Below are positions 1-64,000 of a DNA stretch of 64,000 bases, in pieces (position 1 is the stretch's first letter; each line of letters starts with the position of its first letter). The position numbers were made by a program, and so were the translations under genes. The notes below the pieces were generated by a model. That model was not told the origin of the DNA, made no database searches, and saw only the letters and a program-made list of their open reading frames with translations. Source of the DNA: Candidatus Nanohalarchaeota archaeon (GTDB taxonomy: Archaea > Nanohalarchaeota > Nanosalinia > Nanosalinales > JAFCCC01); assembly GCA_017610385.1 (NCBI GenBank), contig JAFCCC010000003.1, forward strand, positions 9,170 to 73,169, in the 5' to 3' direction.

Positions 1-75
1 GCCGCACTAATTTTTTTAAAATCAAAAATACATGGACTTTATAAAAAGCAGTAACTAAACCAAAATTGCATATTT

Positions 76-585
76 TTAATCAAAAATCCCCTTCTTGGTA
101 GAAACTGAAACTAAATTTCCCTTGATTGTGAGAAATTCAGTAGTTTTGAGAGGCAACCTTTGGATGAACTTTTCGGCGAAATTAATGTGCTCATTTTCTG
201 GTAGGAAATTGGCCTTGTAGAGGTTAATAATTCTGGCTCCGTCCTTGATTGATTTAAGAGCGCTTTCTGTAGCTTGAAATACTTTGATTGTCTCCAAGTT
301 CACAGTATTAAACACAACATCAATATCTGTTATTTGTTCCCAAACTGAATTCTCCATAGGGTTCCCGATTATAATTTCTAAATTTGGAATTTTACTTTTG
401 AGTTGATCCAAATTCCTTTTGAATAAAGGATTAATTTCAATTCCAATTATTTTTCCTTCCTTGATTTTTTCCGCAGCGTATTTTAAAGCAGAACCAGCTC
501 TACAACCAACATTAACAAAATTTTTAGAATCTCTCAACAGTTTGAATTTCTCATCTAATTCTTTTAGAATATCATAAAGTTCCAT
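76..585 (-). CDS. class I SAM-dependent methyltransferase-like protein
   Basis: The 169-aa protein has a Rossmann methyltransferase pattern. A glycine-rich motif I (VNVGCRAGSA, residues about 25-34) is followed by an acidic end-of-strand motif (GIEINP, about 48-53) expected to bind the SAM ribose, and then by a DVVFNTV strand. The order resembles fibrillarin-like or CbiT-like enzymes, but no substrate-specific motif is recognised. It starts at an ATG and is divergent from the next gene. The substrate is unknown; the general fold is likely, a specific activity is not claimed. Confidence 0.55.
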   Translation of the reverse strand: MELYDILKELDEKFKLLRDSKNFVNVGCRAGSALKYAAEKIKEGKIIGIEINPLFKRNLDQLKSKIPNLEIIIGNPMENSVWEQITDIDVVFNTVNLETIKVFQATESALKSIKDGARIINLYKANFLPENEHINFAEKFIQRLPLKTTEFLTIKGNLVSVSTKKGIFD

Positions 586-609
586 AATATTTTCTTTGCA
601 AAGGAATGA

Positions 610-627
610 TAAATATTTAAATATATA
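610..627 (+). promoter_or_regulatory. TATA-like promoter element
   Basis: An AAATATTTAAATATATAC stretch lies about 25 bp before the ATG at 644. This is the spacing expected of an archaeal TATA box driving a leaderless or short-leader transcript. Confidence 0.4.
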
Positions 628-643
628 CTACTACGAGAAGGTT

Positions 644-1096
644 ATGTTTGGAAATATGAACGATAAAGTTTATGCAACACTTGCTCCTTTTGCATATAAT
701 ATTATAGAAACTTGTATTTTGGATCGCTCAGATTATACGCCATTCTTAAGACGATCTCATGAGTCTATTATGAAAATTGATTATTTTTCTATGAATCTTC
801 GCGCAATTAATTTAACTACTTCAAGAAGATATTCTGTTTTAGAATCTGTTAAATCGTTATTGCATATAGATGCCGCGGATGTTTCTATTGTGCCTACATT
901 TGGAAATAGAATTTATTTGAGGTACCGAAAGTACGAAAAGAACAGAGAAATACTTGATGAATTAGTAACTCTTTTATCTAATGATCCTACTACTATATTA
1001 ACGATTCAAGAAGTAACTGGATTTCTTTCTAGAAAAAGAGAAATTCCATTAGATGAATTTAGCGTGCTTAGTAGAACAGAACAGACAAAAACCTAA
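644..1096 (+). CDS. hypothetical protein
   Basis: This is a 150-aa soluble protein of no recognised family, without signal peptide or membrane segment. The frame can be extended upstream to a TTG at 596, but the A/T-rich stretch at 610-627 looks like the gene's TATA element, so the ATG at 644 (MFGNMNDKV) is preferred; a second ATG lies at 656. It is divergent from the methyltransferase-like gene and is followed by a convergent tRNA. Confidence 0.6.
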   Translation: MFGNMNDKVYATLAPFAYNIIETCILDRSDYTPFLRRSHESIMKIDYFSMNLRAINLTTSRRYSVLESVKSLLHIDAADVSIVPTFGNRIYLRYRKYEKNREILDELVTLLSNDPTTILTIQEVTGFLSRKREIPLDEFSVLSRTEQTKT

Positions 1097-1113
1097 TTGC
1101 TTGTGTGATGTTA

Positions 1114-1225
1114 AGCCCCAGGCGAGATTTGAACTCACGACCTTTACCTGATTGGCGCAACTGGTTACCAAGGTCTAGCGGGATTGGGTCTTATCCTAAC
1201 GCTCTACCAGCTGAGCTACTGGAGC
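1114..1225 (-). tRNA. tRNA-Thr(GGT) with two introns
   Basis: Read on the minus strand, the acceptor GCTCCAG pairs with CTGGGGC, the D-stem is GCTC/GAGC, and the T-arm is GTGAG-TTCAAAT-CTCGC. A conventional cloverleaf forms only if two inserts are removed: 23 nt at 1174-1196, inside the 5' anticodon stem between positions 29 and 30, and 16 nt at about 1149-1164, equivalent within a one-base repeat to the canonical 37/38 site. The joined anticodon stem is TTACC/GGTAA with loop TTGGTAA, giving anticodon GGT. The mature length is 73 nt with discriminator U (position 1114), the base typical of archaeal tRNA-Thr. Confidence 0.88.
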
Positions 1226-1428
1226 AAATTTTTGAAAGATTAATTACATTTTAATTGATTATAACCTTTCACAATAAACAGACTATTAATAGAAATCTAT
1301 AAAATGTTAGTGTCAGATTTTAGGTTTTTTAGAATAATCTAGAATTAAATAACGAGCAAATAAAATTAAATGAACACATTAGCGAATTAAATGAAACGAA
1401 CACATTAGTTATCTTGAGAAGATATCTA

Positions 1429-1590
1429 TTATGCTTTAAGATGCTTGTGCTTTAATCTTAAAGATTTGCTCTGGCATTTCCTACATTTAGCTCCTTTTAA
1501 GGTCTTTAGCCTATTTTTAGCATTACATCGTTGACAAATGTATACCTGACTAAAAAGTCTTTTATCTGCAATTTCGAATCGCTTTGCCAT
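1429..1590 (-). CDS. rpl40e: 50S ribosomal protein L40e
   Basis: This 53-aa basic protein of the large subunit has one zinc ribbon: CQRC (residues 19-22) and CRKC (about 36-39) flanked by Lys/Arg, ending LRLKHKHLKA. Archaeal L40e proteins are about 50 aa and begin with a similar region followed by the four-cysteine ribbon. The frame runs upstream without a stop to 1686 and overlaps the kinase gene, but the ATG at 1590 (MAKRFEIAD) gives the family length. It lies just downstream of the AK6/Fap7-like gene on the same strand. Confidence 0.9.
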   Translation of the reverse strand: MAKRFEIADKRLFSQVYICQRCNAKNRLKTLKGAKCRKCQSKSLRLKHKHLKA

Positions 1591-1658
1591 TTTAACCTCA
1601 GAATTTAATTGACCGTTACATTTATAAAATGTTTGACTGTTTGTTTTTAAGAATGCGT

Positions 1659-2198
1659 TTAGAAGTAAGATGAATAACCTGTCCAATCAATTTTTCCTGG
1701 TTTAAACGGTTCTCTTGATTCAGGTTCTTGAATTATTTTAATTATATCTGCTGCAACAGTTCTAATCGGCCTTTTAGTTGAATCTACTTCATAAACGTCC
1801 TTATGCAATTGAACTGCTTCTTGAAGTATGATATCTAAAATTTCTGCTTGGACATTTTCGATTATTTTTCCTTTGGCCCAACCCTTTGTTTCTAATCTTC
1901 TTCGTAAATCATTTGGATTTGTTCTAAGAATAATAACTAAATCTAATTCTTTCAAAAAATGACCTAAATGCCCATCTAAAAGAACATTCTTGGTTTTTTT
2001 CAATTCTTTTTGAACTACTTCATTTAATTTTTCCGCATCCACAACATGAGTATCTCTTTTTTCATCATAATCCTCAAAAAGATCATTTTTTTCAGCTATG
2101 TCTGTCAAACTAATTAATTTATATTTCAATTTTTCAGAAACCATTTGCGATGCAGAGGTTTTACCAGTTCCGGGAGTTCCCGTAATTGCAACTTTCAT
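1659..2198 (-). CDS. AK6/Fap7-family adenylate kinase
   Basis: The 179-aa P-loop kinase has Walker A GTPGTGKT at residues 7-14 and a DGHLGHF motif near 75, both characteristic of the AK6/Fap7 (hCINAP) branch rather than ordinary Adk. Members combine adenylate kinase/ATPase activity with a role in small-subunit ribosome maturation through Rps14. The downstream ribosomal protein gene L40e suits a ribosome-related role. A separate classical Adk is encoded at 37521-38150, so the two are not redundant copies. Confidence 0.85.
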   Translation of the reverse strand: MKVAITGTPGTGKTSASQMVSEKLKYKLISLTDIAEKNDLFEDYDEKRDTHVVDAEKLNEVVQKELKKTKNVLLDGHLGHFLKELDLVIILRTNPNDLRRRLETKGWAKGKIIENVQAEILDIILQEAVQLHKDVYEVDSTKRPIRTVAADIIKIIQEPESREPFKPGKIDWTGYSSYF

Positions 2199-2226
2199 AC
2201 TTTAGAATTAGTTTCTAATTTTAAAT

Positions 2227-3117
2227 TCATTTCTTTCTTTTAGGTTTTTTGTCAGTTTTAGTTTGTTTTTTAATTGGTTTCTTAATACGGGTATTCTTTT
2301 TTTTGTTGTAGTTCATATAGAATTTAGTATAAACTAATCCTTTAATTGGAGCGACTATAAACACAAAAATCAGAATAATAAAATTATCTAAATAAATAAT
2401 TCTTGAAAATTGGTTCAATAGAATTGTTGCAACAAAGAAAATTATAACCAGGCCTAAGAATTCAATAAAGTTCTTTTTTACTGTTTGGTAACTTAATAAA
2501 ATCGCATTACGTGTGTTAGCATTGCTTACCGCTAAAGATTGTGCAGTTAGACTTAAGAACATTCTTAATAATATATTTCCAAGTATAACAAGTATAATTG
2601 TTGTAGTTATGATTCCAATTATATTTGTATACGCAAAAGTGATGATTAACGCCAAAGAAACCACGATCGCAACAATGAAAATTAAGTAAAGCAATAACAT
2701 AGTTCCTACAGAGCTTTTAAACTTTTCTTTAGCGTATTTAAACATTAAGTCGAGTTTAACTTTTTCACCTTTTAGTGCTTCTTGATACAGTTTTGTTAAG
2801 CCAACCTTAAGTGGAAATATTAACGCTCCTGCAATTGCTATTCCTAATATGATGAAAAATACCTTAAACATGAAGCCCCTCATTAATTCAAAATAGGGTT
2901 CAAATAGGTTGTTAGAAGGCATAGTTTGTTGTTGTTGTATTACTTTTCCTAATTGGGTTAGTGCTACGTTATTTGCTTGAGCATATTGTGCAAGAGGTAT
3001 TCCAAATGGAAGTGCTATAATTGCTGCGACAATTCCGATTATTATTATTCCCAAAATCAATGCCGGAAAATTTTTCTTATACGCTTTCCACGCACTTCCA
3101 AAACATTCAGAACGCAT
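2227..3117 (-). CDS. multi-pass membrane protein with Lys-rich tail
   Basis: The 296-aa protein has about six hydrophobic segments (near residues 15-40, 85-110, 138-165, 167-190, 215-235, 243-262). It ends in a strongly basic cytoplasmic tail of about 30 residues dominated by Lys/Arg. No catalytic motif is visible. The layout resembles the DUF7847/glycerophosphodiesterase-type membrane domains common in archaea, but I cannot assign it firmly. It ends with TGA, followed two codons later by TAA. The gene is divergent from the RFC leader. Confidence 0.7.
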   Translation of the reverse strand: MRSECFGSAWKAYKKNFPALILGIIIIGIVAAIIALPFGIPLAQYAQANNVALTQLGKVIQQQQTMPSNNLFEPYFELMRGFMFKVFFIILGIAIAGALIFPLKVGLTKLYQEALKGEKVKLDLMFKYAKEKFKSSVGTMLLLYLIFIVAIVVSLALIITFAYTNIIGIITTTIILVILGNILLRMFLSLTAQSLAVSNANTRNAILLSYQTVKKNFIEFLGLVIIFFVATILLNQFSRIIYLDNFIILIFVFIVAPIKGLVYTKFYMNYNKKKNTRIKKPIKKQTKTDKKPKRKK

Positions 3118-3198
3118 AACCTAAAATTGAATTTTATGATTTATAAGCGTTAGTCCCTATACTACTTTTTGGACAATTTACGATTCTTGGTGTAAAAT

Positions 3199-3264
3199 AT
3201 GATAGAAATTTGGACACAGAAATTAAAAATTTCTTATTCCAAATTCTATGGAGAAGCTAAATGA
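3199..3264 (+). CDS. 21-codon leader ORF duplicating the rfcS start
   Basis: An ATG at 3199 opens a 21-codon frame beginning MIEIWTQK. Its first 18 nt repeat the first 18 nt of rfcS (MIEIWTEK). The frame ends in TGA at 3262-3264, overlapping the rfcS ATG as ATGA. This is either a translated leader coupled to rfcS or a harmless partial duplication of the start region; the sequence alone does not decide. Confidence 0.4.
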   Translation: MIEIWTQKLKISYSKFYGEAK

Positions 3265-4211
3265 TAGAAATTTGGACAGAAAAATACAGACCAAAAAGTC
3301 TTACAGAGGTTATAGGACAAGAAAAAATAGTTTCACGCCTGAAAGCGTTTGTAAAAACTAAAAGCGTTCCACATTGTTTATTTGCGGGTTCCGCAGGTAT
3401 TGGTAAAACCACTTGTGCCCTTGCTCTAGCTAAAGATCTTTATGGAGAGCACTGGAAACAGAATTTTCTGGAAACAAATGCATCAGATGAACGAGGAATT
3501 AATGTTGTTAGGTCAAAAATCAAAGATTTTGCGAGAACTGCTCCGCTAAATGCACCTTTTAAGATAATATTTCTAGATGAAAGTGACGCATTAACTTCTG
3601 AAGCCCAGCAAGCGCTTAGAAGAACCATGGAAAAATATTCTAATACGTGTAGATTCATACTTTCTTGTAATTATAGTAGTAAGGTCTTAGAGCCTATTCA
3701 ATCTAGAACCGCTGTTTTTCGATTTAATAGATTAACTGATGACGATGTTCATAAGTATATCATGCGAATTGCTCAGGCAGAAGGATTTACTTTAACACCA
3801 GATGGATTAAATGCGGTAACAAAAATATCTTATGGAGACTTGAGAAAAGCTACGAATGTATTACAAGCAGCATCTATTGTAACTGAAGAAATTAGCGAAA
3901 AAACAATATTTGATGTTTCTGCATCTCTAAGACCAAAAGAAGTTAAAGCAATTTTAACTGATGCGTTGTCTGGCAAATTTCTAAGTGCTAGAAATAAATT
4001 AAATACTTTGATGATTGATCGTGGTTTGGATGGTTTAGATATTATTAAAGCGATTCATAGAGAGGTTTACTCTTTAGAGATCCCTGAAAAGCAGAAATTA
4101 AAGTTTATTGAACTTTTAGGAGAATATGAGTTTAGAATTACTGAAGGAGGAACTCCGGATATCCAAATAGAAGCTTTGTTGGCGCAATTAACTTGCCTTT
4201 CTAAAACATAA
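3261..4211 (+). CDS. rfcS: replication factor C small subunit
   Basis: The 316-aa AAA+ clamp-loader subunit loads PCNA at primer ends together with RfcL. It shows the RFC box II start WTEKYRP, Walker A GSAGIGKTT (residues 43-51), Walker B LDESD (about 112-116), sensor 1 LSCNYSSK, and the RFC SRC-like motif here written SRTAVFRF. Length is normal for the archaeal small subunit and there is no intein. The start is the ATG at 3261, which overlaps the leader stop. rfcL follows after 14 bp, so the two form an operon. Confidence 0.96.
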   Translation: MIEIWTEKYRPKSLTEVIGQEKIVSRLKAFVKTKSVPHCLFAGSAGIGKTTCALALAKDLYGEHWKQNFLETNASDERGINVVRSKIKDFARTAPLNAPFKIIFLDESDALTSEAQQALRRTMEKYSNTCRFILSCNYSSKVLEPIQSRTAVFRFNRLTDDDVHKYIMRIAQAEGFTLTPDGLNAVTKISYGDLRKATNVLQAASIVTEEISEKTIFDVSASLRPKEVKAILTDALSGKFLSARNKLNTLMIDRGLDGLDIIKAIHREVYSLEIPEKQKLKFIELLGEYEFRITEGGTPDIQIEALLAQLTCLSKT

Positions 4212-4225
4212 ATTAAGGTGTTTTT

Positions 4226-5431
4226 ATGAATCAATTATGGACTGAAAAATACAGACCAAAAGATTTGAAATCATTTAAAGGAAATAAGAAGGCAATTGAA
4301 GAAATAATTCTTTGGATTCAAAATTGGAAAGAATCTAAAAATAAGGCCGTGTTATTACATGGTGCTCCGGGTGTTGGTAAAACGTCTCTATCTTTCTTAT
4401 TGGCTAAATCCTTGAATTATGAACTTTTAGATACAAATGCGTCAGATATTCGAACAAAGGATAAATTAAAAGAAAAAGTAGAACAAGCGGTCAAACAAAA
4501 ATCATTGTTTAAAAAAGGAAAAATTATTTTGATTGATGAAGTAGATGGAATGGGTTCCTCTGATAGGGGTGGCGGCGCAGAACTAGTTAGACTTATTTCT
4601 GAAACGAAATTCCCATTAATTTTCACTGCAAATGATGCATATAATCCAAAATTATCTACTTTAAGAAATAAATGTAAAATAATAAAATTTAATTCAGTAC
4701 ACCAAAATTCAGTTGCTGCTCGACTAAAAGAGATTTGTGATATGGAAAAAATTAACTTTGACCCGGAGGCATTAAAGGCAATCGCAAGAAGAGCTTCTGG
4801 GGACCTTAGATCTGCAATAAACGATCTTGAATCTTTATTTTCAAATAATCACGAAATAACATTAGAAATTGTCAATGAATTAAATTTTAGAGATTTAGAT
4901 CAAAATATTTTTCAGGCATTACTTATTATTTTCAAAACTAAAACATATTCTACTGCATTAGATGCCACCAATAATCTAAGTGAAAATTTTGATATGTTAT
5001 TTAATTGGATTCGCGAAAATGTTCCATTAGAATATGAAAAAAATGAGGAGATCGCGTTAGCTTACAATTTTGTTTCCAAAGCGAATATTTTCAAGGGCAG
5101 GATACGAAGAAGACAGAATTGGAGTTTATTAAAGTACGCGTATGAATTATTGTGTGCCGGCGTTGCAATTTCTAAAGATGAAAAATATTCCAAATTTACT
5201 CGATATAGGTTTCCAACTATAATTAAAAAAATGTCTTTAGCGAGGTCTAAAAAATCAATAAGAATTTCTATGTGTTCTAAGTTCTCTAAAAAATTACATA
5301 TTTCTTCTAAACACATAATGAAAGATATAAAATTCTTTAAAATTTTAATAAATAATCCAGAAACCCGTAATAATTTAATAGAGCAGTTATATCTTGAAAA
5401 AGAAGAAATTAAATATTTAGAAGATTTTTAG
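4226..5431 (+). CDS. rfcL: replication factor C large subunit
   Basis: The 401-aa large clamp-loader subunit has WTEKYRP at the start, Walker A GAPGVGKTS (about residues 47-55) and Walker B IDEVDGM (about 98-104). The AAA+ lid and collar domain follow. A PIP-box for PCNA is usual at the C-terminus of RfcL, but none is obvious in the final residues (KYLEDF). It is transcribed with rfcS. Its stop codon overlaps by 4 bp the stop of the convergent pilus gene at 5428. Confidence 0.93.
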   Translation: MNQLWTEKYRPKDLKSFKGNKKAIEEIILWIQNWKESKNKAVLLHGAPGVGKTSLSFLLAKSLNYELLDTNASDIRTKDKLKEKVEQAVKQKSLFKKGKIILIDEVDGMGSSDRGGGAELVRLISETKFPLIFTANDAYNPKLSTLRNKCKIIKFNSVHQNSVAARLKEICDMEKINFDPEALKAIARRASGDLRSAINDLESLFSNNHEITLEIVNELNFRDLDQNIFQALLIIFKTKTYSTALDATNNLSENFDMLFNWIRENVPLEYEKNEEIALAYNFVSKANIFKGRIRRRQNWSLLKYAYELLCAGVAISKDEKYSKFTRYRFPTIIKKMSLARSKKSIRISMCSKFSKKLHISSKHIMKDIKFFKILINNPETRNNLIEQLYLEKEEIKYLEDF

Positions 5432-5766
5432 CAAATTTCTTTTTCTAATTCGAAATATACTGATTTTAGTTTTATTTGATCACAAGAACTTAAATTAACC
5501 TCTAATAAATATCCTCTTTGGAAAGCCCAATCTTCTAGATGTTTTTTTAGTTCTTTTTCTTGATTTGACGGTGTATTTGGCGTTTCTCTAAATGTTTTAG
5601 CTTCGGAAAATTTATTTTCTATGTTGTGAATAGTAAAACCGACTCCAAATCTTTTTACTTCGTTTAAATCAAAATTAGAATATGCTATAAAGACTTTGGC
5701 TGTGGAGAAAAGTACAGAGATTATCATAACCGCGGTTATTATGAAAAACTGACCTTTTCTTATCAT
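5428..5766 (-). CDS. class III signal peptide pilin-like protein
   Basis: Translation from the ATG at 5764-5766 gives MIRKGQFF followed by a hydrophobic helix and about 85 hydrophilic residues. The short basic leader, the KG|Q cleavage site and the following helix are the class III signal peptide processed by a PibD/FlaK-type prepilin peptidase. The frame extends to a GTG at 5778, but the ATG overlaps the upstream gene's TGA and makes the standard leader. The protein contains two cysteines in its secreted part. It is the last gene of the pilus cluster. Confidence 0.75.
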   Translation of the reverse strand: MIRKGQFFIITAVMIISVLFSTAKVFIAYSNFDLNEVKRFGVGFTIHNIENKFSEAKTFRETPNTPSNQEKELKKHLEDWAFQRGYLLEVNLSSCDQIKLKSVYFELEKEIC

Positions 5767-7421
5767 AAATACCACCACACAGTATTTATAGTATATGGCA
5801 AATAAATGCCTTCATTAAAAGTTCCTAAATACGGAACACCTACTGCTTCTGAACTAATTAATGTACTTTTTATTGAGCTTTCTTTTGTGCCTAAATATAA
5901 TATTATTCCCCTTAATAAAGAATAATCTTCTGCATAGAATTCTTTTTTTGGAATTTGTACTACAATTCCGCTGCCATTATATACTCTTGTATTGGCATTG
6001 ATCGTATAAACATTAGGATCCTCTGAGTCATGATAAAAGTAATTTTTTCTTTTTAATATTCCATAATCAGAGCTAATATTTTTAAAATAATAATCCGAGA
6101 AATAATACGGTTTCTTTGGTTTCAATTCTAGTGGATAAATTTTTATAATTTCATAGGAATTTTTTCCAGAGGTTATAGTACCTCCTACACCATATCCAGA
6201 ATTATTATCAAATATAGAATTTTCTGAGAAGTAGGCTTCATTGTAATTTGTTGATTTATTGGCTAAAACGATATTGTATGTTCTATTTCCTATATTTATG
6301 CTCTGTGTTAAATAAAAATTATCATAAGAATTTATTCCTGAAACATTCCATCCCGCATAATACAAGATATCCGACCCTGATGTAAAATCTGTGTTAAAAG
6401 TATCTACTTTAATTGGAATATCATAAAAATATTTGCTAACATAATATCCTATTTGTTCTGGATCCTCTGACGAAACAAATATATTTTCAGTATCTCCGAA
6501 TCCCAATATTTGCTTTTCAACATTAGTGAAATTAAATATTTCTTGAATTGGTTCATTCATTTGTGTCTCATTAATATTCTTAATTTCAATAATTGATTTA
6601 TCTTGTAATAAAAAGTTCTTGATAGTTTCTACATGAGAAGTTAATTCAGATAATGGAATTTCATCAATTAATAAAATGTCTTGATTAGAAAGTCCTTCAT
6701 AATTGAGATTTAAGTTATCAATGGTATAAAATACATTAAAATATGGTGAAATAATTGATTTTAAATTATTACTTAATTCTTTTGAATATGTGGCATTAAA
6801 AAGAACCAATTTGTCTGTAATCGGGCCGATTTCATAATAATTACCATAGCATGAGTCATTGCTTACCCCAAATGTTTTTTTACATTTGAATACACCATTA
6901 AATTCATAGGGTCCTTCAAAAACGTCATTAAATTCTGTATCGTTATTCAAGTCAAAATTAACTGTATCATATTTTTCTTTATTATCTATTTGTGTATCTG
7001 AAACCACAAATCTAATTCCAAATATTTCTCCTTTGCGATACCATTCATTTTCTGAAGGTGGAAATCCTGTTCCTTCCCACGTACCTGCTACAGTATCTGC
7101 TATTTGAACTTGTTCTTCACGTATTAAATTCCCGATTTTGATAGATCTCTTTGGAACACCTCTAATATTTATATAATGTCCTGTGTTTGGAACCAAATCT
7201 GAAAATAAAGTTCCTAAAACGTCTAAATCCTTACTGACTATGACTTTTCCCAAAATTCCTGAATGATCTAAAGCAGTTAATAAATCTTCAGCTTCTTTTT
7301 GAATATGAACCCCCTTCCAATCGATAGTCTTGGGATTTGGGAAAATTGTTGATAGAAATACTAATAACAGTAAACTTCCAATAACAGCGTCTGTTGCATG
7401 TAGAAAGCCCTTTCTTACCAT
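5763..7421 (-). CDS. large secreted pilus-cluster protein
   Basis: The 552-aa protein has a short basic N-terminus (MVRKGF), one hydrophobic helix (about residues 8-28) and a long Asn/Ser/Tyr-rich ectodomain with many N-glycosylation sequons (for example NTS, NES, NVS, NRT, NKS, NIS). The N-terminus resembles a class III signal peptide, so it may be a large minor pilin or tip protein. No known enzyme motif is seen. It overlaps its neighbours on both sides (ATG in the preceding frame, TTATGATAA at its end), which indicates tight co-translation. Confidence 0.7.
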   Translation of the reverse strand: MVRKGFLHATDAVIGSLLLLVFLSTIFPNPKTIDWKGVHIQKEAEDLLTALDHSGILGKVIVSKDLDVLGTLFSDLVPNTGHYINIRGVPKRSIKIGNLIREEQVQIADTVAGTWEGTGFPPSENEWYRKGEIFGIRFVVSDTQIDNKEKYDTVNFDLNNDTEFNDVFEGPYEFNGVFKCKKTFGVSNDSCYGNYYEIGPITDKLVLFNATYSKELSNNLKSIISPYFNVFYTIDNLNLNYEGLSNQDILLIDEIPLSELTSHVETIKNFLLQDKSIIEIKNINETQMNEPIQEIFNFTNVEKQILGFGDTENIFVSSEDPEQIGYYVSKYFYDIPIKVDTFNTDFTSGSDILYYAGWNVSGINSYDNFYLTQSINIGNRTYNIVLANKSTNYNEAYFSENSIFDNNSGYGVGGTITSGKNSYEIIKIYPLELKPKKPYYFSDYYFKNISSDYGILKRKNYFYHDSEDPNVYTINANTRVYNGSGIVVQIPKKEFYAEDYSLLRGIILYLGTKESSIKSTLISSEAVGVPYLGTFNEGIYLPYTINTVWWYL

Positions 7422-8233
7422 AATGTAAATATCACCTCAACCATCTGATTTTCCATTTCTGCAAATCTCCTAAAAACATATATTCTTTCATTTACTATGG
7501 TTGTTGTTCCTCCATAATCAAAATACGGTCTTTCTAAAATTAGTAATTTTCCATTTGAATTTTTGATGGTTTTCCCATTTTTTACATTAAACGTTAAGGA
7601 ATTAAATGATATTTCAGAAGATGTCCAAGAAGGATCATATTCTGTGAAGGCACTAAAATTAGAATATTGGCTTACAAATACTCTATAATCTTGATTTTGT
7701 GTAGCAACTAAGAAATAAAATGTTGTCCCATTGATGATTTTAGTTCCAAAATGAATCAGGGATTCCGCATTAGCATAAAAACCACTGTTTGGTTCACCTG
7801 AAATTATAACTCCTTCTAGATCTCCCTTTTCAAAAAATCGCAGTGTTTCAATTATCACATATTCTTTTATATTGATCTGAAAATTTTCTTTTAAACCCAA
7901 GAGATACCGCAGTTGATTGTAATTTAAAGAACCTAATGCATTAATTTTGTTCGGATCTAATTGTTGAAATTCTTTAACTAAACCCACTACCTTTATATGA
8001 TTTATATGGTTTTCCCAATCTGTTCCATTTGTGCTACTATTTTTCCAGTAACCAGAATCACTTAAAAGTACATCGGTCAATGCCCAGCCAAGATTTTCCA
8101 TTTTATTTTGTTCTGTTGTAGCAACATATTTTGGTAATATTGAAAATGCAGTTGTAATTACGAAAATCAATGTCAGGAAAAAAAGAACTGCCCCTGCTGT
8201 AAATTCTATATTAATTTGCCCTTTTTTGTACAT
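7415..8233 (-). CDS. class III signal peptide protein of pilus cluster
   Basis: The 272-aa protein begins MYKKGQINIEF. It has the KG|Q cleavage site and a following hydrophobic helix (about residues 8-30), then a secreted domain of unknown fold with NSS, NGT and NFS sequons. This organisation marks it as a pilin-like subunit assembled by the ATPase and TadC-like proteins upstream. Its stop overlaps the start of the 552-aa protein. No family name can be given. Confidence 0.75.
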   Translation of the reverse strand: MYKKGQINIEFTAGAVLFFLTLIFVITTAFSILPKYVATTEQNKMENLGWALTDVLLSDSGYWKNSSTNGTDWENHINHIKVVGLVKEFQQLDPNKINALGSLNYNQLRYLLGLKENFQINIKEYVIIETLRFFEKGDLEGVIISGEPNSGFYANAESLIHFGTKIINGTTFYFLVATQNQDYRVFVSQYSNFSAFTEYDPSWTSSEISFNSLTFNVKNGKTIKNSNGKLLILERPYFDYGGTTTIVNERIYVFRRFAEMENQMVEVIFTLW

Positions 8234-8285
8234 GAATATAACCCTACAAATTAATTGCTCTTTTTAGTTTATGTAATTTTCAAGA

Positions 8286-9188
8286 TTAGACAATTAAAAG
8301 ATAAATTAGAACTCCTATTGTGGCCATTATAAAGGAATGTTTAAATCCTGCTGAAATTTTTCCAGAACCAACCTGACCTCCAACTAACCCATTAAATATA
8401 CCTTGAATTAAAACCATCATTAGGAATAAGACCTTATAATAACAAAGTTTGTTTGCGGCGTTACCAAAGCCGAAAGTAGGACATAAATTACACATTGGTT
8501 TCGCAACACTCAAAGAACACATATTTATATTTGCACCGAACATTCCGTTAGAACCCAGACTTGCTCCCAACATTTTTTCTATACCTAGCTTATATAGCAC
8601 AATAATTATTATAACAAATACAAAATATATTACATAGATAATAACAACTTGCTGACTTAACATCGCTTTTCTTTGAACTTCTGCTTCTTTGATGCTAAGA
8701 ACGTCCCTTGAAATTGTTTCTATTGTTTTACTAATATTTCCTCCTGAATTATATGATTGAAGTAAAACCGCCAGAGAACGTTTAATTAATGCACTATCTT
8801 CCATTTTTTTTGCCAGACGCTCTAAAACTTCTGGTAATGGAATTCCCCATGAAATTTGATTTGCACTTTTAACAATTAAGGGAGTTAATCTCCCATATGT
8901 TCTTTCTGAGGCCGCTTGAAATGCTTGTGGAATTGTTAGTCCACTTTTAATGGATTCTGACAAATCTCTTAAAAACGCTGGAAAGTTCTTTTCAATATTT
9001 TCAATTTTTCTTTGTTTGAAATATATATAAAATCCATAAGGTAGTGCCCCACAAACAATTGCAGCTAAGAATAATGTTGAGCCAATACTTCCTAAACCCA
9101 CTGATGATAAAACTATTGACAATATTATTAAAATGCCTCCGGCCCCAAAACTTCCGTATTTAATTTTTTGATCTTTTGTCAATTGCAT
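8286..9188 (-). CDS. tadC: type II/IV secretion membrane protein (TadC/GspF-like)
   Basis: The 300-aa polytopic protein contains a T2SF domain: two N-terminal membrane helices, a cytoplasmic helical domain (FPAFLRDLSESIKSG, about residue 65, is the family hallmark) and C-terminal helices. It would form the inner-membrane platform for pilus assembly. Between the last helices it carries an unusual extracytoplasmic loop with four cysteines (C-x8-C-x2-C and a further C about 13 residues on). It starts at ATG 9188 after a GGTGGA site and directly follows a second T2SF gene. Confidence 0.87.
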   Translation of the reverse strand: MQLTKDQKIKYGSFGAGGILIILSIVLSSVGLGSIGSTLFLAAIVCGALPYGFYIYFKQRKIENIEKNFPAFLRDLSESIKSGLTIPQAFQAASERTYGRLTPLIVKSANQISWGIPLPEVLERLAKKMEDSALIKRSLAVLLQSYNSGGNISKTIETISRDVLSIKEAEVQRKAMLSQQVVIIYVIYFVFVIIIIVLYKLGIEKMLGASLGSNGMFGANINMCSLSVAKPMCNLCPTFGFGNAANKLCYYKVLFLMMVLIQGIFNGLVGGQVGSGKISAGFKHSFIMATIGVLIYLLIV

Positions 9189-10073
9189 TTAATCCACCGG
9201 TGATATACTTTTTACTAGTAAAATAAACATGAGAGAGGCTAATGGTAGTAATATAAAAATACCTACCAATTGAATTGATAAAATTGTAGCATAACTTCCT
9301 AATACCATTGTGCCCATTATTGCAGATAAAACCATCATGAATACTGAACCCACAATGACTAATGTAATGTAAATTTCTACAAATAAAGAAAGTGTTCTAG
9401 AAAATTTTTCTAAATCTCTCATATACCCATTCATTAAATTTCTAGAGTGTTCATATAAAAAATCTCGTAAATTCCCCCCAGAACTTAAAATATTGTGTAT
9501 ACCCCATAATAATTCTCGGAATTTAATACTAGGTGTTCTTTGTGCAGCTCTTTTTAATGCGGTATTAATATCTTCTCCAAATGAAGTTATATCTCGTGAA
9601 ATTCTTTTACATTCCTTTGAAACTTCGCCGTATTGCTCAAATTGTGCTAATAGGTTAAAAATCGCTGCTGGGGGAGTTCCTGTTCCAGCTAATGTAGATA
9701 AATACATTGTAGCAAATGGCAGGCTATTGTCTATTTTTTTACGTCTATTGCTTATTTTTAAAGAAGGATAAATATAAAATCCCATAAACGTAAGTGACGC
9801 TAAAACTATGCTTATGAATAGACCAGCAATTAATCCTGAAATAATTCCAGATAATCCTCCAACAATAATTCCTACAATTACACTTATAATTGGAACTAGA
9901 ACTACAAAAGAAAACGCACTACTCACGATTGCAGTTGAAATATACTCTATTAAAGATAATTTAATGTCTGCTTGTTTTAATTCTTCTTTAATATCTTGAA
10001 AAAGAGGCACAAGCTTTTCTGAAATTCCTTTCGTTGTCTTATAAGCAAATTTTGTATAAAAACTACTTTTCAA
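9189..10073 (-). CDS. tadC: type II/IV secretion membrane protein (TadC/GspF-like)
   Basis: This is the second T2SF platform protein, about 294 aa, with the cytoplasmic segment IDNSLPFATMYLSTLAGTG and several membrane helices. Two starts are possible. A GTG at 10082 lies inside the GAGGTG ribosome site, while the TTG at 10073 (MKSSFYTK) lies six bases after it, so the TTG is preferred. Paired TadC-like genes next to one ATPase are normal for archaeal pili; the paralogues probably form the membrane platform together. Confidence 0.87.
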   Translation of the reverse strand: MKSSFYTKFAYKTTKGISEKLVPLFQDIKEELKQADIKLSLIEYISTAIVSSAFSFVVLVPIISVIVGIIVGGLSGIISGLIAGLFISIVLASLTFMGFYIYPSLKISNRRKKIDNSLPFATMYLSTLAGTGTPPAAIFNLLAQFEQYGEVSKECKRISRDITSFGEDINTALKRAAQRTPSIKFRELLWGIHNILSSGGNLRDFLYEHSRNLMNGYMRDLEKFSRTLSLFVEIYITLVIVGSVFMMVLSAIMGTMVLGSYATILSIQLVGIFILLPLASLMFILLVKSISPVD

Positions 10074-10085
10074 AGCTCTCACCTC

Positions 10086-11954
10086 TTATGCGTTATTAAC
10101 AACGTCCATGACTCTTTTTGGATCCTGATAATAATAACTCAAAATTTTTCCAACTTGGGTATATTCTTGAATCCCTTGTTGTTTCATCCATTCTAATACC
10201 TTTTTTCTTCTAACAAGTTCTCCTTGTAATTTGGCAGCAGCAACACCGGTTTCATGAGAGATTTTAGATAATAATCTACTTTCTTTTCGAGCTCTGAACG
10301 TATCTGTAATTGGATCCCATTTAAAAACAGTATTTGTAACTGGCACATTTTTATTTCTATCGTATTTTATAATTTCCATAATATTATGAACTTTTCTTAC
10401 TTGCTTTTGGTTTCGTCTAACTGAGCCAATAAATATGATTAGATCCAAACTTGCGATTAATGAAGGTGATAATTCAATTGGTTTTGTGGTTAATCTATTC
10501 ATAACCTTATCAATAGAGGATGCGTGAATCGTTGAGAGTCCAGGATGACCTGTAGCGATCTGTTGAAATAGAACGTATGCTTCTGAACCTCTTACTTCTC
10601 CCACAATAATGTAATCTGGTCTTTGTCTTAAACTTTCTTTTAATAAATCATCTAGGGTTACTTCTCCCTCTCTTTCTCCACCGAAACCAAATCCAGATCG
10701 TGCTACTTCTGGAACCCAATTTGGGTGTGGTAATCTTAATTCAGGAGTGTCTTCTATGGAAATGATTTTAGATTCTGGTCTTATAAACAGAGAAAGTGCG
10801 TTTAATAAGGTTGTTTTGCCTGATGCAGTTGGTCCCGCAATCATAATTGATTTTCCTTTATCAATTGCAATCCATAAATACGCCAACATAGTAGCGCTAA
10901 TTCCTCTATAATTCAGTAAATGAATGGGGGTTAGTGGTTTTTCTGTAAATTTTCGTATTGTAAAATTAGAACCCCGTCTAGCGATATCTGTTCCCAGAGT
11001 CGCTTGTACTCTTGAACCATTTGGGAGTGCTCCATCTAATAGCGGATTCGCAACAGAGATAGATCTTCCACATCTTTGAGCTAGTTTGATTACAAAAGAG
11101 TCCAATCGTTTATTATCCGTAAACATTATGTTTGTTTTTACTGAGGATATAATTGGATTTCTATGATAAACATATACTGGTATTCCAGTTCCATCACAGC
11201 TGATATCTTCTAAGTTAGAATCATTCATTATTGGCTCTATTTTGCCCAACCCAATAAAGTCTCTGAATGCATAATAGATAAGAACTTCTTTATCTTTCTC
11301 AGTAATTTTGAATCCATAATAATCTAAAATTTTGTTGATTCTTTCCTCTAAAAACTTTTTAGATTCACTCTTTTTTAGTTCACCGAAATCTACATCAAGT
11401 GTTTCTTTTAAAATTTCCTCTACTTGTTCTAGTAATTTTTTGTTCTTTTCAGAAAGATTCGGTTCAACTAAAAAATAATTTAATTCATTTTTTTTAGAAT
11501 TATATTTAATCTCAGTATACGCTTGAATTTTTTCCCCATCTTTTGGTTTCTTTGGTATTAACGGGTATTTTAAATTAACAGGGATTCTTTTAGGGAGTTT
11601 TAATTCTGGAACATCTACATTTATTTTAGTTTCAGAAGGAATTTCTATTCCTTTTACATATTCTTCTTCATAATAATTTTCAAAAAACTCTTCTTCTTCT
11701 TTTTCGCTGGGCGATTGTTTTGTAGGTGATGAAATAGGTGTTGGAGTGTGCTTTTGTTTTTTTGGTGGGGTTTTTACAGATTTTTCTCTAATTGCGGTTT
11801 TTTGAATGTTTCTTTCGACTGGTGGCGCTTCCATAATAATTGTATGCGGAACCGTGAGTGTTTCTTCAGAACTCATCAATTTAGATTTTCTTAATTCATT
11901 ACTCCTTCTCAATTTTTTAATTAAAATACCGATATCAAAAGTACTTTCTATCAT
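10086..11954 (-). CDS. tadA: type IV pilus/secretion ATPase (TadA/GspE-like)
   Basis: The 622-aa hexameric secretion ATPase powers pilus assembly. Visible motifs are Walker A GPTASGKTT (about residue 373), Asp box IEDTPELRL, Walker B PDYIIVGEVRG and His box TGHPGLSTIHA. The N-terminal 120 residues are a low-complexity Pro/Lys/Glu-rich extension absent from minimal family members, possibly a flexible linker or regulator. It starts at ATG 11954 after a GGAG site and is followed at once by the two T2SF genes. Confidence 0.93.
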   Translation of the reverse strand: MIESTFDIGILIKKLRRSNELRKSKLMSSEETLTVPHTIIMEAPPVERNIQKTAIREKSVKTPPKKQKHTPTPISSPTKQSPSEKEEEEFFENYYEEEYVKGIEIPSETKINVDVPELKLPKRIPVNLKYPLIPKKPKDGEKIQAYTEIKYNSKKNELNYFLVEPNLSEKNKKLLEQVEEILKETLDVDFGELKKSESKKFLEERINKILDYYGFKITEKDKEVLIYYAFRDFIGLGKIEPIMNDSNLEDISCDGTGIPVYVYHRNPIISSVKTNIMFTDNKRLDSFVIKLAQRCGRSISVANPLLDGALPNGSRVQATLGTDIARRGSNFTIRKFTEKPLTPIHLLNYRGISATMLAYLWIAIDKGKSIMIAGPTASGKTTLLNALSLFIRPESKIISIEDTPELRLPHPNWVPEVARSGFGFGGEREGEVTLDDLLKESLRQRPDYIIVGEVRGSEAYVLFQQIATGHPGLSTIHASSIDKVMNRLTTKPIELSPSLIASLDLIIFIGSVRRNQKQVRKVHNIMEIIKYDRNKNVPVTNTVFKWDPITDTFRARKESRLLSKISHETGVAAAKLQGELVRRKKVLEWMKQQGIQEYTQVGKILSYYYQDPKRVMDVVNNA

Positions 11955-12377
11955 TTAAATCTCCAAAGTTATTTGTTCTCCTTTTAAACTCAATGTAGCC
12001 TTTTTAACTGTGCTTTCTACAGACCCCTGTAGATTATATTTGTTTTCTAAACCAAAAACTGAGCTTATATAGGTTTTATTGTTTTTTGTTTGTATAAATA
12101 TCCCCTTGGAATTTAGTTTCAAAAGATATTCATTTCCACCAATAGACGGTGGAAGGCTAAATTCAATTTTACCTGTTGTATTTGTCTCAACTAATTCAAG
12201 TATATTTGAAGAGACAATTTGTCCTAGTATTCTTAGTTGTTCATCTCCTGTCTGATTTTTCGCTTCTTTTTCAAATACCTGAAATACTGCTAAAAAACTA
12301 AATGCAATTATTAAGCCCAGCGAAAATAATATTATTTCCTCAACAACCAAGTATTGGCCTTTTCTTTTTTTTATCAT
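11955..12377 (-). CDS. class III signal peptide pilin-like protein
   Basis: The 140-aa protein begins MIKKRKGQYLVVEE: a basic leader, KG|Q cleavage site, Glu at about position +5 of the mature protein, and a long hydrophobic helix, as in type IV pilins. The remainder is a short beta-rich domain. Its ATG overlaps the preceding gene's TGA (TTATGATAA), and its TAA abuts the ATPase start. It is probably a minor pilin of the same machine. Confidence 0.75.
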   Translation of the reverse strand: MIKKRKGQYLVVEEIILFSLGLIIAFSFLAVFQVFEKEAKNQTGDEQLRILGQIVSSNILELVETNTTGKIEFSLPPSIGGNEYLLKLNSKGIFIQTKNNKTYISSVFGLENKYNLQGSVESTVKKATLSLKGEQITLEI

Positions 12378-13003
12378 AACATCTGAATCGAAACCCTAAT
12401 CTTTCTTAAATCTCCTTGTGTTTTAGAAGCTGACGGAACGATTTCCTCCCCCTCATACTTAATAACTATTCGATATTTGCCACCAGTTTTCTCTGTATCG
12501 CCCACTGCTTCTAATGAAATTATTTGTCCTTTATTCGAATTTACATCTTCTAGTTCTCTGAATTCTAATCTAAACTCATTTTGGTATTGATTTGTGATTA
12601 GTCTGGCTTTGGCAAGCAAAACTCCTGGACGATCTTCTCCTAAAAGTCCATATCCTTCTGGTAAAATGAAGGTTCCCTGAGTATCATCTTCATTTAATGC
12701 AACCCAATCTGTTGTTGCGACATACGCTGCTTTCGAATTTGTAATATAATTTATGCTGTTATTTTCTGTATCCAATCTTAAAAACCCATCTACCTTAAAT
12801 TCAACAGTTCGAGAACCTTTATTTATTGAAACGGTTTCAATCTCATTCGCAAGTTCCTTCAGACTCGAAATTGCGATATTAATACCATTTACATCTTGGT
12901 TTTTTTGAAGTAGCGGTACACCCCACAAATATGCAGATGCGATGCCCGCAGCTAAAATACCAACTAAAAGAATTGCACTAACAACTTGAACTTGCCCTTT
13001 CAT
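12374..13003 (-). CDS. class III signal peptide pilin-like protein
   Basis: The 209-aa protein begins MKGQVQVVSAILLVGI, a very short leader with a KG|Q site followed directly by the hydrophobic helix. A soluble domain of about 170 residues follows, including an aspartate/glutamate-rich middle. No cysteines or enzyme motifs are seen. It lies between the archaellin-like pilin gene and another pilin-like gene, so it is assigned to the same pilus. Confidence 0.75.
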   Translation of the reverse strand: MKGQVQVVSAILLVGILAAGIASAYLWGVPLLQKNQDVNGINIAISSLKELANEIETVSINKGSRTVEFKVDGFLRLDTENNSINYITNSKAAYVATTDWVALNEDDTQGTFILPEGYGLLGEDRPGVLLAKARLITNQYQNEFRLEFRELEDVNSNKGQIISLEAVGDTEKTGGKYRIVIKYEGEEIVPSASKTQGDLRKIRVSIQML

Positions 13004-13051
13004 AGTGTAAATTTAACTTATCTAGCATAAAAACGTTATCTTTCTACTTCT

Positions 13052-13528
13052 TTATTGTGCCTGGCAAGTTGTTTCAATTTCATAATCTGCTTCTGGGAAT
13101 CTCAATAAAATAGAAGAATAATATTCTCCCTCAATAAAATCATCATTCATAGTTATGGTAACTTCACCAGTATATCCTCCTGGCGTTTGAGCCTCTTTCC
13201 AAGCAGCTGAATCACTTATATACGTTTCATTTACCCTAGTTCTGGTTAACGAAGTTACTTTTCCACCAGAATTATAAACAATAATGTCGAATGGGATCAT
13301 ATCTACAGGTCTTTTTCCAGAATTAATTAAGATTAAGTTTAGATTAGGAGTTCCCGCCTCACAATCACTCTGTAAAACTTCTAATTTAGTTTCAAGTCGC
13401 TTTATGGTGGTTGTTTTTAAATCGTTTTGAATATGCATTATCCAAACACCCGCAGCACCGGCTCCGGCCACGGTTATCATTAGTAAAAGAATAATTGCTA
13501 TTACCGGCGTTATACCTTTTCTGTTCAT
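13052..13528 (-). CDS. archaellin/type IV pilin N-terminal domain protein
   Basis: The 158-aa protein begins MNRKGITPVIAIILLL with the GITPVIA start shared by archaeal pilins and archaellins and the repeated VAGAGAAG segment of the helix. Two cysteines in the secreted part (near residue 56 and at the C-terminal TCQAQ) could form a disulfide. It is likely the major pilin or one of the major subunits. A purine-rich AAGGAAGG site lies just before the start. Confidence 0.82.
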   Translation of the reverse strand: MNRKGITPVIAIILLLMITVAGAGAAGVWIMHIQNDLKTTTIKRLETKLEVLQSDCEAGTPNLNLILINSGKRPVDMIPFDIIVYNSGGKVTSLTRTRVNETYISDSAAWKEAQTPGGYTGEVTITMNDDFIEGEYYSSILLRFPEADYEIETTCQAQ

Positions 13529-13547
13529 TTTTGCCCCTTCCTTCCTT

Positions 13548-14114
13548 TCAGATTAATTGATTTCCTATGGGTTTTTGAGGAACTTCTCTATGTTTTTGTA
13601 ATGTAGTAGGTTTAAAGAAATCTCCTCGTCTTTGAGTTGCATAAAGTCGTCTTAGTCTTTTATCTAGTTTTTCTAAACCAGAAGCCATATTTGTATTAGA
13701 TTCTTTTATGCCATCTACCATTTTTTCAATGTGATCTGAAACCTCTGTTAATTTATCTGCAATTGGATTAATTATATTTGTTCCTAGCTCTGAAGTAACT
13801 TCTGATTCTAAAGACGTTTCAGACGCTTCTTTTAATAGATCCATAAATGAATTAAGATTATCTACAACAGAATCCATTTTTGCAGTCAGGTTTTCCACAT
13901 TATTTCTTAATTGAGTGTTGCTTTCGACCATATCATTAACAATCTTCTGATTGGATTTCATTATGTCTAAAATATCTCTTATAAGAGATTCATCTCTAGA
14001 AAGAGAATTACCACTTTCCAATTTTGTTAACCGATTTTCTATGCGTCTTAAGGGACCTAAAGGAACTACTTCGTATTCCTCTGAATCTAAATTGAGCTCC
14101 ACTTCTTTTGCCAT
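13548..14114 (-). CDS. coiled-coil protein of pilus cluster
   Basis: The 188-aa soluble acidic protein is almost entirely helical, with heptad-like patterns from residue 25 to 155 and a basic C-terminus. It lacks a signal peptide, so it should be cytoplasmic. It resembles in layout the FlaC/D/E-type coiled-coil accessory proteins of archaella, but the similarity is of composition only. As first gene of the cluster it is probably a cytoplasmic scaffold or regulator. It ends with TGA. Confidence 0.65.
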   Translation of the reverse strand: MAKEVELNLDSEEYEVVPLGPLRRIENRLTKLESGNSLSRDESLIRDILDIMKSNQKIVNDMVESNTQLRNNVENLTAKMDSVVDNLNSFMDLLKEASETSLESEVTSELGTNIINPIADKLTEVSDHIEKMVDGIKESNTNMASGLEKLDKRLRRLYATQRRGDFFKPTTLQKHREVPQKPIGNQLI

Positions 14115-14243
14115 AAATATCTTTCTCCGAATAGAGTTATGTAAAAATCTTGGTTAGCGTGGTATAAATATCTTTGCTCCAAACTTCGAGAATTTAGTTA
14201 CCATAGCGCGTTGTAAATAACCCAATAGCCTTTGTTTAATGGG

Positions 14244-14915
14244 TTACTTGATTATTTTCTCGACATGGCTCCAAATCTCTGAAAAAATTTCTTCTTTGCT
14301 TTTTAGAGTCCCATTTGCATTCATACATGCAATAACGACCCAATTTGCTCTTTCTTGTGCAATCTCTAAATAATTTTCATTTGCATTTATTTGAAAATTT
14401 AATGATTCCTCATGTATATCTCTTTTTAATCCTTTAAGATATGCTCTTAGATCTTTGTGAGCATTAAGTTCAAATGCTGTTGAAGGAGATACATTTAGAA
14501 CAAAAACCAGATCTGCTTGAGGCAATCTTTCTTCCACCTTTTCAATCCAAGACACAGCAACTTTTCTTTCTTGACCAAAATACTCTAATGGTTGAAAACC
14601 CATATTTGATTGAGTAAATCTATTAGAAACTACGATTTTTCCTTCTGCAATGGCTTCTTGATATTCATTTTTGAACTGATAACGGTCTATTGCATAAAGT
14701 AAACATCTTATTTCAAATGGAATTTCATCTTTTTTCCCAAAATCTCCTCTCAAATAGGCTGCAACCAATTTACCGAATTTTGTTTCATAAGATGGAAAAT
14801 CCGCATAAATTACACTTTTATTTAATTCTTGCAGTTTTGTTATCAGCTTCTTGGCTTGAACTGTTTTACCAGATGCGTCAATTCCTTCAATAACGATAAA
14901 TGTTCCCTTTCCCAA
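14244..14915 (-). CDS. tmk: thymidylate kinase
   Basis: The 223-aa enzyme phosphorylates dTMP to dTDP. The P-loop is GIDASGKT (residues 10-17), followed by the dTMP-binding region YADFPSYETKFG, an RY pair at about 93-94 and SNRFTQSNMG with the DR-like motif. A lid region near HKDLRAYLKG completes the fold. Length is normal. It sits between the pilus cluster and the thermosome gene, with no obvious functional link. Confidence 0.92.
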   Translation of the reverse strand: MGKGTFIVIEGIDASGKTVQAKKLITKLQELNKSVIYADFPSYETKFGKLVAAYLRGDFGKKDEIPFEIRCLLYAIDRYQFKNEYQEAIAEGKIVVSNRFTQSNMGFQPLEYFGQERKVAVSWIEKVEERLPQADLVFVLNVSPSTAFELNAHKDLRAYLKGLKRDIHEESLNFQINANENYLEIAQERANWVVIACMNANGTLKSKEEIFSEIWSHVEKIIK

Positions 14916-14979
14916 CTCGAAATCCCTCTATTTTCTTACTTGTTTTAAAAGAATAAAAAGTTAAAGTCCATTGCAGACT

Positions 14980-16623
14980 TTAATATTCTGGAGGCATTCC
15001 GCCAGGACCCATATTGGGTGGCATTCCTCCAGCACCACGAGAACCAGAAGCTGCGATGATATCATCTATCCTCAATATTAATTCTGACGCTTCTGCTGAA
15101 CTTTGGATTGCCTGTACTTTAATTTGCAATGGTTCAACAACCCCTTGGGCATATAAGTCTTCCGCCTTTCCTGTAAACACATTTACACCAGCCCAAAGCA
15201 TTCCTGATCCATGTTTAGCTCTTAAATCCACCAATAGATCAATAGGATCTAAACCAGCGTTCTCTGCTAAAGTTCTTGGAATAATTTCTAAAGCGTCTGC
15301 AAATGCATTAATTGCTAGTTGTTCTCTTCCTCCAATTGAATCTGCAAAAGATCTTAATCTACGTGACAATTCAATTTCAACTGCCCCGCCACCCCCAACA
15401 ATCTTTCCTATTCTTAATGAAGAAACAACTCCACCAATTGCATCTTCCATTGCACGTTTCACTTCATCAACAACATGTTCTGTACTTCCTCTAACTAAGA
15501 TAGTTACTGCTTTTGCATTTTTGCAACCCTTTACAAAAATCATATTATCTCCAGAAACTTTTTTCTGCTCAACAACGCCCGCGTATCCCAAGTCCGTTGG
15601 ATTAATTGGCTCAGATAAAGATGTTAAAATAGAACCGCCAGTTGCTCTTGACAATCTTTCCATATCCGATTTTTTAACCCTTCTAACAGCCAAAACGTTA
15701 TGTTTAGACAGGTAGTGCTGCGCTAGTTCATCAATTCCTTTTTGACATAATACCACGTTTGCTCCAGAGGAAACAATTTTCCCTGTTAATTCTTTCAGAG
15801 TTTTTTCTTCTTGATCTAAAAATTCTTGTAATCTAGATGGATCTGTAATCTGAATTTGTGTGTCTGTTTCAGTATCTTTAATTTCTATAGGAACATTTAA
15901 TAGTGCTACTTTGGCGTCTTTAATCAAATTTGGCATTCCCGGATGCACTTTTTCTTTATCTATAACAACACCATCAATTAATTCTGTATTTTCTGTTGAT
16001 TCACCTTGTTTTTTCTCTAATTTTATATTGTCCATATCAAATTCATAACCATTTTCTGTTTGTTCTGAAACTTGTTTTACAGCCTTAACTGCAATCTGTG
16101 CCAAGTGAGTTTTGGACGTCTCTGCATTTTTTCCAGTCATAGCTGTAATCGCAACATTAACTAAGGTTTGATCATCATTAAACGTTACTTTTGTACTAAT
16201 TTCTTCCAGAATCTGTAAAGTTTTTTCTTTTGCTAGTCTATATCCGGAAGCGATAACTGTTGGATGTATCTTTTGTTCTAACAATCCTTCTGCTTTTTTT
16301 AGTAATTCTCCCGCAATAATAACAACTGTAGTTGTTCCATCACCAACTTCTTCATCTTGTGTTTTTGCAATATTTACCATCATTTTAGCTGCAGGATGTT
16401 CGACTTCCATTTCTTCTAATATGGTTACCCCGTCATTTGTTACAACAACATCACCAATTGAATCCACCATCATTTTGTCCATTCCTCTTGGACCTAGTGT
16501 GGTTCTAATTGCATCTGCAATTGCTTTACAGGCTGAAATATTATTTATTTGTGCATCTTGACCGGTTTGCCGTAATGCATCTTTGTCTAAAATAAAAATA
16601 GGTTGTCCACCAACTTGTGCCAT
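14980..16623 (-). CDS. thsA: thermosome subunit (group II chaperonin)
   Basis: The 547-aa subunit of the ATP-driven folding chamber shows [10 protein letters not shown] (about residues 41-50), the catalytic GDGTTT motif near residue 95, and the C-terminal ATP-site region. It ends in a Gly/Met/Pro-rich tail ([16 protein letters not shown]). Only one subunit gene is visible here. The ATG at 16623 follows a GAGGTGA ribosome site, and a TTTAAAAATT element lies about 70 bp upstream. Confidence 0.96.
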
Positions 16624-16689
16624 AATTTAATCACCTCTTAGATTAAGCATAAATTTTATTTTTGTATGAGAATAACTCGTGCGCAAATT

Positions 16690-16702
16690 TTTAAAGATAT
16701 CC
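16690..16702 (-). promoter_or_regulatory. candidate TATA element of thermosome gene
   Basis: On the minus strand this reads TCTTTAAAAATTT, an archaeal TATA-like box about 70 bp before the thermosome ATG, leaving room for an untranslated leader with a Shine-Dalgarno site. No heat-shock operator was recognised. Confidence 0.35.
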
Positions 16703-16893
16703 TTTTCTTTACGTTATACCTTTCGGTAATTTCTAAATAATACTTTAATCATAAAAATATTTAAAGTAGTAGTACTATTCTAATGCTTCTTGATTTTTGG
16801 TTTTATTTAAAAACGATTAATCTTTTTCTTTCTTTGGCGCCTTTAATATAAATTACACATTTAAATCTTATTCTTTGTATAAATTTTAATGAT

Positions 16894-17016
16894 GGACCCG
16901 TAGCTCAGCTGGTTAGAAATCTTTAGAGATTAGCTAGAGCGCCAGTCTTATATGGCTTCGTTTTGTATGTTGCCGAAGTAAGCTGGAGGCCGTGGGTTCA
17001 AATCCCATCGGGTCCA
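16894..17016 (+). tRNA. tRNA-Ile(TAT) with two introns
   Basis: The acceptor GGACCCG pairs with CGGGTCC and the discriminator is A. T-arm GTGGG-TTCAAAT-CCCAT. Two inserts must be removed: 21 nt in the D-arm (about 16917-16937, with a short AG repeat at the borders) and 28 nt at the canonical 37/38 site (16953-16980). Joined, the anticodon stem is CCAGT/GCTGG with loop CTTATAA, giving anticodon TAT, and the mature tRNA is 74 nt. A UAU-reading tRNA-Ile is rare in archaea, which normally use an agmatidine-modified CAU tRNA. Confidence 0.85.
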
Positions 17017-17137
17017 ATTAAGTAAGCTTTTTAGATAAAAGCCCAAGCGAAAAGGAGTCTCACTCGTTTGAGTTTATTAAATAAGTTAATTTGAATTTAG
17101 GGATATATTCAGGTCCTTGCATAAGCAGGTAATTGAA

Positions 17138-17770
17138 ATGAAAATTTTTGCGGTAGGAGATCTTCATGATCAGGAAAAAGTAGAAAAAGGAATTTTAAAG
17201 GAGTTAGAGACTGGTGACTATGAGCTTTTTATTGGTTTAGGGGATTATACAAAGAAAAAGTATTTTGAAGACCTAATGAAAAAAATTAAAATCCAAAAAG
17301 CTTGTTTAACTGGTAATTGGGATTTTAATTTTAAAATGCCGGAAAATGGATCTATTCCAAATTTGTTTAATTTTGTGAAAGTTAATTTAAAAGCAAAAGA
17401 CGGAGAATACAAAATAGTTTTATTAGGAGCACAAATTCCACCGGATTTCCAAAAGGACATTAAGGACTGGTTAGATGATTTTGATCGCTCTAAATTAATT
17501 ATTTGTTCACATTATCCTCCCTATTTATTAAGAGATCTTGCTGAGAATGGAGATCATGCTGGCATTAAAGAATTTCGGGACACTATCCTAAGATTAAAGC
17601 CTGCATTGTGGTTGTGTGGACATATCCATGAAGCTTCTGGATTCACTAAATTTTTGAGAACAACAATATTAAATGCTTCAGCATGTGATATAAATTATAA
17701 GCCAATTCGAGCAGGATATTCCATTGATATAAGTGAGAATGGCATTACGATTCAGGAGATTAAACTTTAG
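17138..17770 (+). CDS. calcineurin-like metallophosphoesterase
   Basis: The protein of about 210 aa has the dimetal phosphoesterase signature in order: GDLHD (D-x-H, residues 6-10), GLGDY (about 35-39), GNWD replacing the usual GNHD, SHYPP, and GHIHE near the C-terminus. It resembles small YfcE/MJ0912-type phosphodiesterases. The ATG at 17138 (MKIFAVGD) is preferred over the TTG at 17117 because the fold begins directly there. The last base of its TAG is the first base of tRNA-Ala. Confidence 0.82.
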   Translation: MKIFAVGDLHDQEKVEKGILKELETGDYELFIGLGDYTKKKYFEDLMKKIKIQKACLTGNWDFNFKMPENGSIPNLFNFVKVNLKAKDGEYKIVLLGAQIPPDFQKDIKDWLDDFDRSKLIICSHYPPYLLRDLAENGDHAGIKEFRDTILRLKPALWLCGHIHEASGFTKFLRTTILNASACDINYKPIRAGYSIDISENGITIQEIKL

Positions 17771-17843
17771 GGCCTGTAGATCAGTCTGGTAGATCGCTAC
17801 CTCGGCATGGTAGAGGCCTCGGGTTCGAATCCCGACAGGTCCA
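17770..17843 (+). tRNA. tRNA-Ala(GGC)
   Basis: The 74-nt cloverleaf has no intron. Acceptor GGGCCTG/CAGGTCC contains a G3-U70 wobble, the alanine identity element. D-stem GATC/GATC, anticodon stem CTACC/GGTAG with loop TCGGCAT giving GGC, T-arm TCGGG-TTCGAAT-CCCGA, discriminator A. Position 33 is C instead of the nearly invariant U. CCA is not encoded beyond the natural CC and discriminator A. Confidence 0.88.
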
Positions 17844-17935
17844 TTTGAGCTTTCACAAAGCTCAAGCAAACAGCGAGTTACGAGTGTAACTCACTAAGCC
17901 TTTTTAATAAAAGACGTAAGCCAAAAGAATAACTA
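17844..17935 (+). repeat. hairpin repeat element after tRNA-Ala
   Basis: Immediately after the tRNA lie a GAGCTTT/AAAGCTC hairpin and a GAGTTAC/GTAACTC hairpin. They match in sequence and order elements of the hairpin array at 32494-32845 (GAGCTTTT hairpin; AACAGCGAGTTA followed by a stem). They may serve as transcript ends or belong to a dispersed repeat family. Confidence 0.45.
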
Positions 17936-17961
17936 GTTAACTTTACTTAACTCATTTCACA

Positions 17962-18186
17962 ATGATCATCATGTCAGAGGATATTTTTGATGAAGTAATG
18001 AAAGAATTTGAACAGGAAATAGAATGGAAAAAAGAGAAAAAACCATTAAATGTTGAATTTACACCTGTTGAAACGGACGGTGATGAGGAGAACAAGTTTC
18101 ATAAGCACAATCTAATCTTAGCTAAGGTTAATATAATCAAAAAGCAACTCAATGAATTAAGAGAGCTTTTAAGCGCTGTTAAATAA
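17962..18186 (+). CDS. small acidic hypothetical protein
   Basis: The 74-aa protein is highly charged, with an acidic N-terminal half and a helical basic C-terminal half (KVNIIKKQLNELRELL) that could dimerise. No family is recognised. A second in-frame ATG at 17971 (MSEDIFDEV) may be the real start. It stands alone between tRNA-Ala and the convergent herA gene. Confidence 0.55.
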   Translation: MIIMSEDIFDEVMKEFEQEIEWKKEKKPLNVEFTPVETDGDEENKFHKHNLILAKVNIIKKQLNELRELLSAVK

Positions 18187-18226
18187 CACTTTAATAACGC
18201 TTAAACGAATCAGAATAAATTCTCAA

Positions 18227-19732
18227 TTAAATAAACGCTTCTGTGTCTTTGTTCAAATTCGCTTTTTTCTGGGCGTAGTCTTTAGCGACCTGTTCTAGAT
18301 TTCTACCGGTTTCAAATTCTTTAGAACGCCGTTTTCTTACAGAAACGAAGATTGGATTTGTTACGGCCTCTCCAACAACAATACAATCTCCAACCCGTAA
18401 TCCTGGAATGCTTTTTCGTACATCCGCGGTTATGCCTTCAGAACTTTCTTCTATATGTTTTAAATCATAGGGATTTGTTACTCTCAAAAAAATGTGTGTA
18501 TTACATTGAGAAAGCGCGGTTGTTGATAATCCTGCAGGTCTTTGAGAAATCAACCCCAAACACGCTCCGAATTTCCTTCCTTCTCTTGCAATTTTTATTA
18601 TAATCCCTCTACTTATTGCAGAAGCTCTATTGATTCCTTCTGGGGCAAAATTATGCGCTTCTTCCACAAGCACAAAAAACGGAGGTATTTTATTTTTTTG
18701 ACGTGCTCTAAATAGCCTTTTCATGAATTGATCCACTATAATTTGTTTTTTAGTTTGATCTGTAGTATTTGATAAATCTAAAACAATCATCTTGCCTGCT
18801 TCAATTTTTTCCAAAGACGGATTGTCATATTTTCCAAATAAATAAAGCCTTTGTAATCTATCAAGTTTGTCTAAGAGGATTTCTTTTGTTTTTGTGTTAA
18901 TATTAGAATCCATTAATTTATTTTCAATATCCTTTAAACCAAATGGTCCAGAATTCTCCTTGCTGTTGTGCTTTAGTTCATTTAAAATTCTTCCTAATTC
19001 TCTTTTTTGAGCTGGTTTCAAATCTGGAAAAATATGTTCAAATTCCTGGGCACTTAATTCCATAGCACTTAATTTGATATCTCTTGCAGAATAAACTAAG
19101 ATTTTATTCATATATTTTTCATCTTTTGCAAAACCAGAATACTCTCCATGTGGATCTATCGCAATTATCGCAATTTGCCCTTTTTCTGGTTCCCGGTCTA
19201 GTAATTCCTCTAATAAAACAGATGCAAGATATGATTTGCCTGCACCAGATTTCGCCAAAATTGCAATGTGTTTTTGTAAAGTTTTTGTTAAATTTAAAAC
19301 AGCTTCTAATTTGTGGTGTTGTAATGTACCAATATTTAATCCGTAGGCCGGATCTAAACCCAAAAATTTAGATAATCTTTGCGGTTCCGCCATATAAATT
19401 TTAGTTCCTGGAGATGGCGGAAAGCAAGATCTTCTTTGAATTTTATTATCATAAATTCCTAAGATTATGCCATCACCTACTAAATATTCCCAATCTTGAG
19501 TTGGGAATAAATTTTCCATTGTTAACCCGCTTTTTTCATATTCATTGACGCTCTCTGCTTGCATAAAATACCTGTTTGTTTTCGTAATTTCAGAAACACG
19601 CGCAATTGCCTTTCCTTCTTCTGTATCAAACTCAACAAATTGATCTTTTCGAATTGGACCTCTTATAATAAATTTAAATCTGTCTGTCGTAGGACTATCA
19701 AATGTAGAAATTATTGTTCCAACTTCTTCCAT
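18227..19732 (-). CDS. herA: HerA-like DNA translocase/ATPase
   Basis: The protein of about 501 aa has an N-terminal HAS-barrel (residues 1-90), Walker A AKSGAGKS near residue 170, IAIDPHGEY, and the FVLVEEAHNFAP Walker B region, with an Arg finger near REGRKFG and a C-terminal VGDCIVVGEAV segment. HerA hexamers pair with the nuclease NurA to resect DNA ends for recombination. The ATG at 19732 (MEEVGTIIS) matches the family start; the frame extends upstream to 19777. No nurA gene is present in the window. Confidence 0.9.
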   Translation of the reverse strand: MEEVGTIISTFDSPTTDRFKFIIRGPIRKDQFVEFDTEEGKAIARVSEITKTNRYFMQAESVNEYEKSGLTMENLFPTQDWEYLVGDGIILGIYDNKIQRRSCFPPSPGTKIYMAEPQRLSKFLGLDPAYGLNIGTLQHHKLEAVLNLTKTLQKHIAILAKSGAGKSYLASVLLEELLDREPEKGQIAIIAIDPHGEYSGFAKDEKYMNKILVYSARDIKLSAMELSAQEFEHIFPDLKPAQKRELGRILNELKHNSKENSGPFGLKDIENKLMDSNINTKTKEILLDKLDRLQRLYLFGKYDNPSLEKIEAGKMIVLDLSNTTDQTKKQIIVDQFMKRLFRARQKNKIPPFFVLVEEAHNFAPEGINRASAISRGIIIKIAREGRKFGACLGLISQRPAGLSTTALSQCNTHIFLRVTNPYDLKHIEESSEGITADVRKSIPGLRVGDCIVVGEAVTNPIFVSVRKRRSKEFETGRNLEQVAKDYAQKKANLNKDTEAFI

Positions 19733-19916
19733 ACTTTTCAATTGTTGAAAAAAGTTAAATAAACAACGAATATGCATTACAAAACCGAAAATGCACTACG
19801 TAAAAACTACGCATTACACTTAAATTCGGAAAAAGCTTATAAACCTTGTCCTTATAGCCGAAATCTTTTTATATTATGCGTTTAATTTTGAATTAAACTC
19901 ACAGAGATGATTTTAT

Positions 19917-20147
19917 ATGAGTGTTAAACAAGAGATTACTAACCTTCAAAAAGGGTTTTTGAACGCCTACATTGATGAAGCAACTTCTATGGACAAATTA
20001 AAAGAACTTTTCGAAGATTTAATCGAAGACTATGAGGTAGAAGATATTCAAGCACTTTTAACTGGTATGAAATTGGATCCAGAGTTCAAAGATGTGGTAC
20101 TTCATGCTTTTGAAGAATTTGAGGAAACTTTAGCAATTGTAATGTAA
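19917..20147 (+). CDS. small acidic helical protein
   Basis: The 76-aa protein is acidic and wholly helical, with no cysteines. No family is recognised. A clear TATA-like run (TTTTTATATTATGC, about 19866-19879) and a GAGATGATTTT leader precede the ATG, so it is probably expressed as a single gene. It sits between divergent herA and a convergent MBL hydrolase. Confidence 0.6.
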   Translation: MSVKQEITNLQKGFLNAYIDEATSMDKLKELFEDLIEDYEVEDIQALLTGMKLDPEFKDVVLHAFEEFEETLAIVM

Positions 20148-20195
20148 TTGGTTGCTGAACTTATTACTCATTTAGAAGTTACCTTTCTCCTGCAA

Positions 20196-20789
20196 TTAAG
20201 AATCAAGCGCTAATAATGTTTTATATGCTTCTTCAATATTTTCTTTTGCATTTTCTATAACAACATCATCATGTCCTGGATATATGGTGCTTATATCCAG
20301 TTTTCTTAATTTTCTGATTGATTCTATAAGATCCACCCGTGATCCTCCGTTCAAATCGAAACGACCGAAATTTCCATTTGAAAAGATAGTATCTCCTGAA
20401 AACAAGATTTTACTTTTTCTATCATAAAGACAGATTCCTCCTGAAGTGTGACCTGGCGTAGGTATTACTTCCAAATATTCAAAATCACCTAGTTGAATTC
20501 GATTCCCAATTTTTTCAGCAGGGAAACGTAATGAGGATAAATCTAGTTCGTGAATATAGACTGGGCATTCGTATTTCTGGCTCAATTTATATGCTCCACC
20601 AGCATGATCTGGGTGATTGTGCGTTAGAACAATTGCAGATAATCTGCCTGTGATTTTGTCTATTTCCGATATAATTTTGTGCCCGGATTTATAGCCTGAA
20701 TCTATTAATACAGGATTTTCTGCTTCAATCAAGTATATATTAGTCTTCATTCCAAAGAAAGTGCGATCCACTATCTTGTGAATTTTCAT
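20196..20789 (-). CDS. metallo-beta-lactamase fold hydrolase (glyoxalase II-like)
   Basis: The 197-aa enzyme has the two-metal signature THNHPDHAGG (about residues 56-65), a later GHTSGG histidine (about 115-120), SGDTIF (Asp bridging both metals) and a C-terminal YPGHDD histidine. Such proteins include glyoxalase II and related thioester or sulfur-substrate hydrolases. Length is short for a true glyoxalase II, which has an extra helical domain, so the substrate is open. Confidence 0.85.
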   Translation of the reverse strand: MKIHKIVDRTFFGMKTNIYLIEAENPVLIDSGYKSGHKIISEIDKITGRLSAIVLTHNHPDHAGGAYKLSQKYECPVYIHELDLSSLRFPAEKIGNRIQLGDFEYLEVIPTPGHTSGGICLYDRKSKILFSGDTIFSNGNFGRFDLNGGSRVDLIESIRKLRKLDISTIYPGHDDVVIENAKENIEEAYKTLLALDS

Positions 20790-20936
20790 ATCATTGTTTT
20801 GATTTTATAAGATAAATATGCTATGAGATATTATCTAAAAATCCAGATTTTTACTGAATTTACATATTAATTTTTATTTAACCGCACTTTGACCGAAACA
20901 TTTATATAGTTATTATGAATATATATGCAGTATCTG

Positions 20937-20956
20937 TTATGAATAAAAATTCATAA
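20937..20956 (+). promoter_or_regulatory. inverted repeat in DUF5320/DUF134 leader
   Basis: TTATGAAT at 20937-20944 and ATTCATAA at 20949-20956 form an 8-bp perfect inverted repeat around AAAA. The half-site TTATGAAT occurs again as a direct copy at 20913-20920, just after a TTTATATA promoter element (20901-20908). The position suggests an operator for the helix-turn-helix protein of the same operon. Confidence 0.5.
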
Positions 20957-20974
20957 TAGTTGAGGTGAATAAGA

Positions 20975-21286
20975 ATGCCAAGAGGCGATCGGACAGGACC
21001 AGATGGATTTGGTTCAAGAACAGGAAGAGGATTAGGTTACTGCTCAGGATATAATAGTCCTGGGTTTACAAGAGGAACTCCTAGAGGTGGAGGATTTTTT
21101 GGAGGTCGAGGCCGAAATTTTGGTCAAGGGCGCGGTTTTGGGTTTCAGAGAAATTTGAGTCCACAAACCGTCTATGATCCCCTGACTCTAACAAAAGAAG
21201 AACAGAAGAAAATTCTTCAAGAAGATAAGAAAGAATTAGAAGAAGAATTAAAAAGAATAGATGATAAACTTAAAGAGTTAAAGTAG
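20975..21286 (+). CDS. DUF5320-domain glycine-rich protein
   Basis: The 103-aa protein opens with the DUF5320 pattern (PRGDRTGP, TGRGLGYCSG), continues with a Gly/Arg/Phe-rich segment (about residues 15-60) and ends in a charged coiled coil (about 68-103). The family is almost always beside DUF134 regulators and dinitrogenase iron-molybdenum cofactor-type proteins; its function is not established. A GAGGTGAAT ribosome site precedes the ATG, and the DUF134 gene follows 10 bp downstream. Confidence 0.78.
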   Translation: MPRGDRTGPDGFGSRTGRGLGYCSGYNSPGFTRGTPRGGGFFGGRGRNFGQGRGFGFQRNLSPQTVYDPLTLTKEEQKKILQEDKKELEEELKRIDDKLKELK

Positions 21287-21296
21287 GAGGTATAAA

Positions 21297-21605
21297 ATGC
21301 CAAGACCAAGAAGGTGCAGGAGGGTGTGGGGAGAACCCCGATTTAATACATTTAAACCCTCCGGAATTCCTTCTAATATGTTAGAACAAGTAATTTTAAC
21401 AGTAAATGAGTACGAAGCAATTAGATTAAAAGATCTTGAAAACTTAGATCAAGAAAGAGCTGCTGAAAAGATGAATATTTCTCAGCCAACCTTTCACAGG
21501 CTTTTAACTTCTGCGCGTAAGAAAATTACAGAGGCCATTGTCAACGGAAAGTCAATTAGAATTGAGGGCGGAAATTATGAAATTCAAAAAAGAAAATTAA
21601 TATGA
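21297..21605 (+). CDS. DUF134-family predicted DNA-binding protein
   Basis: The 102-aa protein has the family start MPRPRRCRRV, the EYEAIRLKDLENLDQE motif, and a sigma-70 region 4-like helix-turn-helix (AAEKMNISQPTFHRLLTSAR, about residues 57-76). A GGAGG site lies just before its ATG. It is co-transcribed with the DUF5320 gene and is the probable ligand of the inverted repeat upstream of the operon. Confidence 0.88.
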   Translation: MPRPRRCRRVWGEPRFNTFKPSGIPSNMLEQVILTVNEYEAIRLKDLENLDQERAAEKMNISQPTFHRLLTSARKKITEAIVNGKSIRIEGGNYEIQKRKLI

Positions 21606-21656
21606 ATTTTATATTTATTTTGCCTATGTGTAATGCTTTTGGAATTACTAGAAAAG

Positions 21657-22010
21657 TTATCTGCTTAGAACTATTTTATATGTTAAGTCAGTTTCATCTC
21701 CTGTAAGATATGGCAATATTCTTCCAGCAACTTCGGTGCCGTAGTGTATAGAACCAGGATAGCGAGGTAGATTAAAATAACCATTTAAAATATCTTCTAA
21801 TTCGTTAGGAGAGTTTGGAACCCCATTTTCCTCAAGATACTCTGCAATCTTTAAACAAGTTTCTTCAAAGCCAGGTCTAACTATTGTTAGTGATTTAAGA
21901 CTTAACCACAAGGTTCGGGCGACGTCATTTTCAAATACTTCTCTGATATTTTCATCAGCACCTTTAGGATCAAAAGCTAAAGGAACTGGATTTGGAATGC
22001 CTAATCTCAT
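21657..22010 (-). CDS. hypothetical protein
   Basis: The 117-aa soluble protein has no recognised motif, signal or membrane segment. It is convergent with the DUF134 gene and transcribed alone. Codon use is like that of its neighbours, so it is likely a real gene, but nothing can be said of its job. Confidence 0.55.
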   Translation of the reverse strand: MRLGIPNPVPLAFDPKGADENIREVFENDVARTLWLSLKSLTIVRPGFEETCLKIAEYLEENGVPNSPNELEDILNGYFNLPRYPGSIHYGTEVAGRILPYLTGDETDLTYKIVLSR

Positions 22011-22226
22011 TTTTGGTCACAAAGCAATTATGTTCTTAAAATTATTTAACTTCGCGTAGTGGTTGTTAAGTATTTACTCTAAATTTATAAAATTTCATTA
22101 TAAATAAAAAACATGATAATTATAAATGCGGATTGCATTTCTAATTGATAATACACATTTTTTATAGTTTCAACTGTTTTCTAAAAACCCATTTAAAATA
22201 ATGCGTTCAATTAAATTGTGGAAGTT

Positions 22227-23693
22227 ATGAAAAAAACTGTAAAAGAATTCAAAATTAGCAAAGAGAAAAATTTTAATGATTGGTTTAATTCAGTTGTTAA
22301 ACGATCAGATTTAGTAGATCAAGATTATGGTGCAAAAGGCTTCGTAGTTAAAAAACCAATGACCATGATGATTGTTGAGACGATTAGGAATATGTATGAA
22401 GCAGAATACAAAAATACAGGACATTTGCCAGTTCATTTTCCTACAGTGGTTCCTGAAAAGAATTTTGAAAAAGAGAAAGACCATGTAGAAGGATTTGCTC
22501 CAAATGTATTTTGGGTTACAGAAGCTGGTGCAGAAGGTAAAAAATTAGAGGAACGATTAGCTTTGAAACCAACTGGTGAAACTGCTATTTATCCATCTTA
22601 TTCAAAATGGGTTCGTTCTTATCGAGATTTACCTATTAAATACTATCAATTTGGTACTGTTTTTAGATATGAAACAAAGGCGACTAAGCCATATATGCGA
22701 GAACGTGAATTTCTTTGGTTTGAGTCTCACAACGTTTATGAAACCAAAAAAGAAATGAAAGCTCAAATTAAAGAGGATCTTAAAATTACAGAAAAGATTG
22801 TTCATCAAAAGTTAGGTGTGCCGTTTTTGTATGTTAAAAGACCACAATGGGATAAATTTCCTGGCGCAGATAACACGTATGTTGCTGATGTTCCTTTAGT
22901 TAATGGGCACGTTGTACAAATTGCTTCTACTCATGAATTAGGACAAGGATTTGCCAAAGCTTTTGATATAAAATTTACAGATAAAAACGAGAAAGTTAAA
23001 TACGCTTGGCAAACATGTTATGGTCCTGGAATTGCTCGGATGGTGGCTTCCTTAGTTTGTGTTCATGGAGATGATAAGGGGTTAGTTTTACCTTTTGAGG
23101 TGGCTGCCACACAAATTGTTATAATTCCTATTTTGTTCGGAAAAAATAATGAAAAAGTTTTGAAGAAAGGTATAGAATTAAAGAAAAAATTAAAGAAATT
23201 TAGAACAGTTTTTGATAATTCTGATGCATCTCCAGGAGAAAAATACAATGAATGGGAATTAAAAGGAGTTCCAATTAGAATTGAGATTGGTCCAAGAGAG
23301 GTTGAAAACAAAGAATTAACATTAGTTCGCAGGGATACAAAAGAAAAAATTAAAATTAAAGAAAAAGATCTTCTGATTGAAATTAATAAATTAAAAAAAG
23401 ATATTTTACAAAATATTAAAAAGACCGCAGAAAAATTGATGGAATCCAAGATTGTAACTGCGGAAAATTACAAAGATATTGTTAAAAAACTCAAAGAAGG
23501 TAAAATTGTCAAAGCACCATTTTGTTCAACTGATTTCGAAGGAGAAGATTGTGCAGACAAAATTAAAGAAGATAGTTCCGCGTTAGTTCGAGGAACCGCA
23601 TTAAACGTAAAAGACAAATTAAATAAAAATTCTAAGTGTATTGTTTGCGGTAGGCCAGCAAAGGAATTGGTTTATATTGCAAAGGATTACTAG
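22227..23693 (+). CDS. proS: prolyl-tRNA synthetase, archaeal/eukaryotic type
   Basis: The class II synthetase of about 488 aa has motif 1 around HFPTVVP, motif 2 FRYETKATKPYMREREFLWFE and motif 3 GPGIARMVASL, then an anticodon-binding domain and the C-terminal extension typical of archaeal ProRS with cysteines (CSTDFEGEDC, CIVCGRPA). The ATG at 22227 is preferred; an in-frame GTG at 22218 is possible. The gene is monocistronic. Confidence 0.95.
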   Translation: MKKTVKEFKISKEKNFNDWFNSVVKRSDLVDQDYGAKGFVVKKPMTMMIVETIRNMYEAEYKNTGHLPVHFPTVVPEKNFEKEKDHVEGFAPNVFWVTEAGAEGKKLEERLALKPTGETAIYPSYSKWVRSYRDLPIKYYQFGTVFRYETKATKPYMREREFLWFESHNVYETKKEMKAQIKEDLKITEKIVHQKLGVPFLYVKRPQWDKFPGADNTYVADVPLVNGHVVQIASTHELGQGFAKAFDIKFTDKNEKVKYAWQTCYGPGIARMVASLVCVHGDDKGLVLPFEVAATQIVIIPILFGKNNEKVLKKGIELKKKLKKFRTVFDNSDASPGEKYNEWELKGVPIRIEIGPREVENKELTLVRRDTKEKIKIKEKDLLIEINKLKKDILQNIKKTAEKLMESKIVTAENYKDIVKKLKEGKIVKAPFCSTDFEGEDCADKIKEDSSALVRGTALNVKDKLNKNSKCIVCGRPAKELVYIAKDY

Positions 23694-23874
23694 GGTACTT
23701 CTAATTTATTTAGAAATAGCCCTATAAAATCTAAGATAAATTTTATTTAAACATAAGAATTATTTTTTAAAACTGTAAATCTGTTTAATAAAGAAAAAGA
23801 TCATATTAAAAAAACACGATTGAAACTAACTACTAACTCTCTATTTTAAAAGAATAATCTATTAAATAAGATAT

Positions 23875-24411
23875 ATGAAAAACGCAATAAATGTTTCAGA
23901 AGGAATAATGACAGAAAATTACAAACGTTTTGCATCAATAATATTTATTATAATTACCTTTATTTTTTTAGTGACCTTTGTCTCCTTTTATATAAAAGAA
24001 TATTCTCCGGGTTTTTGCTATTGTGGCCTACCTTTGTGGGTTATTGTACTTGTTATTTCTTCCTCAGGACTTTTTATCGGAGGATTTGTTTACTATCTAT
24101 TCAATAAAGATCACATCAAAGAAAAAAATAAGATCGTAAAAGGAATAAAAAAGACATTATGTTTTCTAGAAAGAGAGGAAAAAAACATTATTACAGCCCT
24201 AATTGAGCATTCTGGAGAAATAACCCAAAAAAATCTTTCTGATCAAACTGGTTTTAATAAAGTGAAAATATCACGAGTGATCAACAAACTTGAGGTTAAG
24301 GGATTAATCAAAAAAATGAAATACGGAATGACTAATAAGATTGTTTTAAATGAAGACTTGAAAAATTTATTTGAGAAAGTGACTGTTTCAAAATCTGAAA
24401 CCAATGTTTAA
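23875..24411 (+). CDS. membrane-anchored winged-helix regulator
   Basis: The 178-aa protein has two membrane helices (about residues 20-42 and 55-78) linked by a short loop with two cysteines (CYCG). A cytoplasmic winged helix-turn-helix follows (about 98-165: ITALIEHSGEITQKNLSD, then a recognition helix). This is the pattern of archaeal membrane-bound transcription factors. It overlaps the frame leading to a thioredoxin-like gene, and the CYC pair in or near the membrane makes it a plausible redox-sensing regulator of that operon (inference). Confidence 0.7.
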   Translation: MKNAINVSEGIMTENYKRFASIIFIIITFIFLVTFVSFYIKEYSPGFCYCGLPLWVIVLVISSSGLFIGGFVYYLFNKDHIKEKNKIVKGIKKTLCFLEREEKNIITALIEHSGEITQKNLSDQTGFNKVKISRVINKLEVKGLIKKMKYGMTNKIVLNEDLKNLFEKVTVSKSETNV

Positions 24412-24493
24412 AAGGAGTTTCATACAAAAAACAAGTATGAAATTTAAACAAAATCAAAATAGAAGTTCGTATAAGAGAACAAGGTGTCAGTAT

Positions 24494-25045
24494 ATGAAAA
24501 TAGTATTCTTGAGTGCAGTATTATTATTAGCAATTATTTCATTTACTTTGCCAAAAGTTTCTGCATTGGAAAATGAAAGCAAAGTAATATTGTATCTTTT
24601 TTGGGGAAACGGATGCCCTCACTGCGCGCAGATGGATCGTTTTTTGAATGGCCTAGAAGAAAAATACCCCGTATTTGAGGTTAAAAAATTTGAAGTCTAT
24701 TCTAACCAGACAAACAGGGAATTATTTGAGAGCATTGCTAAAGCACATCATTCAAAAATTCAAGGAGTTCCAACCGCGTTTATTGATAAAAAAATTTTTG
24801 TAGGATATAGTAATGAGATCGGAATTGAATTAGAAAATAGAGTTATAGACTGTATAAAAAATGGTTGTGTTTCTCCACAAGAGATTTCAAATGACAATGA
24901 AAGTGCGAGTGGAAATATAAGTAGTTTTTCTTCGTATGAAAATACAAAATCTGGGTTAACTATCTTTATTGTTATGGTCGTTTTATTTGTAAGTTTAATA
25001 GTGTCACTAGGTTTCTTAAAAAAAATAAGGGGCATTAAAAAATGA
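24494..25045 (+). CDS. secreted thioredoxin-fold protein (CPHC)
   Basis: The protein of about 183 aa has an N-terminal signal/anchor, a thioredoxin fold with active site GNGCPHCAQM and cis-Pro motif GVPTAF, then a linker and a C-terminal membrane helix. CPHC is the DsbA-type oxidising motif. Two further cysteines (CIKNGC) follow the fold. The start at 24494 (MKIVFLSAV) follows an AAGGTG site and gives a proper signal peptide; the frame extends upstream to 24404 with a basic, non-signal sequence. Its TGA overlaps the ccdA ATG. Confidence 0.82.
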   Translation: MKIVFLSAVLLLAIISFTLPKVSALENESKVILYLFWGNGCPHCAQMDRFLNGLEEKYPVFEVKKFEVYSNQTNRELFESIAKAHHSKIQGVPTAFIDKKIFVGYSNEIGIELENRVIDCIKNGCVSPQEISNDNESASGNISSFSSYENTKSGLTIFIVMVVLFVSLIVSLGFLKKIRGIKK

Positions 25046-25743
25046 TCGTAGGTGGTCTTACCTGGACAACGCTTATAGGCGCAGCAGCAGTTGATTCAAT
25101 TAATCCTTGTACTTTAGCTATTTTATTGATGTTATTGACAACTCTAATACTGGCTGAAAATAAGAATAAAATTTTAGGAGTTGGAATTGTATTTTCATTA
25201 GCGATATATATTTCTTATTTTCTTATGGGTTTAGGACTTTATTCTGCTGTTCAAATGGCAGGAAATTTACACATATTTTATTATTTTGTAATTGGAATCG
25301 CCATACTTGTTGGCTTGCTAAGTATCAAAGATTATTTCAATTATCAACCAGGAGTTTTGGCTGTAGAAATTCCTATGAAGTGGAGATCAACATTAAAAAG
25401 CTTAATCGGACGAGTTACGTCTATTCCGGGAGCGGCAGTAATTGGATTTTTTTGTTCTTTATTTTTAATCCCTTGTTCTTCTGGCCCATATCTCGTAATC
25501 CTTGGATTATTAGCAAAAACATCAACAAGACTTGTAGCTATGCCTTTATTATTATTTTATAATTTTATTTTTATTTTGCCTATGCTTATAATGACGTTGT
25601 TAGTTTATTTTGGAACGACTAGTGTTGAACAAATCTCTGCATGGAGAGAAAAATACATAAAACTAATTCACTTAGTATCTGGTGTTATAATGCTTGCATT
25701 AGCAAGTCTTCTAGTTTATGCTATATGTGCAGGATGGGTTTAG
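25042..25743 (+). CDS. ccdA: CcdA-like thiol-disulfide transmembrane protein
   Basis: The 233-aa protein has six membrane helices and two conserved membrane cysteines, in SINPCTLAI (about residue 24) and FLIPCSSGP (about 147). These match the paired cysteines of CcdA/DsbD-gamma that carry electrons across the membrane. It is translationally coupled (ATGA) to the CPHC thioredoxin, with which it should form a redox relay for surface-protein thiols. Confidence 0.88.
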   Translation: MIVGGLTWTTLIGAAAVDSINPCTLAILLMLLTTLILAENKNKILGVGIVFSLAIYISYFLMGLGLYSAVQMAGNLHIFYYFVIGIAILVGLLSIKDYFNYQPGVLAVEIPMKWRSTLKSLIGRVTSIPGAAVIGFFCSLFLIPCSSGPYLVILGLLAKTSTRLVAMPLLLFYNFIFILPMLIMTLLVYFGTTSVEQISAWREKYIKLIHLVSGVIMLALASLLVYAICAGWV

Positions 25744-25846
25744 TGGCATATGGTTAAAACAATTTATAAAATAAAAATGATTGCCATTTGGATTTAACAG
25801 GATTGCTTGTAATTTATTTGTGGCTTATTGTAGGCTTAACGCAATC

Positions 25847-25879
25847 GCTTTGTATCATATTCTTAATAAGGTACAAAGC
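25847..25879 (+). other. hairpin between ccdA and psmB
   Basis: GCTTTGTA and TACAAAGC form an 8-bp stem around a 17-nt loop. The stem is flanked on both sides by GCAATC. It lies just upstream of a TTTATATAT promoter element at 25898-25906 that should drive psmB. It may be the ccdA transcript end or an operator for psmB. Confidence 0.35.
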
Positions 25880-25959
25880 CGCAATCAGAGAAATCTTTTT
25901 ATATATGCTACTGTAAGAAATATGTATAGATTCTATAGATCCTTTCTGAGGTTTTATAA

Positions 25960-26583
25960 ATGGAAAAAGATATGAAAAAATTTAATACAGGAACGACAAC
26001 TATAGGGCTTGTCGGAAAAAATGCAGTTGTTTTGGCTGCAGATAAGCAAGCGACTATGGGATACTTGAAAGCGTCAAAAAACGCTCAAAAAATATTTCAA
26101 CTAGACGAGCATATTGGACTTACTATTGCAGGTTCTGTTGGAGATGCTCAACGTTTAATTCGATGGGTTAAATCTGAATTAAAATTACGAAAGTTAGAAG
26201 TTGGAGAAATGAGTGTTAAAGGCGTTTCAACATTGTTAGCCAATGTATTGCAATCAAATAAATTTACACCCTTTTTTAATCAGTTTATAACCGCGGGAGT
26301 AGATAAAAACGGACCAGTTTTATATGATTTAGATATGGCTGGGGGATTAATAGAGCACAGAAAATTTGTTTCAACTGGGTCTGGTTCTGTAATTGCATAT
26401 GGTGTTTTAGAAGATGCATTTAGAGAAAACATGAAAAATGAAGATTTAATATCTTTAGCAATTAGGTCCGTTAAAGCAGCTAGTCAAAGAGATGTGAATT
26501 CTGGTGAAGGTTTCAATATTTCCTTGATTACTAAAACCGGTTATAAAGCATTATCTCCCAAAGAAATTGGAACTTATTTGTAA
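25960..26583 (+). CDS. psmB: proteasome beta subunit
   Basis: The 207-aa N-terminal nucleophile hydrolase has a short propeptide MEKDMKKFNTG, after which autocleavage would expose catalytic Thr in TTTIGL. Asp and Lys of the catalytic set lie in AADKQATMG, and the SGSG-like motif TGSGSVIAYG is present. It forms the inner rings of the 20S proteasome; no alpha-subunit gene is seen here. A second possible start (MKKFNTG) lies four codons in. Confidence 0.93.
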   Translation: MEKDMKKFNTGTTTIGLVGKNAVVLAADKQATMGYLKASKNAQKIFQLDEHIGLTIAGSVGDAQRLIRWVKSELKLRKLEVGEMSVKGVSTLLANVLQSNKFTPFFNQFITAGVDKNGPVLYDLDMAGGLIEHRKFVSTGSGSVIAYGVLEDAFRENMKNEDLISLAIRSVKAASQRDVNSGEGFNISLITKTGYKALSPKEIGTYL

Positions 26584-26617
26584 CTTAATTGTAAATTGAA
26601 TTCTTAAAAGGACAAAA

Positions 26618-28480
26618 ATGAAAGAACTTGAAGACTTAAAGAAGGAGTTACCTGCTGACGCAATGCTTGTTGAGGCATGTTATGAAGGATGTAATGTTGT
26701 TTTTTACACTAAAAATAAGAACTTCTTTATAAAAAACGAACAAGTTGTAAGGCAATTAGTTTCAAAGCTAAGAAAACGTGTTGAAATTAGACCTGCTTCT
26801 ACAATAACCACGGAACCAGACAAAGCCAAGATAAAAATTAAGAAAATTATTCCTACGGATGCGGGATTATCTGAATTAATTTTTCAACCAGAATTCGGTA
26901 AAGTTATTCTTAGAGCGAAAAAGCCTGGTTTAGTTATTGGTAGAAATGGCGAAACACTAGATAAAATTAAAAAAGAAACCTATTGGTTGCCTGTTGTTGA
27001 AAGAGTTCCCGCAATTGATTCTAAAATTGTGGATAAAGCAAGAGAATTAACTGTAGGAAATCCCTCCTTCAGAAAAAAGTTTTTGAATTCTGTAGGCAAG
27101 AAAATCAGATTAACTAAAAGCGTCGGAAACGAATGGGTAAGAATAACTGCGTTGGGGGGTTATAGAGAAGTAGGTAGATCTTGTACTTTGTTACAAACAA
27201 AAGGAAGCAAAGTCATGTTAGATTGCGGAACAGGATATGGTTCTAAAACATCTTATCCTTATTTGGATGCCCCTGAATTTAATTTACAAGATTTAGATGC
27301 AGTCATTATTTCTCACGCGCATTCAGATCACTGCATTTTTTTACCATATTTGTATGAATACGGGTATACTGGTCCAGTGTATTGTACAGAACCAACAAGA
27401 GATTTAATGATTTTAATGCAATTAGATTTTTTAGATGTTATTAAACGTGACGGCAGAAAAGCGCCATATTCTAGCCAAGCAATAAAAAAATCAATAGAAC
27501 ATTGTATTCCTTTAGGTTACGGAGAAGTTTCAGATATTACCGATGATATGCGTTTGACTTTGAATAATGCGGGACATATTCTAGGTTCAGCTTCTGCTCA
27601 TTTGCATATTGGAGAAGGATTGCATAATATAGTATATACCGGAGATATTAAATTCGGCAAATCTGAGTTATTAGACTCTGCAGATCCTAATTTTAATAGA
27701 GTTGAAACATTAATTTTGGATAGTACTTATGGAGCACAAAGAAATCCGATGCCACCAAAAAAGGAGTCTAATGCAGGATTTATTAAGTCTGTAAAAGATA
27801 CCTTAGATAAAAAAGGAAAAGTAATTGTTCCTGCTTTTTCTATTGGAAGATCTCAAGAAGCAATGTTAGTTTTGTATGATCACTTGGAACAATTCAATGT
27901 TCCTGTTTATTTAGATGGTATGATATGGGATGCAACTGCATTACATACTGCATATCCTGAATACTTATCCAAGTCTTTACAAAAAAGGATTTTTCATCAA
28001 GGAGAAAATCCGTTTTTATCTGAACATTTTAAAAGAGTCGGTAGTAGTACCGAAAGAGAAAATGTAATTAATGGTGAGTCTTGTATTGTGATTACTACGT
28101 CTGGTATGTTGTCTGGTGGACCAGTTTTATCTTATTTAGAAAGATTAGGCGAAGATTCTAAAAATAAATTAATATTTACAGGATATCAGGCTTCAGGAAC
28201 TCTTGGGAGAAAAATCCAGAGAGGGTGGAAAGAAATTCCAATCAATGGTAACAAAACAGTTCGGTTGAATCTAGAAATCGGAGCAGTTGAAGGATTTGGA
28301 GGACATAGTGATAGAGCTCAAACTATAAATTATGTTGGAAAATTAGGTAGCAGACCAAAGAAAATCATTTGTCAACATGGCGATGATGCAGCAACCTTTA
28401 ATTTAGCTTCCACGTTACACAAAATTTATAACGTAGACACGTGTGCACCACAGAATCTAGAAACAGTGAGATTAGTCTAA
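26618..28480 (+). CDS. fttA: aCPSF1/FttA beta-CASP ribonuclease, transcription terminator
   Basis: The 620-aa protein has N-terminal KH domains (GLVIGRNGETLDKI, about residue 110), a metallo-beta-lactamase domain with HAHSDH (about 235-240), and a beta-CASP domain with VPAFSIGRSQE and a final GHSDR / CQHG histidine set. The family (aCPSF1, FttA) cleaves nascent RNA and drives general transcription termination in archaea. It follows psmB by 34 bp and is probably co-transcribed. Confidence 0.95.
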   Translation: MKELEDLKKELPADAMLVEACYEGCNVVFYTKNKNFFIKNEQVVRQLVSKLRKRVEIRPASTITTEPDKAKIKIKKIIPTDAGLSELIFQPEFGKVILRAKKPGLVIGRNGETLDKIKKETYWLPVVERVPAIDSKIVDKARELTVGNPSFRKKFLNSVGKKIRLTKSVGNEWVRITALGGYREVGRSCTLLQTKGSKVMLDCGTGYGSKTSYPYLDAPEFNLQDLDAVIISHAHSDHCIFLPYLYEYGYTGPVYCTEPTRDLMILMQLDFLDVIKRDGRKAPYSSQAIKKSIEHCIPLGYGEVSDITDDMRLTLNNAGHILGSASAHLHIGEGLHNIVYTGDIKFGKSELLDSADPNFNRVETLILDSTYGAQRNPMPPKKESNAGFIKSVKDTLDKKGKVIVPAFSIGRSQEAMLVLYDHLEQFNVPVYLDGMIWDATALHTAYPEYLSKSLQKRIFHQGENPFLSEHFKRVGSSTERENVINGESCIVITTSGMLSGGPVLSYLERLGEDSKNKLIFTGYQASGTLGRKIQRGWKEIPINGNKTVRLNLEIGAVEGFGGHSDRAQTINYVGKLGSRPKKIICQHGDDAATFNLASTLHKIYNVDTCAPQNLETVRLV

Positions 28481-28528
28481 TTCTTTTAGAAAGAAACGCT
28501 AGAATACAAAAAATAATTTAGGGTAAAA

Positions 28529-28876
28529 TCACCTATGAACTCTGGCAAAAGATGGGCATGCAACAATCCAATCTTCGTCAACACCCGCAATATCTCCATT
28601 CAGTGCAGAAACAGTCTTCTTTAATCTATCAATTGCTCTTTTTAAATCAGTCATATCCTTGTCTTTTAATGGTTTGATCTTAATCCAAACGATATTATTC
28701 TCTCTTAACATATTTTGAACACGTTCGACATCACCAAATTCATTTAAAGTAGCAACTCGGATTTTAACAGTCTTTTCTCCACTATCTGTTACTGCATCTA
28801 ATTCCACATATTCTTCTTCATTAGAATCATATTCCCTAGAAGCTTTTGAGGTGCCAGTTAACCATTTTAAACCCAT
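28529..28876 (-). CDS. sepF: SepF-like cell division protein
   Basis: The 115-aa protein fits archaeal SepF: an N-terminal segment expected to bind membrane, then the alpha/beta core with KIRVATLNEFGDVERVQNML and IAGVDEDWIVACP. SepF anchors FtsZ to the membrane in archaea lacking FtsA. ftsZ is at 42682-43740 in this window, which supports the assignment. It is the last gene of the exosome-L37Ae-RpoP operon and ends with TGA. Confidence 0.78.
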   Translation of the reverse strand: MGLKWLTGTSKASREYDSNEEEYVELDAVTDSGEKTVKIRVATLNEFGDVERVQNMLRENNIVWIKIKPLKDKDMTDLKRAIDRLKKTVSALNGDIAGVDEDWIVACPSFARVHR

Positions 28877-28932
28877 CGAAAATCACTAATAATCTAATTA
28901 TTTCGAACATATTTAATATTATTGTTTAGTTA

Positions 28933-29172
28933 CTATACCGTCTCTAATAAAGACGCTATACTCCAAATTTCTGTTCTAGAATATTGTGTTAAATTTGGAT
29001 CATTACTAGCATCATCTAAAATAGAAATAACAGTATTTACTCTGACTGAAACTTCCTCTGTTTCATCCTTTAATGAGATTAAGGCTTCTTTCATCATTTT
29101 CTTTACGTTGCTTGGAACTGCTCGGTCTTCGCAAAGTAAATCCAATTTTTCAGTAATGATTTGTACAGTCAT
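28933..29172 (-). CDS. UPF0147 family protein
   Basis: The 79-aa helical protein has the family pattern DRAVPSNVKKMMKEALISL and SVRVNTVISILDDASNDPNL. The family is conserved in archaea and commonly lies beside prefoldin beta and exosome genes, as here; its function is unknown. A TTGAGG site precedes the ATG. Confidence 0.85.
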   Translation of the reverse strand: MTVQIITEKLDLLCEDRAVPSNVKKMMKEALISLKDETEEVSVRVNTVISILDDASNDPNLTQYSRTEIWSIASLLETV

Positions 29173-29193
29173 TTTAATTTTCCTCAGTTCTAC

Positions 29194-29487
29194 TTAGCTA
29201 TCGTTTTTTAATTTATCTTGCAATTGTTTTTCTCTTAATTCAAGTGATTTGATTTTAGAATCAAAATCTTCTACTTGATCTTTTAGTTCTTTAGATATTT
29301 CTATATAATTCTTTTTAATTATTAACATTCCTATTGCTTTGTAGATTTCATCTTTTTCTTTTATAGAATTTAAAGATTCCTCTAATTCTGCTTTTTGGAC
29401 TTTCAAATTTTCTTTTTGTAATAGAATGTTTTGTACTTGTTGATTTAATAGCTGAATATGCATTGTTTTTTGTTCGTCATTTTTCAT
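29194..29487 (-). CDS. pfdB: prefoldin beta subunit
   Basis: The 97-aa protein consists of two long coiled-coil helices flanking a short beta-hairpin region (DEIYKAIGMLIIKK), the prefoldin beta signature. Prefoldin delivers unfolded proteins to the thermosome, encoded at 14980-16623. The ATG at 29487 (MKNDEQ) is chosen; the frame can be read from a TTG at 29496. It follows pcc1 with almost no gap. Confidence 0.88.
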   Translation of the reverse strand: MKNDEQKTMHIQLLNQQVQNILLQKENLKVQKAELEESLNSIKEKDEIYKAIGMLIIKKNYIEISKELKDQVEDFDSKIKSLELREKQLQDKLKNDS

Positions 29488-29488
29488 T

Positions 29489-29698
29489 TTAATCAAATTC
29501 CATAATTTTTGAGCTCATTTTTGCTAATCTAATTGCCGTGTTAACATATGCCCGTAACAAGGAAAGAGTTTCACTTTTAGTTTCTATTATAATTTTATTT
29601 TTTTTAACTGTGATTCTATGTGATTCTAAACTTGGTTGAATTGCCTTTGCAATTTGCCCAGCATTTTTCACATCTAATTCTATTTTAGCAATATGCAT
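29489..29698 (-). CDS. pcc1: KEOPS complex subunit Pcc1
   Basis: The 69-aa protein shows the compact Pcc1 pattern: a beta strand, AKAIQPSLESH, a second strand pair KKNKIIIETKSET, and a long helix LRAYVNTAIRLAKMSSKIMEF. Pcc1 dimerises the KEOPS complex that makes t6A37 on ANN-reading tRNAs, which would include the tRNA-Thr and tRNA-Ile(UAU) of this window. It lies between rpoP and pfdB, a common archaeal order. Confidence 0.85.
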   Translation of the reverse strand: MHIAKIELDVKNAGQIAKAIQPSLESHRITVKKNKIIIETKSETLSLLRAYVNTAIRLAKMSSKIMEFD

Positions 29699-29700
29699 AA

Positions 29701-29841
29701 TTATCTTGCTTTAATTGTTTTAGCTATTTCAGGTCTTTTTTTAAGTAATATTCTTCCTGAACAGTTTGGGCAAATTATTCGATCCACCTTCGGATCAATT
29801 TCGATTTCTTTTTCACATTTCGCACAAATATATCCTGCCAT
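29701..29841 (-). CDS. rpoP: DNA-directed RNA polymerase subunit P
   Basis: The 46-aa protein begins MAGYICAKCEKEIEID. It has one zinc ribbon made of CAKC and CPNC, then the family ending RILLKKRPEIAKTIKAR. This is archaeal RpoP, the homologue of eukaryotic Rpb12. It starts one base before the L37Ae stop and ends two bases before the pcc1 start, so it is part of the operon. Confidence 0.93.
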   Translation of the reverse strand: MAGYICAKCEKEIEIDPKVDRIICPNCSGRILLKKRPEIAKTIKAR

Positions 29842-29842
29842 T

Positions 29843-30091
29843 TTATGCCTCCCTATGTAATCTAGCTAGTAATTTTTCTGAACCAGTATCCACCTGATAT
29901 GCCCCGCCAATCATTTTGGCACCACAAGACTTACAAATCCAAATGCCTGCAGCATATCTTTTAAACGCCAACTTTCCGCATTTTGGACATTTCTTTTTTG
30001 AGTTCTGTAACTTACTTACCGTAATAACAGCATCTCTAACTTTTTTCCCATACTTAGATCCAAACCGTCCAGCACCTTTCTTTTTTGCCAT
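29843..30091 (-). CDS. rpl37ae: 50S ribosomal protein L37Ae
   Basis: The 82-aa zinc-ribbon ribosomal protein has CPKCGK and CKSCGA cysteine pairs and the family's GAYQVDTGS ending. The ATG at 30091 (MAKKKGAGRFGSKYG) gives the normal start, immediately after the rrp42 stop. The order exosome-L37Ae-RpoP is conserved in archaea. Confidence 0.95.
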   Translation of the reverse strand: MAKKKGAGRFGSKYGKKVRDAVITVSKLQNSKKKCPKCGKLAFKRYAAGIWICKSCGAKMIGGAYQVDTGSEKLLARLHREA

Positions 30092-30095
30092 AATC

Positions 30096-30893
30096 TCACT
30101 TATCAATCTTTATGTTTTTAAGTTTTTTCCTTATTATCTTGCTCTGATCTGAACTTTTTTTCATTAAATCTAGAATTTCATCTTTCGTTATTGGCTCAGA
30201 ACCACCCTTTTGCATTGCACAAATATTTCCGTTTTCTTTAAATGCAAAGGTTAATCTTGAGTCCACAAGTTCTTCTTCCTCTGCATTAGGATCAAAAACT
30301 ATTTTTCCACTAATTTTTCTCGCAGTAATTGAAATTGGAACTTCATTTAACTCTAGTTTTCCAGAATACTTTTCGAAATCGATTTTTTCCGTTTTTAAAT
30401 CATATGTTGGAATTTTAGTATTCATTAATGCTACAACAGCACCCAGTGCTGCGGCATCAAAGAGATTTCCGTCATAATCTAATATCTGAATATCTAAAAA
30501 TACCAGCCAAACTGCTTCGCGTTCTTTAATACATAGAGCTTTTGTATTAATCATTTTTGATTCTCTAATGCCTCTATCAACAACACGAGCTAATTCAATT
30601 GCTGCTTCTCTTGGTGGCCCAGATTCAAATTCTGGAGCCGCAATAGGAGATAACTCCGCACCAGTCATTAATACTCCTTCATCAGGACTGTCTTGATATG
30701 GTTTACCAACACCCATTTTTACCCCAACCAAAACCTTTGTTTTTCCTATTTTTACTAGTGCACAACCTTCTGGATTTTTGTTAATATAATTCGGAATAAT
30801 TTCAATATCTCTAAATTCCTCTAATTTTCTGCCATCTAATCTTATTCCTTTTTGAATGGAATTGATAATAACACTTTTATTTATCTTCATCAT
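30096..30893 (-). CDS. rrp42: exosome core subunit Rrp42
   Basis: The 265-aa RNase PH-like subunit forms the exosome ring with Rrp41 but lacks phosphorolytic residues of its own. Recognisable segments are GIRLDGRKLEEFRDIEI, TKVLVGVKMGVG and SPDEGVLMTGAELSP. Its ATG overlaps the end of rrp41 (the sequence AAAATGATG carries both). Confidence 0.95.
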   Translation of the reverse strand: MMKINKSVIINSIQKGIRLDGRKLEEFRDIEIIPNYINKNPEGCALVKIGKTKVLVGVKMGVGKPYQDSPDEGVLMTGAELSPIAAPEFESGPPREAAIELARVVDRGIRESKMINTKALCIKEREAVWLVFLDIQILDYDGNLFDAAALGAVVALMNTKIPTYDLKTEKIDFEKYSGKLELNEVPISITARKISGKIVFDPNAEEEELVDSRLTFAFKENGNICAMQKGGSEPITKDEILDLMKKSSDQSKIIRKKLKNIKIDK

Positions 30894-31618
30894 TTTTGAT
30901 CACCTACTTTATACGTATTTTTTAATACGTTCTTTTGCTGATCGAATAATATCTTACAACCTTTCTGCGCGAGATCTAAAGCGGGTTTCATTTCTTTTTG
31001 ATTAAGATCCCCATCCAGTTGTAATAAGGTAATTTCGTCGCCTCCGTTTATCATCGCAATCGGAAAATCAGCACCACCATAAGAATCTTCTGCTCCCGCA
31101 ACATCTAAAATTAATTTATCCTGAATTTTACCAACTGCGCAAGCAGAAATTAAACCTTTCATTGGAATTCCTGCATCAGCTAATGCTAATGATGCTGCAG
31201 TTAATCCAGTTACTCTTGTAGATGCATTTGCTTGTATAACTTCAATTTCAATTTGAATATCTGCTCTTGGAAATTCTTCTAAAAATATAATTGGTTCCAA
31301 TGCTTTTTTAATTACCAATCCGATTTCAATTGATCTTCTGTTTGGTCCTGGTCTGCACCTATCTGTTGTTGAAAATGGCAACATTTGATACCTAACACTT
31401 AAAACCGCTTTTTTAGGTTGTTGTCTGTGTTGAGGATGTAATTTAGTTGGTCCGTAAACCGCGGCTATAACCTTTGTTTCTCCTAGTTCAATTGCTGCTG
31501 AACCATCTGCCCGGTCTAAAACCCCTAGTTCCATTTTTAATGGTCTCATTTCTTCCATATCGCGACCATCTAGTCTTTTTCCATTTTTTATTAATTTAAT
31601 ATCTAATCCCTTTGCCAT
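30890..31618 (-). CDS. rrp41: exosome catalytic subunit Rrp41
   Basis: The 242-aa RNase PH-type phosphorolytic subunit has RLDGRDMEEMRPLKME, the arginine pair RCRPGPNRRS for RNA and phosphate binding, and the catalytic Asp region in SYGGADFPIAM. It degrades and tails RNA 3' ends together with Rrp42 and the Rrp4 cap. Confidence 0.96.
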   Translation of the reverse strand: MAKGLDIKLIKNGKRLDGRDMEEMRPLKMELGVLDRADGSAAIELGETKVIAAVYGPTKLHPQHRQQPKKAVLSVRYQMLPFSTTDRCRPGPNRRSIEIGLVIKKALEPIIFLEEFPRADIQIEIEVIQANASTRVTGLTAASLALADAGIPMKGLISACAVGKIQDKLILDVAGAEDSYGGADFPIAMINGGDEITLLQLDGDLNQKEMKPALDLAQKGCKILFDQQKNVLKNTYKVGDQK

Positions 31619-32311
31619 TTATTTCACCTTTTTTGATTCCTCATCTAACCAATGAGTTATTTTATCTGTTAAACCAGAAGTATGTGCTTCAGCTTCAACC
31701 TTTTTAATGGCCCGAACTGCCAATTCTTCGTTATTTCCTTTTAACCACACTCTTCCATTTTGACCCACAATAATTACACAACCAGTCTTGTCTTTTATTG
31801 TACCAACCATTGTACCACTTTTACCAATTAATCTGGGAACCTTTGTATGAGAAATTTCAATTATTCGTCCTCCAATTAACTTCTTGGCTCTTCTATCTTT
31901 CATAGTTAATTGAACATCTTTCGTTTGTGTTACTTTTTTAATTTTTACAACAATCGTGTCGTCTATATCGTAGAAATCCTCTAAAGATTTCTCATTTAAA
32001 TCAATAAACTCTTCAGTTCCCTCACTCAATGGCAAAATTCCTTCATATGGTGAATTTAAATCCACCTGCCAAATCGCGTGAGATACCCTACTAATGTAAC
32101 CAATAACAAAATCATTCTCTCGTGGAATGTATTTCCCTTTTAACGGAATTACTCTTACTAATCTATTATTCTTAAATTCTGCGACTCCCAAATATTTGGA
32201 GACAATTTTTTTATCATTTCTATAAGTTCCTGGTCCCGGCAAATAATCCATTCCCTCGAATAGAGCTTCACCAGGTATAACCAAACTTTTATCTTTTACT
32301 AATTCTGACAT
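31619..32311 (-). CDS. rrp4: exosome cap subunit Rrp4
   Basis: The 230-aa protein has an N-terminal domain, an S1 domain (about residues 65-140, VGYISRVSHAIWQVDL) and a KH domain (about 145-200, VPRLIGKSGTMVGTIKDKTG). It caps the exosome ring and binds substrate RNA. It is the first gene of the operon. The upstream psmA and SBDS genes that often open this operon in other archaea are not present here. Confidence 0.95.
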   Translation of the reverse strand: MSELVKDKSLVIPGEALFEGMDYLPGPGTYRNDKKIVSKYLGVAEFKNNRLVRVIPLKGKYIPRENDFVIGYISRVSHAIWQVDLNSPYEGILPLSEGTEEFIDLNEKSLEDFYDIDDTIVVKIKKVTQTKDVQLTMKDRRAKKLIGGRIIEISHTKVPRLIGKSGTMVGTIKDKTGCVIIVGQNGRVWLKGNNEELAVRAIKKVEAEAHTSGLTDKITHWLDEESKKVK

Positions 32312-32493
32312 ATTATCACTTTATTAAGAATCGAGGTTACCTAAAATCATTCTTTATCAACGGTCTGAACTCAATTCTATTTTTCCTTTTTCACTTACTA
32401 CTAAGAATCGAAAGCTTTATTAACGTAACGGCCAGCTTCGTTGATGTGCTTGTTGAAGTAATTTATAGTTTATTTTATTTTGTATGTGTATAA

Positions 32494-32845
32494 GTGAGGG
32501 GACTTTCGAAGGGCTGTTACCTAACAGCTGAAATGCCAGCTGGCACCAACAGCGAGTTAACTGAATGTTAACTCACTTCACTTTTTGCATAATTAAATAA
32601 AGAGTGCTTTATAAAGTGCGTATAGCCTAAAGCGTTGATTAACTTGACCGGAAAATATAATTTAAGGTTAAGTTAGCCCAATCACGTTAATCAATTAACC
32701 GGTTTCGCGGTTAATTTTGCTTGAGCTTTTACTAAAAAGCTCACGCGTTAACCGATTTCCCGGTTACTTTTGTGAAGGGAACTTCTGAAGGAACGTCGCA
32801 TAAAGTGCTGCCTGATTTTGCAGGCATCCGAGCGCTCGGAGTTAA
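32494..32845. repeat. array of about ten hairpins between rrp4 and lig
   Basis: Within a 570-bp gene-free gap, consecutive inverted repeats are visible: GCTGTTA/TAACAGC (32513-32528), GCCAGCTGGC (32535-32544), GAGTTAAC/GTTAACTC (32554-32574), TTGATTAAC/GTTAATCAA (32635-32694), AATTAACC/GGTTAATT (32693-32716), GAGCTTTT/AAAAGCTC (32723-32742), TAACCG/CGGTTA (32749-32766), GAAG/CTTC within 32772-32793, GCCTG/CAGGC (32810-32825), CCGAGCGCTCGG (32828-32839). Related modules occur at 17844-17935 and 54700-54842. No RNase P or SRP RNA core was recognised. Confidence 0.6.
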
Positions 32846-32882
32846 ACACAACTTTAATAGAATATACTTCTAAAAATTATTT

Positions 32883-34589
32883 ATGAAATATTCTAAATTA
32901 GCTAAAATTTATGAAAAATTAGAAAGTAATGGTTCAAGTTTAAAGAAAACAGAAATATTAGCTAATTTTTTAAAAGATAAGAATGCGGAAGTTTTAGATA
33001 AATTAATTCTTTTAGCAATGGGACGACCTTTTCCAGAATGGAGTGAACTTGATTTAGGAATTGCAGCTCAATTAATGATTGAAGCAATTTCAAAGGTAAG
33101 CGGTATTTCTAAAAAAAAGCTTAATAATTACTGGAGGGAACAAGGAGACTTAGGTTTAGTCGCTGAAAAAGTTTTACAAAATAAAACTCAAAGAACCTTA
33201 TTTTCCCGGTCTTTAAACATTGAAGAAGTTCACAGAAATTTTCAAAAAATTGCAGTAACAGAAGGTTTAAATTCACAATCTCGAAAAATTGCATACATTT
33301 CAGAGTTGTTGGCCAATGCAGAACCCTATGAAGCAAAATATCTTGTAAGAACGATTTTACAAACTCTACGAATTGGTGTAGGTTCGGGAGTTGTTCGAGA
33401 TGCCATTGTACAGGCATTTGATGTTGAAAAGGATTTAGTTGAAAGAGCCCACGAGGTTAGTAATGATTTTTCGAAAGTGGCAGTAATTGCAAAAGAAAAA
33501 GGAAATGAGGGATTAAAAAAAGTCAAAATGGAGCTTTTTAAGCCGGTTAGATCCATGGATGCTCAAAAAGTTAGAGATGTAGAAGAAGGATTCAAACGCG
33601 TTCAGAATAAAGATGGATTTTTGGTTGTAGAACATAAATTAGATGGAATGCGTTGCCAAATACATAAAAACAAAGATAAAATACGTATATTTACAAGACG
33701 CCTGGAAAATGTTACAAAACAGTTCCCAGAAATTACTAACTTTATTAGAGATCATGTTTCTGCTGAAAAATGTATTATAGATTCAGAACTTACTGCGTAT
33801 GATCCACAAACAGGGAATAACTTGCCTTTTCAAGAACTCTCAAAGCGCATTAAAAGAAAATATGATATTGAATTAATAGTAAAAGCGATTCCCGTTTTTA
33901 TCAACGCATTTGATCTCTTATTCTTAAATGGAAAAAATTTGATTACGAAACCATACAAAAAGAGATGGAATGAATTAAACGAGATTGTTGAAGAAAAAGA
34001 AAAAGAATTTGTTTTAGTTACTCATTTAGAAACAGATAAGCCCGAAAACGTTAAAAAATTTTACAAAAGATCTTTAGAACTTAAAAATGAGGGTATTATG
34101 TTCAAAAATCTAGATGCAGAGTATAAGCCTGGTTCTAGAGTTGGTCATATGGTTAAATTAAAGCCGATTATGGAAACATTGGATTTAATAATAGTTGAAG
34201 CCGAATGGGGTGAAGGAAAACGATCTAATTGGCTATCTTCTTTTAAATTAGCGTGTCAGAATGAAACAGGAACCCCCGTAACTATTGGTAAAATGGCTAC
34301 CGGATTGACAGAAGAACAATTTAGTGAAATAACAGAAAAACTAAAACCGCTAATTCTTGAAGAAAGTGGTCGAACAGTTAAGTTAAAACCTCAAATTGTG
34401 TTAGAGGTGGCTTATGAAGAGATTCAAAGAAGTCCAACTTATGAATCGAGGTTTGCATTGAGATTTCCTCGGTTAGTACAATTCAGAGACGATCTAAGCC
34501 CAGAAGAGATAGATGACATTAAAAAAGTGAAAAATTTGTATGATGCACAGAAGCAACACAGAAGTATGGGGGTTAAGAAACGCATTTAA
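32883..34589 (+). CDS. lig: ATP-dependent DNA ligase
   Basis: The 568-aa replicative ligase has an N-terminal DNA-binding domain, the adenylation motif EHKLDGMR with catalytic Lys (about residue 250), nucleotidyltransferase motifs including EGIMFKNLDAEYKPGSR, and an OB-fold ending in RFALRFPR. It seals Okazaki fragments. It begins just after the hairpin array, with an A/T-rich promoter-like stretch. Confidence 0.96.
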   Translation: MKYSKLAKIYEKLESNGSSLKKTEILANFLKDKNAEVLDKLILLAMGRPFPEWSELDLGIAAQLMIEAISKVSGISKKKLNNYWREQGDLGLVAEKVLQNKTQRTLFSRSLNIEEVHRNFQKIAVTEGLNSQSRKIAYISELLANAEPYEAKYLVRTILQTLRIGVGSGVVRDAIVQAFDVEKDLVERAHEVSNDFSKVAVIAKEKGNEGLKKVKMELFKPVRSMDAQKVRDVEEGFKRVQNKDGFLVVEHKLDGMRCQIHKNKDKIRIFTRRLENVTKQFPEITNFIRDHVSAEKCIIDSELTAYDPQTGNNLPFQELSKRIKRKYDIELIVKAIPVFINAFDLLFLNGKNLITKPYKKRWNELNEIVEEKEKEFVLVTHLETDKPENVKKFYKRSLELKNEGIMFKNLDAEYKPGSRVGHMVKLKPIMETLDLIIVEAEWGEGKRSNWLSSFKLACQNETGTPVTIGKMATGLTEEQFSEITEKLKPLILEESGRTVKLKPQIVLEVAYEEIQRSPTYESRFALRFPRLVQFRDDLSPEEIDDIKKVKNLYDAQKQHRSMGVKKRI

Positions 34590-34722
34590 AACTAAAAAGT
34601 AATAATATCAAAAGAACTAATTAATAATACAAGACATAGGAAAGGTTTATATCTAATGAATAACTTATTTTAATTAGGTCGAAACAGTAATAACGCTAAA
34701 AAATTTTTTGGTGAAATAAAAA

Positions 34723-35535
34723 ATGGTCGCTTCAAAAGAAACATTAGATGCATTAGGGTCCATTGGACTAAATATGTATCAAAGGAAGATTTATTCTGCC
34801 CTTTTAAGTCGGGGTGTTTCAACTGCAGGAGAATTAAGTGAAATGACTGGTGTTCCTAGGTCCAGATCCTATGATGTTCTAGAATCTCTGGCCGATATGG
34901 GCTTTGCAATTTTAAAACCATCTAAACCTAGAGAATATGTCGCAATTCCACCTTATGAAGCTTTGGAGAATGTAAAGGAACTACAAAAAGGAAAATTAAA
35001 AGATAAATTGGCTAAGATCGAAAAATTGAGAAACAGCGAAGCTGTTCAGGAGTTAAACATTTTATATAATGAAGGAGTCAGTTTAGTGGATCCAGCAGAT
35101 CTGTCTGGTGCTTTGAAAGGGCGTTATAATCTCTATCAGCATTTAGGAAATCTAATTAAGTCTGCTGAACAAGAAGTTAAATTGCTTACAACCGAAACCG
35201 GATTAAAAGAATTAGCAGAGAATTATTCAGATATTCTGAGTAAAGCAAAAGCAAGAGGGGTACGTATTAAAATTATTGCGCCGATTACATCGGAAAATAA
35301 AGAATCCTATTTAACTCTCAAAGACTTTGCGGATGTAAGATTACCTGAAAGAGAAAATTTAAGTAGAATCTCTATTATAGATGGAAAAAGAACAACAATG
35401 GCTTTAACACATGAGAAAGTACATCCAACTCAAGATACAGCTTTTTGGACAGATTCTTCTCATCTAGCTTCAGGAACCCTAAATCCACTATTTGATATGC
35501 TTTGGAATTCTGGAAAGATCCCTGAAAAACCTTAA
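34723..35535 (+). CDS. TrmB-family transcriptional regulator
   Basis: The 270-aa protein has an N-terminal winged helix of the TrmB type (LGSIGLNMYQRKIYSALLSRG, then a recognition helix), a coiled-coil dimerisation segment (about residues 85-115) and a C-terminal phospholipase D-like/TrmB regulatory domain (about 125-255). TrmB proteins often control sugar uptake and metabolism, but no such genes are nearby, so the ligand is unknown. GGTGAAAT precedes the ATG. Confidence 0.85.
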   Translation: MVASKETLDALGSIGLNMYQRKIYSALLSRGVSTAGELSEMTGVPRSRSYDVLESLADMGFAILKPSKPREYVAIPPYEALENVKELQKGKLKDKLAKIEKLRNSEAVQELNILYNEGVSLVDPADLSGALKGRYNLYQHLGNLIKSAEQEVKLLTTETGLKELAENYSDILSKAKARGVRIKIIAPITSENKESYLTLKDFADVRLPERENLSRISIIDGKRTTMALTHEKVHPTQDTAFWTDSSHLASGTLNPLFDMLWNSGKIPEKP

Positions 35536-35670
35536 AAAGTTTTCGGGGGAAACTATTTTATTCTAATTACCTAAATCAGACTAAAATTGATTATTTCAGT
35601 TTTAGAACTCAATCTAAAAACGAGTTTATTTTAATAGCTCAAATCAAATTATATTTCCTAGAGTGATTTC

Positions 35671-36693
35671 ATGTTAACACAAAAACAAATAATTCAGATT
35701 AGAGCGTTATTGGAAAAAGCAAAAACCCCATTTTATTTTTTCGATGGGGATCCTGATGGACTATGTTCTTTTCTATTACTAATGAAAAAATATGAGAAAG
35801 GGGATTTTGAATGTGCAAATTTTCCTGTTGATGATGAAAGACCTTATTTGGAAAAATCAAAGGAAATCTATTCTGATCTTATTGTTATTCTAGATCGTGC
35901 GTATATGACTCAAAAGGCAATTAATTCATTCAGAACAAAAGTTCTGTGGATTGATCATCATCCACCACTTAAACGAAATAATGTATTTTATTTTAATTCG
36001 CGTTTAAATAGAAAAGAAGTTCCGACAACGTATATGGCATATCAAATTACTAGAGAAAATGAATGGTTGGCCACTGTGGGTACTATTGCAGATTATCATC
36101 TTCCAGCCTTTTCTAATAATTTTTCCAGACAATATCCTGAAATTCTTCCAAAAAAGATTATTAATCTCGATGAAATCTTGTTCGATACGAAAATGGGCCA
36201 ATTAATTGATGTATTTAATTTTAATTTGCATGGCGCGGAAAATTCCATAAGAAAAAATGTGAATTATCTCTTAAAAATTAAAGATCCCTTGGAAATTTTA
36301 GAACAGAAAAATAAAGCAGGGAAATTACTTTACAAAAATTATCAAAAGTTAAATAAAAAATATCAAAGACTCTTGAAACTGGCTTTGAAAGAAGAAAATG
36401 AAAAATTTATGTTTTTTACATACTCTGGAAAAGTTGGATTTACTGGAAAATTGAGTATGGAACTAATGTATAGAAAAGATCCAGAAGTGTCTATAGTCGC
36501 TAAAGAAGAAAAAGATTCTAATATAATTTCTATGAGCCTGAGATCTAGGACTAAAGATGTATCCAAATTGTTAAAACAAGCTTTAGTTGGTTTAGAAGGA
36601 GGAGGAGGGGGTCACGAGCATGCTTGTGGCGCACATATTAAAAAAGAAGATTTTGAGAAGTTTATTAATACTTTTAGAGAGCTTGTTTCGTAA
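35671..36693 (+). CDS. DHH-family phosphoesterase (RecJ-like)
   Basis: The 340-aa protein has DHH motif I FDGDPDG (about residues 23-29), motif II VILDRA, the signature DHHPP (about 96-100), and a C-terminal DHHA1 domain with the Gly-rich GGGGGHEHACG loop. Archaeal members include RecJ-like exonucleases and nanoRNases. Which of these this one is cannot be told from motifs alone. Confidence 0.85.
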   Translation: MLTQKQIIQIRALLEKAKTPFYFFDGDPDGLCSFLLLMKKYEKGDFECANFPVDDERPYLEKSKEIYSDLIVILDRAYMTQKAINSFRTKVLWIDHHPPLKRNNVFYFNSRLNRKEVPTTYMAYQITRENEWLATVGTIADYHLPAFSNNFSRQYPEILPKKIINLDEILFDTKMGQLIDVFNFNLHGAENSIRKNVNYLLKIKDPLEILEQKNKAGKLLYKNYQKLNKKYQRLLKLALKEENEKFMFFTYSGKVGFTGKLSMELMYRKDPEVSIVAKEEKDSNIISMSLRSRTKDVSKLLKQALVGLEGGGGGHEHACGAHIKKEDFEKFINTFRELVS

Positions 36694-36728
36694 AAAGTTA
36701 TATAAACAAAATCAGACAAAAGTAAACT

Positions 36729-37268
36729 ATGATAAAATGGTCTAAAGCAATATTATTGGAACTTGTTCTGTATATTTTATTTTTTGTTGAGATGGTTTTG
36801 ATAAGTTTAATTGGACTTACAGTTACAGGCTATATAATTGTATATTTAGCAATTTCGCCATTAATTGTCTTGTTTTGTGCCCACAGTTATTTTAATAACC
36901 GTAAATTCAATATCCAAGAAGCCTTTTACTTAGGACTTTTCTGGGCAATTAGTACATTACTTTTAGATTCTTTGTTTACTACGATGGTATTTAAATTGCC
37001 ACTAATTTATGAATTTTTAAGTTGGGTTATCTGGTTCTCCTTATTTGAAATTTTAATATTCACCACATTTTCAGGTTCTTTGATGAAAGAAGTAATTCGA
37101 GATATTCATGCAGTTAAGGAAAAACCTTCAAAGAAAACAGTTGTTAAAAAACAGATTCGAAGAACAATTAAAAAACCTGCGAAAAAGACAATCGCAAAGA
37201 AAACCAAATCTAAATCAAATTCTGTTAAAAAACCTGCGAAAAAGAATAAATCAACAAAGAAAAAATAA
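36729..37268 (+). CDS. membrane protein with histone H1-like Lys-rich tail
   Basis: The 179-aa protein has four hydrophobic segments within residues 5-120, then a C-terminal tail of about 50 residues made almost only of Lys, Arg, Ala, Pro, Ser and Thr, with repeated KKPAKK units. The tail resembles histone H1 C-termini and might bind nucleic acid or acidic membrane lipid (inference). The family is unknown. Confidence 0.65.
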   Translation: MIKWSKAILLELVLYILFFVEMVLISLIGLTVTGYIIVYLAISPLIVLFCAHSYFNNRKFNIQEAFYLGLFWAISTLLLDSLFTTMVFKLPLIYEFLSWVIWFSLFEILIFTTFSGSLMKEVIRDIHAVKEKPSKKTVVKKQIRRTIKKPAKKTIAKKTKSKSNSVKKPAKKNKSTKKK

Positions 37269-37269
37269 A

Positions 37270-37524
37270 TTAATCTACGACAAAGTCGATTTTCAAATGA
37301 AATATATGTGGATAATTCGGATTTTGCCTTGAACCCTTGATTCTTGGATCCTTAACACAGATTCGAATATCTCTTTTCTTTTCTAATAAATAATCTCTGA
37401 AACTTTTCCCACCGAAAATTTCTCTATTTAAAAAATGACCAACAGCTTTTTCAGCTGAAATATCTATAAAGTGAAATCGATGATATTTTCCATAACCATA
37501 CTCCCAAACTTCAAAATTTTTCAT
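37270..37524 (-). CDS. hypothetical protein downstream of adk
   Basis: The 84-aa soluble protein is rich in aromatic and charged residues, with no recognised domain. Its ATG overlaps the adk stop (ATGA), so it is co-translated with adenylate kinase. The short gap and strand indicate a real gene. Confidence 0.6.
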   Translation of the reverse strand: MKNFEVWEYGYGKYHRFHFIDISAEKAVGHFLNREIFGGKSFRDYLLEKKRDIRICVKDPRIKGSRQNPNYPHIFHLKIDFVVD

Positions 37525-38150
37525 TTTATTTTATTCACGATTTCTTGAATATCTTTCCAAACCTCCTTAAGTTCTCTATTGGCATCAATCCTTTTCAAAA
37601 TACTTCTTTTTTCATAGTATTTTATAACTGGTTTGAGACTTTTATTAAAAACTCTAGTTCTTTTTCTGATAATTTTTGGTCTATCATCCTCTCTTTGAGT
37701 TAATTTTTCTCCACATACGTCACAAATACCTTCTTTTTTTGGAGGTTTTAATTTAATGTGATAGGTGATATCACAGTTTCTACAAATCCATCGGCCAGAA
37801 ATTCTTTCTATTAATTCTTTTTGATTCACTTCTAAATAAAGTGCAATATCAATTGCTGTAATTTTCTCTAAAAGTTTAACTTGTTTTAAACTTCGCGGAA
37901 ATCCGTCTAAAATGAAATTTTGTTTGGCGGCCCGTTTAATGAATGGTAAAATAAATTCTATGACAATGTAGTCTGGGACTAATATCCCTTTTTTAATGTA
38001 TTTGTGTGGAGTTCCTTTTTTTGTTTTAGTGTTCTCATTTTTTCTTAAAATTCCGCCAGTATCAATATATTGCAATTTATATTTTCTACTGATTTTTTCT
38101 GCTTGTGTACCTTTACCTGCGCCCGGTGGACCTAATAGTACAATTTTCAA
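37521..38150 (-). CDS. adk: adenylate kinase with zinc-binding lid
   Basis: The 209-aa nucleotide kinase has P-loop GPPGAGKGT (residues 7-15), DGFPRS (about 81-86), and a lid carrying CRNC and CDVC pairs that bind structural zinc, followed by REDDRP. It interconverts AMP, ADP and ATP. Its gene abuts the CCA-adding enzyme gene and precedes a small unknown gene. Confidence 0.94.
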   Translation of the reverse strand: MKIVLLGPPGAGKGTQAEKISRKYKLQYIDTGGILRKNENTKTKKGTPHKYIKKGILVPDYIVIEFILPFIKRAAKQNFILDGFPRSLKQVKLLEKITAIDIALYLEVNQKELIERISGRWICRNCDITYHIKLKPPKKEGICDVCGEKLTQREDDRPKIIRKRTRVFNKSLKPVIKYYEKRSILKRIDANRELKEVWKDIQEIVNKIK

Positions 38151-39518
<1,368 letters not shown>

Positions 39519-39581
39519 AATTAATAAAGGTGTTTCTCTTAATTTATAAGTTAAGCTTGAGTAGAGTAAATTGTGATATAA

Positions 39582-40271
39582 ATGCCTAAATTCCAAGTAA
39601 TTTTAGATTTAGATAATACTCTTTACCCTTTTCGGGAGAATTTAACACAACTTATGCAGAAGCATTTTGTAGGAAAGGATTTAATGAAGGATTATGTGCA
39701 CTCTAAACACTATCTCAACGGATCTTTTTTTGAGTGGGCATTTAGAACTGGTTATGGAAAATTAAATAAACTTCCTAGTTGGAGTCAAAACTTAAGAGAA
39801 TTAGGGAATACAAGACTTTTTACTCATGGAAAGCCATACGACGGTGCGCAAGAATTAACTGACAAAATAAGTTCTTTGGATGGGCTTGTTTTCATTTTAA
39901 CACACAGAGGCACCATAGATTCTCCAGACATTTATTTTGATAATGGATTTGAAAAAACCAAACAATGGCTTGCAAATTATAATATTAAACATCATCGGCT
40001 GATTTTTACTCAGAAAAAAGTTGAAACCATGAGAAAATTGGAACAAGAATATAATTTGCCAATTTTAATTAGTTTAGAAGACGCAAAAGAAAATGCAGTG
40101 CAGATGGCTCAAGCAGGATTTACAACTTTGCTTTTAGAAAAAACTTACAATAATATAAACTCTGACTCTCTTGCTCAAGAGTTAATTTCAAACGGAAAAT
40201 TAATTCTTGTTAAAGATTTGCATGAAGCCCGCGAAAAATTAGAAGAAATAGCTCATAAATTCGAAAACTAG
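39582..40271 (+). CDS. HAD-superfamily hydrolase
   Basis: The 229-aa protein opens with the HAD nucleophile motif LDLDNTLYPF (residues 8-17). It has motif II ILTHRG (Ser/Thr), a Lys in TQKKVETM, and an acidic motif IV SLEDAKENA. It could be a nucleotidase or other small phosphatase. It is divergent from cca. Confidence 0.75.
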   Translation: MPKFQVILDLDNTLYPFRENLTQLMQKHFVGKDLMKDYVHSKHYLNGSFFEWAFRTGYGKLNKLPSWSQNLRELGNTRLFTHGKPYDGAQELTDKISSLDGLVFILTHRGTIDSPDIYFDNGFEKTKQWLANYNIKHHRLIFTQKKVETMRKLEQEYNLPILISLEDAKENAVQMAQAGFTTLLLEKTYNNINSDSLAQELISNGKLILVKDLHEAREKLEEIAHKFEN

Positions 40272-40308
40272 GAAAATTAAAAGAAAAAATGAATGAGTTA
40301 ATTATAAC

Positions 40309-40677
40309 TTATTCTAATAATTTTCTACCTTCTATATCCCAGAAAGTAATTTCCTCTCCCGCACTTACTTTTTTATCACCTATTTCTAGATCCATCATTT
40401 CATAGGTCTTCAGATCCATTACCTGAGCGACGGCTCCACTAATAGAAACTACTTGACCAACCTTTTTTACGACATCTGGAGCCATAAATGGTGTGTGGCC
40501 TGGTTTTAAAAGATTTCTAGTTCTTTTATCAAAGAGACCTTCTGCCATAATTCTATATTTTGCATGTCCGTGTTTTCCCGGTGCGGATCTCTCGATTTTC
40601 TTGATTTTGCACGGTTCATTTTCCAAAATAACATAAGATCCCACCTTTAAATCTCCAATATCTATTTGTGTAGCCAT
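40309..40677 (-). CDS. aif5a: translation factor aIF5A
   Basis: The 122-aa protein has two beta domains. The N-terminal domain carries the hypusination loop SAPGKHGHAK, with the modifiable lysine at residue 35. aIF5A relieves ribosome stalling at proline-rich stretches. It is convergent with the HAD gene, and a TATA-like stretch precedes its ATG. Confidence 0.96.
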   Translation of the reverse strand: MATQIDIGDLKVGSYVILENEPCKIKKIERSAPGKHGHAKYRIMAEGLFDKRTRNLLKPGHTPFMAPDVVKKVGQVVSISGAVAQVMDLKTYEMMDLEIGDKKVSAGEEITFWDIEGRKLLE

Positions 40678-40776
40678 AATTTCACCTTAATTTACTTTAT
40701 AATATTTGAAGTATATTTAAAAGAGTTTCTATCAGCTCGTATTTGTTTTATATATAAATTTACCTAAATTTAATGA

Positions 40777-41508
40777 ATGCCTTCTGAGGAACAAGTAAAA
40801 GATTATATTTTACAACAACTTGCTACAGGAAAGAATATTTTAAAGATCAGGCAAAATCTCATTAATGCAAACTGGTCACCTGCGGCTGTAGATAAACTTT
40901 TAGATGAAGTTCTTACTGTAAAAAAATCTCAGACAAAGTCTAAACCAAATACTGATAATTTTATTCATTTTTGGTTGCATTCAATTAGTGGAATTATCTT
41001 GCATCCAAATGAATTTTTCCAGAATCTTCCAGAATTAAAATTTGGCAAAATTATTTTAATTTCTCTTTTAAATTTTCTTGTACCGATTTTAGTTAATGTG
41101 GCAATAACTTCTCTTTATGTGTTGCTTTTACCATTTTTAGCTTTCTTTGTTGGTTTTGGCATTGGTATAAGTTTGTTATATGTTTTAGTTGTTGGAATTC
41201 CAACTGCAATTCTTAGCCTTTTTGTTGGAGCAGCATACTTACATTTATTTGTCAAATTATTCAAAGGAAAAGGTACGTATAAAAAGAGCTTAGAAATTGT
41301 GGCGTTTTCATCTGCTGCGTCCCTATTGGGATTAATTCCAATTTTAGGGGTTATCGCAGCCATTATTTTTACAATTCGCGCGCAAATAAAAGGTATTGCA
41401 ACTTTACATCAAATGACTTCAAAGAAAGCGGCAATAGTTTTACTTACTTCCTGGATTTTACCAACTATTCTTATAGGGATTTATTTACTTTTTGTATTTT
41501 TAGCCTAA
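40777..41508 (+). CDS. YIP1-family-like membrane protein
   Basis: The 243-aa protein has an N-terminal soluble helical part (about residues 1-55, ILQQLATGKNILKIRQNL, resembling a UBA-like three-helix repeat) and five membrane helices in the rest, with the YIP1-domain layout of a shared central hydrophobic region. The function is unknown; YIP1-type proteins are linked to membrane organisation. Confidence 0.65.
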   Translation: MPSEEQVKDYILQQLATGKNILKIRQNLINANWSPAAVDKLLDEVLTVKKSQTKSKPNTDNFIHFWLHSISGIILHPNEFFQNLPELKFGKIILISLLNFLVPILVNVAITSLYVLLLPFLAFFVGFGIGISLLYVLVVGIPTAILSLFVGAAYLHLFVKLFKGKGTYKKSLEIVAFSSAASLLGLIPILGVIAAIIFTIRAQIKGIATLHQMTSKKAAIVLLTSWILPTILIGIYLLFVFLA

Positions 41509-41557
41509 AATTTTGTCGAGTTTTTTTGTTTAAATTTTTTTAAGTACACACTCTTAT

Positions 41558-42028
41558 TTACAATTCTTTCTCAAAAACTAAAGTTTTGTGTCCTTTTCCG
41601 TTGCGCACATCATCTAAAAACTCAGTTTTAATCCTCGTGTCAAATTTTTTACTGAGATGTTTAACGATTTCATTAGCATCTTCACATACATAATTAACTT
41701 TCTTGTAACCTTCTGATCGAAGTTTTTGCAATGCAATTCTAAACAATTTTGTTCCAATACCTCTATTTCTTTGTTGTTTTTGAACTGCTTCATTGGTTAT
41801 GACCCCTGTGTCTGAATTTTCATCATCTTTTTTCCACGCCACGAACCCAATAATTTTTTTATTTTCAATAACTAGAACTGCACGTTCTTTTCTATTAAGA
41901 AGATCTTCAATCTCAGTTTCTTGTTTTTCATCTGAAAAAGGTGGCGAATAGTTTTCTCTAACTTCTATTAAAAATGTATTCAGTTCTTTCGCGTTTTCAG
42001 GAAAAAAGCTTTGAAATTCTATTGTCAT
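41558..42028 (-). CDS. GNAT-family N-acetyltransferase
   Basis: The protein of about 156 aa has the GNAT core: strand VLVIENKKIIGFVAW, acetyl-CoA loop QQRNRGIGTKLF (Q-x-x-G-x-G/A type, about residues 97-108), and the following helix and VNYVCED strand. The substrate is unknown. The ATG at 42028 (MTIEFQ) is preferred to the upstream GTG at 42049. A dead Nudix gene lies just upstream on the same strand. Confidence 0.8.
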   Translation of the reverse strand: MTIEFQSFFPENAKELNTFLIEVRENYSPPFSDEKQETEIEDLLNRKERAVLVIENKKIIGFVAWKKDDENSDTGVITNEAVQKQQRNRGIGTKLFRIALQKLRSEGYKKVNYVCEDANEIVKHLSKKFDTRIKTEFLDDVRNGKGHKTLVFEKEL

Positions 42029-42063
42029 ATTCTTACTTTGTGCCACCAAGATAAAAAGAACTA

Positions 42064-42500
42064 TTATTTTTTATAATAACTCTTGATAGCTTCCTTAATC
42101 GCATCTGGTCCACAGTTTACCCAAATTTTTTTAATAGCTTCATCAAAATCCATCCATTTATATCCTATATGCTCCTTTTCTCATAGTTTAACAGCTCCAG
42201 AAATGTAGTCACATGCATAAGCGACAGCGCGAATTTTTAAAAAACCATCTTTGACGGGTTTTCATCCCAATAAACTTTAAGAACTTTTCCAAGAATTTTT
42301 ACTTTTATTCCTACTTCCTCATCAACTTCTTTAAGTACCGCTTGCTCTTCTGTCTCTTCGAAATGCATGGCACCTTTAATAAACTCCCAACCTGTTTCCT
42401 AATCTTCTCCCCGTCGATCAAACATGAGAATTTTATTTTCTTTAAAAACAATAGCAGTTATAGCGTGTTGCATTCCGTCAATTATTTTGTTATTTTCCAT
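42064..42500 (-). pseudogene. Nudix hydrolase pseudogene
   Basis: Translation from ATG 42500 gives a Nudix-like start (MENNKIIDG, AITAIVFKENKILMFDRRGE), then the Nudix box GAMHFEETEEQAVLKEV followed by DEEVGI, with Lys in place of the box Arg. The frame is broken by TAG at 42399-42401, by a one-base deletion in a run of six T's (minus strand, about 42239-42244) and by TGA at 42181-42183. After correction it continues to HIGYKWMDFDEAIKKIW and a TAA at 42064. Three lesions make this a decayed gene. Confidence 0.85.
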
Positions 42501-42549
42501 GATTAAATTTTGATTTCAAGAAATAAAAAAGAAAGAAAAGAGAAGCTCC

Positions 42550-42660
42550 CAATAATTTAGCTAATTAAAGCCAAATCATTGAGGAAAGTGAACTCGAAGG
42601 TATTGGGGGAAGGGTTAGATTGTGAGTTCACTAACGAAGCACCGATAACGGTTACGCTTC
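42550..42660 (-). other. three consecutive hairpins downstream of ftsZ
   Basis: Reading away from ftsZ, the stems are: GAAGC/GCTTC enclosing ACCG/CGGT (42636-42660), GTGAACTC/GAGTTCAC (42588-42631) and an 11-of-13-bp stem CAATGATTTGGCT/AGCTAAATTATTG (42550-42581) followed by pyrimidine and T runs. The last is a good candidate transcript end; together they could be a structured 3' UTR or small RNA. Confidence 0.5.
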
Positions 42661-42681
42661 AGCACCTCCTTCAGCATGAAT

Positions 42682-43740
42682 TCAGCGAATGACTTTTAAG
42701 CCTAAATCGCTGATATTTGTGATTTTAGTAGGACTGTCCTCTAATTTTCCAAGTATGTACGGAGAATTAACTCCTGTGATAATTGATATTACTTGGATTC
42801 GTCCTTCTAATTCTGGATCAACTCTAGCGCCCCAGATAACTTGAGCTTGTGCATCTAGTTTTTCAATGACTGCTTGACCTACGTCATTGATTTCTCTTAA
42901 GGTCATGTCATTTCCTCCGGAAATATGTAGTAAAGCGCCATTTGCTCCTTCGATGTCCACATCTAATAACGGATTTGTCAACGCTTCAACAATCGCTTCT
43001 TTACCTCTGTTTCTCGTATTAGATTCACCATATCCTACAACTGCTACTCCACCAGAGTGCATAACTGCTTTTACATCAGCATAGTCTAAATTGACTAAGG
43101 ATGGTTTGGAAATAGTTTCTGTAATTCCTTTAATCATGGTTGTAACTAATTCATCCGCAACGCCAAAGGCTTGTTCTAATGGTAAATCTCCTGCAATACC
43201 TAACAAACGGTCATTTTCAATTACAATTACTGTGTCAGCGTATTTTCTTAATTTATAAAGACCTTCTTCTGCTTTTGATATTCTGGCGCCTTCAATTTTA
43301 AATGGCATCGTAACGCTAGCAATAACAATACAATTTTCTTCCTTAGCAATTCGTGCGACTACTGGAATCGAACCTGTACCGGTTCCACCACCCAAACCAC
43401 ATACTACAAAGACCATGTCAGCTTGTTTAAAAAGTTCCTTTAATTCTGAACGACTTTCTTCCGCGGCTTTAGCACCAATTTCAGGATGCCCTCCAGCACC
43501 CAAACCTTTAGTTAGGTCCTGTCCAATTAATATCCTTTTATCTGCACTTGAAATTAATAAATGTTGTTTATCTGTGTTTATTGCGACGGTTTCTGCGCCA
43601 GCAATTCCTTTTCGATACATTCTCGTAACGATGTTGTTACCGCCGCCTCCGCAGCCCACGACGAGAATTCTCGCATCTTTAACATCAGCAAAATCTTGCT
43701 CATGATTATTTTCTATGACATTTCGAATGAATGATTCCAT
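42682..43740 (-). CDS. ftsZ: cell division protein FtsZ
   Basis: The 352-aa tubulin-like GTPase has the N-terminal GCGGGGNN loop (about residues 29-36), tubulin signature GGGTGTGS (about 115-122), and the synergy-loop NLDYADVKAVM. The C-terminal tail is short. A GGAGATAAT site precedes the ATG at 43740. Its partner SepF is encoded at 28529-28876. It stops with TGA, which shows that TGA is a normal stop codon here. Confidence 0.96.
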   Translation of the reverse strand: MESFIRNVIENNHEQDFADVKDARILVVGCGGGGNNIVTRMYRKGIAGAETVAINTDKQHLLISSADKRILIGQDLTKGLGAGGHPEIGAKAAEESRSELKELFKQADMVFVVCGLGGGTGTGSIPVVARIAKEENCIVIASVTMPFKIEGARISKAEEGLYKLRKYADTVIVIENDRLLGIAGDLPLEQAFGVADELVTTMIKGITETISKPSLVNLDYADVKAVMHSGGVAVVGYGESNTRNRGKEAIVEALTNPLLDVDIEGANGALLHISGGNDMTLREINDVGQAVIEKLDAQAQVIWGARVDPELEGRIQVISIITGVNSPYILGKLEDSPTKITNISDLGLKVIR

Positions 43741-44199
43741 ATTATCTCCTCTGATTTATATTTTGTAGGAACATAATGCTTTTTTAATACTGAAAGCAAA
43801 TACATCTATAGAACTAGATTTAAGCGCCAACTTAAACTGGTTTCATTCGATATTACTTCGAATACTTGAGAATTCAAATACATACAATATGGATTTACTC
43901 GATAACAACTTACTCTTAGTTCGCCAAAACTAAGTTTTGTTTATAAAGTTGTTTTGTAGCGTATGTCGCCAAACATAAGTGACTACAAATGAGTTAATTT
44001 ACAATCCATAATTAGTTATTTCTGAATATATAAAGATTTTCATAACCTCTTTTTCTTATGGAGAAATTCTGCTCCAGTGGAAATGTGGGTTCTGTTCAAA
44101 AGAAATAAAGGTTATTCCATAGGAAATAATGTAGATCAAATTCTAAATATTAGTGACAATAAATTAACTTTTTTAATTGTGCGGGTTTAATTAGTTATT
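43741..44199. other. gene-free interval between divergent ftsZ and asnS
   Basis: This 459-bp divergent promoter region holds the ftsZ ribosome site at its left end and several TATA-like A/T runs, for example TATATAAAG near 44028-44036. Short imperfect repeats such as GCCAAAAC/GCCAAACA occur in the middle. No tRNA, RNA gene or ORF longer than about 16 codons was recognised. Confidence 0.4.
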
Positions 44200-45480
44200 A
44201 TGAAAATTGCAGATATTGAAAAAATGAAAGAAGGCCAAAAAGTTGAGCTTAAGGGCTGGATATACAGACAAAGAGCTTCTAAAAATGTTGCCTTTATTGT
44301 TCTAAGAGATTCAACAGGAATAATTCAGATAGTTTATGGAAAAGAAGTTGGAAATAAGATTTTTGAAAAAGCATCCACAATTTTAATTGAAAGTTCTATT
44401 AAGATTAAAGGCATAATTAAAAAAGATGCACGTGCTCCTAGCGGATTTGAAATCGAGGGAACTGATTTTGAAATTATTAATAAAGCTGAACGATTTCCAA
44501 TTACAAAAGATCAAAGTACTGAATTTTTATTAAATATGAGGCATCTATGGATTAGATCCCAAAAATTAACTAATGTTTTTAAAATTAAAGATACTCTATT
44601 CTATGCTGCTCGAGACTACTTACGAAAAGATGGCTGGTATGAAACACAGAGTCCTATGATTACTGCTTGTGCAGGGGAGGGTGGTTCTACATTATTTAAA
44701 ATGGATTACTTTGGACACAAGGCATATTTAGCTCAAACAGGTCAATTATATTCTGAAGCACTCATTTTTGCTCTAGAAAAAGTTTACTGTTTTGCTCCCT
44801 CTTTCAGAGCTGAAAAATCTAAGACAAGAAAGCATTTAACTGAATATTGGCATTTAGAGCCAGAAGGTGCTTGGATAACTCATGAACAAAACATGAAAAT
44901 TCAAGAGGGATTAATTTCTTATATTTGTCAAACGGTTGCAAAAAAGTATCCGAAAGAACTTTTGGCATTGGGCCGGGATCCAAAAGACCTTTTATTAGTT
45001 AAACCGCCTTTTAAAAGAATTACGTATGAAGAAGCGATTAAACAATTGCAAAAACGTGGTAGCAAAATAAAATATGGTGAAGATTTTGGAGTCGCAGAAG
45101 AAAAATTATTAATGAAAGGAGAAAAAGCGCCCATGTTTGTTGAGCGATGGCCTGCTGAAATGAAGGCGTTTTATATGAAAAGAGACCCAAAAGACAAGAA
45201 AATTGTTCTTTGTGATGATTTATTTGCTCCAGAAGGATACGGAGAAATTATTGGAGCTAGCGAAAGAGAAACTGATAATTCTATTCTAATTAAAATGCTA
45301 AAGAAAGAAGGTGCAAATTTAGATGATTATAAATGGTATTTGGAACTAAGAAAATTTGGATCAGTTCCGCATTCTGGATTCGGCGTTGGAATGGAAAGAG
45401 TTCTTAGTTGGATCTGCAAATTAGATCATATTAGAGACGCGATTCCCTTTCCACGATTAACAAACAGATTTTATCCTTAG
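44200..45480 (+). CDS. asnS: asparaginyl-tRNA synthetase
   Basis: The 426-aa class IIb synthetase has an N-terminal OB anticodon-binding domain (about residues 15-95), motif 1 near WYETQSPMI, motif 2 FRAEKSKTRKHLTEYWHLEPE and motif 3 GFGVGMERVLSWI, ending FPRLTNRFYP. The YWHLEPE form fits AsnRS rather than AspRS. Its presence implies direct asparaginylation. Confidence 0.92.
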   Translation: MKIADIEKMKEGQKVELKGWIYRQRASKNVAFIVLRDSTGIIQIVYGKEVGNKIFEKASTILIESSIKIKGIIKKDARAPSGFEIEGTDFEIINKAERFPITKDQSTEFLLNMRHLWIRSQKLTNVFKIKDTLFYAARDYLRKDGWYETQSPMITACAGEGGSTLFKMDYFGHKAYLAQTGQLYSEALIFALEKVYCFAPSFRAEKSKTRKHLTEYWHLEPEGAWITHEQNMKIQEGLISYICQTVAKKYPKELLALGRDPKDLLLVKPPFKRITYEEAIKQLQKRGSKIKYGEDFGVAEEKLLMKGEKAPMFVERWPAEMKAFYMKRDPKDKKIVLCDDLFAPEGYGEIIGASERETDNSILIKMLKKEGANLDDYKWYLELRKFGSVPHSGFGVGMERVLSWICKLDHIRDAIPFPRLTNRFYP

Positions 45481-45514
45481 AACTATTTATATATTGTAAA
45501 GAGAAATTTATAGC

Positions 45515-46060
45515 ATGTACAATCCAAAAGAGAAAATTCTGTCATTGGCTATTGCATTTATTTTAGTTTTCTTTTTTATTTACGGAATAGATGTTTTTTA
45601 TAGTGCACCAAGCCGAGAAGATTATTGTACTGATAAAATTTATGAACGAATCATAATAAATCAAACAGATTGTGTTCTAATGGGTGGTAAATGGAATACT
45701 TATGGCGGGCTTGCCAAACCCCTCCCAATTGAAAACGAAACAAATGGTTGGTGTATTCCTAGTTATAAGTGTGATCAAAATTATAACTTGGCTAGAACGG
45801 CTTATTACAGAGTTTTTTTTATTGTAATGATTTTTCTTGGAACTCTTTGTCTTGTAGTGGGTGCAATAATGAAAATAGAAAGTATTGGTGTTGGTATAAT
45901 GATAAGTGGTTTAATCACAACTATTTATGGTTTTATACGCTCTTGGAAGTTTTTATCTGATTCTGGTAAAGTTATAGCTCTTATACCCCTTATGCTGCTA
46001 TCCTTAGTGGCCTTATTCTGGATCGGAACAAAAAAACTAAACCCAAAGAAGAAAAAGTAG
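45515..46060 (+). CDS. hypothetical four-helix membrane protein
   Basis: The 181-aa protein has membrane helices near residues 8-28, 100-122, 126-146 and 153-173. An extracytoplasmic loop of about 65 residues between the first two carries four cysteines (positions about 34, 52, 72 and 78), likely disulfide-bonded. A Lys-rich end follows. No family is recognised. Confidence 0.65.
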   Translation: MYNPKEKILSLAIAFILVFFFIYGIDVFYSAPSREDYCTDKIYERIIINQTDCVLMGGKWNTYGGLAKPLPIENETNGWCIPSYKCDQNYNLARTAYYRVFFIVMIFLGTLCLVVGAIMKIESIGVGIMISGLITTIYGFIRSWKFLSDSGKVIALIPLMLLSLVALFWIGTKKLNPKKKK

Positions 46061-46093
46061 CACAAGAATCTATTCGTTTGCTAAAACGAACAG

Positions 46094-47380
46094 TTACTTT
46101 TTAGAAAAATAGTCAGCTAATTTCTTTGTTTCAATAGTCTTTTCTTTTCCAGTCCCCAAATCTTTTACTTTTACTTTTTTGTCTTGAATTTCTTTTTCAC
46201 CTAAAACAATTAAGTACTTAAAATCTTTAGAAACAGCGTATTTAATTTGCTTGCTTAAACTTCTTTTAATCAAAGCCATTGCTGATTTTATATTTGAATT
46301 TCTTAATTTTTGAACAAGTGCAATTCCACTTTCTTCTAATTCATTATTTTGAAGGGCTATGAAAACACCTTCATTTTTCAATTTAATTTTTTCCTTTAAT
46401 ATTTCACACAATCTATCAACGCCAAAAGAAAAACCTACTGCATGAGTTTTCAATGAACCATATGTTTCTATTAAATTATCATATCTTCCTCCTCCTGCAC
46501 AAGAAAGTTCTAATCCCTCTCCTAAAATTTTTAGTTCCATGATAAATCCTGTATAGTAATTCATTCCCCGAATTAAACTCAAATCTATTTTAATTTTATC
46601 TTGTATGCCATAGGCTTTTGATAACTTTATAATTCTTTCAACTTCCCAGATTCCTTCGATTCCAATTTCATTCTTAATTCTTTCTTTTAAAGCTGAAATA
46701 ATAGTTTCATTTTGCCCTATGATTTTAATAAACTCTAAAATCTGTTTGATTTTTTTTAGAGGGATTTTTTTGCTTATTAATTCTTTTTCAACGCCAGATT
46801 TACCTATTTTTTCTAATTTGTCTAATGAACGGAAGATATCTTCTTTTCTATCTTCTAATTCTAATTCAGTAATAATCCCATCAGCGATTTTTCTAGAATT
46901 AATTTTAATTACGTATTTATTCACTCCTAATTCTTTCATACAATCACATAAAACACCTATTAATTCTGTATCTGCGCTCTGATCAGAAACTCCTAATATA
47001 TCAACATCTGCTTGTGTAAATTCTCTATAACGGCCTTTTCCAGGTCTATCGTATCGCCATACTTGTCCTATTTGAAATCTTTTATATGGTTTTGGAAGCG
47101 TGGGATTGCAAGCAAACATTCTTGCTAAAGGGACAGTAAAATCAAATCGCAAGCCTAGTTCTCTTTTACTTTTATCTTGAAAATAGTAAATTTCGTCTTT
47201 AATCGCGGTTCCTCCGCCACCTTTCATAGCTAAAACATCGAAATTTTCAAAAGCAGGAGTTCTAGCTTCCTCGAAACCATATTTTTCAAAACTTTTCCTA
47301 ATTTTGCTTAAAACCAAAGTCATCAGTTTCATATCTTTTCCTAATAAATCTCTTGTTCCTCGCGGTGTTTGTACTTTCAT
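46094..47380 (-). CDS. hisS: histidyl-tRNA synthetase
   Basis: The 428-aa class II synthetase opens TPRGTRDLLG, has motif 2 FQIGQVWRYDRPGKGRYREFTQ, the HisRS motif LIRGMNYYTGF, and motif 3 AVGFSFGVDRL. A C-terminal anticodon domain follows. Its ATG overlaps the stop of an AbrB-like gene (ATGA), so the two are co-translated. Confidence 0.96.
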   Translation of the reverse strand: MKVQTPRGTRDLLGKDMKLMTLVLSKIRKSFEKYGFEEARTPAFENFDVLAMKGGGGTAIKDEIYYFQDKSKRELGLRFDFTVPLARMFACNPTLPKPYKRFQIGQVWRYDRPGKGRYREFTQADVDILGVSDQSADTELIGVLCDCMKELGVNKYVIKINSRKIADGIITELELEDRKEDIFRSLDKLEKIGKSGVEKELISKKIPLKKIKQILEFIKIIGQNETIISALKERIKNEIGIEGIWEVERIIKLSKAYGIQDKIKIDLSLIRGMNYYTGFIMELKILGEGLELSCAGGGRYDNLIETYGSLKTHAVGFSFGVDRLCEILKEKIKLKNEGVFIALQNNELEESGIALVQKLRNSNIKSAMALIKRSLSKQIKYAVSKDFKYLIVLGEKEIQDKKVKVKDLGTGKEKTIETKKLADYFSKK

Positions 47381-47565
47381 TTTCGCTCCTTCTTACTATT
47401 TGAAATATTATTCTTGTTAGTTAAATAAATGTTCTGTGGTTCAATTAAAACAAAAACTTCACTATTTTCTTTGAGTTTTAGTTTTTTGCGAATAGAACCT
47501 GGAATCAAAAGCCGTCCTTTGCGATCCATCTTAGAACTAAAGCTAACTGAGATGAACTGAATCAT
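47377..47565 (-). CDS. SpoVT/AbrB-domain DNA-binding protein
   Basis: The protein of about 62 aa has a swapped-hairpin AbrB domain: SSKMDRKGRLLIPGSIRKKL followed by LKENSEVFVLIEP. Such dimers bind DNA, often as antitoxins or local regulators. No toxin gene is adjacent; hisS follows directly. The ATG at 47565 (MIQFISVS) is chosen over a TTG at 47592. Confidence 0.78.
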   Translation of the reverse strand: MIQFISVSFSSKMDRKGRLLIPGSIRKKLKLKENSEVFVLIEPQNIYLTNKNNISNSKKERK

Positions 47566-47655
47566 CTGTGTATCTTTTGATGATGAACGCAACCACTTTT
47601 CATTTTGATCAACTTAGAAATAACAAACGAGATATTTAAAGATAGGTGGGATTTA

Positions 47656-47700
47656 GCATTACAGAAGCTTTACAAAGTCCTTAGGTTTATAAGGGTTTAA
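47656..47700 (+). promoter_or_regulatory. duplicated promoter of tandem paralogues (copy A)
   Basis: GCATTACAGAAGCTTTACA followed by AAGTC-TTAGGTTTATAA occurs here and at 48207-48242 with a single mismatch over about 36 bp. This is more conserved than the coding regions it precedes. TTTATAA is the TATA box, placed for a leaderless ATG at 47716; the upstream part may be an activator site. Confidence 0.5.
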
Positions 47701-47715
47701 TTCAAACTAGTTTTT

Positions 47716-48129
47716 ATGGCTGTTGCTGAATTCAAAACAGAACAAGAATTCCGAAGACATTTATCTGCAACAGAGTATGGAAAAAGAATTCTAGATATTT
47801 TTGATAAGTATGCAGAAGGACACGAAACAAAATACAATACAGACAACTTGGGCGATTTAGTTGTTCTAGAGGGAGATGATTCTTCATTATCCCTTTCTCT
47901 GATGGATGAAGGAAAAAGAGCACAAATTTTATTTGATCTTTATGGTTGTTTAGCAGAACCACATTTTAAATTGTGGGTTAACTTAGAAACTGGGCATGCA
48001 CGTTACGGTGTAGGCAGAGAAGTTGACCCCGAACTAGACTATGTAACCGGTTTTTTAGACCGTGTTACTCGACTTGGCGGATTAAAAGCTGAGCTTTTAG
48101 GATTTGCTTCTGATGAAGACGTATTTTAG
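47716..48129 (+). CDS. hypothetical protein, tandem paralogue A
   Basis: The 137-aa acidic protein of unknown family is clearly homologous over its whole length to the next gene. Shared blocks are KTEQ-FR, ATEYG/ATPYG, FDKYAEG, TGH--YGV and the identical ending LLGFASDED. No signal, membrane or enzyme motif is seen. It lies in the newer copy of a duplicated segment whose tail contains a fragment of the adjacent KH gene. Confidence 0.7.
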   Translation: MAVAEFKTEQEFRRHLSATEYGKRILDIFDKYAEGHETKYNTDNLGDLVVLEGDDSSLSLSLMDEGKRAQILFDLYGCLAEPHFKLWVNLETGHARYGVGREVDPELDYVTGFLDRVTRLGGLKAELLGFASDEDVF

Positions 48130-48206
48130 TCTATTCATAATGCAATACAGCTTCCTGATTTGTTAGTTTTTATAACAACACACTCTGTAAGCTTTTTTAC
48201 TTTCTT
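48130..48206. other. orphan 3'-fragment of the KH-protein gene
   Basis: About 50 bp just after paralogue A align closely to the last codons of the convergent KH-protein gene (48672-48720), including the shared block CTGATTTGTTAGTTTTT (TTGATTTGTTAGTTTTT in the gene). The fragment is not attached to any gene and marks the end of the tandem duplication. Confidence 0.7.
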
Positions 48207-48265
48207 GCATTACAGAAGCTTTACAAAGTCTTTAGGTTTATAACGTTTTAATCTAATTTATTTTT

Positions 48266-48670
48266 ATGGCTGACGAGCTAATACAACCTAAAACAGAACA
48301 AGACTTTCGAGAACAATTGGCTGCAACACCGTATGGAGAAAAAATTATAGATTTTTTTGATAAGTATGCAGAAGGTTATGAAACACGATGGTCTGACGAT
48401 GAGATTCTATTTGCTCTAGAAAACAATAGAGAGTCATTATCAATGTACTTAATGGGTGATGAGAAACAAGTTCTGCTTTCGTTTTATCTTTTTACGCCTT
48501 TAGCCGGTCCGGAGTTAACTATTCAGCTTGATTTAAATACTGGACATACTCTCTATGGTGTAGACGGAAAATTTCCTTCAGATCCAACGCGTTTTTTAGA
48601 TCACGTTGAAAAAATAGCGGAATTAAAAGATGAGCTTTTAGGATTTGCTTCTGATGAAGACATACTTTAA
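48266..48670 (+). CDS. hypothetical protein, tandem paralogue B
   Basis: The 134-aa paralogue of the preceding gene has the same start region, the FDKYAEGYET and LNTGHTLYGVDG blocks and the LLGFASDEDIL end. It has its own copy of the promoter (48207-48242). Because it still adjoins the intact KH gene, this is probably the ancestral copy. The function is unknown. Confidence 0.7.
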   Translation: MADELIQPKTEQDFREQLAATPYGEKIIDFFDKYAEGYETRWSDDEILFALENNRESLSMYLMGDEKQVLLSFYLFTPLAGPELTIQLDLNTGHTLYGVDGKFPSDPTRFLDHVEKIAELKDELLGFASDEDIL

Positions 48671-48671
48671 C

Positions 48672-49175
48672 TTACTCAAAATGTAAAACAGCCTCTTGAT
48701 TTGTTAGTTTTTTTACAACGGTTCTGAAAGAAACCTCATTAAACGGAATCCGGCCTTTATCTTTTTGAGAAATCATAATCTTTTTCTTTTCACCGTCTTT
48801 AGAAAATAATGTATTGACGCCCAGAAGTTTTACTGGGAAAACGAGGCTTTTTACGATCTCTTCAAACTTAGGAGATTTTTCTATAATTCTAATTGATTTT
48901 CCTGTTTTTTTAGCTAAAAGTTTGACGATTTTTCCGTTTTTACCAACTACCTTTGCCCCATCACCCTCTTCTGTTAGGATTACAATAGAATCTGAAGTTG
49001 GGATGATTTCGTGAATAGTCGCGCTTTTAAGTGAAGGAATTTCTTCACCGAGCCTAAATAATGTTCTTGAAACGTCAATTATGCTTTCTGTGAGTTCTCC
49101 TTTTAACAATTTTTGACTGCAACCACTACACAAAAAATCAGATTTTAAACAAACAGAACAAAGCGGTGTTTTCAT
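48672..49175 (-). CDS. zinc-finger and KH-domain RNA-binding protein
   Basis: The protein of about 167 aa starts with a four-cysteine zinc motif (CSVC and CSGC, residues 5-19). It continues with a helical segment and a KH domain whose GXXG loop lies in GAKVVGKNGKIVKLL (about 81-95), followed by a short C-terminal domain. The arrangement resembles archaeal NusA-like KH proteins. The ATG at 49175 (MKTPLCSVC) places the zinc motif at the N-terminus; the frame extends to 49214. It is divergent from ychF. Confidence 0.75.
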   Translation of the reverse strand: MKTPLCSVCLKSDFLCSGCSQKLLKGELTESIIDVSRTLFRLGEEIPSLKSATIHEIIPTSDSIVILTEEGDGAKVVGKNGKIVKLLAKKTGKSIRIIEKSPKFEEIVKSLVFPVKLLGVNTLFSKDGEKKKIMISQKDKGRIPFNEVSFRTVVKKLTNQEAVLHFE

Positions 49176-49237
49176 AATTCTAATTTCGAAACTAAAACAT
49201 AAATAAATGTTCAATTATGTTTATATTGGAGGAAAAG

Positions 49238-50419
49238 ATGAAAGTAGGAATCATCGGAAAACCCAGTGCAGGAAAATCAACATTATTCAAAGCAATAACT
49301 CAAAAAGATGTAGAAATTGCAAATTATCCATTCACGACCATCCAACCAAATCTGGGCGTTGCATTTGTTACTCAGGAATGTCCCTGTAAAGAATTAAATG
49401 TAATTTGTTCTCCCCAAAATTCTAAGTGCTTAAACCACATCAGATTAATTCCCATCAATGTTTTAGATGTTGCGGGGTTAGTTCCAGGCGCTTCAGAAGG
49501 CAAGGGTTTAGGAAATCAATTTTTAGACACTCTCCGAGAGGCTTCTGTATTAATTCACGTTCTAGATCTAAGTGGAAAAACAGATGAAAAAGGAGAGCAA
49601 ACAGAAAACCATGATCCTGCTATAGATAAAGAATTTGTTGAACAAGAAATTGACGCATGGTTTTTAAACATTTTTCAAAAGAACTGGAGTGAATATTCAA
49701 AAAAAATTCACATGCAACACTTAAAATTAGATGAATTTCTTGCGGAAAAAATGTCTGGATTAGGAATAACAAAAGAGTTAGTTCAAAATGCACTAAGAAA
49801 TTTAAAATTAGATTCAGATCCGCTAACATGGACTAAAGAAGACTTTCCAAAATTTATTTTACACATGAGAAAAGAATCAAAACCTATGATTTATGCATGT
49901 AATAAAATGGATTTAGACGGAGCAAATGAACGATTTGAAGACTTAAAGAAAAAATACCCAAATGATTTGTTTATCCCAACAAGCGCAGAATGTGAATTGG
50001 CATTAAAGAATGCTGCAGATCACGGGTTTATTTCTTATATCCCCGGAGCAGACACTTTTGAAATTACTCACGAGTTGAATGAAAAGCAAAAACACGCATT
50101 AGGAATAATCAATGATAAAATTTTGAAAAAATATGGGAGTACCGGAATACAAGAGGCATTAAACAGAGCGGTTTTTGATTTATTAGATTATATTGTAGTT
50201 TATCCTGTAGAAGATGAAACTCATTACAAAAGCAAAAAAGGCAATATCCTTCCAGACGCAATTTTATTAAAAAACAAATCAACCGCCTTAGATTTAGCTT
50301 TCAAAATTCATACAGAAATCGGAGAGAAGTTCGTGAAAGCCATTGATGTTAGAACACATAGAATTATTGCAAAAGATCATGTTCTAAAGAACAGAGATAT
50401 AATTAAAATTGTTGTCTAA
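49238..50419 (+). CDS. ychF: YchF/OLA1-family GTPase (ATPase) with TGS domain
   Basis: The protein of about 393 aa is an Obg-related nucleotidase: G1 GKPSAGKST (residues 7-15), G3 DVAGLVPGASEGKGLG, NKMD (G4), a helical insert, and a C-terminal TGS domain. The archaeal/eukaryotic subgroup binds ribosomes. The ATG at 49238 (MKVGIIG) follows a GGAGG site; an upstream in-frame ATG at 49217 lies before that site. Confidence 0.9.
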   Translation: MKVGIIGKPSAGKSTLFKAITQKDVEIANYPFTTIQPNLGVAFVTQECPCKELNVICSPQNSKCLNHIRLIPINVLDVAGLVPGASEGKGLGNQFLDTLREASVLIHVLDLSGKTDEKGEQTENHDPAIDKEFVEQEIDAWFLNIFQKNWSEYSKKIHMQHLKLDEFLAEKMSGLGITKELVQNALRNLKLDSDPLTWTKEDFPKFILHMRKESKPMIYACNKMDLDGANERFEDLKKKYPNDLFIPTSAECELALKNAADHGFISYIPGADTFEITHELNEKQKHALGIINDKILKKYGSTGIQEALNRAVFDLLDYIVVYPVEDETHYKSKKGNILPDAILLKNKSTALDLAFKIHTEIGEKFVKAIDVRTHRIIAKDHVLKNRDIIKIVV

Positions 50420-50970
50420 ATATCAAAGTGCCTTGTGCTACTGAGAAATGCATTTATGTCAAATTCCTCAAGATTTTCATTTCCAAACACCCATTCGATA
50501 GGCCATTTAGCCATATTTACAATTGAAAATAATAATGGTCTGCTCCTATGTTTTCGATATCTCTCACCAATACTTCTAGCAAGTTCAAATACTGTTGGAT
50601 ATTCTGGAGCAGTATATCCTGTGTCCGAGTATTGGCTTTTACCTACTGAGCCCCACCCCTCTTCAGTTCTAAATATTGCATTAACGTGACCTGGACCCCA
50701 AAGTACAAGATTTATTAATAATGGTGGATAACCTAATTTAGAAAGAAAATACGCACCAACCAATGCTCCATCCACACACAATGCGTTACCTTCTTTTAAT
50801 GTTCTTTCAACACTATTTACATAATAATTCCTATCTATTTTACAATAGCGATATTCTAATGTATCTAATACTGATTGTATTTCTTCAGGCGTGCTTAGTT
50901 TTAAATCAGGTATCATACTCATCACAGAATATGCTTTAAGATTCTCTTTGAAGCGTGAACTTACCTTCAA
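50416..50970 (-). CDS. transglutaminase-like cysteine protein
   Basis: The 184-aa protein has a segment with the spacing of the papain/transglutaminase fold: nucleophile-like Cys in EGNALCVDGALVGAYFL (about residue 65), a strand YPPLLINLVL, the histidine in GHVNAIF (about 97) and a following D/S region in GSVGKSQYSD. No signal peptide. The assignment is by motif only, so the activity is uncertain. Confidence 0.55.
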   Translation of the reverse strand: MKVSSRFKENLKAYSVMSMIPDLKLSTPEEIQSVLDTLEYRYCKIDRNYYVNSVERTLKEGNALCVDGALVGAYFLSKLGYPPLLINLVLWGPGHVNAIFRTEEGWGSVGKSQYSDTGYTAPEYPTVFELARSIGERYRKHRSRPLLFSIVNMAKWPIEWVFGNENLEEFDINAFLSSTRHFDI

Positions 50971-50999
50971 GAAAATCTGTTCAGGTTTTTGTAGCTTCT

Positions 51000-51296
51000 T
51001 TATTCTTCCAAGTGAGCTGCGATTATTCGTGCCACATCTTCTTTATTTTCTTCTAAATAGGCCTTTACAGCTTCTCCAACTTCTTTTTTAAAAACCGATT
51101 CCATTGCGGCATCCAAGAAATGTTCTCTTTTTTTATACTGTTCTCACGCACTGTCATTACATTCTCGCATACTCTGGTATGGAGATCCAGAACTTACTAG
51201 GCTATTTACGTACGTTTCTCTTAACCATATTGAGAGGTGTATAAGTTCTGTATAACTGCGCTCTTCAAGATTCTCTGGTAAAGTACCAACTGGCAT
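51000..51296 (-). pseudogene. 99-codon ORF interrupted by one TGA
   Basis: From ATG 51296 (MPVGTLPENL) the frame is open to TAA at 51000-51002 except for a TGA at 51144-51146, codon 51. Both sides keep charged, amphipathic coding character (LSIWLRETYVNSL before; EQYKKREHFLDAAMES after). TGA is an ordinary stop elsewhere (ftsZ, rrp42), so the simplest view is a recently inactivated gene. It lies just upstream of the transglutaminase-like gene. The family is unknown. Confidence 0.55.
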
Positions 51297-51426
51297 ATAA
51301 TTTTCTTTAGAACAACTTAATTTAAACCTAGGTAATGCGCACTACCAGTCCATTATTTATTTAACTCTTGCAAGGTCAGGTTTATTTAATGTGTTTAGAA
51401 AGCAAATTATCTTAAATATCTAATGT

Positions 51427-52521
51427 TTATTTGAAATGAAGTTCCAAAACATCCTCATCTAATAAAATATGATGTCGGCCTTTATTTTGTCCTTCGAATT
51501 TTGCACTTTTACCCCAAACGCGTGCATAATTAAAATTCTTTTGGAATTCTTTGTGGATTTTTTCACAAACTTGATCTACTGTTGAACCAATTTTAATGAT
51601 TAATGGCGCTTTTCGATCTGGTTCTTTTCCAATTCTTTTCATGTATACTCTCATTAATTCTAGATTATTCCATAATTGTTCTACGAATCTATTCAAATTC
51701 CAAGATTTATCTGCTGAAATAAACGTCATTTTTGGGAAATCTTTTTTAATTTTTATTAATTCCCCTTTTGAGAGTTCATCAATTTTATTTAGAATTTCTA
51801 TAAAATGAATATAAACCCGATTCCCTGCTAAAAAATCAATTAAAGTATCTATTGTTATGTTTTCGCGAATTAAAACATCCGCATTTGCTATTCCATATTC
51901 TCTAAAGAGTTCCTTTATTGTATCTTCATCTAAATCTAATTTGAGTGGCGTTAATAGATTAATACCTCCAGAAACCTTCTTTTTAAGTCTAATTAGCGGT
52001 GGTTGTTGATTTAATCTGATACCAGAGTTATAAAGTTCTTGTTCTAGTTGTTTGACATCTTTTAATCTTTTATAATCTGTTATTAAAACAATCAAATCAG
52101 TATTTCTAATAACACTTAAAACTTCTTTACCTCTTCCTTTTCCTTTTGAAGCACCGATAATTAATCCAGGGACATCTAATATCTGTATTTGTGCTCCTTT
52201 GTAGTTTAAAACTCCTGGAATGACTTTGAGCGTAGTAAATTCATAATAACCTATTTCTGATTCTGCATTTGTTAATTTATTCAATAAAGTAGACTTGCCT
52301 GCAGATGGTGGACCCACTAGAGAAATGCTAGCATCTCCAGATTTTCTTAAACCATATCCTAGACCTTTTTTACCTGAAATTTTAGATTCATGTGATTCTT
52401 TTTTATCTTCTAATTTTGCTATATTAGCCTTTAATTTCGCTCTTTCCTTTTCTGTTCCTTTATTTACTGGTGTTTTACTCAATTTCAGTTTTAATTCATC
52501 TAGTCTATCTTGAATGCTCAT
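51427..52521 (-). CDS. drg: DRG-family GTPase
   Basis: The 364-aa protein has an N-terminal helix-turn-helix-like coiled region, G1 GPPSAGKST (about residue 70), G3 DVPGLIIGASKGKGRG, an S5D2L-type insert, NKID (G4) and a C-terminal TGS domain (about 290-364). It is the archaeal orthologue of DRG/Rbg GTPases that associate with translating ribosomes. It is divergent from nth. Confidence 0.94.
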   Translation of the reverse strand: MSIQDRLDELKLKLSKTPVNKGTEKERAKLKANIAKLEDKKESHESKISGKKGLGYGLRKSGDASISLVGPPSAGKSTLLNKLTNAESEIGYYEFTTLKVIPGVLNYKGAQIQILDVPGLIIGASKGKGRGKEVLSVIRNTDLIVLITDYKRLKDVKQLEQELYNSGIRLNQQPPLIRLKKKVSGGINLLTPLKLDLDEDTIKELFREYGIANADVLIRENITIDTLIDFLAGNRVYIHFIEILNKIDELSKGELIKIKKDFPKMTFISADKSWNLNRFVEQLWNNLELMRVYMKRIGKEPDRKAPLIIKIGSTVDQVCEKIHKEFQKNFNYARVWGKSAKFEGQNKGRHHILLDEDVLELHFK

Positions 52522-52574
52522 AGTGTATTAAGAGAAACCTTGTGTTTAAATTACTTTAGTTCCGTAGTCTTTTC

Positions 52575-53228
52575 ATGGAACGAAAAATTCAGAGAGTTAT
52601 TGAAATCTGTGAAAATAATTATGGAAAACCAAAACCATTTAGATTAAGTAACTCATTAGATCTTTTAGTAGAAACAATTCTTTCTCAGAATACCAATGAT
52701 AAAAATACGTTTAAAGCATTCTCTGCTTTGAAAAAATATTATGTAAATTACGAAGAAGTACTTGCGGCAAATGAAACAAAATTAGCAAAAATAATTTACA
52801 GTTCAGGATTTTATAATTTAAAAGCTAAAAGAATTCAAGAGGCTCTTCGAGCAATTAAGGAAGATCGAGGGTCTTTAAATTTAGATTTTTTAAAAAATAA
52901 GAGCAAATCTGTCGCGTTTAATTATCTAATTAAACTTCCAGGAATTGGTCCAAAAACCGCTGCCATTGTTCTTACTTTTGGTTTAAATCACGAAAGTATT
53001 CCAGTAGATACACATGTTTATAGGGTTTCTCAGAGATTGGGCTTAGTTCCTAAAACTTTTGACAGAACAAAAACTCAGGAATTTTTAGAGAACAACACAA
53101 AAAGAGGATTAAAAAATGCGCTACATTATTATTTAATTAAGCACGGAAGAGAAGTATGTCGTGCTAGAAAACCATCTTGTTCTGAGTGTTTTTTAAAAAA
53201 AGAATGCAAGCATTTTAAAAATAAATAA
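52575..53228 (+). CDS. nth: endonuclease III
   Basis: The 217-aa base-excision glycosylase/AP lyase has a helix-hairpin-helix LPGIGPKTAAIV (about residues 121-132, containing the catalytic Lys), the catalytic Asp in PVDTHVYRVSQRLG, and a C-terminal 4Fe-4S loop with cysteines spaced C-x6-C-x2-C-x5-C. It removes oxidised pyrimidines. Confidence 0.94.
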   Translation: MERKIQRVIEICENNYGKPKPFRLSNSLDLLVETILSQNTNDKNTFKAFSALKKYYVNYEEVLAANETKLAKIIYSSGFYNLKAKRIQEALRAIKEDRGSLNLDFLKNKSKSVAFNYLIKLPGIGPKTAAIVLTFGLNHESIPVDTHVYRVSQRLGLVPKTFDRTKTQEFLENNTKRGLKNALHYYLIKHGREVCRARKPSCSECFLKKECKHFKNK

Positions 53229-53234
53229 GATATT

Positions 53235-54626
53235 TCAAAAGTAAGTAATAGCATGTTCAGAATTTCTTATTCTGTCTCTTTTTCTAAAGAAAAATTCAAA
53301 TTGTGCTTTTGGCAATTTTACAGTACCTTCTACTTTTAATATTGGTCTAAATTTATAACTCAAAATTCGTTCTTCACCAGGATTCAGATTTCCGATTTTC
53401 CATTCTATTTCTATGCCGCCTTTTTTATTTTTTATTGAAGTTGGCTTGGCCGCCTCAAATTTATTAGATAATTTCACGATTTCTGGAACATGGTCTATAA
53501 CCCTAACTTTTGTTAGAAGTTCTTTGGTGTTGTTTTTAATATAAATGTAAATGGTATGTTCTCCTTTGGATATACGAGCAACTTTCATGATTTTTGGCAC
53601 CTGAAACTCATACATCGCAAAGTATCCTGTTCCAAATACAAAAAGCGCAATTAAGAATAAAATCCAATAATTTATTCTGTATTTTACTAAAATTGTTTCA
53701 CCAGGTTCTAAGTCTTTTATTACCCAATTGTATTTTATTCCGCCACCAATTTTCTCTTTTGAGGCTATTTTCAAATTTGATTTCATTAAATACGATTTTA
53801 ATCTGTTAATAGATCCACTAACTATCTGAGACTCTTTCTTGACGTTTCCGGTATTTTTAATTTCAATTTTGTATGTATGCCAGAAAAAAAAACTTTTGTC
53901 TGATTTGTCAATACTTATGCTTTGTATTGGTGGAATATTAATTCTAATAGACTTTGAACTTTCGATTTCTCCTTCTGTGTTTATCACATTCAAAATAATG
54001 TTTTGAACGCCAACTAATTTTTCATCAACTCTTATAGGAATATTAAAATAAAATGTGCTTCCCGGTTTTAACATAGGAATTGAAACAGAATTATTTGTGT
54101 TATTTAATGTTCCCATTAAAGAATAACTTCCTATCTCATATGCTGCAACATTTTTTATTTGCCCAGTAAGATTAATTATTTCTCCTGGAACATAACTTGT
54201 TTTAGTTGTTCTAAGACCGGAAACTGATAATTTTTCATCTCTTACGACGGTTATGAAAGCTTCTAATTTAAGATAATTCTCTAAATCGCTTTTAGGGTAT
54301 ATGTAAATAAAGAATCCTCTATTGCCTGCTTCTGCATTTTCATCTGGCGTTACATAAATTTTAGTAGTTTTTGTAGTATTTGGTAAAAGATCTAAAGAAT
54401 AATCTTGTTGATAAAACCAACCAGGTTTCATGCTTTGTGTGTAAATCGTAAATCTATCTGCTGTTGGCATTTCGTTTGTAACTTCTACTCTAAATTCCCC
54501 GACCTCTCCAGGGTAAACATTTTGTTTAATTGCATAAATGGTTCCCTTAAATCCTTCTACACATAGGCCAAAGGAAGATAATAAGACAAATAGAATTAAT
54601 GGAACCAGAATTAATGATTTTCTCAT
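53235..54626 (-). CDS. secreted/membrane surface protein with Ig-like domains
   Basis: The protein of about 463 aa has a signal peptide (residues 1-25) and several beta-sandwich repeats, including an NEW3-like region near the N-terminus (YPGEVGEFRVEVTNEMP) and a DUF11-like one near the C-terminus (NPGEERILSYKF). A membrane helix lies near residues 325-345. It carries many N-x-S/T sites. It is probably an envelope or adhesion protein. The ATG at 54626 (MRKSLILVP) gives the clean signal; the frame runs to 54644. Confidence 0.7.
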   Translation of the reverse strand: MRKSLILVPLILFVLLSSFGLCVEGFKGTIYAIKQNVYPGEVGEFRVEVTNEMPTADRFTIYTQSMKPGWFYQQDYSLDLLPNTTKTTKIYVTPDENAEAGNRGFFIYIYPKSDLENYLKLEAFITVVRDEKLSVSGLRTTKTSYVPGEIINLTGQIKNVAAYEIGSYSLMGTLNNTNNSVSIPMLKPGSTFYFNIPIRVDEKLVGVQNIILNVINTEGEIESSKSIRINIPPIQSISIDKSDKSFFFWHTYKIEIKNTGNVKKESQIVSGSINRLKSYLMKSNLKIASKEKIGGGIKYNWVIKDLEPGETILVKYRINYWILFLIALFVFGTGYFAMYEFQVPKIMKVARISKGEHTIYIYIKNNTKELLTKVRVIDHVPEIVKLSNKFEAAKPTSIKNKKGGIEIEWKIGNLNPGEERILSYKFRPILKVEGTVKLPKAQFEFFFRKRDRIRNSEHAITYF

Positions 54627-54699
54627 ATTCCCCCAAAACAGCATTATTCGGTAATTTTTATAAGTTTATGTGCTGAATGATGTCGTTAATATTGCCGCG

Positions 54700-54842
54700 A
54701 ATTATAAGGAACTCACTTCACTTTTTCGTATTTGCGTGAAGGGGGCTTCTGAAGGAATTTCACATAGAGCATTAACCGATTTTGCAGTTATTTGAGTGAA
54801 GGTTGCCTTAAGAAGTGCTTGCCGCCTGAGTTAACAGGTAAA
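54700..54842. repeat. hairpin repeat element before tRNA-Pro
   Basis: The 17-mer AACTCACTTCACTTTTT at 54710-54726 is identical to 32570-32586. The module GTGAAGGGGGCTTCTGAAGG (from 54736) matches GTGAAGGGAACTTCTGAAGG at 32772, and another GTGAAGG copy begins at 54796. TAACCGATTTTGCAGTTA and a CCTG/CAGG stem also have counterparts in the 32.5-32.8 kb array. Confidence 0.55.
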
Positions 54843-54915
54843 TGGGCCAACCGAGATTTGAACTCGGGTCTAGAGCTCCCAAAGCTCCAATGCTAGTCCA
54901 CTACACCATCGGCCC
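54843..54915 (-). tRNA. tRNA-Pro(TGG)
   Basis: The 73-nt cloverleaf has no intron. Acceptor GGGCCGA/TTGGCCC, D-stem GTGT/GCAT, anticodon stem GGAGC/GCTCT with loop TTTGGGA giving TGG, T-arm CCGAG-TTCAAAT-CTCGG, discriminator A. The cognate synthetase gene proS is at 22227-23693. Confidence 0.92.
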
Positions 54916-55046
54916 AAACTGCAATAACGTGGGAAATCAAAGATTTTCTTGTTCAGCAAAACGATTATTTCACTTGAGTTTGATTACCATAATCAATTAC
55001 AATCAATTGACGTTCTATTCATACTTTAATTAATATCCTTTTTATG

Positions 55047-55115
55047 TGCTTGAGTATTCTCGAAACACATTTTGTTGCGAGCTGACAATGCAGCTCGTTT
55101 GCTACACCATCTGCC
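55047..55115 (-). pseudogene. degenerate tRNA-like relic
   Basis: On the minus strand the segment opens TGGCAGATGGTGTAGC, close to the tRNA-Pro 5' end TGGGCCGATGGTGTAG. It continues with a GAGCTG/CAGCTC hairpin and a T-loop-like TTCGAGA with a 4-bp stem. The acceptor ends do not pair (only two base pairs), so it is unlikely to make a working tRNA. Confidence 0.4.
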
Positions 55116-55178
55116 AAACGCGTTAAAAATCCTTAATTTCAGGAACTTTTTATATGAGATAGTTACTAATATTTAAAT

Positions 55179-55643
55179 ATGGCTTTGAAGATATCGTGGA
55201 AGAAAGTTCTTCATTATATTTTACCAGCAATAATCAGTCTGATTGTTCTTTTTATTCTCTCTTATTTTTTAAAAGGCAATATGGGTTCAGAAGGAGAGTC
55301 TACTGTCGTAATTTATGTGATGGCACTATTTATCGCTGGAGGATATTTCTTTGTTTCTGCTGTTTTGCTTTATTTGATAAAACTATTGCGTGTAATGTTG
55401 CCTTCTAAGGTAGATCAAAAAGAAGACCTGGAAAAACAACAGGATCTTTTGAAGAGATTAAAAAAGAATATTGAAAAAAGATATTACTTTAAAAAAGATA
55501 TTGATGAAGCAACTTTTAGGCACGAACTCCAAGAAATAGCACGAAGAGAAATTGAGATAGAAGAAAAACTAGCTCAAATGGAAGATATACAAAAGGAAGA
55601 TGAAGAAAAAAAGAACCTAAAAAAGGCAAGCAAAAGAAGATAA
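55179..55643 (+). CDS. membrane protein with C-terminal coiled coil
   Basis: The 154-aa protein has two membrane helices (about residues 10-30 and 45-70), then a charged cytoplasmic coiled coil (about 78-150) ending in a Lys/Arg cluster. The family is unknown. The nitroreductase gene starts 2 bp after its stop, so the pair is co-transcribed. Confidence 0.65.
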   Translation: MALKISWKKVLHYILPAIISLIVLFILSYFLKGNMGSEGESTVVIYVMALFIAGGYFFVSAVLLYLIKLLRVMLPSKVDQKEDLEKQQDLLKRLKKNIEKRYYFKKDIDEATFRHELQEIARREIEIEEKLAQMEDIQKEDEEKKNLKKASKRR

Positions 55644-55645
55644 AA

Positions 55646-56278
55646 ATGAGTGAATTTAATTCAACTTTCGAAATCGCATGTTCGAGGAGAACCTGTAATG
55701 CATTTAAACGAGCAGGAGTTGAGCGTGCAAAAATCGGGCGGATATTAGAATCAGCAAGGTGGGCACCAAGTCCTGGAGCTGTTCAATCTTTGGAATTTAT
55801 TGTGGTAGAAGATCCAGATGTTAAAGAAAACGTTGCTAAGTTAGTGCCTCTTTCGAAAACAATTAAACAAGCTCCGTTAAATATTGTTGTCTTGGCAAAT
55901 CTAACTCGAGCGAAATCTCGTTATAATGCTAAAGATGCGCAAAAATATGTATTGCAAGAAAGTGCCGCATGCATTGAAAATATGTTATTAGTCGCTCATG
56001 AACAAGGGTTAGGGACGTGTTGGATTGGTGAATTTCAAAGCGCGAAATTAAAAAGTTTATTAAAAATCCCAGAAGATATTATTCCTATCGCTATTATTTC
56101 TATAGGTTACCCCCAATTCGTCGAGGAATACAAAAAACCTTTCAAATACAAAATTACAGAAATTACTTTTTGGAATAACTATGGAACACGAGTTTCCCCG
56201 GTTTATGATAAATTTGAATGGATGGGTCTAAAAAACTATTCTGAAACAATAAAGAAAAGGTTTTTTAGAAGAAAGTAA
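55646..56278 (+). CDS. nitroreductase-family FMN oxidoreductase
   Basis: The 210-aa protein has the family's FMN contacts SRRTCNAF (usually RRSxR, about residues 13-20), ARWAPSPGAVQSLEFIVV and the C-terminal GLGTCWIGEF and ISIGYP segments. Such enzymes reduce nitro, quinone or other acceptors with NAD(P)H. The substrate is unknown. It is convergent with the metallopeptidase gene. Confidence 0.85.
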   Translation: MSEFNSTFEIACSRRTCNAFKRAGVERAKIGRILESARWAPSPGAVQSLEFIVVEDPDVKENVAKLVPLSKTIKQAPLNIVVLANLTRAKSRYNAKDAQKYVLQESAACIENMLLVAHEQGLGTCWIGEFQSAKLKSLLKIPEDIIPIAIISIGYPQFVEEYKKPFKYKITEITFWNNYGTRVSPVYDKFEWMGLKNYSETIKKRFFRRK

Positions 56279-57487
56279 TTATCGAAGTACTTTTAGATCT
56301 GGGGCGGTTGCAAATTCTTTTACTTTTTCATAAACCGCCTGAGAACTTAAAGTCAAAGCATCCTTTAATTCAGGTACAATTAAAGTATTTGCTGCCATGT
56401 ATGTTGGGTAATATATTTTCCATTTTTCTAGGAATTTGAGGGTGGTTTCTGCTTTTCCTGTAGTGTAGCCTAATTGAGACACTAGTGTATTTAACACTTT
56501 TTCTTTAGCCTGATTTTTAATAAAATAATCAAACCACGCAGTAAACCCAAATGCTCGAGGCAAGGATGCTGGTTTAAGGTATTGTGTAGCCATAAAAAGA
56601 TTCAATTTCTTTTCTGCAGGTAACAGAGGATTTATTTCTTCTATTAAAGAGTCGATATCAGGATAAAAAAGTATAGCGCCTCCATTGGCAATTCCTTCTT
56701 GAAAAGGAACATGAATATCATTTAATAAAATAACTTTATTTTCTGGGGTCGTTTTTCCATCTCGCATTTGCATTCCATAACCTATAGTATGACAAGATTC
56801 GTGATAAATTACATGAAGTAAATTTGTAGGCGTGCGGGTATTTGAAGTAAGACTTATAGAAACTTTTGACTTGCCAATTGCAATGGGTTCATTATATCCA
56901 TTTTCTATTGCCGTTACCTCTTCAATTTCTGTTTCGCCTATTTCCTCTTCTGAAAATAAGGACCTTAATTTACTTTTTACTATGGTGTCAACGTTCCTCA
57001 AAAACAAGCTGGCCTCTTCTGGAGTCAAAATAATTCTTCTAAATTCTTTAATTAATTCTTCTCCCAAATTCTCCTCTTTACAATCCAATAAATCACAATA
57101 AAGCTCTTTTTCTTCGGTAACAATTTCATGCGCCAATTTATTTAATTTAAAAACATCGATTCCGTAAAATCTATACACTAAATCTTCAATAGGTATTTCA
57201 GCTTCAAGTTGTTCTAAAGTGGCCAATTGTGCGTCTACTTCCCATGTTCTAAAATCCTGTTTTCCATATGTCTCGTTGCTCTTACTTACAAGTTTTCTTG
57301 CATAATCCAATGTTTTTGGTAGAGAAAGTCTTTCTTGCCCCGAATACCTTCCTGTTCTCTGAAAATCTTCATAAAGGTTTTTAACCCATCTAGGCCCATC
57401 AATGAGTTTTGGAAAACCAAATTGATCTGAATAGTATTGAGTATGTAAAACAAGTTTAAGAAATTCTTGTTCTGTTACAAGTCGCAT
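56279..57487 (-). CDS. HExxH-type putative zinc metallopeptidase
   Basis: The 402-aa cytoplasmic protein has a single HExxH motif in YHESCHTIGYG (about residue 230) and a downstream glutamate in PFQEGIANGG (about 261) spaced like the third zinc ligand of gluzincin peptidases. The surrounding helices resemble M3/DUF885-type peptidases, but the family is not certain. It lacks a signal peptide. Confidence 0.7.
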   Translation of the reverse strand: MRLVTEQEFLKLVLHTQYYSDQFGFPKLIDGPRWVKNLYEDFQRTGRYSGQERLSLPKTLDYARKLVSKSNETYGKQDFRTWEVDAQLATLEQLEAEIPIEDLVYRFYGIDVFKLNKLAHEIVTEEKELYCDLLDCKEENLGEELIKEFRRIILTPEEASLFLRNVDTIVKSKLRSLFSEEEIGETEIEEVTAIENGYNEPIAIGKSKVSISLTSNTRTPTNLLHVIYHESCHTIGYGMQMRDGKTTPENKVILLNDIHVPFQEGIANGGAILFYPDIDSLIEEINPLLPAEKKLNLFMATQYLKPASLPRAFGFTAWFDYFIKNQAKEKVLNTLVSQLGYTTGKAETTLKFLEKWKIYYPTYMAANTLIVPELKDALTLSSQAVYEKVKEFATAPDLKVLR

Positions 57488-57618
57488 GAATAAACTCTAT
57501 GTACAATATTTAAATTCGTATGTAGTGCTTAAATCTTACAGTTTAAGACGATATTGCGCTGTGCGGGCATTCTAACAGAGAGTTCGGTTTAACCTTGCTT
57601 ATAAACACGGTAACCAAA

Positions 57619-58842
57619 ATGTCTCACATGAATAATCATTTCAAATATGCAAAAAATATTGAAGGAGTTCTAAAAAACTTCTCAGATTCTAAAGAATTTT
57701 CTATTAAAAATAAAATTGCGGTAAAAAAGTTTATCGATGACTGTTCTGCTAGAAATCTTAGCAATTCTCGGCTTATTAAATTAATTATGTGCCTACAAAA
57801 AATCCTAAGGCTAACCGAAGAAGATTTTGATCTTCTAGAAGCTAAAAAAGAAGATTTGAAGGACTTGGTACGGAGAATAAACACAGCAAATAAAGAAAAT
57901 GGAGAACCTATTGCAGAGTCATATAAAATAGACCTGAAAGCCTGTCTTAAGCAGTTCTATAAGATAATGCAACCCACAGAGGATGAAGATTGTCCTTCTA
58001 AAGCCAAGTGGATTCCTACGACCTTAAAAAATAATTTGAAAACAATACCCCACCCCCTAACAAAAAATGATGTTGAAAAAATGATTGATGCTGCACAAAA
58101 TGATAGAATGAGATGTATGATAAAATTATTAGATGAATCGGGCGTTAGAGTTGGAGAATTATTGGGAATGAGAATAAGAGATGTAGAATTTACAGATTCT
58201 GGTGTTAAGATTGAGGTTAATGGGAAAACCGGACCAAGAAAAATACTAGTTATTCAGAGTGAACGATATTTGAGAGTTTGGTTGTCACATCACCCATACA
58301 AAACTGAAAGAAATGCTCCTTTATGGGTTAAACTTGAGCAAAGATCAAAAAGAGGTGCAGAAGACAATAGAATTGAGTATGGCAGTTTCAGAGTATTATT
58401 ACAAAGAATTGCTATACGTGCCGATGTTAGAACTTATAAACGAGATGGTAAAATTTTTACAGAAGTTCATCCGCATTTATTTCGACATACGGCCGCATCC
58501 AGACTTGCTACAGATCTTTCCGAATCTGTAATGAAAGAATACTTTGGGTGGAAACAAAGTAGCAACATGACTCAAATTTACATACATTTAAATGGGAAAC
58601 AAGTGGATGCTGAAATTCTTAAGGCCAATGGAATAAAAATAAGTGAAAATAAAGAAGAAATACAAGAATGTCCTAGATGTTTCAGAACAAATAAAAATGC
58701 GGAATTCTGTTCAAGATGTGGTATGCCTTTAACTCTTAAGGCTGCCAATCAAAAAGAAGAAATTAAATCCGAAATTCAAAGTATTGTTTCAATTATGATT
58801 GAACACGGAATAACTAAAGAAGAACTAAACGAAGTATTATAA
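57619..58842 (+). CDS. tyrosine recombinase/integrase with zinc ribbon
   Basis: The protein of about 407 aa has an N-terminal SAM-like core-binding domain (about residues 15-130) and a catalytic domain with Arg I in DESGVRVGELLG, Lys in the beta-hairpin NGKTGPRK, HPHLFRHTAA (H-x-x-R), a Trp/His in FGWKQSS, and Tyr in TQIYIHL. A C-terminal zinc ribbon follows (CPRC and CSRC, about 352-372). All catalytic residues are present. A TATA-like CTTATAAAC at 57598-57606 precedes the ATG at 57619, which rules against the TTG at 57595. Confidence 0.88.
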   Translation: MSHMNNHFKYAKNIEGVLKNFSDSKEFSIKNKIAVKKFIDDCSARNLSNSRLIKLIMCLQKILRLTEEDFDLLEAKKEDLKDLVRRINTANKENGEPIAESYKIDLKACLKQFYKIMQPTEDEDCPSKAKWIPTTLKNNLKTIPHPLTKNDVEKMIDAAQNDRMRCMIKLLDESGVRVGELLGMRIRDVEFTDSGVKIEVNGKTGPRKILVIQSERYLRVWLSHHPYKTERNAPLWVKLEQRSKRGAEDNRIEYGSFRVLLQRIAIRADVRTYKRDGKIFTEVHPHLFRHTAASRLATDLSESVMKEYFGWKQSSNMTQIYIHLNGKQVDAEILKANGIKISENKEEIQECPRCFRTNKNAEFCSRCGMPLTLKAANQKEEIKSEIQSIVSIMIEHGITKEELNEVL

Positions 58843-58874
58843 TTTCCAGTTTAGAAACTTTTGGTATGTTTGTC

Positions 58875-59789
58875 TTATAGGAAAATATTTTTCGCTCTTT
58901 TAATAAATCTTAAACCTTGTTCTATATCCTCTATATCTTCAGCATGAGTATAAAACCCCGCAAAAGTATAATTGTTCATTTTAGCTATTTTTAAGTTCTG
59001 CAAATTTATAAGAATTTGTTGGTTAATCGAAAGATTTTTATCATCTATTATTGGAAGGTCATTAAGTATGAGAAATCTAAAGATCCCTTTTCCAAAGTAG
59101 TCTAGTAACAAAAGCAAATCTTCGTATCTAAAATTATTTAATCTATTCCTTAGGGCGCTCTTAAGAGTATTTTCTGTATGTTTTATGCGCCCCACATTAA
59201 AATGGTCCTTCAATGCGGAAGCACTCAGTATTTTGAGTTCTTTGAGAAGAAAACGGGTCCATTTTTGATAAGTCTTATCTTCTGAATAAATGGATGCCAA
59301 ATATTTCCGTACTTTTTTCTCGTTTTTGGTATAAAACTCATCTAAAGTATAGAATAAAGAAAGATTAAGTATGCCTTCTATGCTTGGAAGATGCCATTTT
59401 TCATTTAGAAATACACGCTTTAGGTCTTCATAATGAAAATAGGAAATATGCCTTGCAAGAGTATTCGTAAAATCTTTTCTAAGAACATCATTGAACTTAG
59501 AATCTAAGAGTTTTCTCTCAATAAGTTTCTTGAGAAAATGATCATACAACCCAGCGAAATTAATTTGAACAACTTTGCCTCTTGCATCGGCGCCTAAGGC
59601 GGTATTAGCTTTAAGGCCTGTTCGTATTGTAAATATATTCTTATTAAAATCTGTTAAAACATCACGATTCCAACGAGAACTATTATAACTTGTAGATTTT
59701 CCATAAATTTTGGTTACCAATACGTCTTTAGTATGTGATTTCTCTAAAACAATAAATATAGAAAGTTTCAAGGCATTTTCTGGAGTCAA
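58875..59789 (-). CDS. unknown protein of mobile element
   Basis: The 304-aa protein is basic, mostly helical, rich in Phe/Tyr/Leu/Lys, and without signal or membrane segment. Repeated patterns such as YFHYEDLKRVFL and NFRYEDLLLLLDYF suggest an internal duplication. No family is recognised. It diverges from the helicase operon across the 25-bp inverted repeat and converges on the integrase gene, so it may share the element's regulation. Confidence 0.6.
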   Translation of the reverse strand: MTPENALKLSIFIVLEKSHTKDVLVTKIYGKSTSYNSSRWNRDVLTDFNKNIFTIRTGLKANTALGADARGKVVQINFAGLYDHFLKKLIERKLLDSKFNDVLRKDFTNTLARHISYFHYEDLKRVFLNEKWHLPSIEGILNLSLFYTLDEFYTKNEKKVRKYLASIYSEDKTYQKWTRFLLKELKILSASALKDHFNVGRIKHTENTLKSALRNRLNNFRYEDLLLLLDYFGKGIFRFLILNDLPIIDDKNLSINQQILINLQNLKIAKMNNYTFAGFYTHAEDIEDIEQGLRFIKRAKNIFL

Positions 59790-59802
59790 GTACTATACAC
59801 CG

Positions 59803-59827
59803 CATTTAACAGTTCAACTGTTAAATG
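59803..59827. promoter_or_regulatory. 25-bp palindromic operator candidate
   Basis: CATTTAACAGTT (59803-59814) and AACTGTTAAATG (59816-59827) form a perfect 12-bp inverted repeat with a one-base spacer. It lies between two divergent genes: 14 bp upstream of the start at 59789 and just upstream of a CTTTATATC promoter-like element for the operon at 59907. It fits binding by a dimeric or tetrameric ribbon-helix-helix protein such as the one encoded at 60059. Confidence 0.65.
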
Positions 59828-59906
59828 AGTTCCAATCTTTATATCTTTTTCTATTGGGACCTTCAGAATTTAAGAAAGTCTAGATTCATAGGTAAATCAA
59901 GTTAAA

Positions 59907-60062
59907 ATGATTCAAAAAATTAATCTAGAACTTCAAGAACATGTAAAAAAATTGAAAGAATTAAACCCCTCGGAGGAACTTTATAGAACTCTTTCAAAAT
60001 TAGAAAAAGATATATTGACCTGTGTTTTGAGAACTACAATGCAGGAGGTGTCTCCTCAATGA
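59907..60062 (+). CDS. 51-aa protein, first gene of helicase operon
   Basis: ATG at 59907 opens a 51-codon frame (MIQKINLELQEHV) ending in TGA at 60060-60062, which overlaps the next gene's ATG. The product is helical and charged (VKKLKELNPSEELYRTL). The overlap and shared promoter support it as real. No family is recognised. Confidence 0.6.
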   Translation: MIQKINLELQEHVKKLKELNPSEELYRTLSKLEKDILTCVLRTTMQEVSPQ

Positions 60063-60262
60063 ATTCTGCATCTTTGTACTATAAAAACAAATTTAAACGT
60101 TCTAATGAGAAGAAAAACTATTTCGTTGGTCTCAAGGTTTCTAGAACCGAAAAAGAGATTGTGGAGCATCTTAAAATGCGTTTAGGCTACCATTCTTTAT
60201 CTGAAACCGTCAGGGAACTCTGTCTTGAAAAAACATTTTCTATGCAAGAGGTAGTTAAATGA
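60059..60262 (+). CDS. ribbon-helix-helix-like regulator
   Basis: The 67-aa basic protein has a predicted beta strand YFVGLKVSRTE followed by two helices (KEIVEHLKMRLGYHSLSETVRELCLE), the arrangement of Arc/CopG-type RHH repressors. It overlaps both neighbours by ATGA. It is a good candidate to bind the palindrome at 59803-59827 and control copy number or helicase expression (inference). GGAGGTG lies just before the start. Confidence 0.65.
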   Translation: MNSASLYYKNKFKRSNEKKNYFVGLKVSRTEKEIVEHLKMRLGYHSLSETVRELCLEKTFSMQEVVK

Positions 60263-61920
60263 AAAAAGAACTTAGTCCAAAAAAACAAATGCTTGAAGCA
60301 TTTAAAGAACGCGCAATGAATTTGGGCCTCTTTGAAGAATTTAAATCATTTCATTTGGGAAATCGTAGAAGAGAAGATTTATTATCTACAATCGAAAATG
60401 AAGAACTCAAGTCAAAGTTTGCAGAACTTCTTGATGATGCGAAAAAACAAGGTTTATATGTGAATATAGAAGAAAAAGCAGAAGAGGATTGGAATCGTAA
60501 AAAAACTAAAGTGCATGAAATTACACAAACTATTCTTGAAAATGCAGAATTATTTCATGATCAAAATGGGGATGCGTACATTAGAGTAGAAATTAATAAT
60601 CATAAAACTTCATTTCCTCTAAGAAGCAATAAATTTATGAATTGGGTTTCAAAATTTTTCTGGGATAATAAAAATGAAACTCTTAGTGGAGAACAAACCA
60701 AGATAGCAATAAACATTCTAGAAGCTCATGCAATTTTTGACGGAGAACAAAAAGAGCTCTATAACCGTGTAGCAGAATTTAATGGGGTTTTTTGGTATGA
60801 TTTAAATGATAAAACTGGGCGTGCTGTAAAACTAACAGAGATGGGGTGGGAAATAATTGAAAATCCTCCAATTCTTTTTTACAGGTATTCTCATCAAAAA
60901 GCACAAGTTGAACCATTACGAAGCGGGTCTGTACATGATTTATTTGACTTTTTACACATTGAAGACGAAAAATATAAGCCACTTGTGCTAGCTACGTTAA
61001 TAAGTACATTAAATCCGAGCATACCACATCCCATTTTGTTGGTTTTTGGCCCTCAGGGAAGTGCTAAAACAACATTTCTTAAATTGTTAAAGTCTCTTAT
61101 TGATCCTAGTGCTTTGGAAATCCTTTCTTTCCCTAAGGATCAATCCGGATTAATTCAACAACTGGCGCATCATTGGCTTACTTATTTTGACAACATAACC
61201 CGTTTAAATCAACAACAAAGTGATACGCTATGTAGAACCGTTACTGGAGAAGGGTTCACCAAAAGAAAGCTTTATACCGATGATGAAGATAAAATTTATC
61301 ATTTTAGAAGATGTATTGGACTCAATGGAATTAATGTGGCCACACAAAAACCAGATTTCCTAGACCGAAGCATTCTAATTGAGTTGAAAAGACTTCCAAA
61401 AAACAAAAGAAAAAAGGAACAAGAATTGATGGAATATTTTAATTCAAAAAAGCCTTATTTATTGGGTGCAATTTTTGATGTATTCTGCAAGGCTATGCAA
61501 ATCCGCAAAGAAATAAGTATAACGGAATTGCCTAGAATGGCTGATTTTGCAGAATGGGGTGAAGCCATTTCGATTGCGGCAGGTTATAACAAAAACGAAT
61601 TCATAAATAACTATTTTGAAAATATAGATTCGCAAAACTTGGAATCTTTAGAAAATTCTTTGGTGGGGCAAGTTCTACTAGAATTTTTGTCCGATGGAAG
61701 AGAATGGATTGGTACTGCAACTGAGTTGTTAAATGAACTACAAGATCAGGCTGACAATATGAAAGTCAATTCCAAAGCAAAGAATTGGCCAAAAACACCC
61801 CAAAATTTAGTTCGTCAGTTAAATGAGTTAGAAGTGAATCTAAAAGATCTGGGGATTGTTTTTGAAAAGACTAGAACAGGAAATAAAAGAATAATTACTC
61901 TCTGTTACCCCGAAGTGTAG
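60259..61920 (+). CDS. SF3-like helicase / primase-associated replication protein
   Basis: The 553-aa protein has Walker A FGPQGSAKTT (about residues 265-274), Walker B LTYFDNIT (about 311-318), a sensor-like IGLNGINV segment and DRSILIELKRLPKNKRK (Arg finger region), followed by a winged-helix-like C-terminus. This is the helicase organisation of D5/SF3-type replication proteins of archaeal plasmids and viruses. The N-terminal 240 residues have no recognised primase motif. It is the last gene of the operon. Confidence 0.75.
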   Translation: MKKELSPKKQMLEAFKERAMNLGLFEEFKSFHLGNRRREDLLSTIENEELKSKFAELLDDAKKQGLYVNIEEKAEEDWNRKKTKVHEITQTILENAELFHDQNGDAYIRVEINNHKTSFPLRSNKFMNWVSKFFWDNKNETLSGEQTKIAINILEAHAIFDGEQKELYNRVAEFNGVFWYDLNDKTGRAVKLTEMGWEIIENPPILFYRYSHQKAQVEPLRSGSVHDLFDFLHIEDEKYKPLVLATLISTLNPSIPHPILLVFGPQGSAKTTFLKLLKSLIDPSALEILSFPKDQSGLIQQLAHHWLTYFDNITRLNQQQSDTLCRTVTGEGFTKRKLYTDDEDKIYHFRRCIGLNGINVATQKPDFLDRSILIELKRLPKNKRKKEQELMEYFNSKKPYLLGAIFDVFCKAMQIRKEISITELPRMADFAEWGEAISIAAGYNKNEFINNYFENIDSQNLESLENSLVGQVLLEFLSDGREWIGTATELLNELQDQADNMKVNSKAKNWPKTPQNLVRQLNELEVNLKDLGIVFEKTRTGNKRIITLCYPEV

Positions 61921-61928
61921 ACCATATT

Positions 61929-61991
61929 GTCATTGCTGTCATAGGCGTCATTTGTATTAAGAGAAATTATCAAGGATGACGATAATGACGC
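61929..61991. repeat. iteron-like GTCAT repeats with dyad symmetry
   Basis: GTCAT occurs at 61929, 61938 and 61947, spaced exactly 9 bp. The reverse form ATGAC occurs at 61976 and 61985, also 9 bp apart. The inner copies extend to GCGTCATT and AATGACGC. The block starts 9 bp after the helicase stop, a typical place for a replication origin or a helicase-bound site. Confidence 0.55.
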
Positions 61992-62100
61992 GGTTCTACC
62001 ATTCTAGAGAATATAAAACCCAAAGAGTTATGTAATTAATATTGAATACGTACGTAAAATCATGAAAAAGTATTTATTATTTCAATACTATTAATAAATT

Positions 62101-62543
62101 ATGAAATGCCATAATCATCCAAAAAAGGAAGCTATTGGAACTTGTGTTTCTTGTGGCAAAGCTATTTGTGAAGATTGTGCTACCGAAATAAAAGGTAAAC
62201 TCTATTGCAAAACCTGTATCGCAGAAAAATTAAAAACTACTGAAAAAAATTAAAAAAAGTAAATACCTCTGAAAAAGTAACTGATCCCTCCAAAAGTGCT
62301 GGTATAGCCTCTGTTTTATCTTTCTTCATTTCAGGATTAGGTCACATTTACTGTGGCAAGATTATGCAAGGACTTAGTATATTATTTGTTTTTTGGATTG
62401 CGGTGTTTTTGGGTGTAGGTGCTAATGAAAACTGTTCATACTATGGTGGTTCTTCATGTGTTTTCAGTACTTTTTTGTGGCTGGGGTCACTAATAATTTG
62501 GATTATAGCTCTTTGTGGAGCACGTCGTGCCGCAAACAGATAA
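62101..62543 (+). CDS. B-box zinc finger/TM2-domain protein, frameshifted
   Basis: ATG 62101 encodes a 50-aa B-box-type zinc finger (CHNHP, CVSC, CEDC, CKTC) that stops at TAA 62251-62253. The -1 frame continues without a stop as LKKVNTSEK, then a TM2 domain with two membrane helices (SAGIASVLSFFISGLGHIY and a later WLGSLIIWIIAL) and stops at 62541-62543. B-box plus TM2 fusions are common in archaea, so the two frames belong to one gene. The junction A-AAA-AAT-TAA is a slippery heptamer at a stop, so frameshifting, a one-base deletion or a sequencing error are all possible. Confidence 0.7.
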
Positions 62544-62754
62544 TTCTACCTTTTTATATATTTAATATGAGTTCCGAATACTCGGACTTTGTCAAAATAA
62601 TAAAAATACAAGTAAAAGCAGATGCGGACTGTATTGCTTTCTAGAAAAGCTTCTTGGAAAGTTTGGAAGCTAAATGCAGTCATCTACAAGTCTAAACGAG
62701 AAAATAGTCCATAATCCGTTCTGGACACATCCTTAATTTGGAGGGAGTGTTAGT

Positions 62755-63270
62755 TCAGTCATTGGGCTTAGAGTCTAATTCAAATAAGTGAAATCTTGTA
62801 CCTTCCTTTTCCCATCCAATTTTCTTTCCTGTTTCTTTGTCTTCAAACCATCCACCCGTAACTCTGACTTTTATAGGAACATTTTGAAGAAAATATCTTG
62901 CATTCGAAATCGCTTCTTTGATGTCTGCTATAGCCTCTTCAAATGCGTGATGTGTCGAATAATAGGTTAAGTCATGTACCAAAAGATTGCGAATTTCGAT
63001 TAGTAATTTTATTTTTTTGAGATATTTATTTGCAATAATCTTTGAGTCTTTGCAAAAGTCTCTCTTGCGCCCTAGAGTCCATTTGGATAACTTTAATGCA
63101 TTCTGTATTGATCCATCTTGAATTTTTTCAGCAATACTGCGAAAGAGTACTCTTTCTACTAACAGAGAAGTAAATACTATTGCGTGAATATACTCTTCTT
63201 TTTCTAGAAGATCTTTTATGTAATCCGAATCCAAGTAACGGTCTCTTATGAACTCTTTGGTGTCCGGCAT
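62755..63270 (-). CDS. HEPN-domain protein
   Basis: The 171-aa protein has a four-helix HEPN-like core ending in EIRNLLVHDL, which contains the RNxxxH catalytic motif of HEPN ribonucleases, followed by a short beta-rich C-terminus (VRVTGGWFEDKETG). HEPN proteins act as toxins or defence RNases, usually with an MNT antitoxin; no such partner is adjacent. It lies next to the mobile element. Confidence 0.65.
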   Translation of the reverse strand: MPDTKEFIRDRYLDSDYIKDLLEKEEYIHAIVFTSLLVERVLFRSIAEKIQDGSIQNALKLSKWTLGRKRDFCKDSKIIANKYLKKIKLLIEIRNLLVHDLTYYSTHHAFEEAIADIKEAISNARYFLQNVPIKVRVTGGWFEDKETGKKIGWEKEGTRFHLFELDSKPND

Positions 63271-63493
63271 AATTTTAGGTTAGTAACGCAATTTTAAATG
63301 CGTTTTATATTGTATCTCTATTGTATCTTTTGGAAGTCTTACACTTATCCTAATGCTTCCAAATTGGGAAATTTACGAAGAATGAATTTGTTTTCGGGTG
63401 CCGTGTAAATACCTCTTTGAAGTACTAAATGATTTTTGAGTTAAGAATGACTCTGGCCCATAACTTTTTATCTTTTCGTGACCAAGTAATATT

Positions 63494-63637
63494 ATGATTA
63501 CACTAATGCTCATATCAATTATTAACATTTTTCTGGGAGTAATGTGTTTAGGCCTGAGCGCAGCCATAGTGTGGGGTGTATGGGAATTGCATAAAGATCA
63601 ATCAAATACATATTCTGCACATAACACATATATTTAG
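63494..63637 (+). CDS. small single-span membrane protein
   Basis: ATG 63494 opens a 47-codon frame: about 30 hydrophobic residues (MITLMLISIINIFLGVM onwards) followed by a hydrophilic tail ending in TAG at 63635-63637. A T/A-rich promoter-like stretch (CTTTTTATC) lies about 30 bp upstream. No family is recognised; it could be a spurious frame. Confidence 0.35.
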   Translation: MITLMLISIINIFLGVMCLGLSAAIVWGVWELHKDQSNTYSAHNTYI

Positions 63638-63789
63638 AATTTTTTCCACATAACTTTAATCAGGTATTCATTGAAGCTCCAAAGCAATACATCTCACATA
63701 AGTAGTAATTATTAACAGAAATTAAAAGAAAAAACTAATGAATTTTACTTTCCATTAAGCATTTATGATTTGAAAGCTGTTTTTAAATT

Positions 63790-64000
63790 ATGTTGCATGA
63801 AAAAATACTTAAGAAGTATTCGGAGGGAATTGATGATTTTTTAGGTATTCATAACTGCATAAAAATCGCAAACAATATCCCTAAATTTAAAAAGTGGTTA
63901 AATTTAAAATATGCCGGAACAACCTATTCAGACTACTTTGAGGGGCATAAATTATTTATAGAGTCTTTATTGCGCACTTTGTTGAGAATTGTTAGCTATA
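63790..64000 (+). CDS. hypothetical protein, truncated by window edge
   Basis: ATG 63790 begins a frame of at least 70 codons (MLHEKILKKYSEGIDDF) that continues past the right end. The visible part is helical and basic, with no recognised motif. Confidence 0.5.
   Translation, partial: MLHEKILKKYSEGIDDFLGIHNCIKIANNIPKFKKWLNLKYAGTTYSDYFEGHKLFIESLLRTLLRIVSY

Follow-up and report, generated by a model that had tools for sequence, protein, structure and literature searches.

The 64,000-bp window analysed here, positions 9170–73169 of contig C3 in a 788-kb archaeal genome (18 contigs, 93.5% complete) whose size would suit a DPANN-type host, raises the question whether its right-hand part is a mobile element that has integrated and brings its own replication module, as was originally predicted, and where such an element would begin and end. 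With a probability of about 80%, this region belongs to an integrative element of at least 6.9 kb that has inserted at the 3' end of a tRNA-Gly(GCC) gene with an intron and would replicate as a plasmid when excised. The prediction of a mobile element thus holds up well, in view of an attachment core with inverted arms at tRNA-Gly, an integrase from a family that repeatedly adjoins tRNA genes in the phylum, and a D5/SaPI-type helicase with downstream iterons.

Integrase, attachment sites and extent of the element

The left part of the region is formed by the integrase gene and two attachment features:

57555–57571, minus strand: attR core, a remnant of the tRNA-Gly(GCC) 3' end that marks where the element starts on the left; 16 of its 17 positions agree with the final 17 nt of the tRNA gene
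57571–57592, plus strand: integrase-side arm TCTAACAGAGAGTTCGGTTTAA; a copy in inverted orientation, perfect over 22 bp, immediately follows tRNA-Gly on contig C17
57619–58842, plus strand: tyrosine integrase of 407 aa with a C-terminal zinc ribbon (Pfam PF00589, Phage_integrase, E = 4e-22)

The integrase reading frame is intact (57595–58842, open from a TTG at 57595, with the ATG at 57619 as the likely start), and the R, K, HxxR and Tyr boxes as well as two CxxC pairs are present, in agreement with the complete, zinc ribbon-containing enzyme that had been proposed. Matches to this integrase occur in 13 of the 28 genomes of the phylum comparison set, which includes the genome under study and contains no other member of its family. 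Several of these adjoin tRNA genes; homologues were found directly behind the genes for tRNA-Thr, tRNA-Arg, tRNA-Ala and tRNA-Ile, and behind tRNA-Met in genome G001. Because the homologous integrases of the phylum occupy such positions, the flanks of the region were compared with every tRNA gene listed for the genome, and one of these genes matched: the intact, intron-containing tRNA-Gly(GCC) gene at C17:33114–33263. The tRNA-Pro gene in the window (54842–54916) was rejected as a target, since its orientation would put the element on the opposite side.

The same 22 bp, TCTAACAGAGAGTTCGGTTTAA, are present at both sites, each copy pointing into the element, and together with flanking bases the arm is identical at 25 of 26 positions (window 57567–57592 versus C17:33261–33286). 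Searches of the whole genome for core and arm gave no place beyond tRNA-Gly on C17 and window 57555–57592, and within the window the attR core is the sole match to the tRNA-Gly 3' end. Core, arms and their uniqueness are direct observations. Read on a single strand, C17 runs tRNA...AATTCCCGCACAGCGCA/CTCTAACAGAG.. and the minus strand of C3 runs ..CTCTGTTAGAATGCCCGCACAGCGCA/ATATCG... The tRNA 3'-end core is directly repeated at both boundaries, which are on different contigs, and the tRNA is intact at one of them. Judged from these sequences, the two sites are laid out as attL and attR of one element, with inverted copies of the same arm at both ends. The original prediction had suggested a search for att repeats. 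None are present inside the interval that it gave, and a search between 54 and 64 kb of the window produced chance-level matches only; the repeats do exist, as a pair that is split between the window and C17. The arm sequence had no match in IMG/VR, and inverted arms of this kind were not found at an element on contig C14.

In the model that we propose, the intact tRNA-Gly on C17 would serve as attL and window 57555–57592 as attR, and the tyrosine integrase would recombine a short core from the tRNA 3' end, AATkCCCGCACAGCGCA. The circular form would then carry this core between two perfect 22-bp inverted arms, with TTAGAATGCCCGCACAGCGCACTCTAAC as the predicted attP junction, and at the predicted empty site tRNA-Gly ...CACAGCGCA would be joined directly to ATATCGTC.

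Each of the two contigs breaks off within the predicted element: position 64000 of the window is the final base of C3, and C17 stops at 33751, 488 bp behind tRNA-Gly. The right ends of C17 and C3 would therefore have to be connected. The two ends do not overlap, so that sequence must be missing between them, and apart from the arm the end of C17 matches no other contig. The join is favoured by conserved neighbourhoods in related organisms. Upstream of tRNA-Gly, C17 carries oapB and oapC (Pfam, 2e-19 and 1e-23), and a DRG-type GTPase gene is located at window 51430–52527. Fourteen relatives have the GTPase gene and oapB on a single contig, and in 13 of them the two are 1–30 kb apart; in the genome under study they would come that close only if C17 and C3 were joined by their right ends. 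The GTPase gene is upstream, not downstream, of oapB in most relatives; since order and strand vary between families, the synteny speaks for proximity and not for an exact order. We infer that the element extends from 57555 past 62000 to the end of the window, crosses the assembly gap, and takes in the terminal 488 bp of C17. The limits originally given, 57595–62000 or 4.4 kb, are thus incorrect at both ends.

A different explanation of the same data would be that two separate events used one recombination site, so that C17 would carry a remnant at tRNA-Gly and the window site another element. The halves are indeed on different contigs and their junction is unseen. However, core and arms occur at two places in the genome only, oriented as a single attL/attR pair, and synteny brings the ends of C17 and C3 together, which makes two events very unlikely. 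Since contig ends interrupt the element, its size and its tRNA target became visible only when contigs were compared with each other, which is also a practical lesson of this work.

Gene content and possible control elements

Behind the integrase, a single element as proposed above would comprise the following features up to the end of the contig:

58875–59789, minus strand: divergent gene for a 304-aa protein
59803–59827: perfect palindrome CATTTAACAGTTCAACTGTTAAATG in the interval that separates the divergent genes
59907–60062, plus strand: 51-aa reading frame, first gene of the replication operon, overlapping the next one by 4 bp
60059–60262, plus strand: 67-aa ribbon-helix-helix-like protein (FVGLKVSRTEKEIVEHLKMRLGYHSLSETVRELCLE), a pattern noted by eye
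60259–61920, plus strand: 553-aa initiator helicase of the D5/SaPI-Rep type, as judged from homologues and fold, without a primase domain
61918–62005: candidate replication origin with three direct GTCAT copies (9-bp period), an AT-rich centre and two inverted GTCAT copies
62101–62543, plus strand: B-box zinc finger with a hydrophobic C-terminal part (Pfam search and reading frames), frameshifted near an A-run at about 62240
62755–63270, minus strand: 171-aa HEPN-like protein with an RNLLVH motif recognized by eye
63790–64000, plus strand: reading frame that runs off the end of C3

The 304-aa protein, originally described as the product of a divergent unknown gene, reached no family cut-off in Pfam, PHROG or NCBIfam. 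No relatives turned up in any of the collections searched, which covered the phylum, viruses, plasmids, phages and genomes, and its single-sequence structural model was useless (pLDDT 35). The palindrome that had been proposed as an operator is present; its folding is exceptionally stable (z = -6.66, with none of 200 shuffled sequences as stable), and it is a probable operator. As for the regulator, the 67-aa protein does have the look of a ribbon-helix-helix protein, but it matches no family at the curated cut-offs of Pfam or the other profile libraries, which counts against our interpretation. Such a small protein, encoded in the helicase operon, would bind the palindrome and restrain both divergent transcripts.

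The B-box gene and the HEPN-like gene, the latter found in this genome only, are probably cargo. Weak Rfam and PADLOC matches were set aside as chance. A gene order fixed at this locus across distant relatives would have spoken against mobility, but the helicase is present in one of 60 genomes (none of the 59 others) and the 304-aa protein in one of 28 genomes of the phylum (none of the 27 others). With both missing elsewhere the gene order is not fixed, and their presence is patchy. The composition of the element is only weakly atypical, with 6 of 107 windows equally deviant, which is another point against our interpretation.

The element might also be a decayed remnant in which integrase, helicase and cargo are kept while excision and replication have been lost. 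The frameshift in the B-box gene and the single core mismatch would fit with decay, and the assembly breaks hide part of the element. Against this, the arms are perfect over 22 bp, and the reading frames of both integrase and helicase are intact, with the catalytic motifs of the integrase kept. We therefore consider a remnant unlikely.

The helicase and the candidate origin

No model in Pfam, NCBIfam or PHROG recognizes the helicase at its cut-off; a VapE-like domain scores 16.7 bits where 25 would be required. An AlphaFold2 model built from 29 sequences (pLDDT 89) is most similar to SF3/D5-type helicases, with the SaPI5 Rep primase-helicase (Z 17.1), pox D5 (Z 16) and SCCmec Cch (Z 13.1) as structural matches, at about 9–12% sequence identity to the solved structures. 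In the model, the protein thus folds as an AAA+ initiator helicase of the D5/SaPI-Rep type, which agrees with the SF3-like helicase that was predicted. The accompanying statement that most proteins of the element belong to no recognized family is correct for the 304-aa protein, whereas the helicase is a member of a broad family that lacks a profile model.

This family is widespread on plasmids and viruses and common to CPR bacteria and archaea. Homologues were found on plasmids of Methanothrix, Stanieria, Methylobacterium and Streptomyces, and one in a Microbacterium phage. The nearest relatives (41–46% identity) are from Peregrinibacteria, Peribacteraceae, Yanofskybacteria, Parcubacteria and Chloroflexota, and those from Nitrososphaerota share 37–40% identity. 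A quick tree placed the window helicase beside Peribacteraceae, whereas in a careful tree it is in a clade with its nearest relatives (support 97/97) and weakly next to Nitrososphaerota (90/81); because of this difference we do not claim a direct CPR donor. Relatives adjoin primases, serine recombinases or tyrosine recombinases, and several are fused to, or adjoin, prim-pol or Toprim domains. The window helicase has no prim-pol match, and no primase was recognized in the visible part of the element, although its close relatives usually carry one, which also speaks against our interpretation.

The distribution of the family also bears on the possibility of a provirus or virus-derived element, with capsid and packaging genes in the unassembled gap. 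Viral contigs often carry D5-type helicases (at least 141 confirmed relatives among 600 pattern matches listed from IMG/VR), integrase matches include archaeal pleomorphic viruses, and the gap between C3 and C17 could be of any length. However, no capsid, packaging or other structural gene was recognized in the visible 6.9 kb, and the nearest relatives of the helicase adjoin serine recombinases in CPR genomes. Such a viral element is, in our opinion, quite unlikely.

The predicted iterons are indeed present: five GTCAT motifs, at 61929, 61938 and 61947 (plus strand) and at 61976 and 61985 (minus strand), together spanning 61929–61989, lie directly behind the helicase gene. This is the densest such cluster in the 64 kb, and none of 60 Markov copies made from the window had a cluster of five. 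The hairpin that the iterons can form is of ordinary stability (z = -1.5), a further point against our interpretation. In staphylococcal pathogenicity islands, the origin consists of short iterons directly behind rep, to which Rep binds via its C-terminal domain, and the primase is dispensable; similarly, Cch2 of SCCmec binds to three short iterons that follow its own gene (PMC7581432). In pRN1, a repressor and rep form an operon with the origin directly downstream (PMC4234260). Since the ribbon-helix-helix-like protein, helicase and iterons combine features of these systems, we infer by analogy, from fold and gene order, excision of the element, iteron binding, a replication start at 61918–62005, and control through the palindrome. 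After excision by the integrase, the helicase would bind the GTCAT iterons downstream of its own gene, melt the AT-rich centre, load as a hexamer, and recruit a primase and polymerase that are supplied by the host or encoded in the unseen part.

With an initiator of the SaPI type, the element could alternatively be a satellite-like island (PICI/SaPI-like), which replicates when a helper virus supplies further functions. In structure the helicase is most similar to SaPI5 Rep, iterons follow directly behind the helicase gene, and the element is small, with no primase in its visible part. Nevertheless, this is highly improbable, as neither a helper nor a gene for packaging interference is known and the same type of helicase is found on ordinary plasmids.

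Relation to known systems

Few integrated elements of small-genome archaea have both exact boundaries and a credible replicon. An integrative plasmid as proposed here has a well-delimited att pair and a candidate origin, and its initiator, which is amenable to expression and testing, comes from a helicase family for which Pfam, NCBIfam and PHROG contain no model. It is tempting to go further and see in it a satellite or plasmid family of small-genome archaea, with a SaPI-like iteron-binding helicase, exchange between archaea and CPR bacteria, and an attP of symmetric 22-bp arms around a tRNA-Gly core, but that is a doubtful extension.

The closest helicases, at 43–46% identity, are in CPR elements, where the helicase gene is followed by a large serine recombinase in all four loci read (L212, L213, L215 and L216). 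Those elements differ by this recombinase and by a Toprim, Prim-Pol or CHC2 primase, whereas the window has a tyrosine integrase. SaPI Rep and SCCmec Cch2 (PMC7581432) are alike in being self-loading initiator helicases of the D5/SF3 type with a matched fold and short downstream iterons. The window helicase, however, matches no curated sequence family at cut-off and has the low identity to the solved structures given above, and its element has an archaeal host, a zinc-ribbon tyrosine integrase and no visible primase. Crenarchaeal plasmids of the pRN1 type (PMC4234260) share the operon of a small repressor and a replication protein with an origin directly downstream, but pRN1 Rep is a prim-pol/helicase fusion that acts with a stem-loop origin, whereas the window has a helicase alone and iterons.

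The cryptic integrated elements of Thaumarchaeota also combine an integrase with diverse replication proteins of mobile elements. They are mostly smaller than 20 kb and target tRNA 3' ends, including those of intron-containing tRNA genes, and one of them, NitAR2-E2, carries a Cch-like helicase (PMC6563490). Host lineage, helicase family and the perfect 22-bp inverted arms set the present element apart from them. It would function in the manner of a SaPI/pRN-type replicon, but formally it is a member of neither type; it is best filed as a cryptic integrated element, a group with which it has the targeting of a tRNA gene in common.

Sequence on either side of the element boundary

Immediately beyond attR, the left boundary of the integrated element, lies the following gene, for whose product no counterpart was found in relatives:

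Window 56279-57487, minus strand: protein of 402 aa that carries an HExxH motif (HESCH)

Further to the left, window 55093-55118 (minus strand) shows 77% resemblance to the 5' half of the adjoining tRNA-Pro, and may represent a degraded tRNA. Within the element, the B-box gene (window 62101-62543) changes frame between the zinc finger and the hydrophobic C-terminal part, with the break near an A-run, which is either a true frameshift or a sequencing error. Two further stretches, window 62562-62706 and 63303-63394, have copies (77% and 82%, respectively) on another contig of the same genome, C13:

C13:139597-139841 (L128): copies of both window stretches, adjacent

The C13 copy lacks the 596 bp that carry the HEPN-like gene in the window. 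An integrase N-terminal fragment of 77 aa is also present on C13, about 2.2 kb from these copies.

Integration at other tRNA genes

Another element, about 21 kb long, is integrated in the same genome and extends from C14:3619 to about 24524 (L116/L164), with:

484-aa integrase, immediately 3' of tRNA-Ile(tat)
HsdM-type methylase, within the element
C14:3619-3632: exact 14-bp repeat of the tRNA-Ile(tat) end, CTCTCGGGGCTTAA

In G001, a relative, an integrase of the same family as the window integrase (C6:1-716, L191) is located immediately 3' of a tRNA-Met(CAT) gene that contains an intron, a short distance downstream of oapB-oapC. The oapB-oapC neighborhood therefore attracts tRNA-targeting elements.

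Related helicases in CPR genomes

At four CPR loci (L212, L213, L215 and L216), a helicase of the window family, not covered by a family model, is followed by a large serine recombinase; each locus is probably a small element able to integrate into CPR bacterial genomes.
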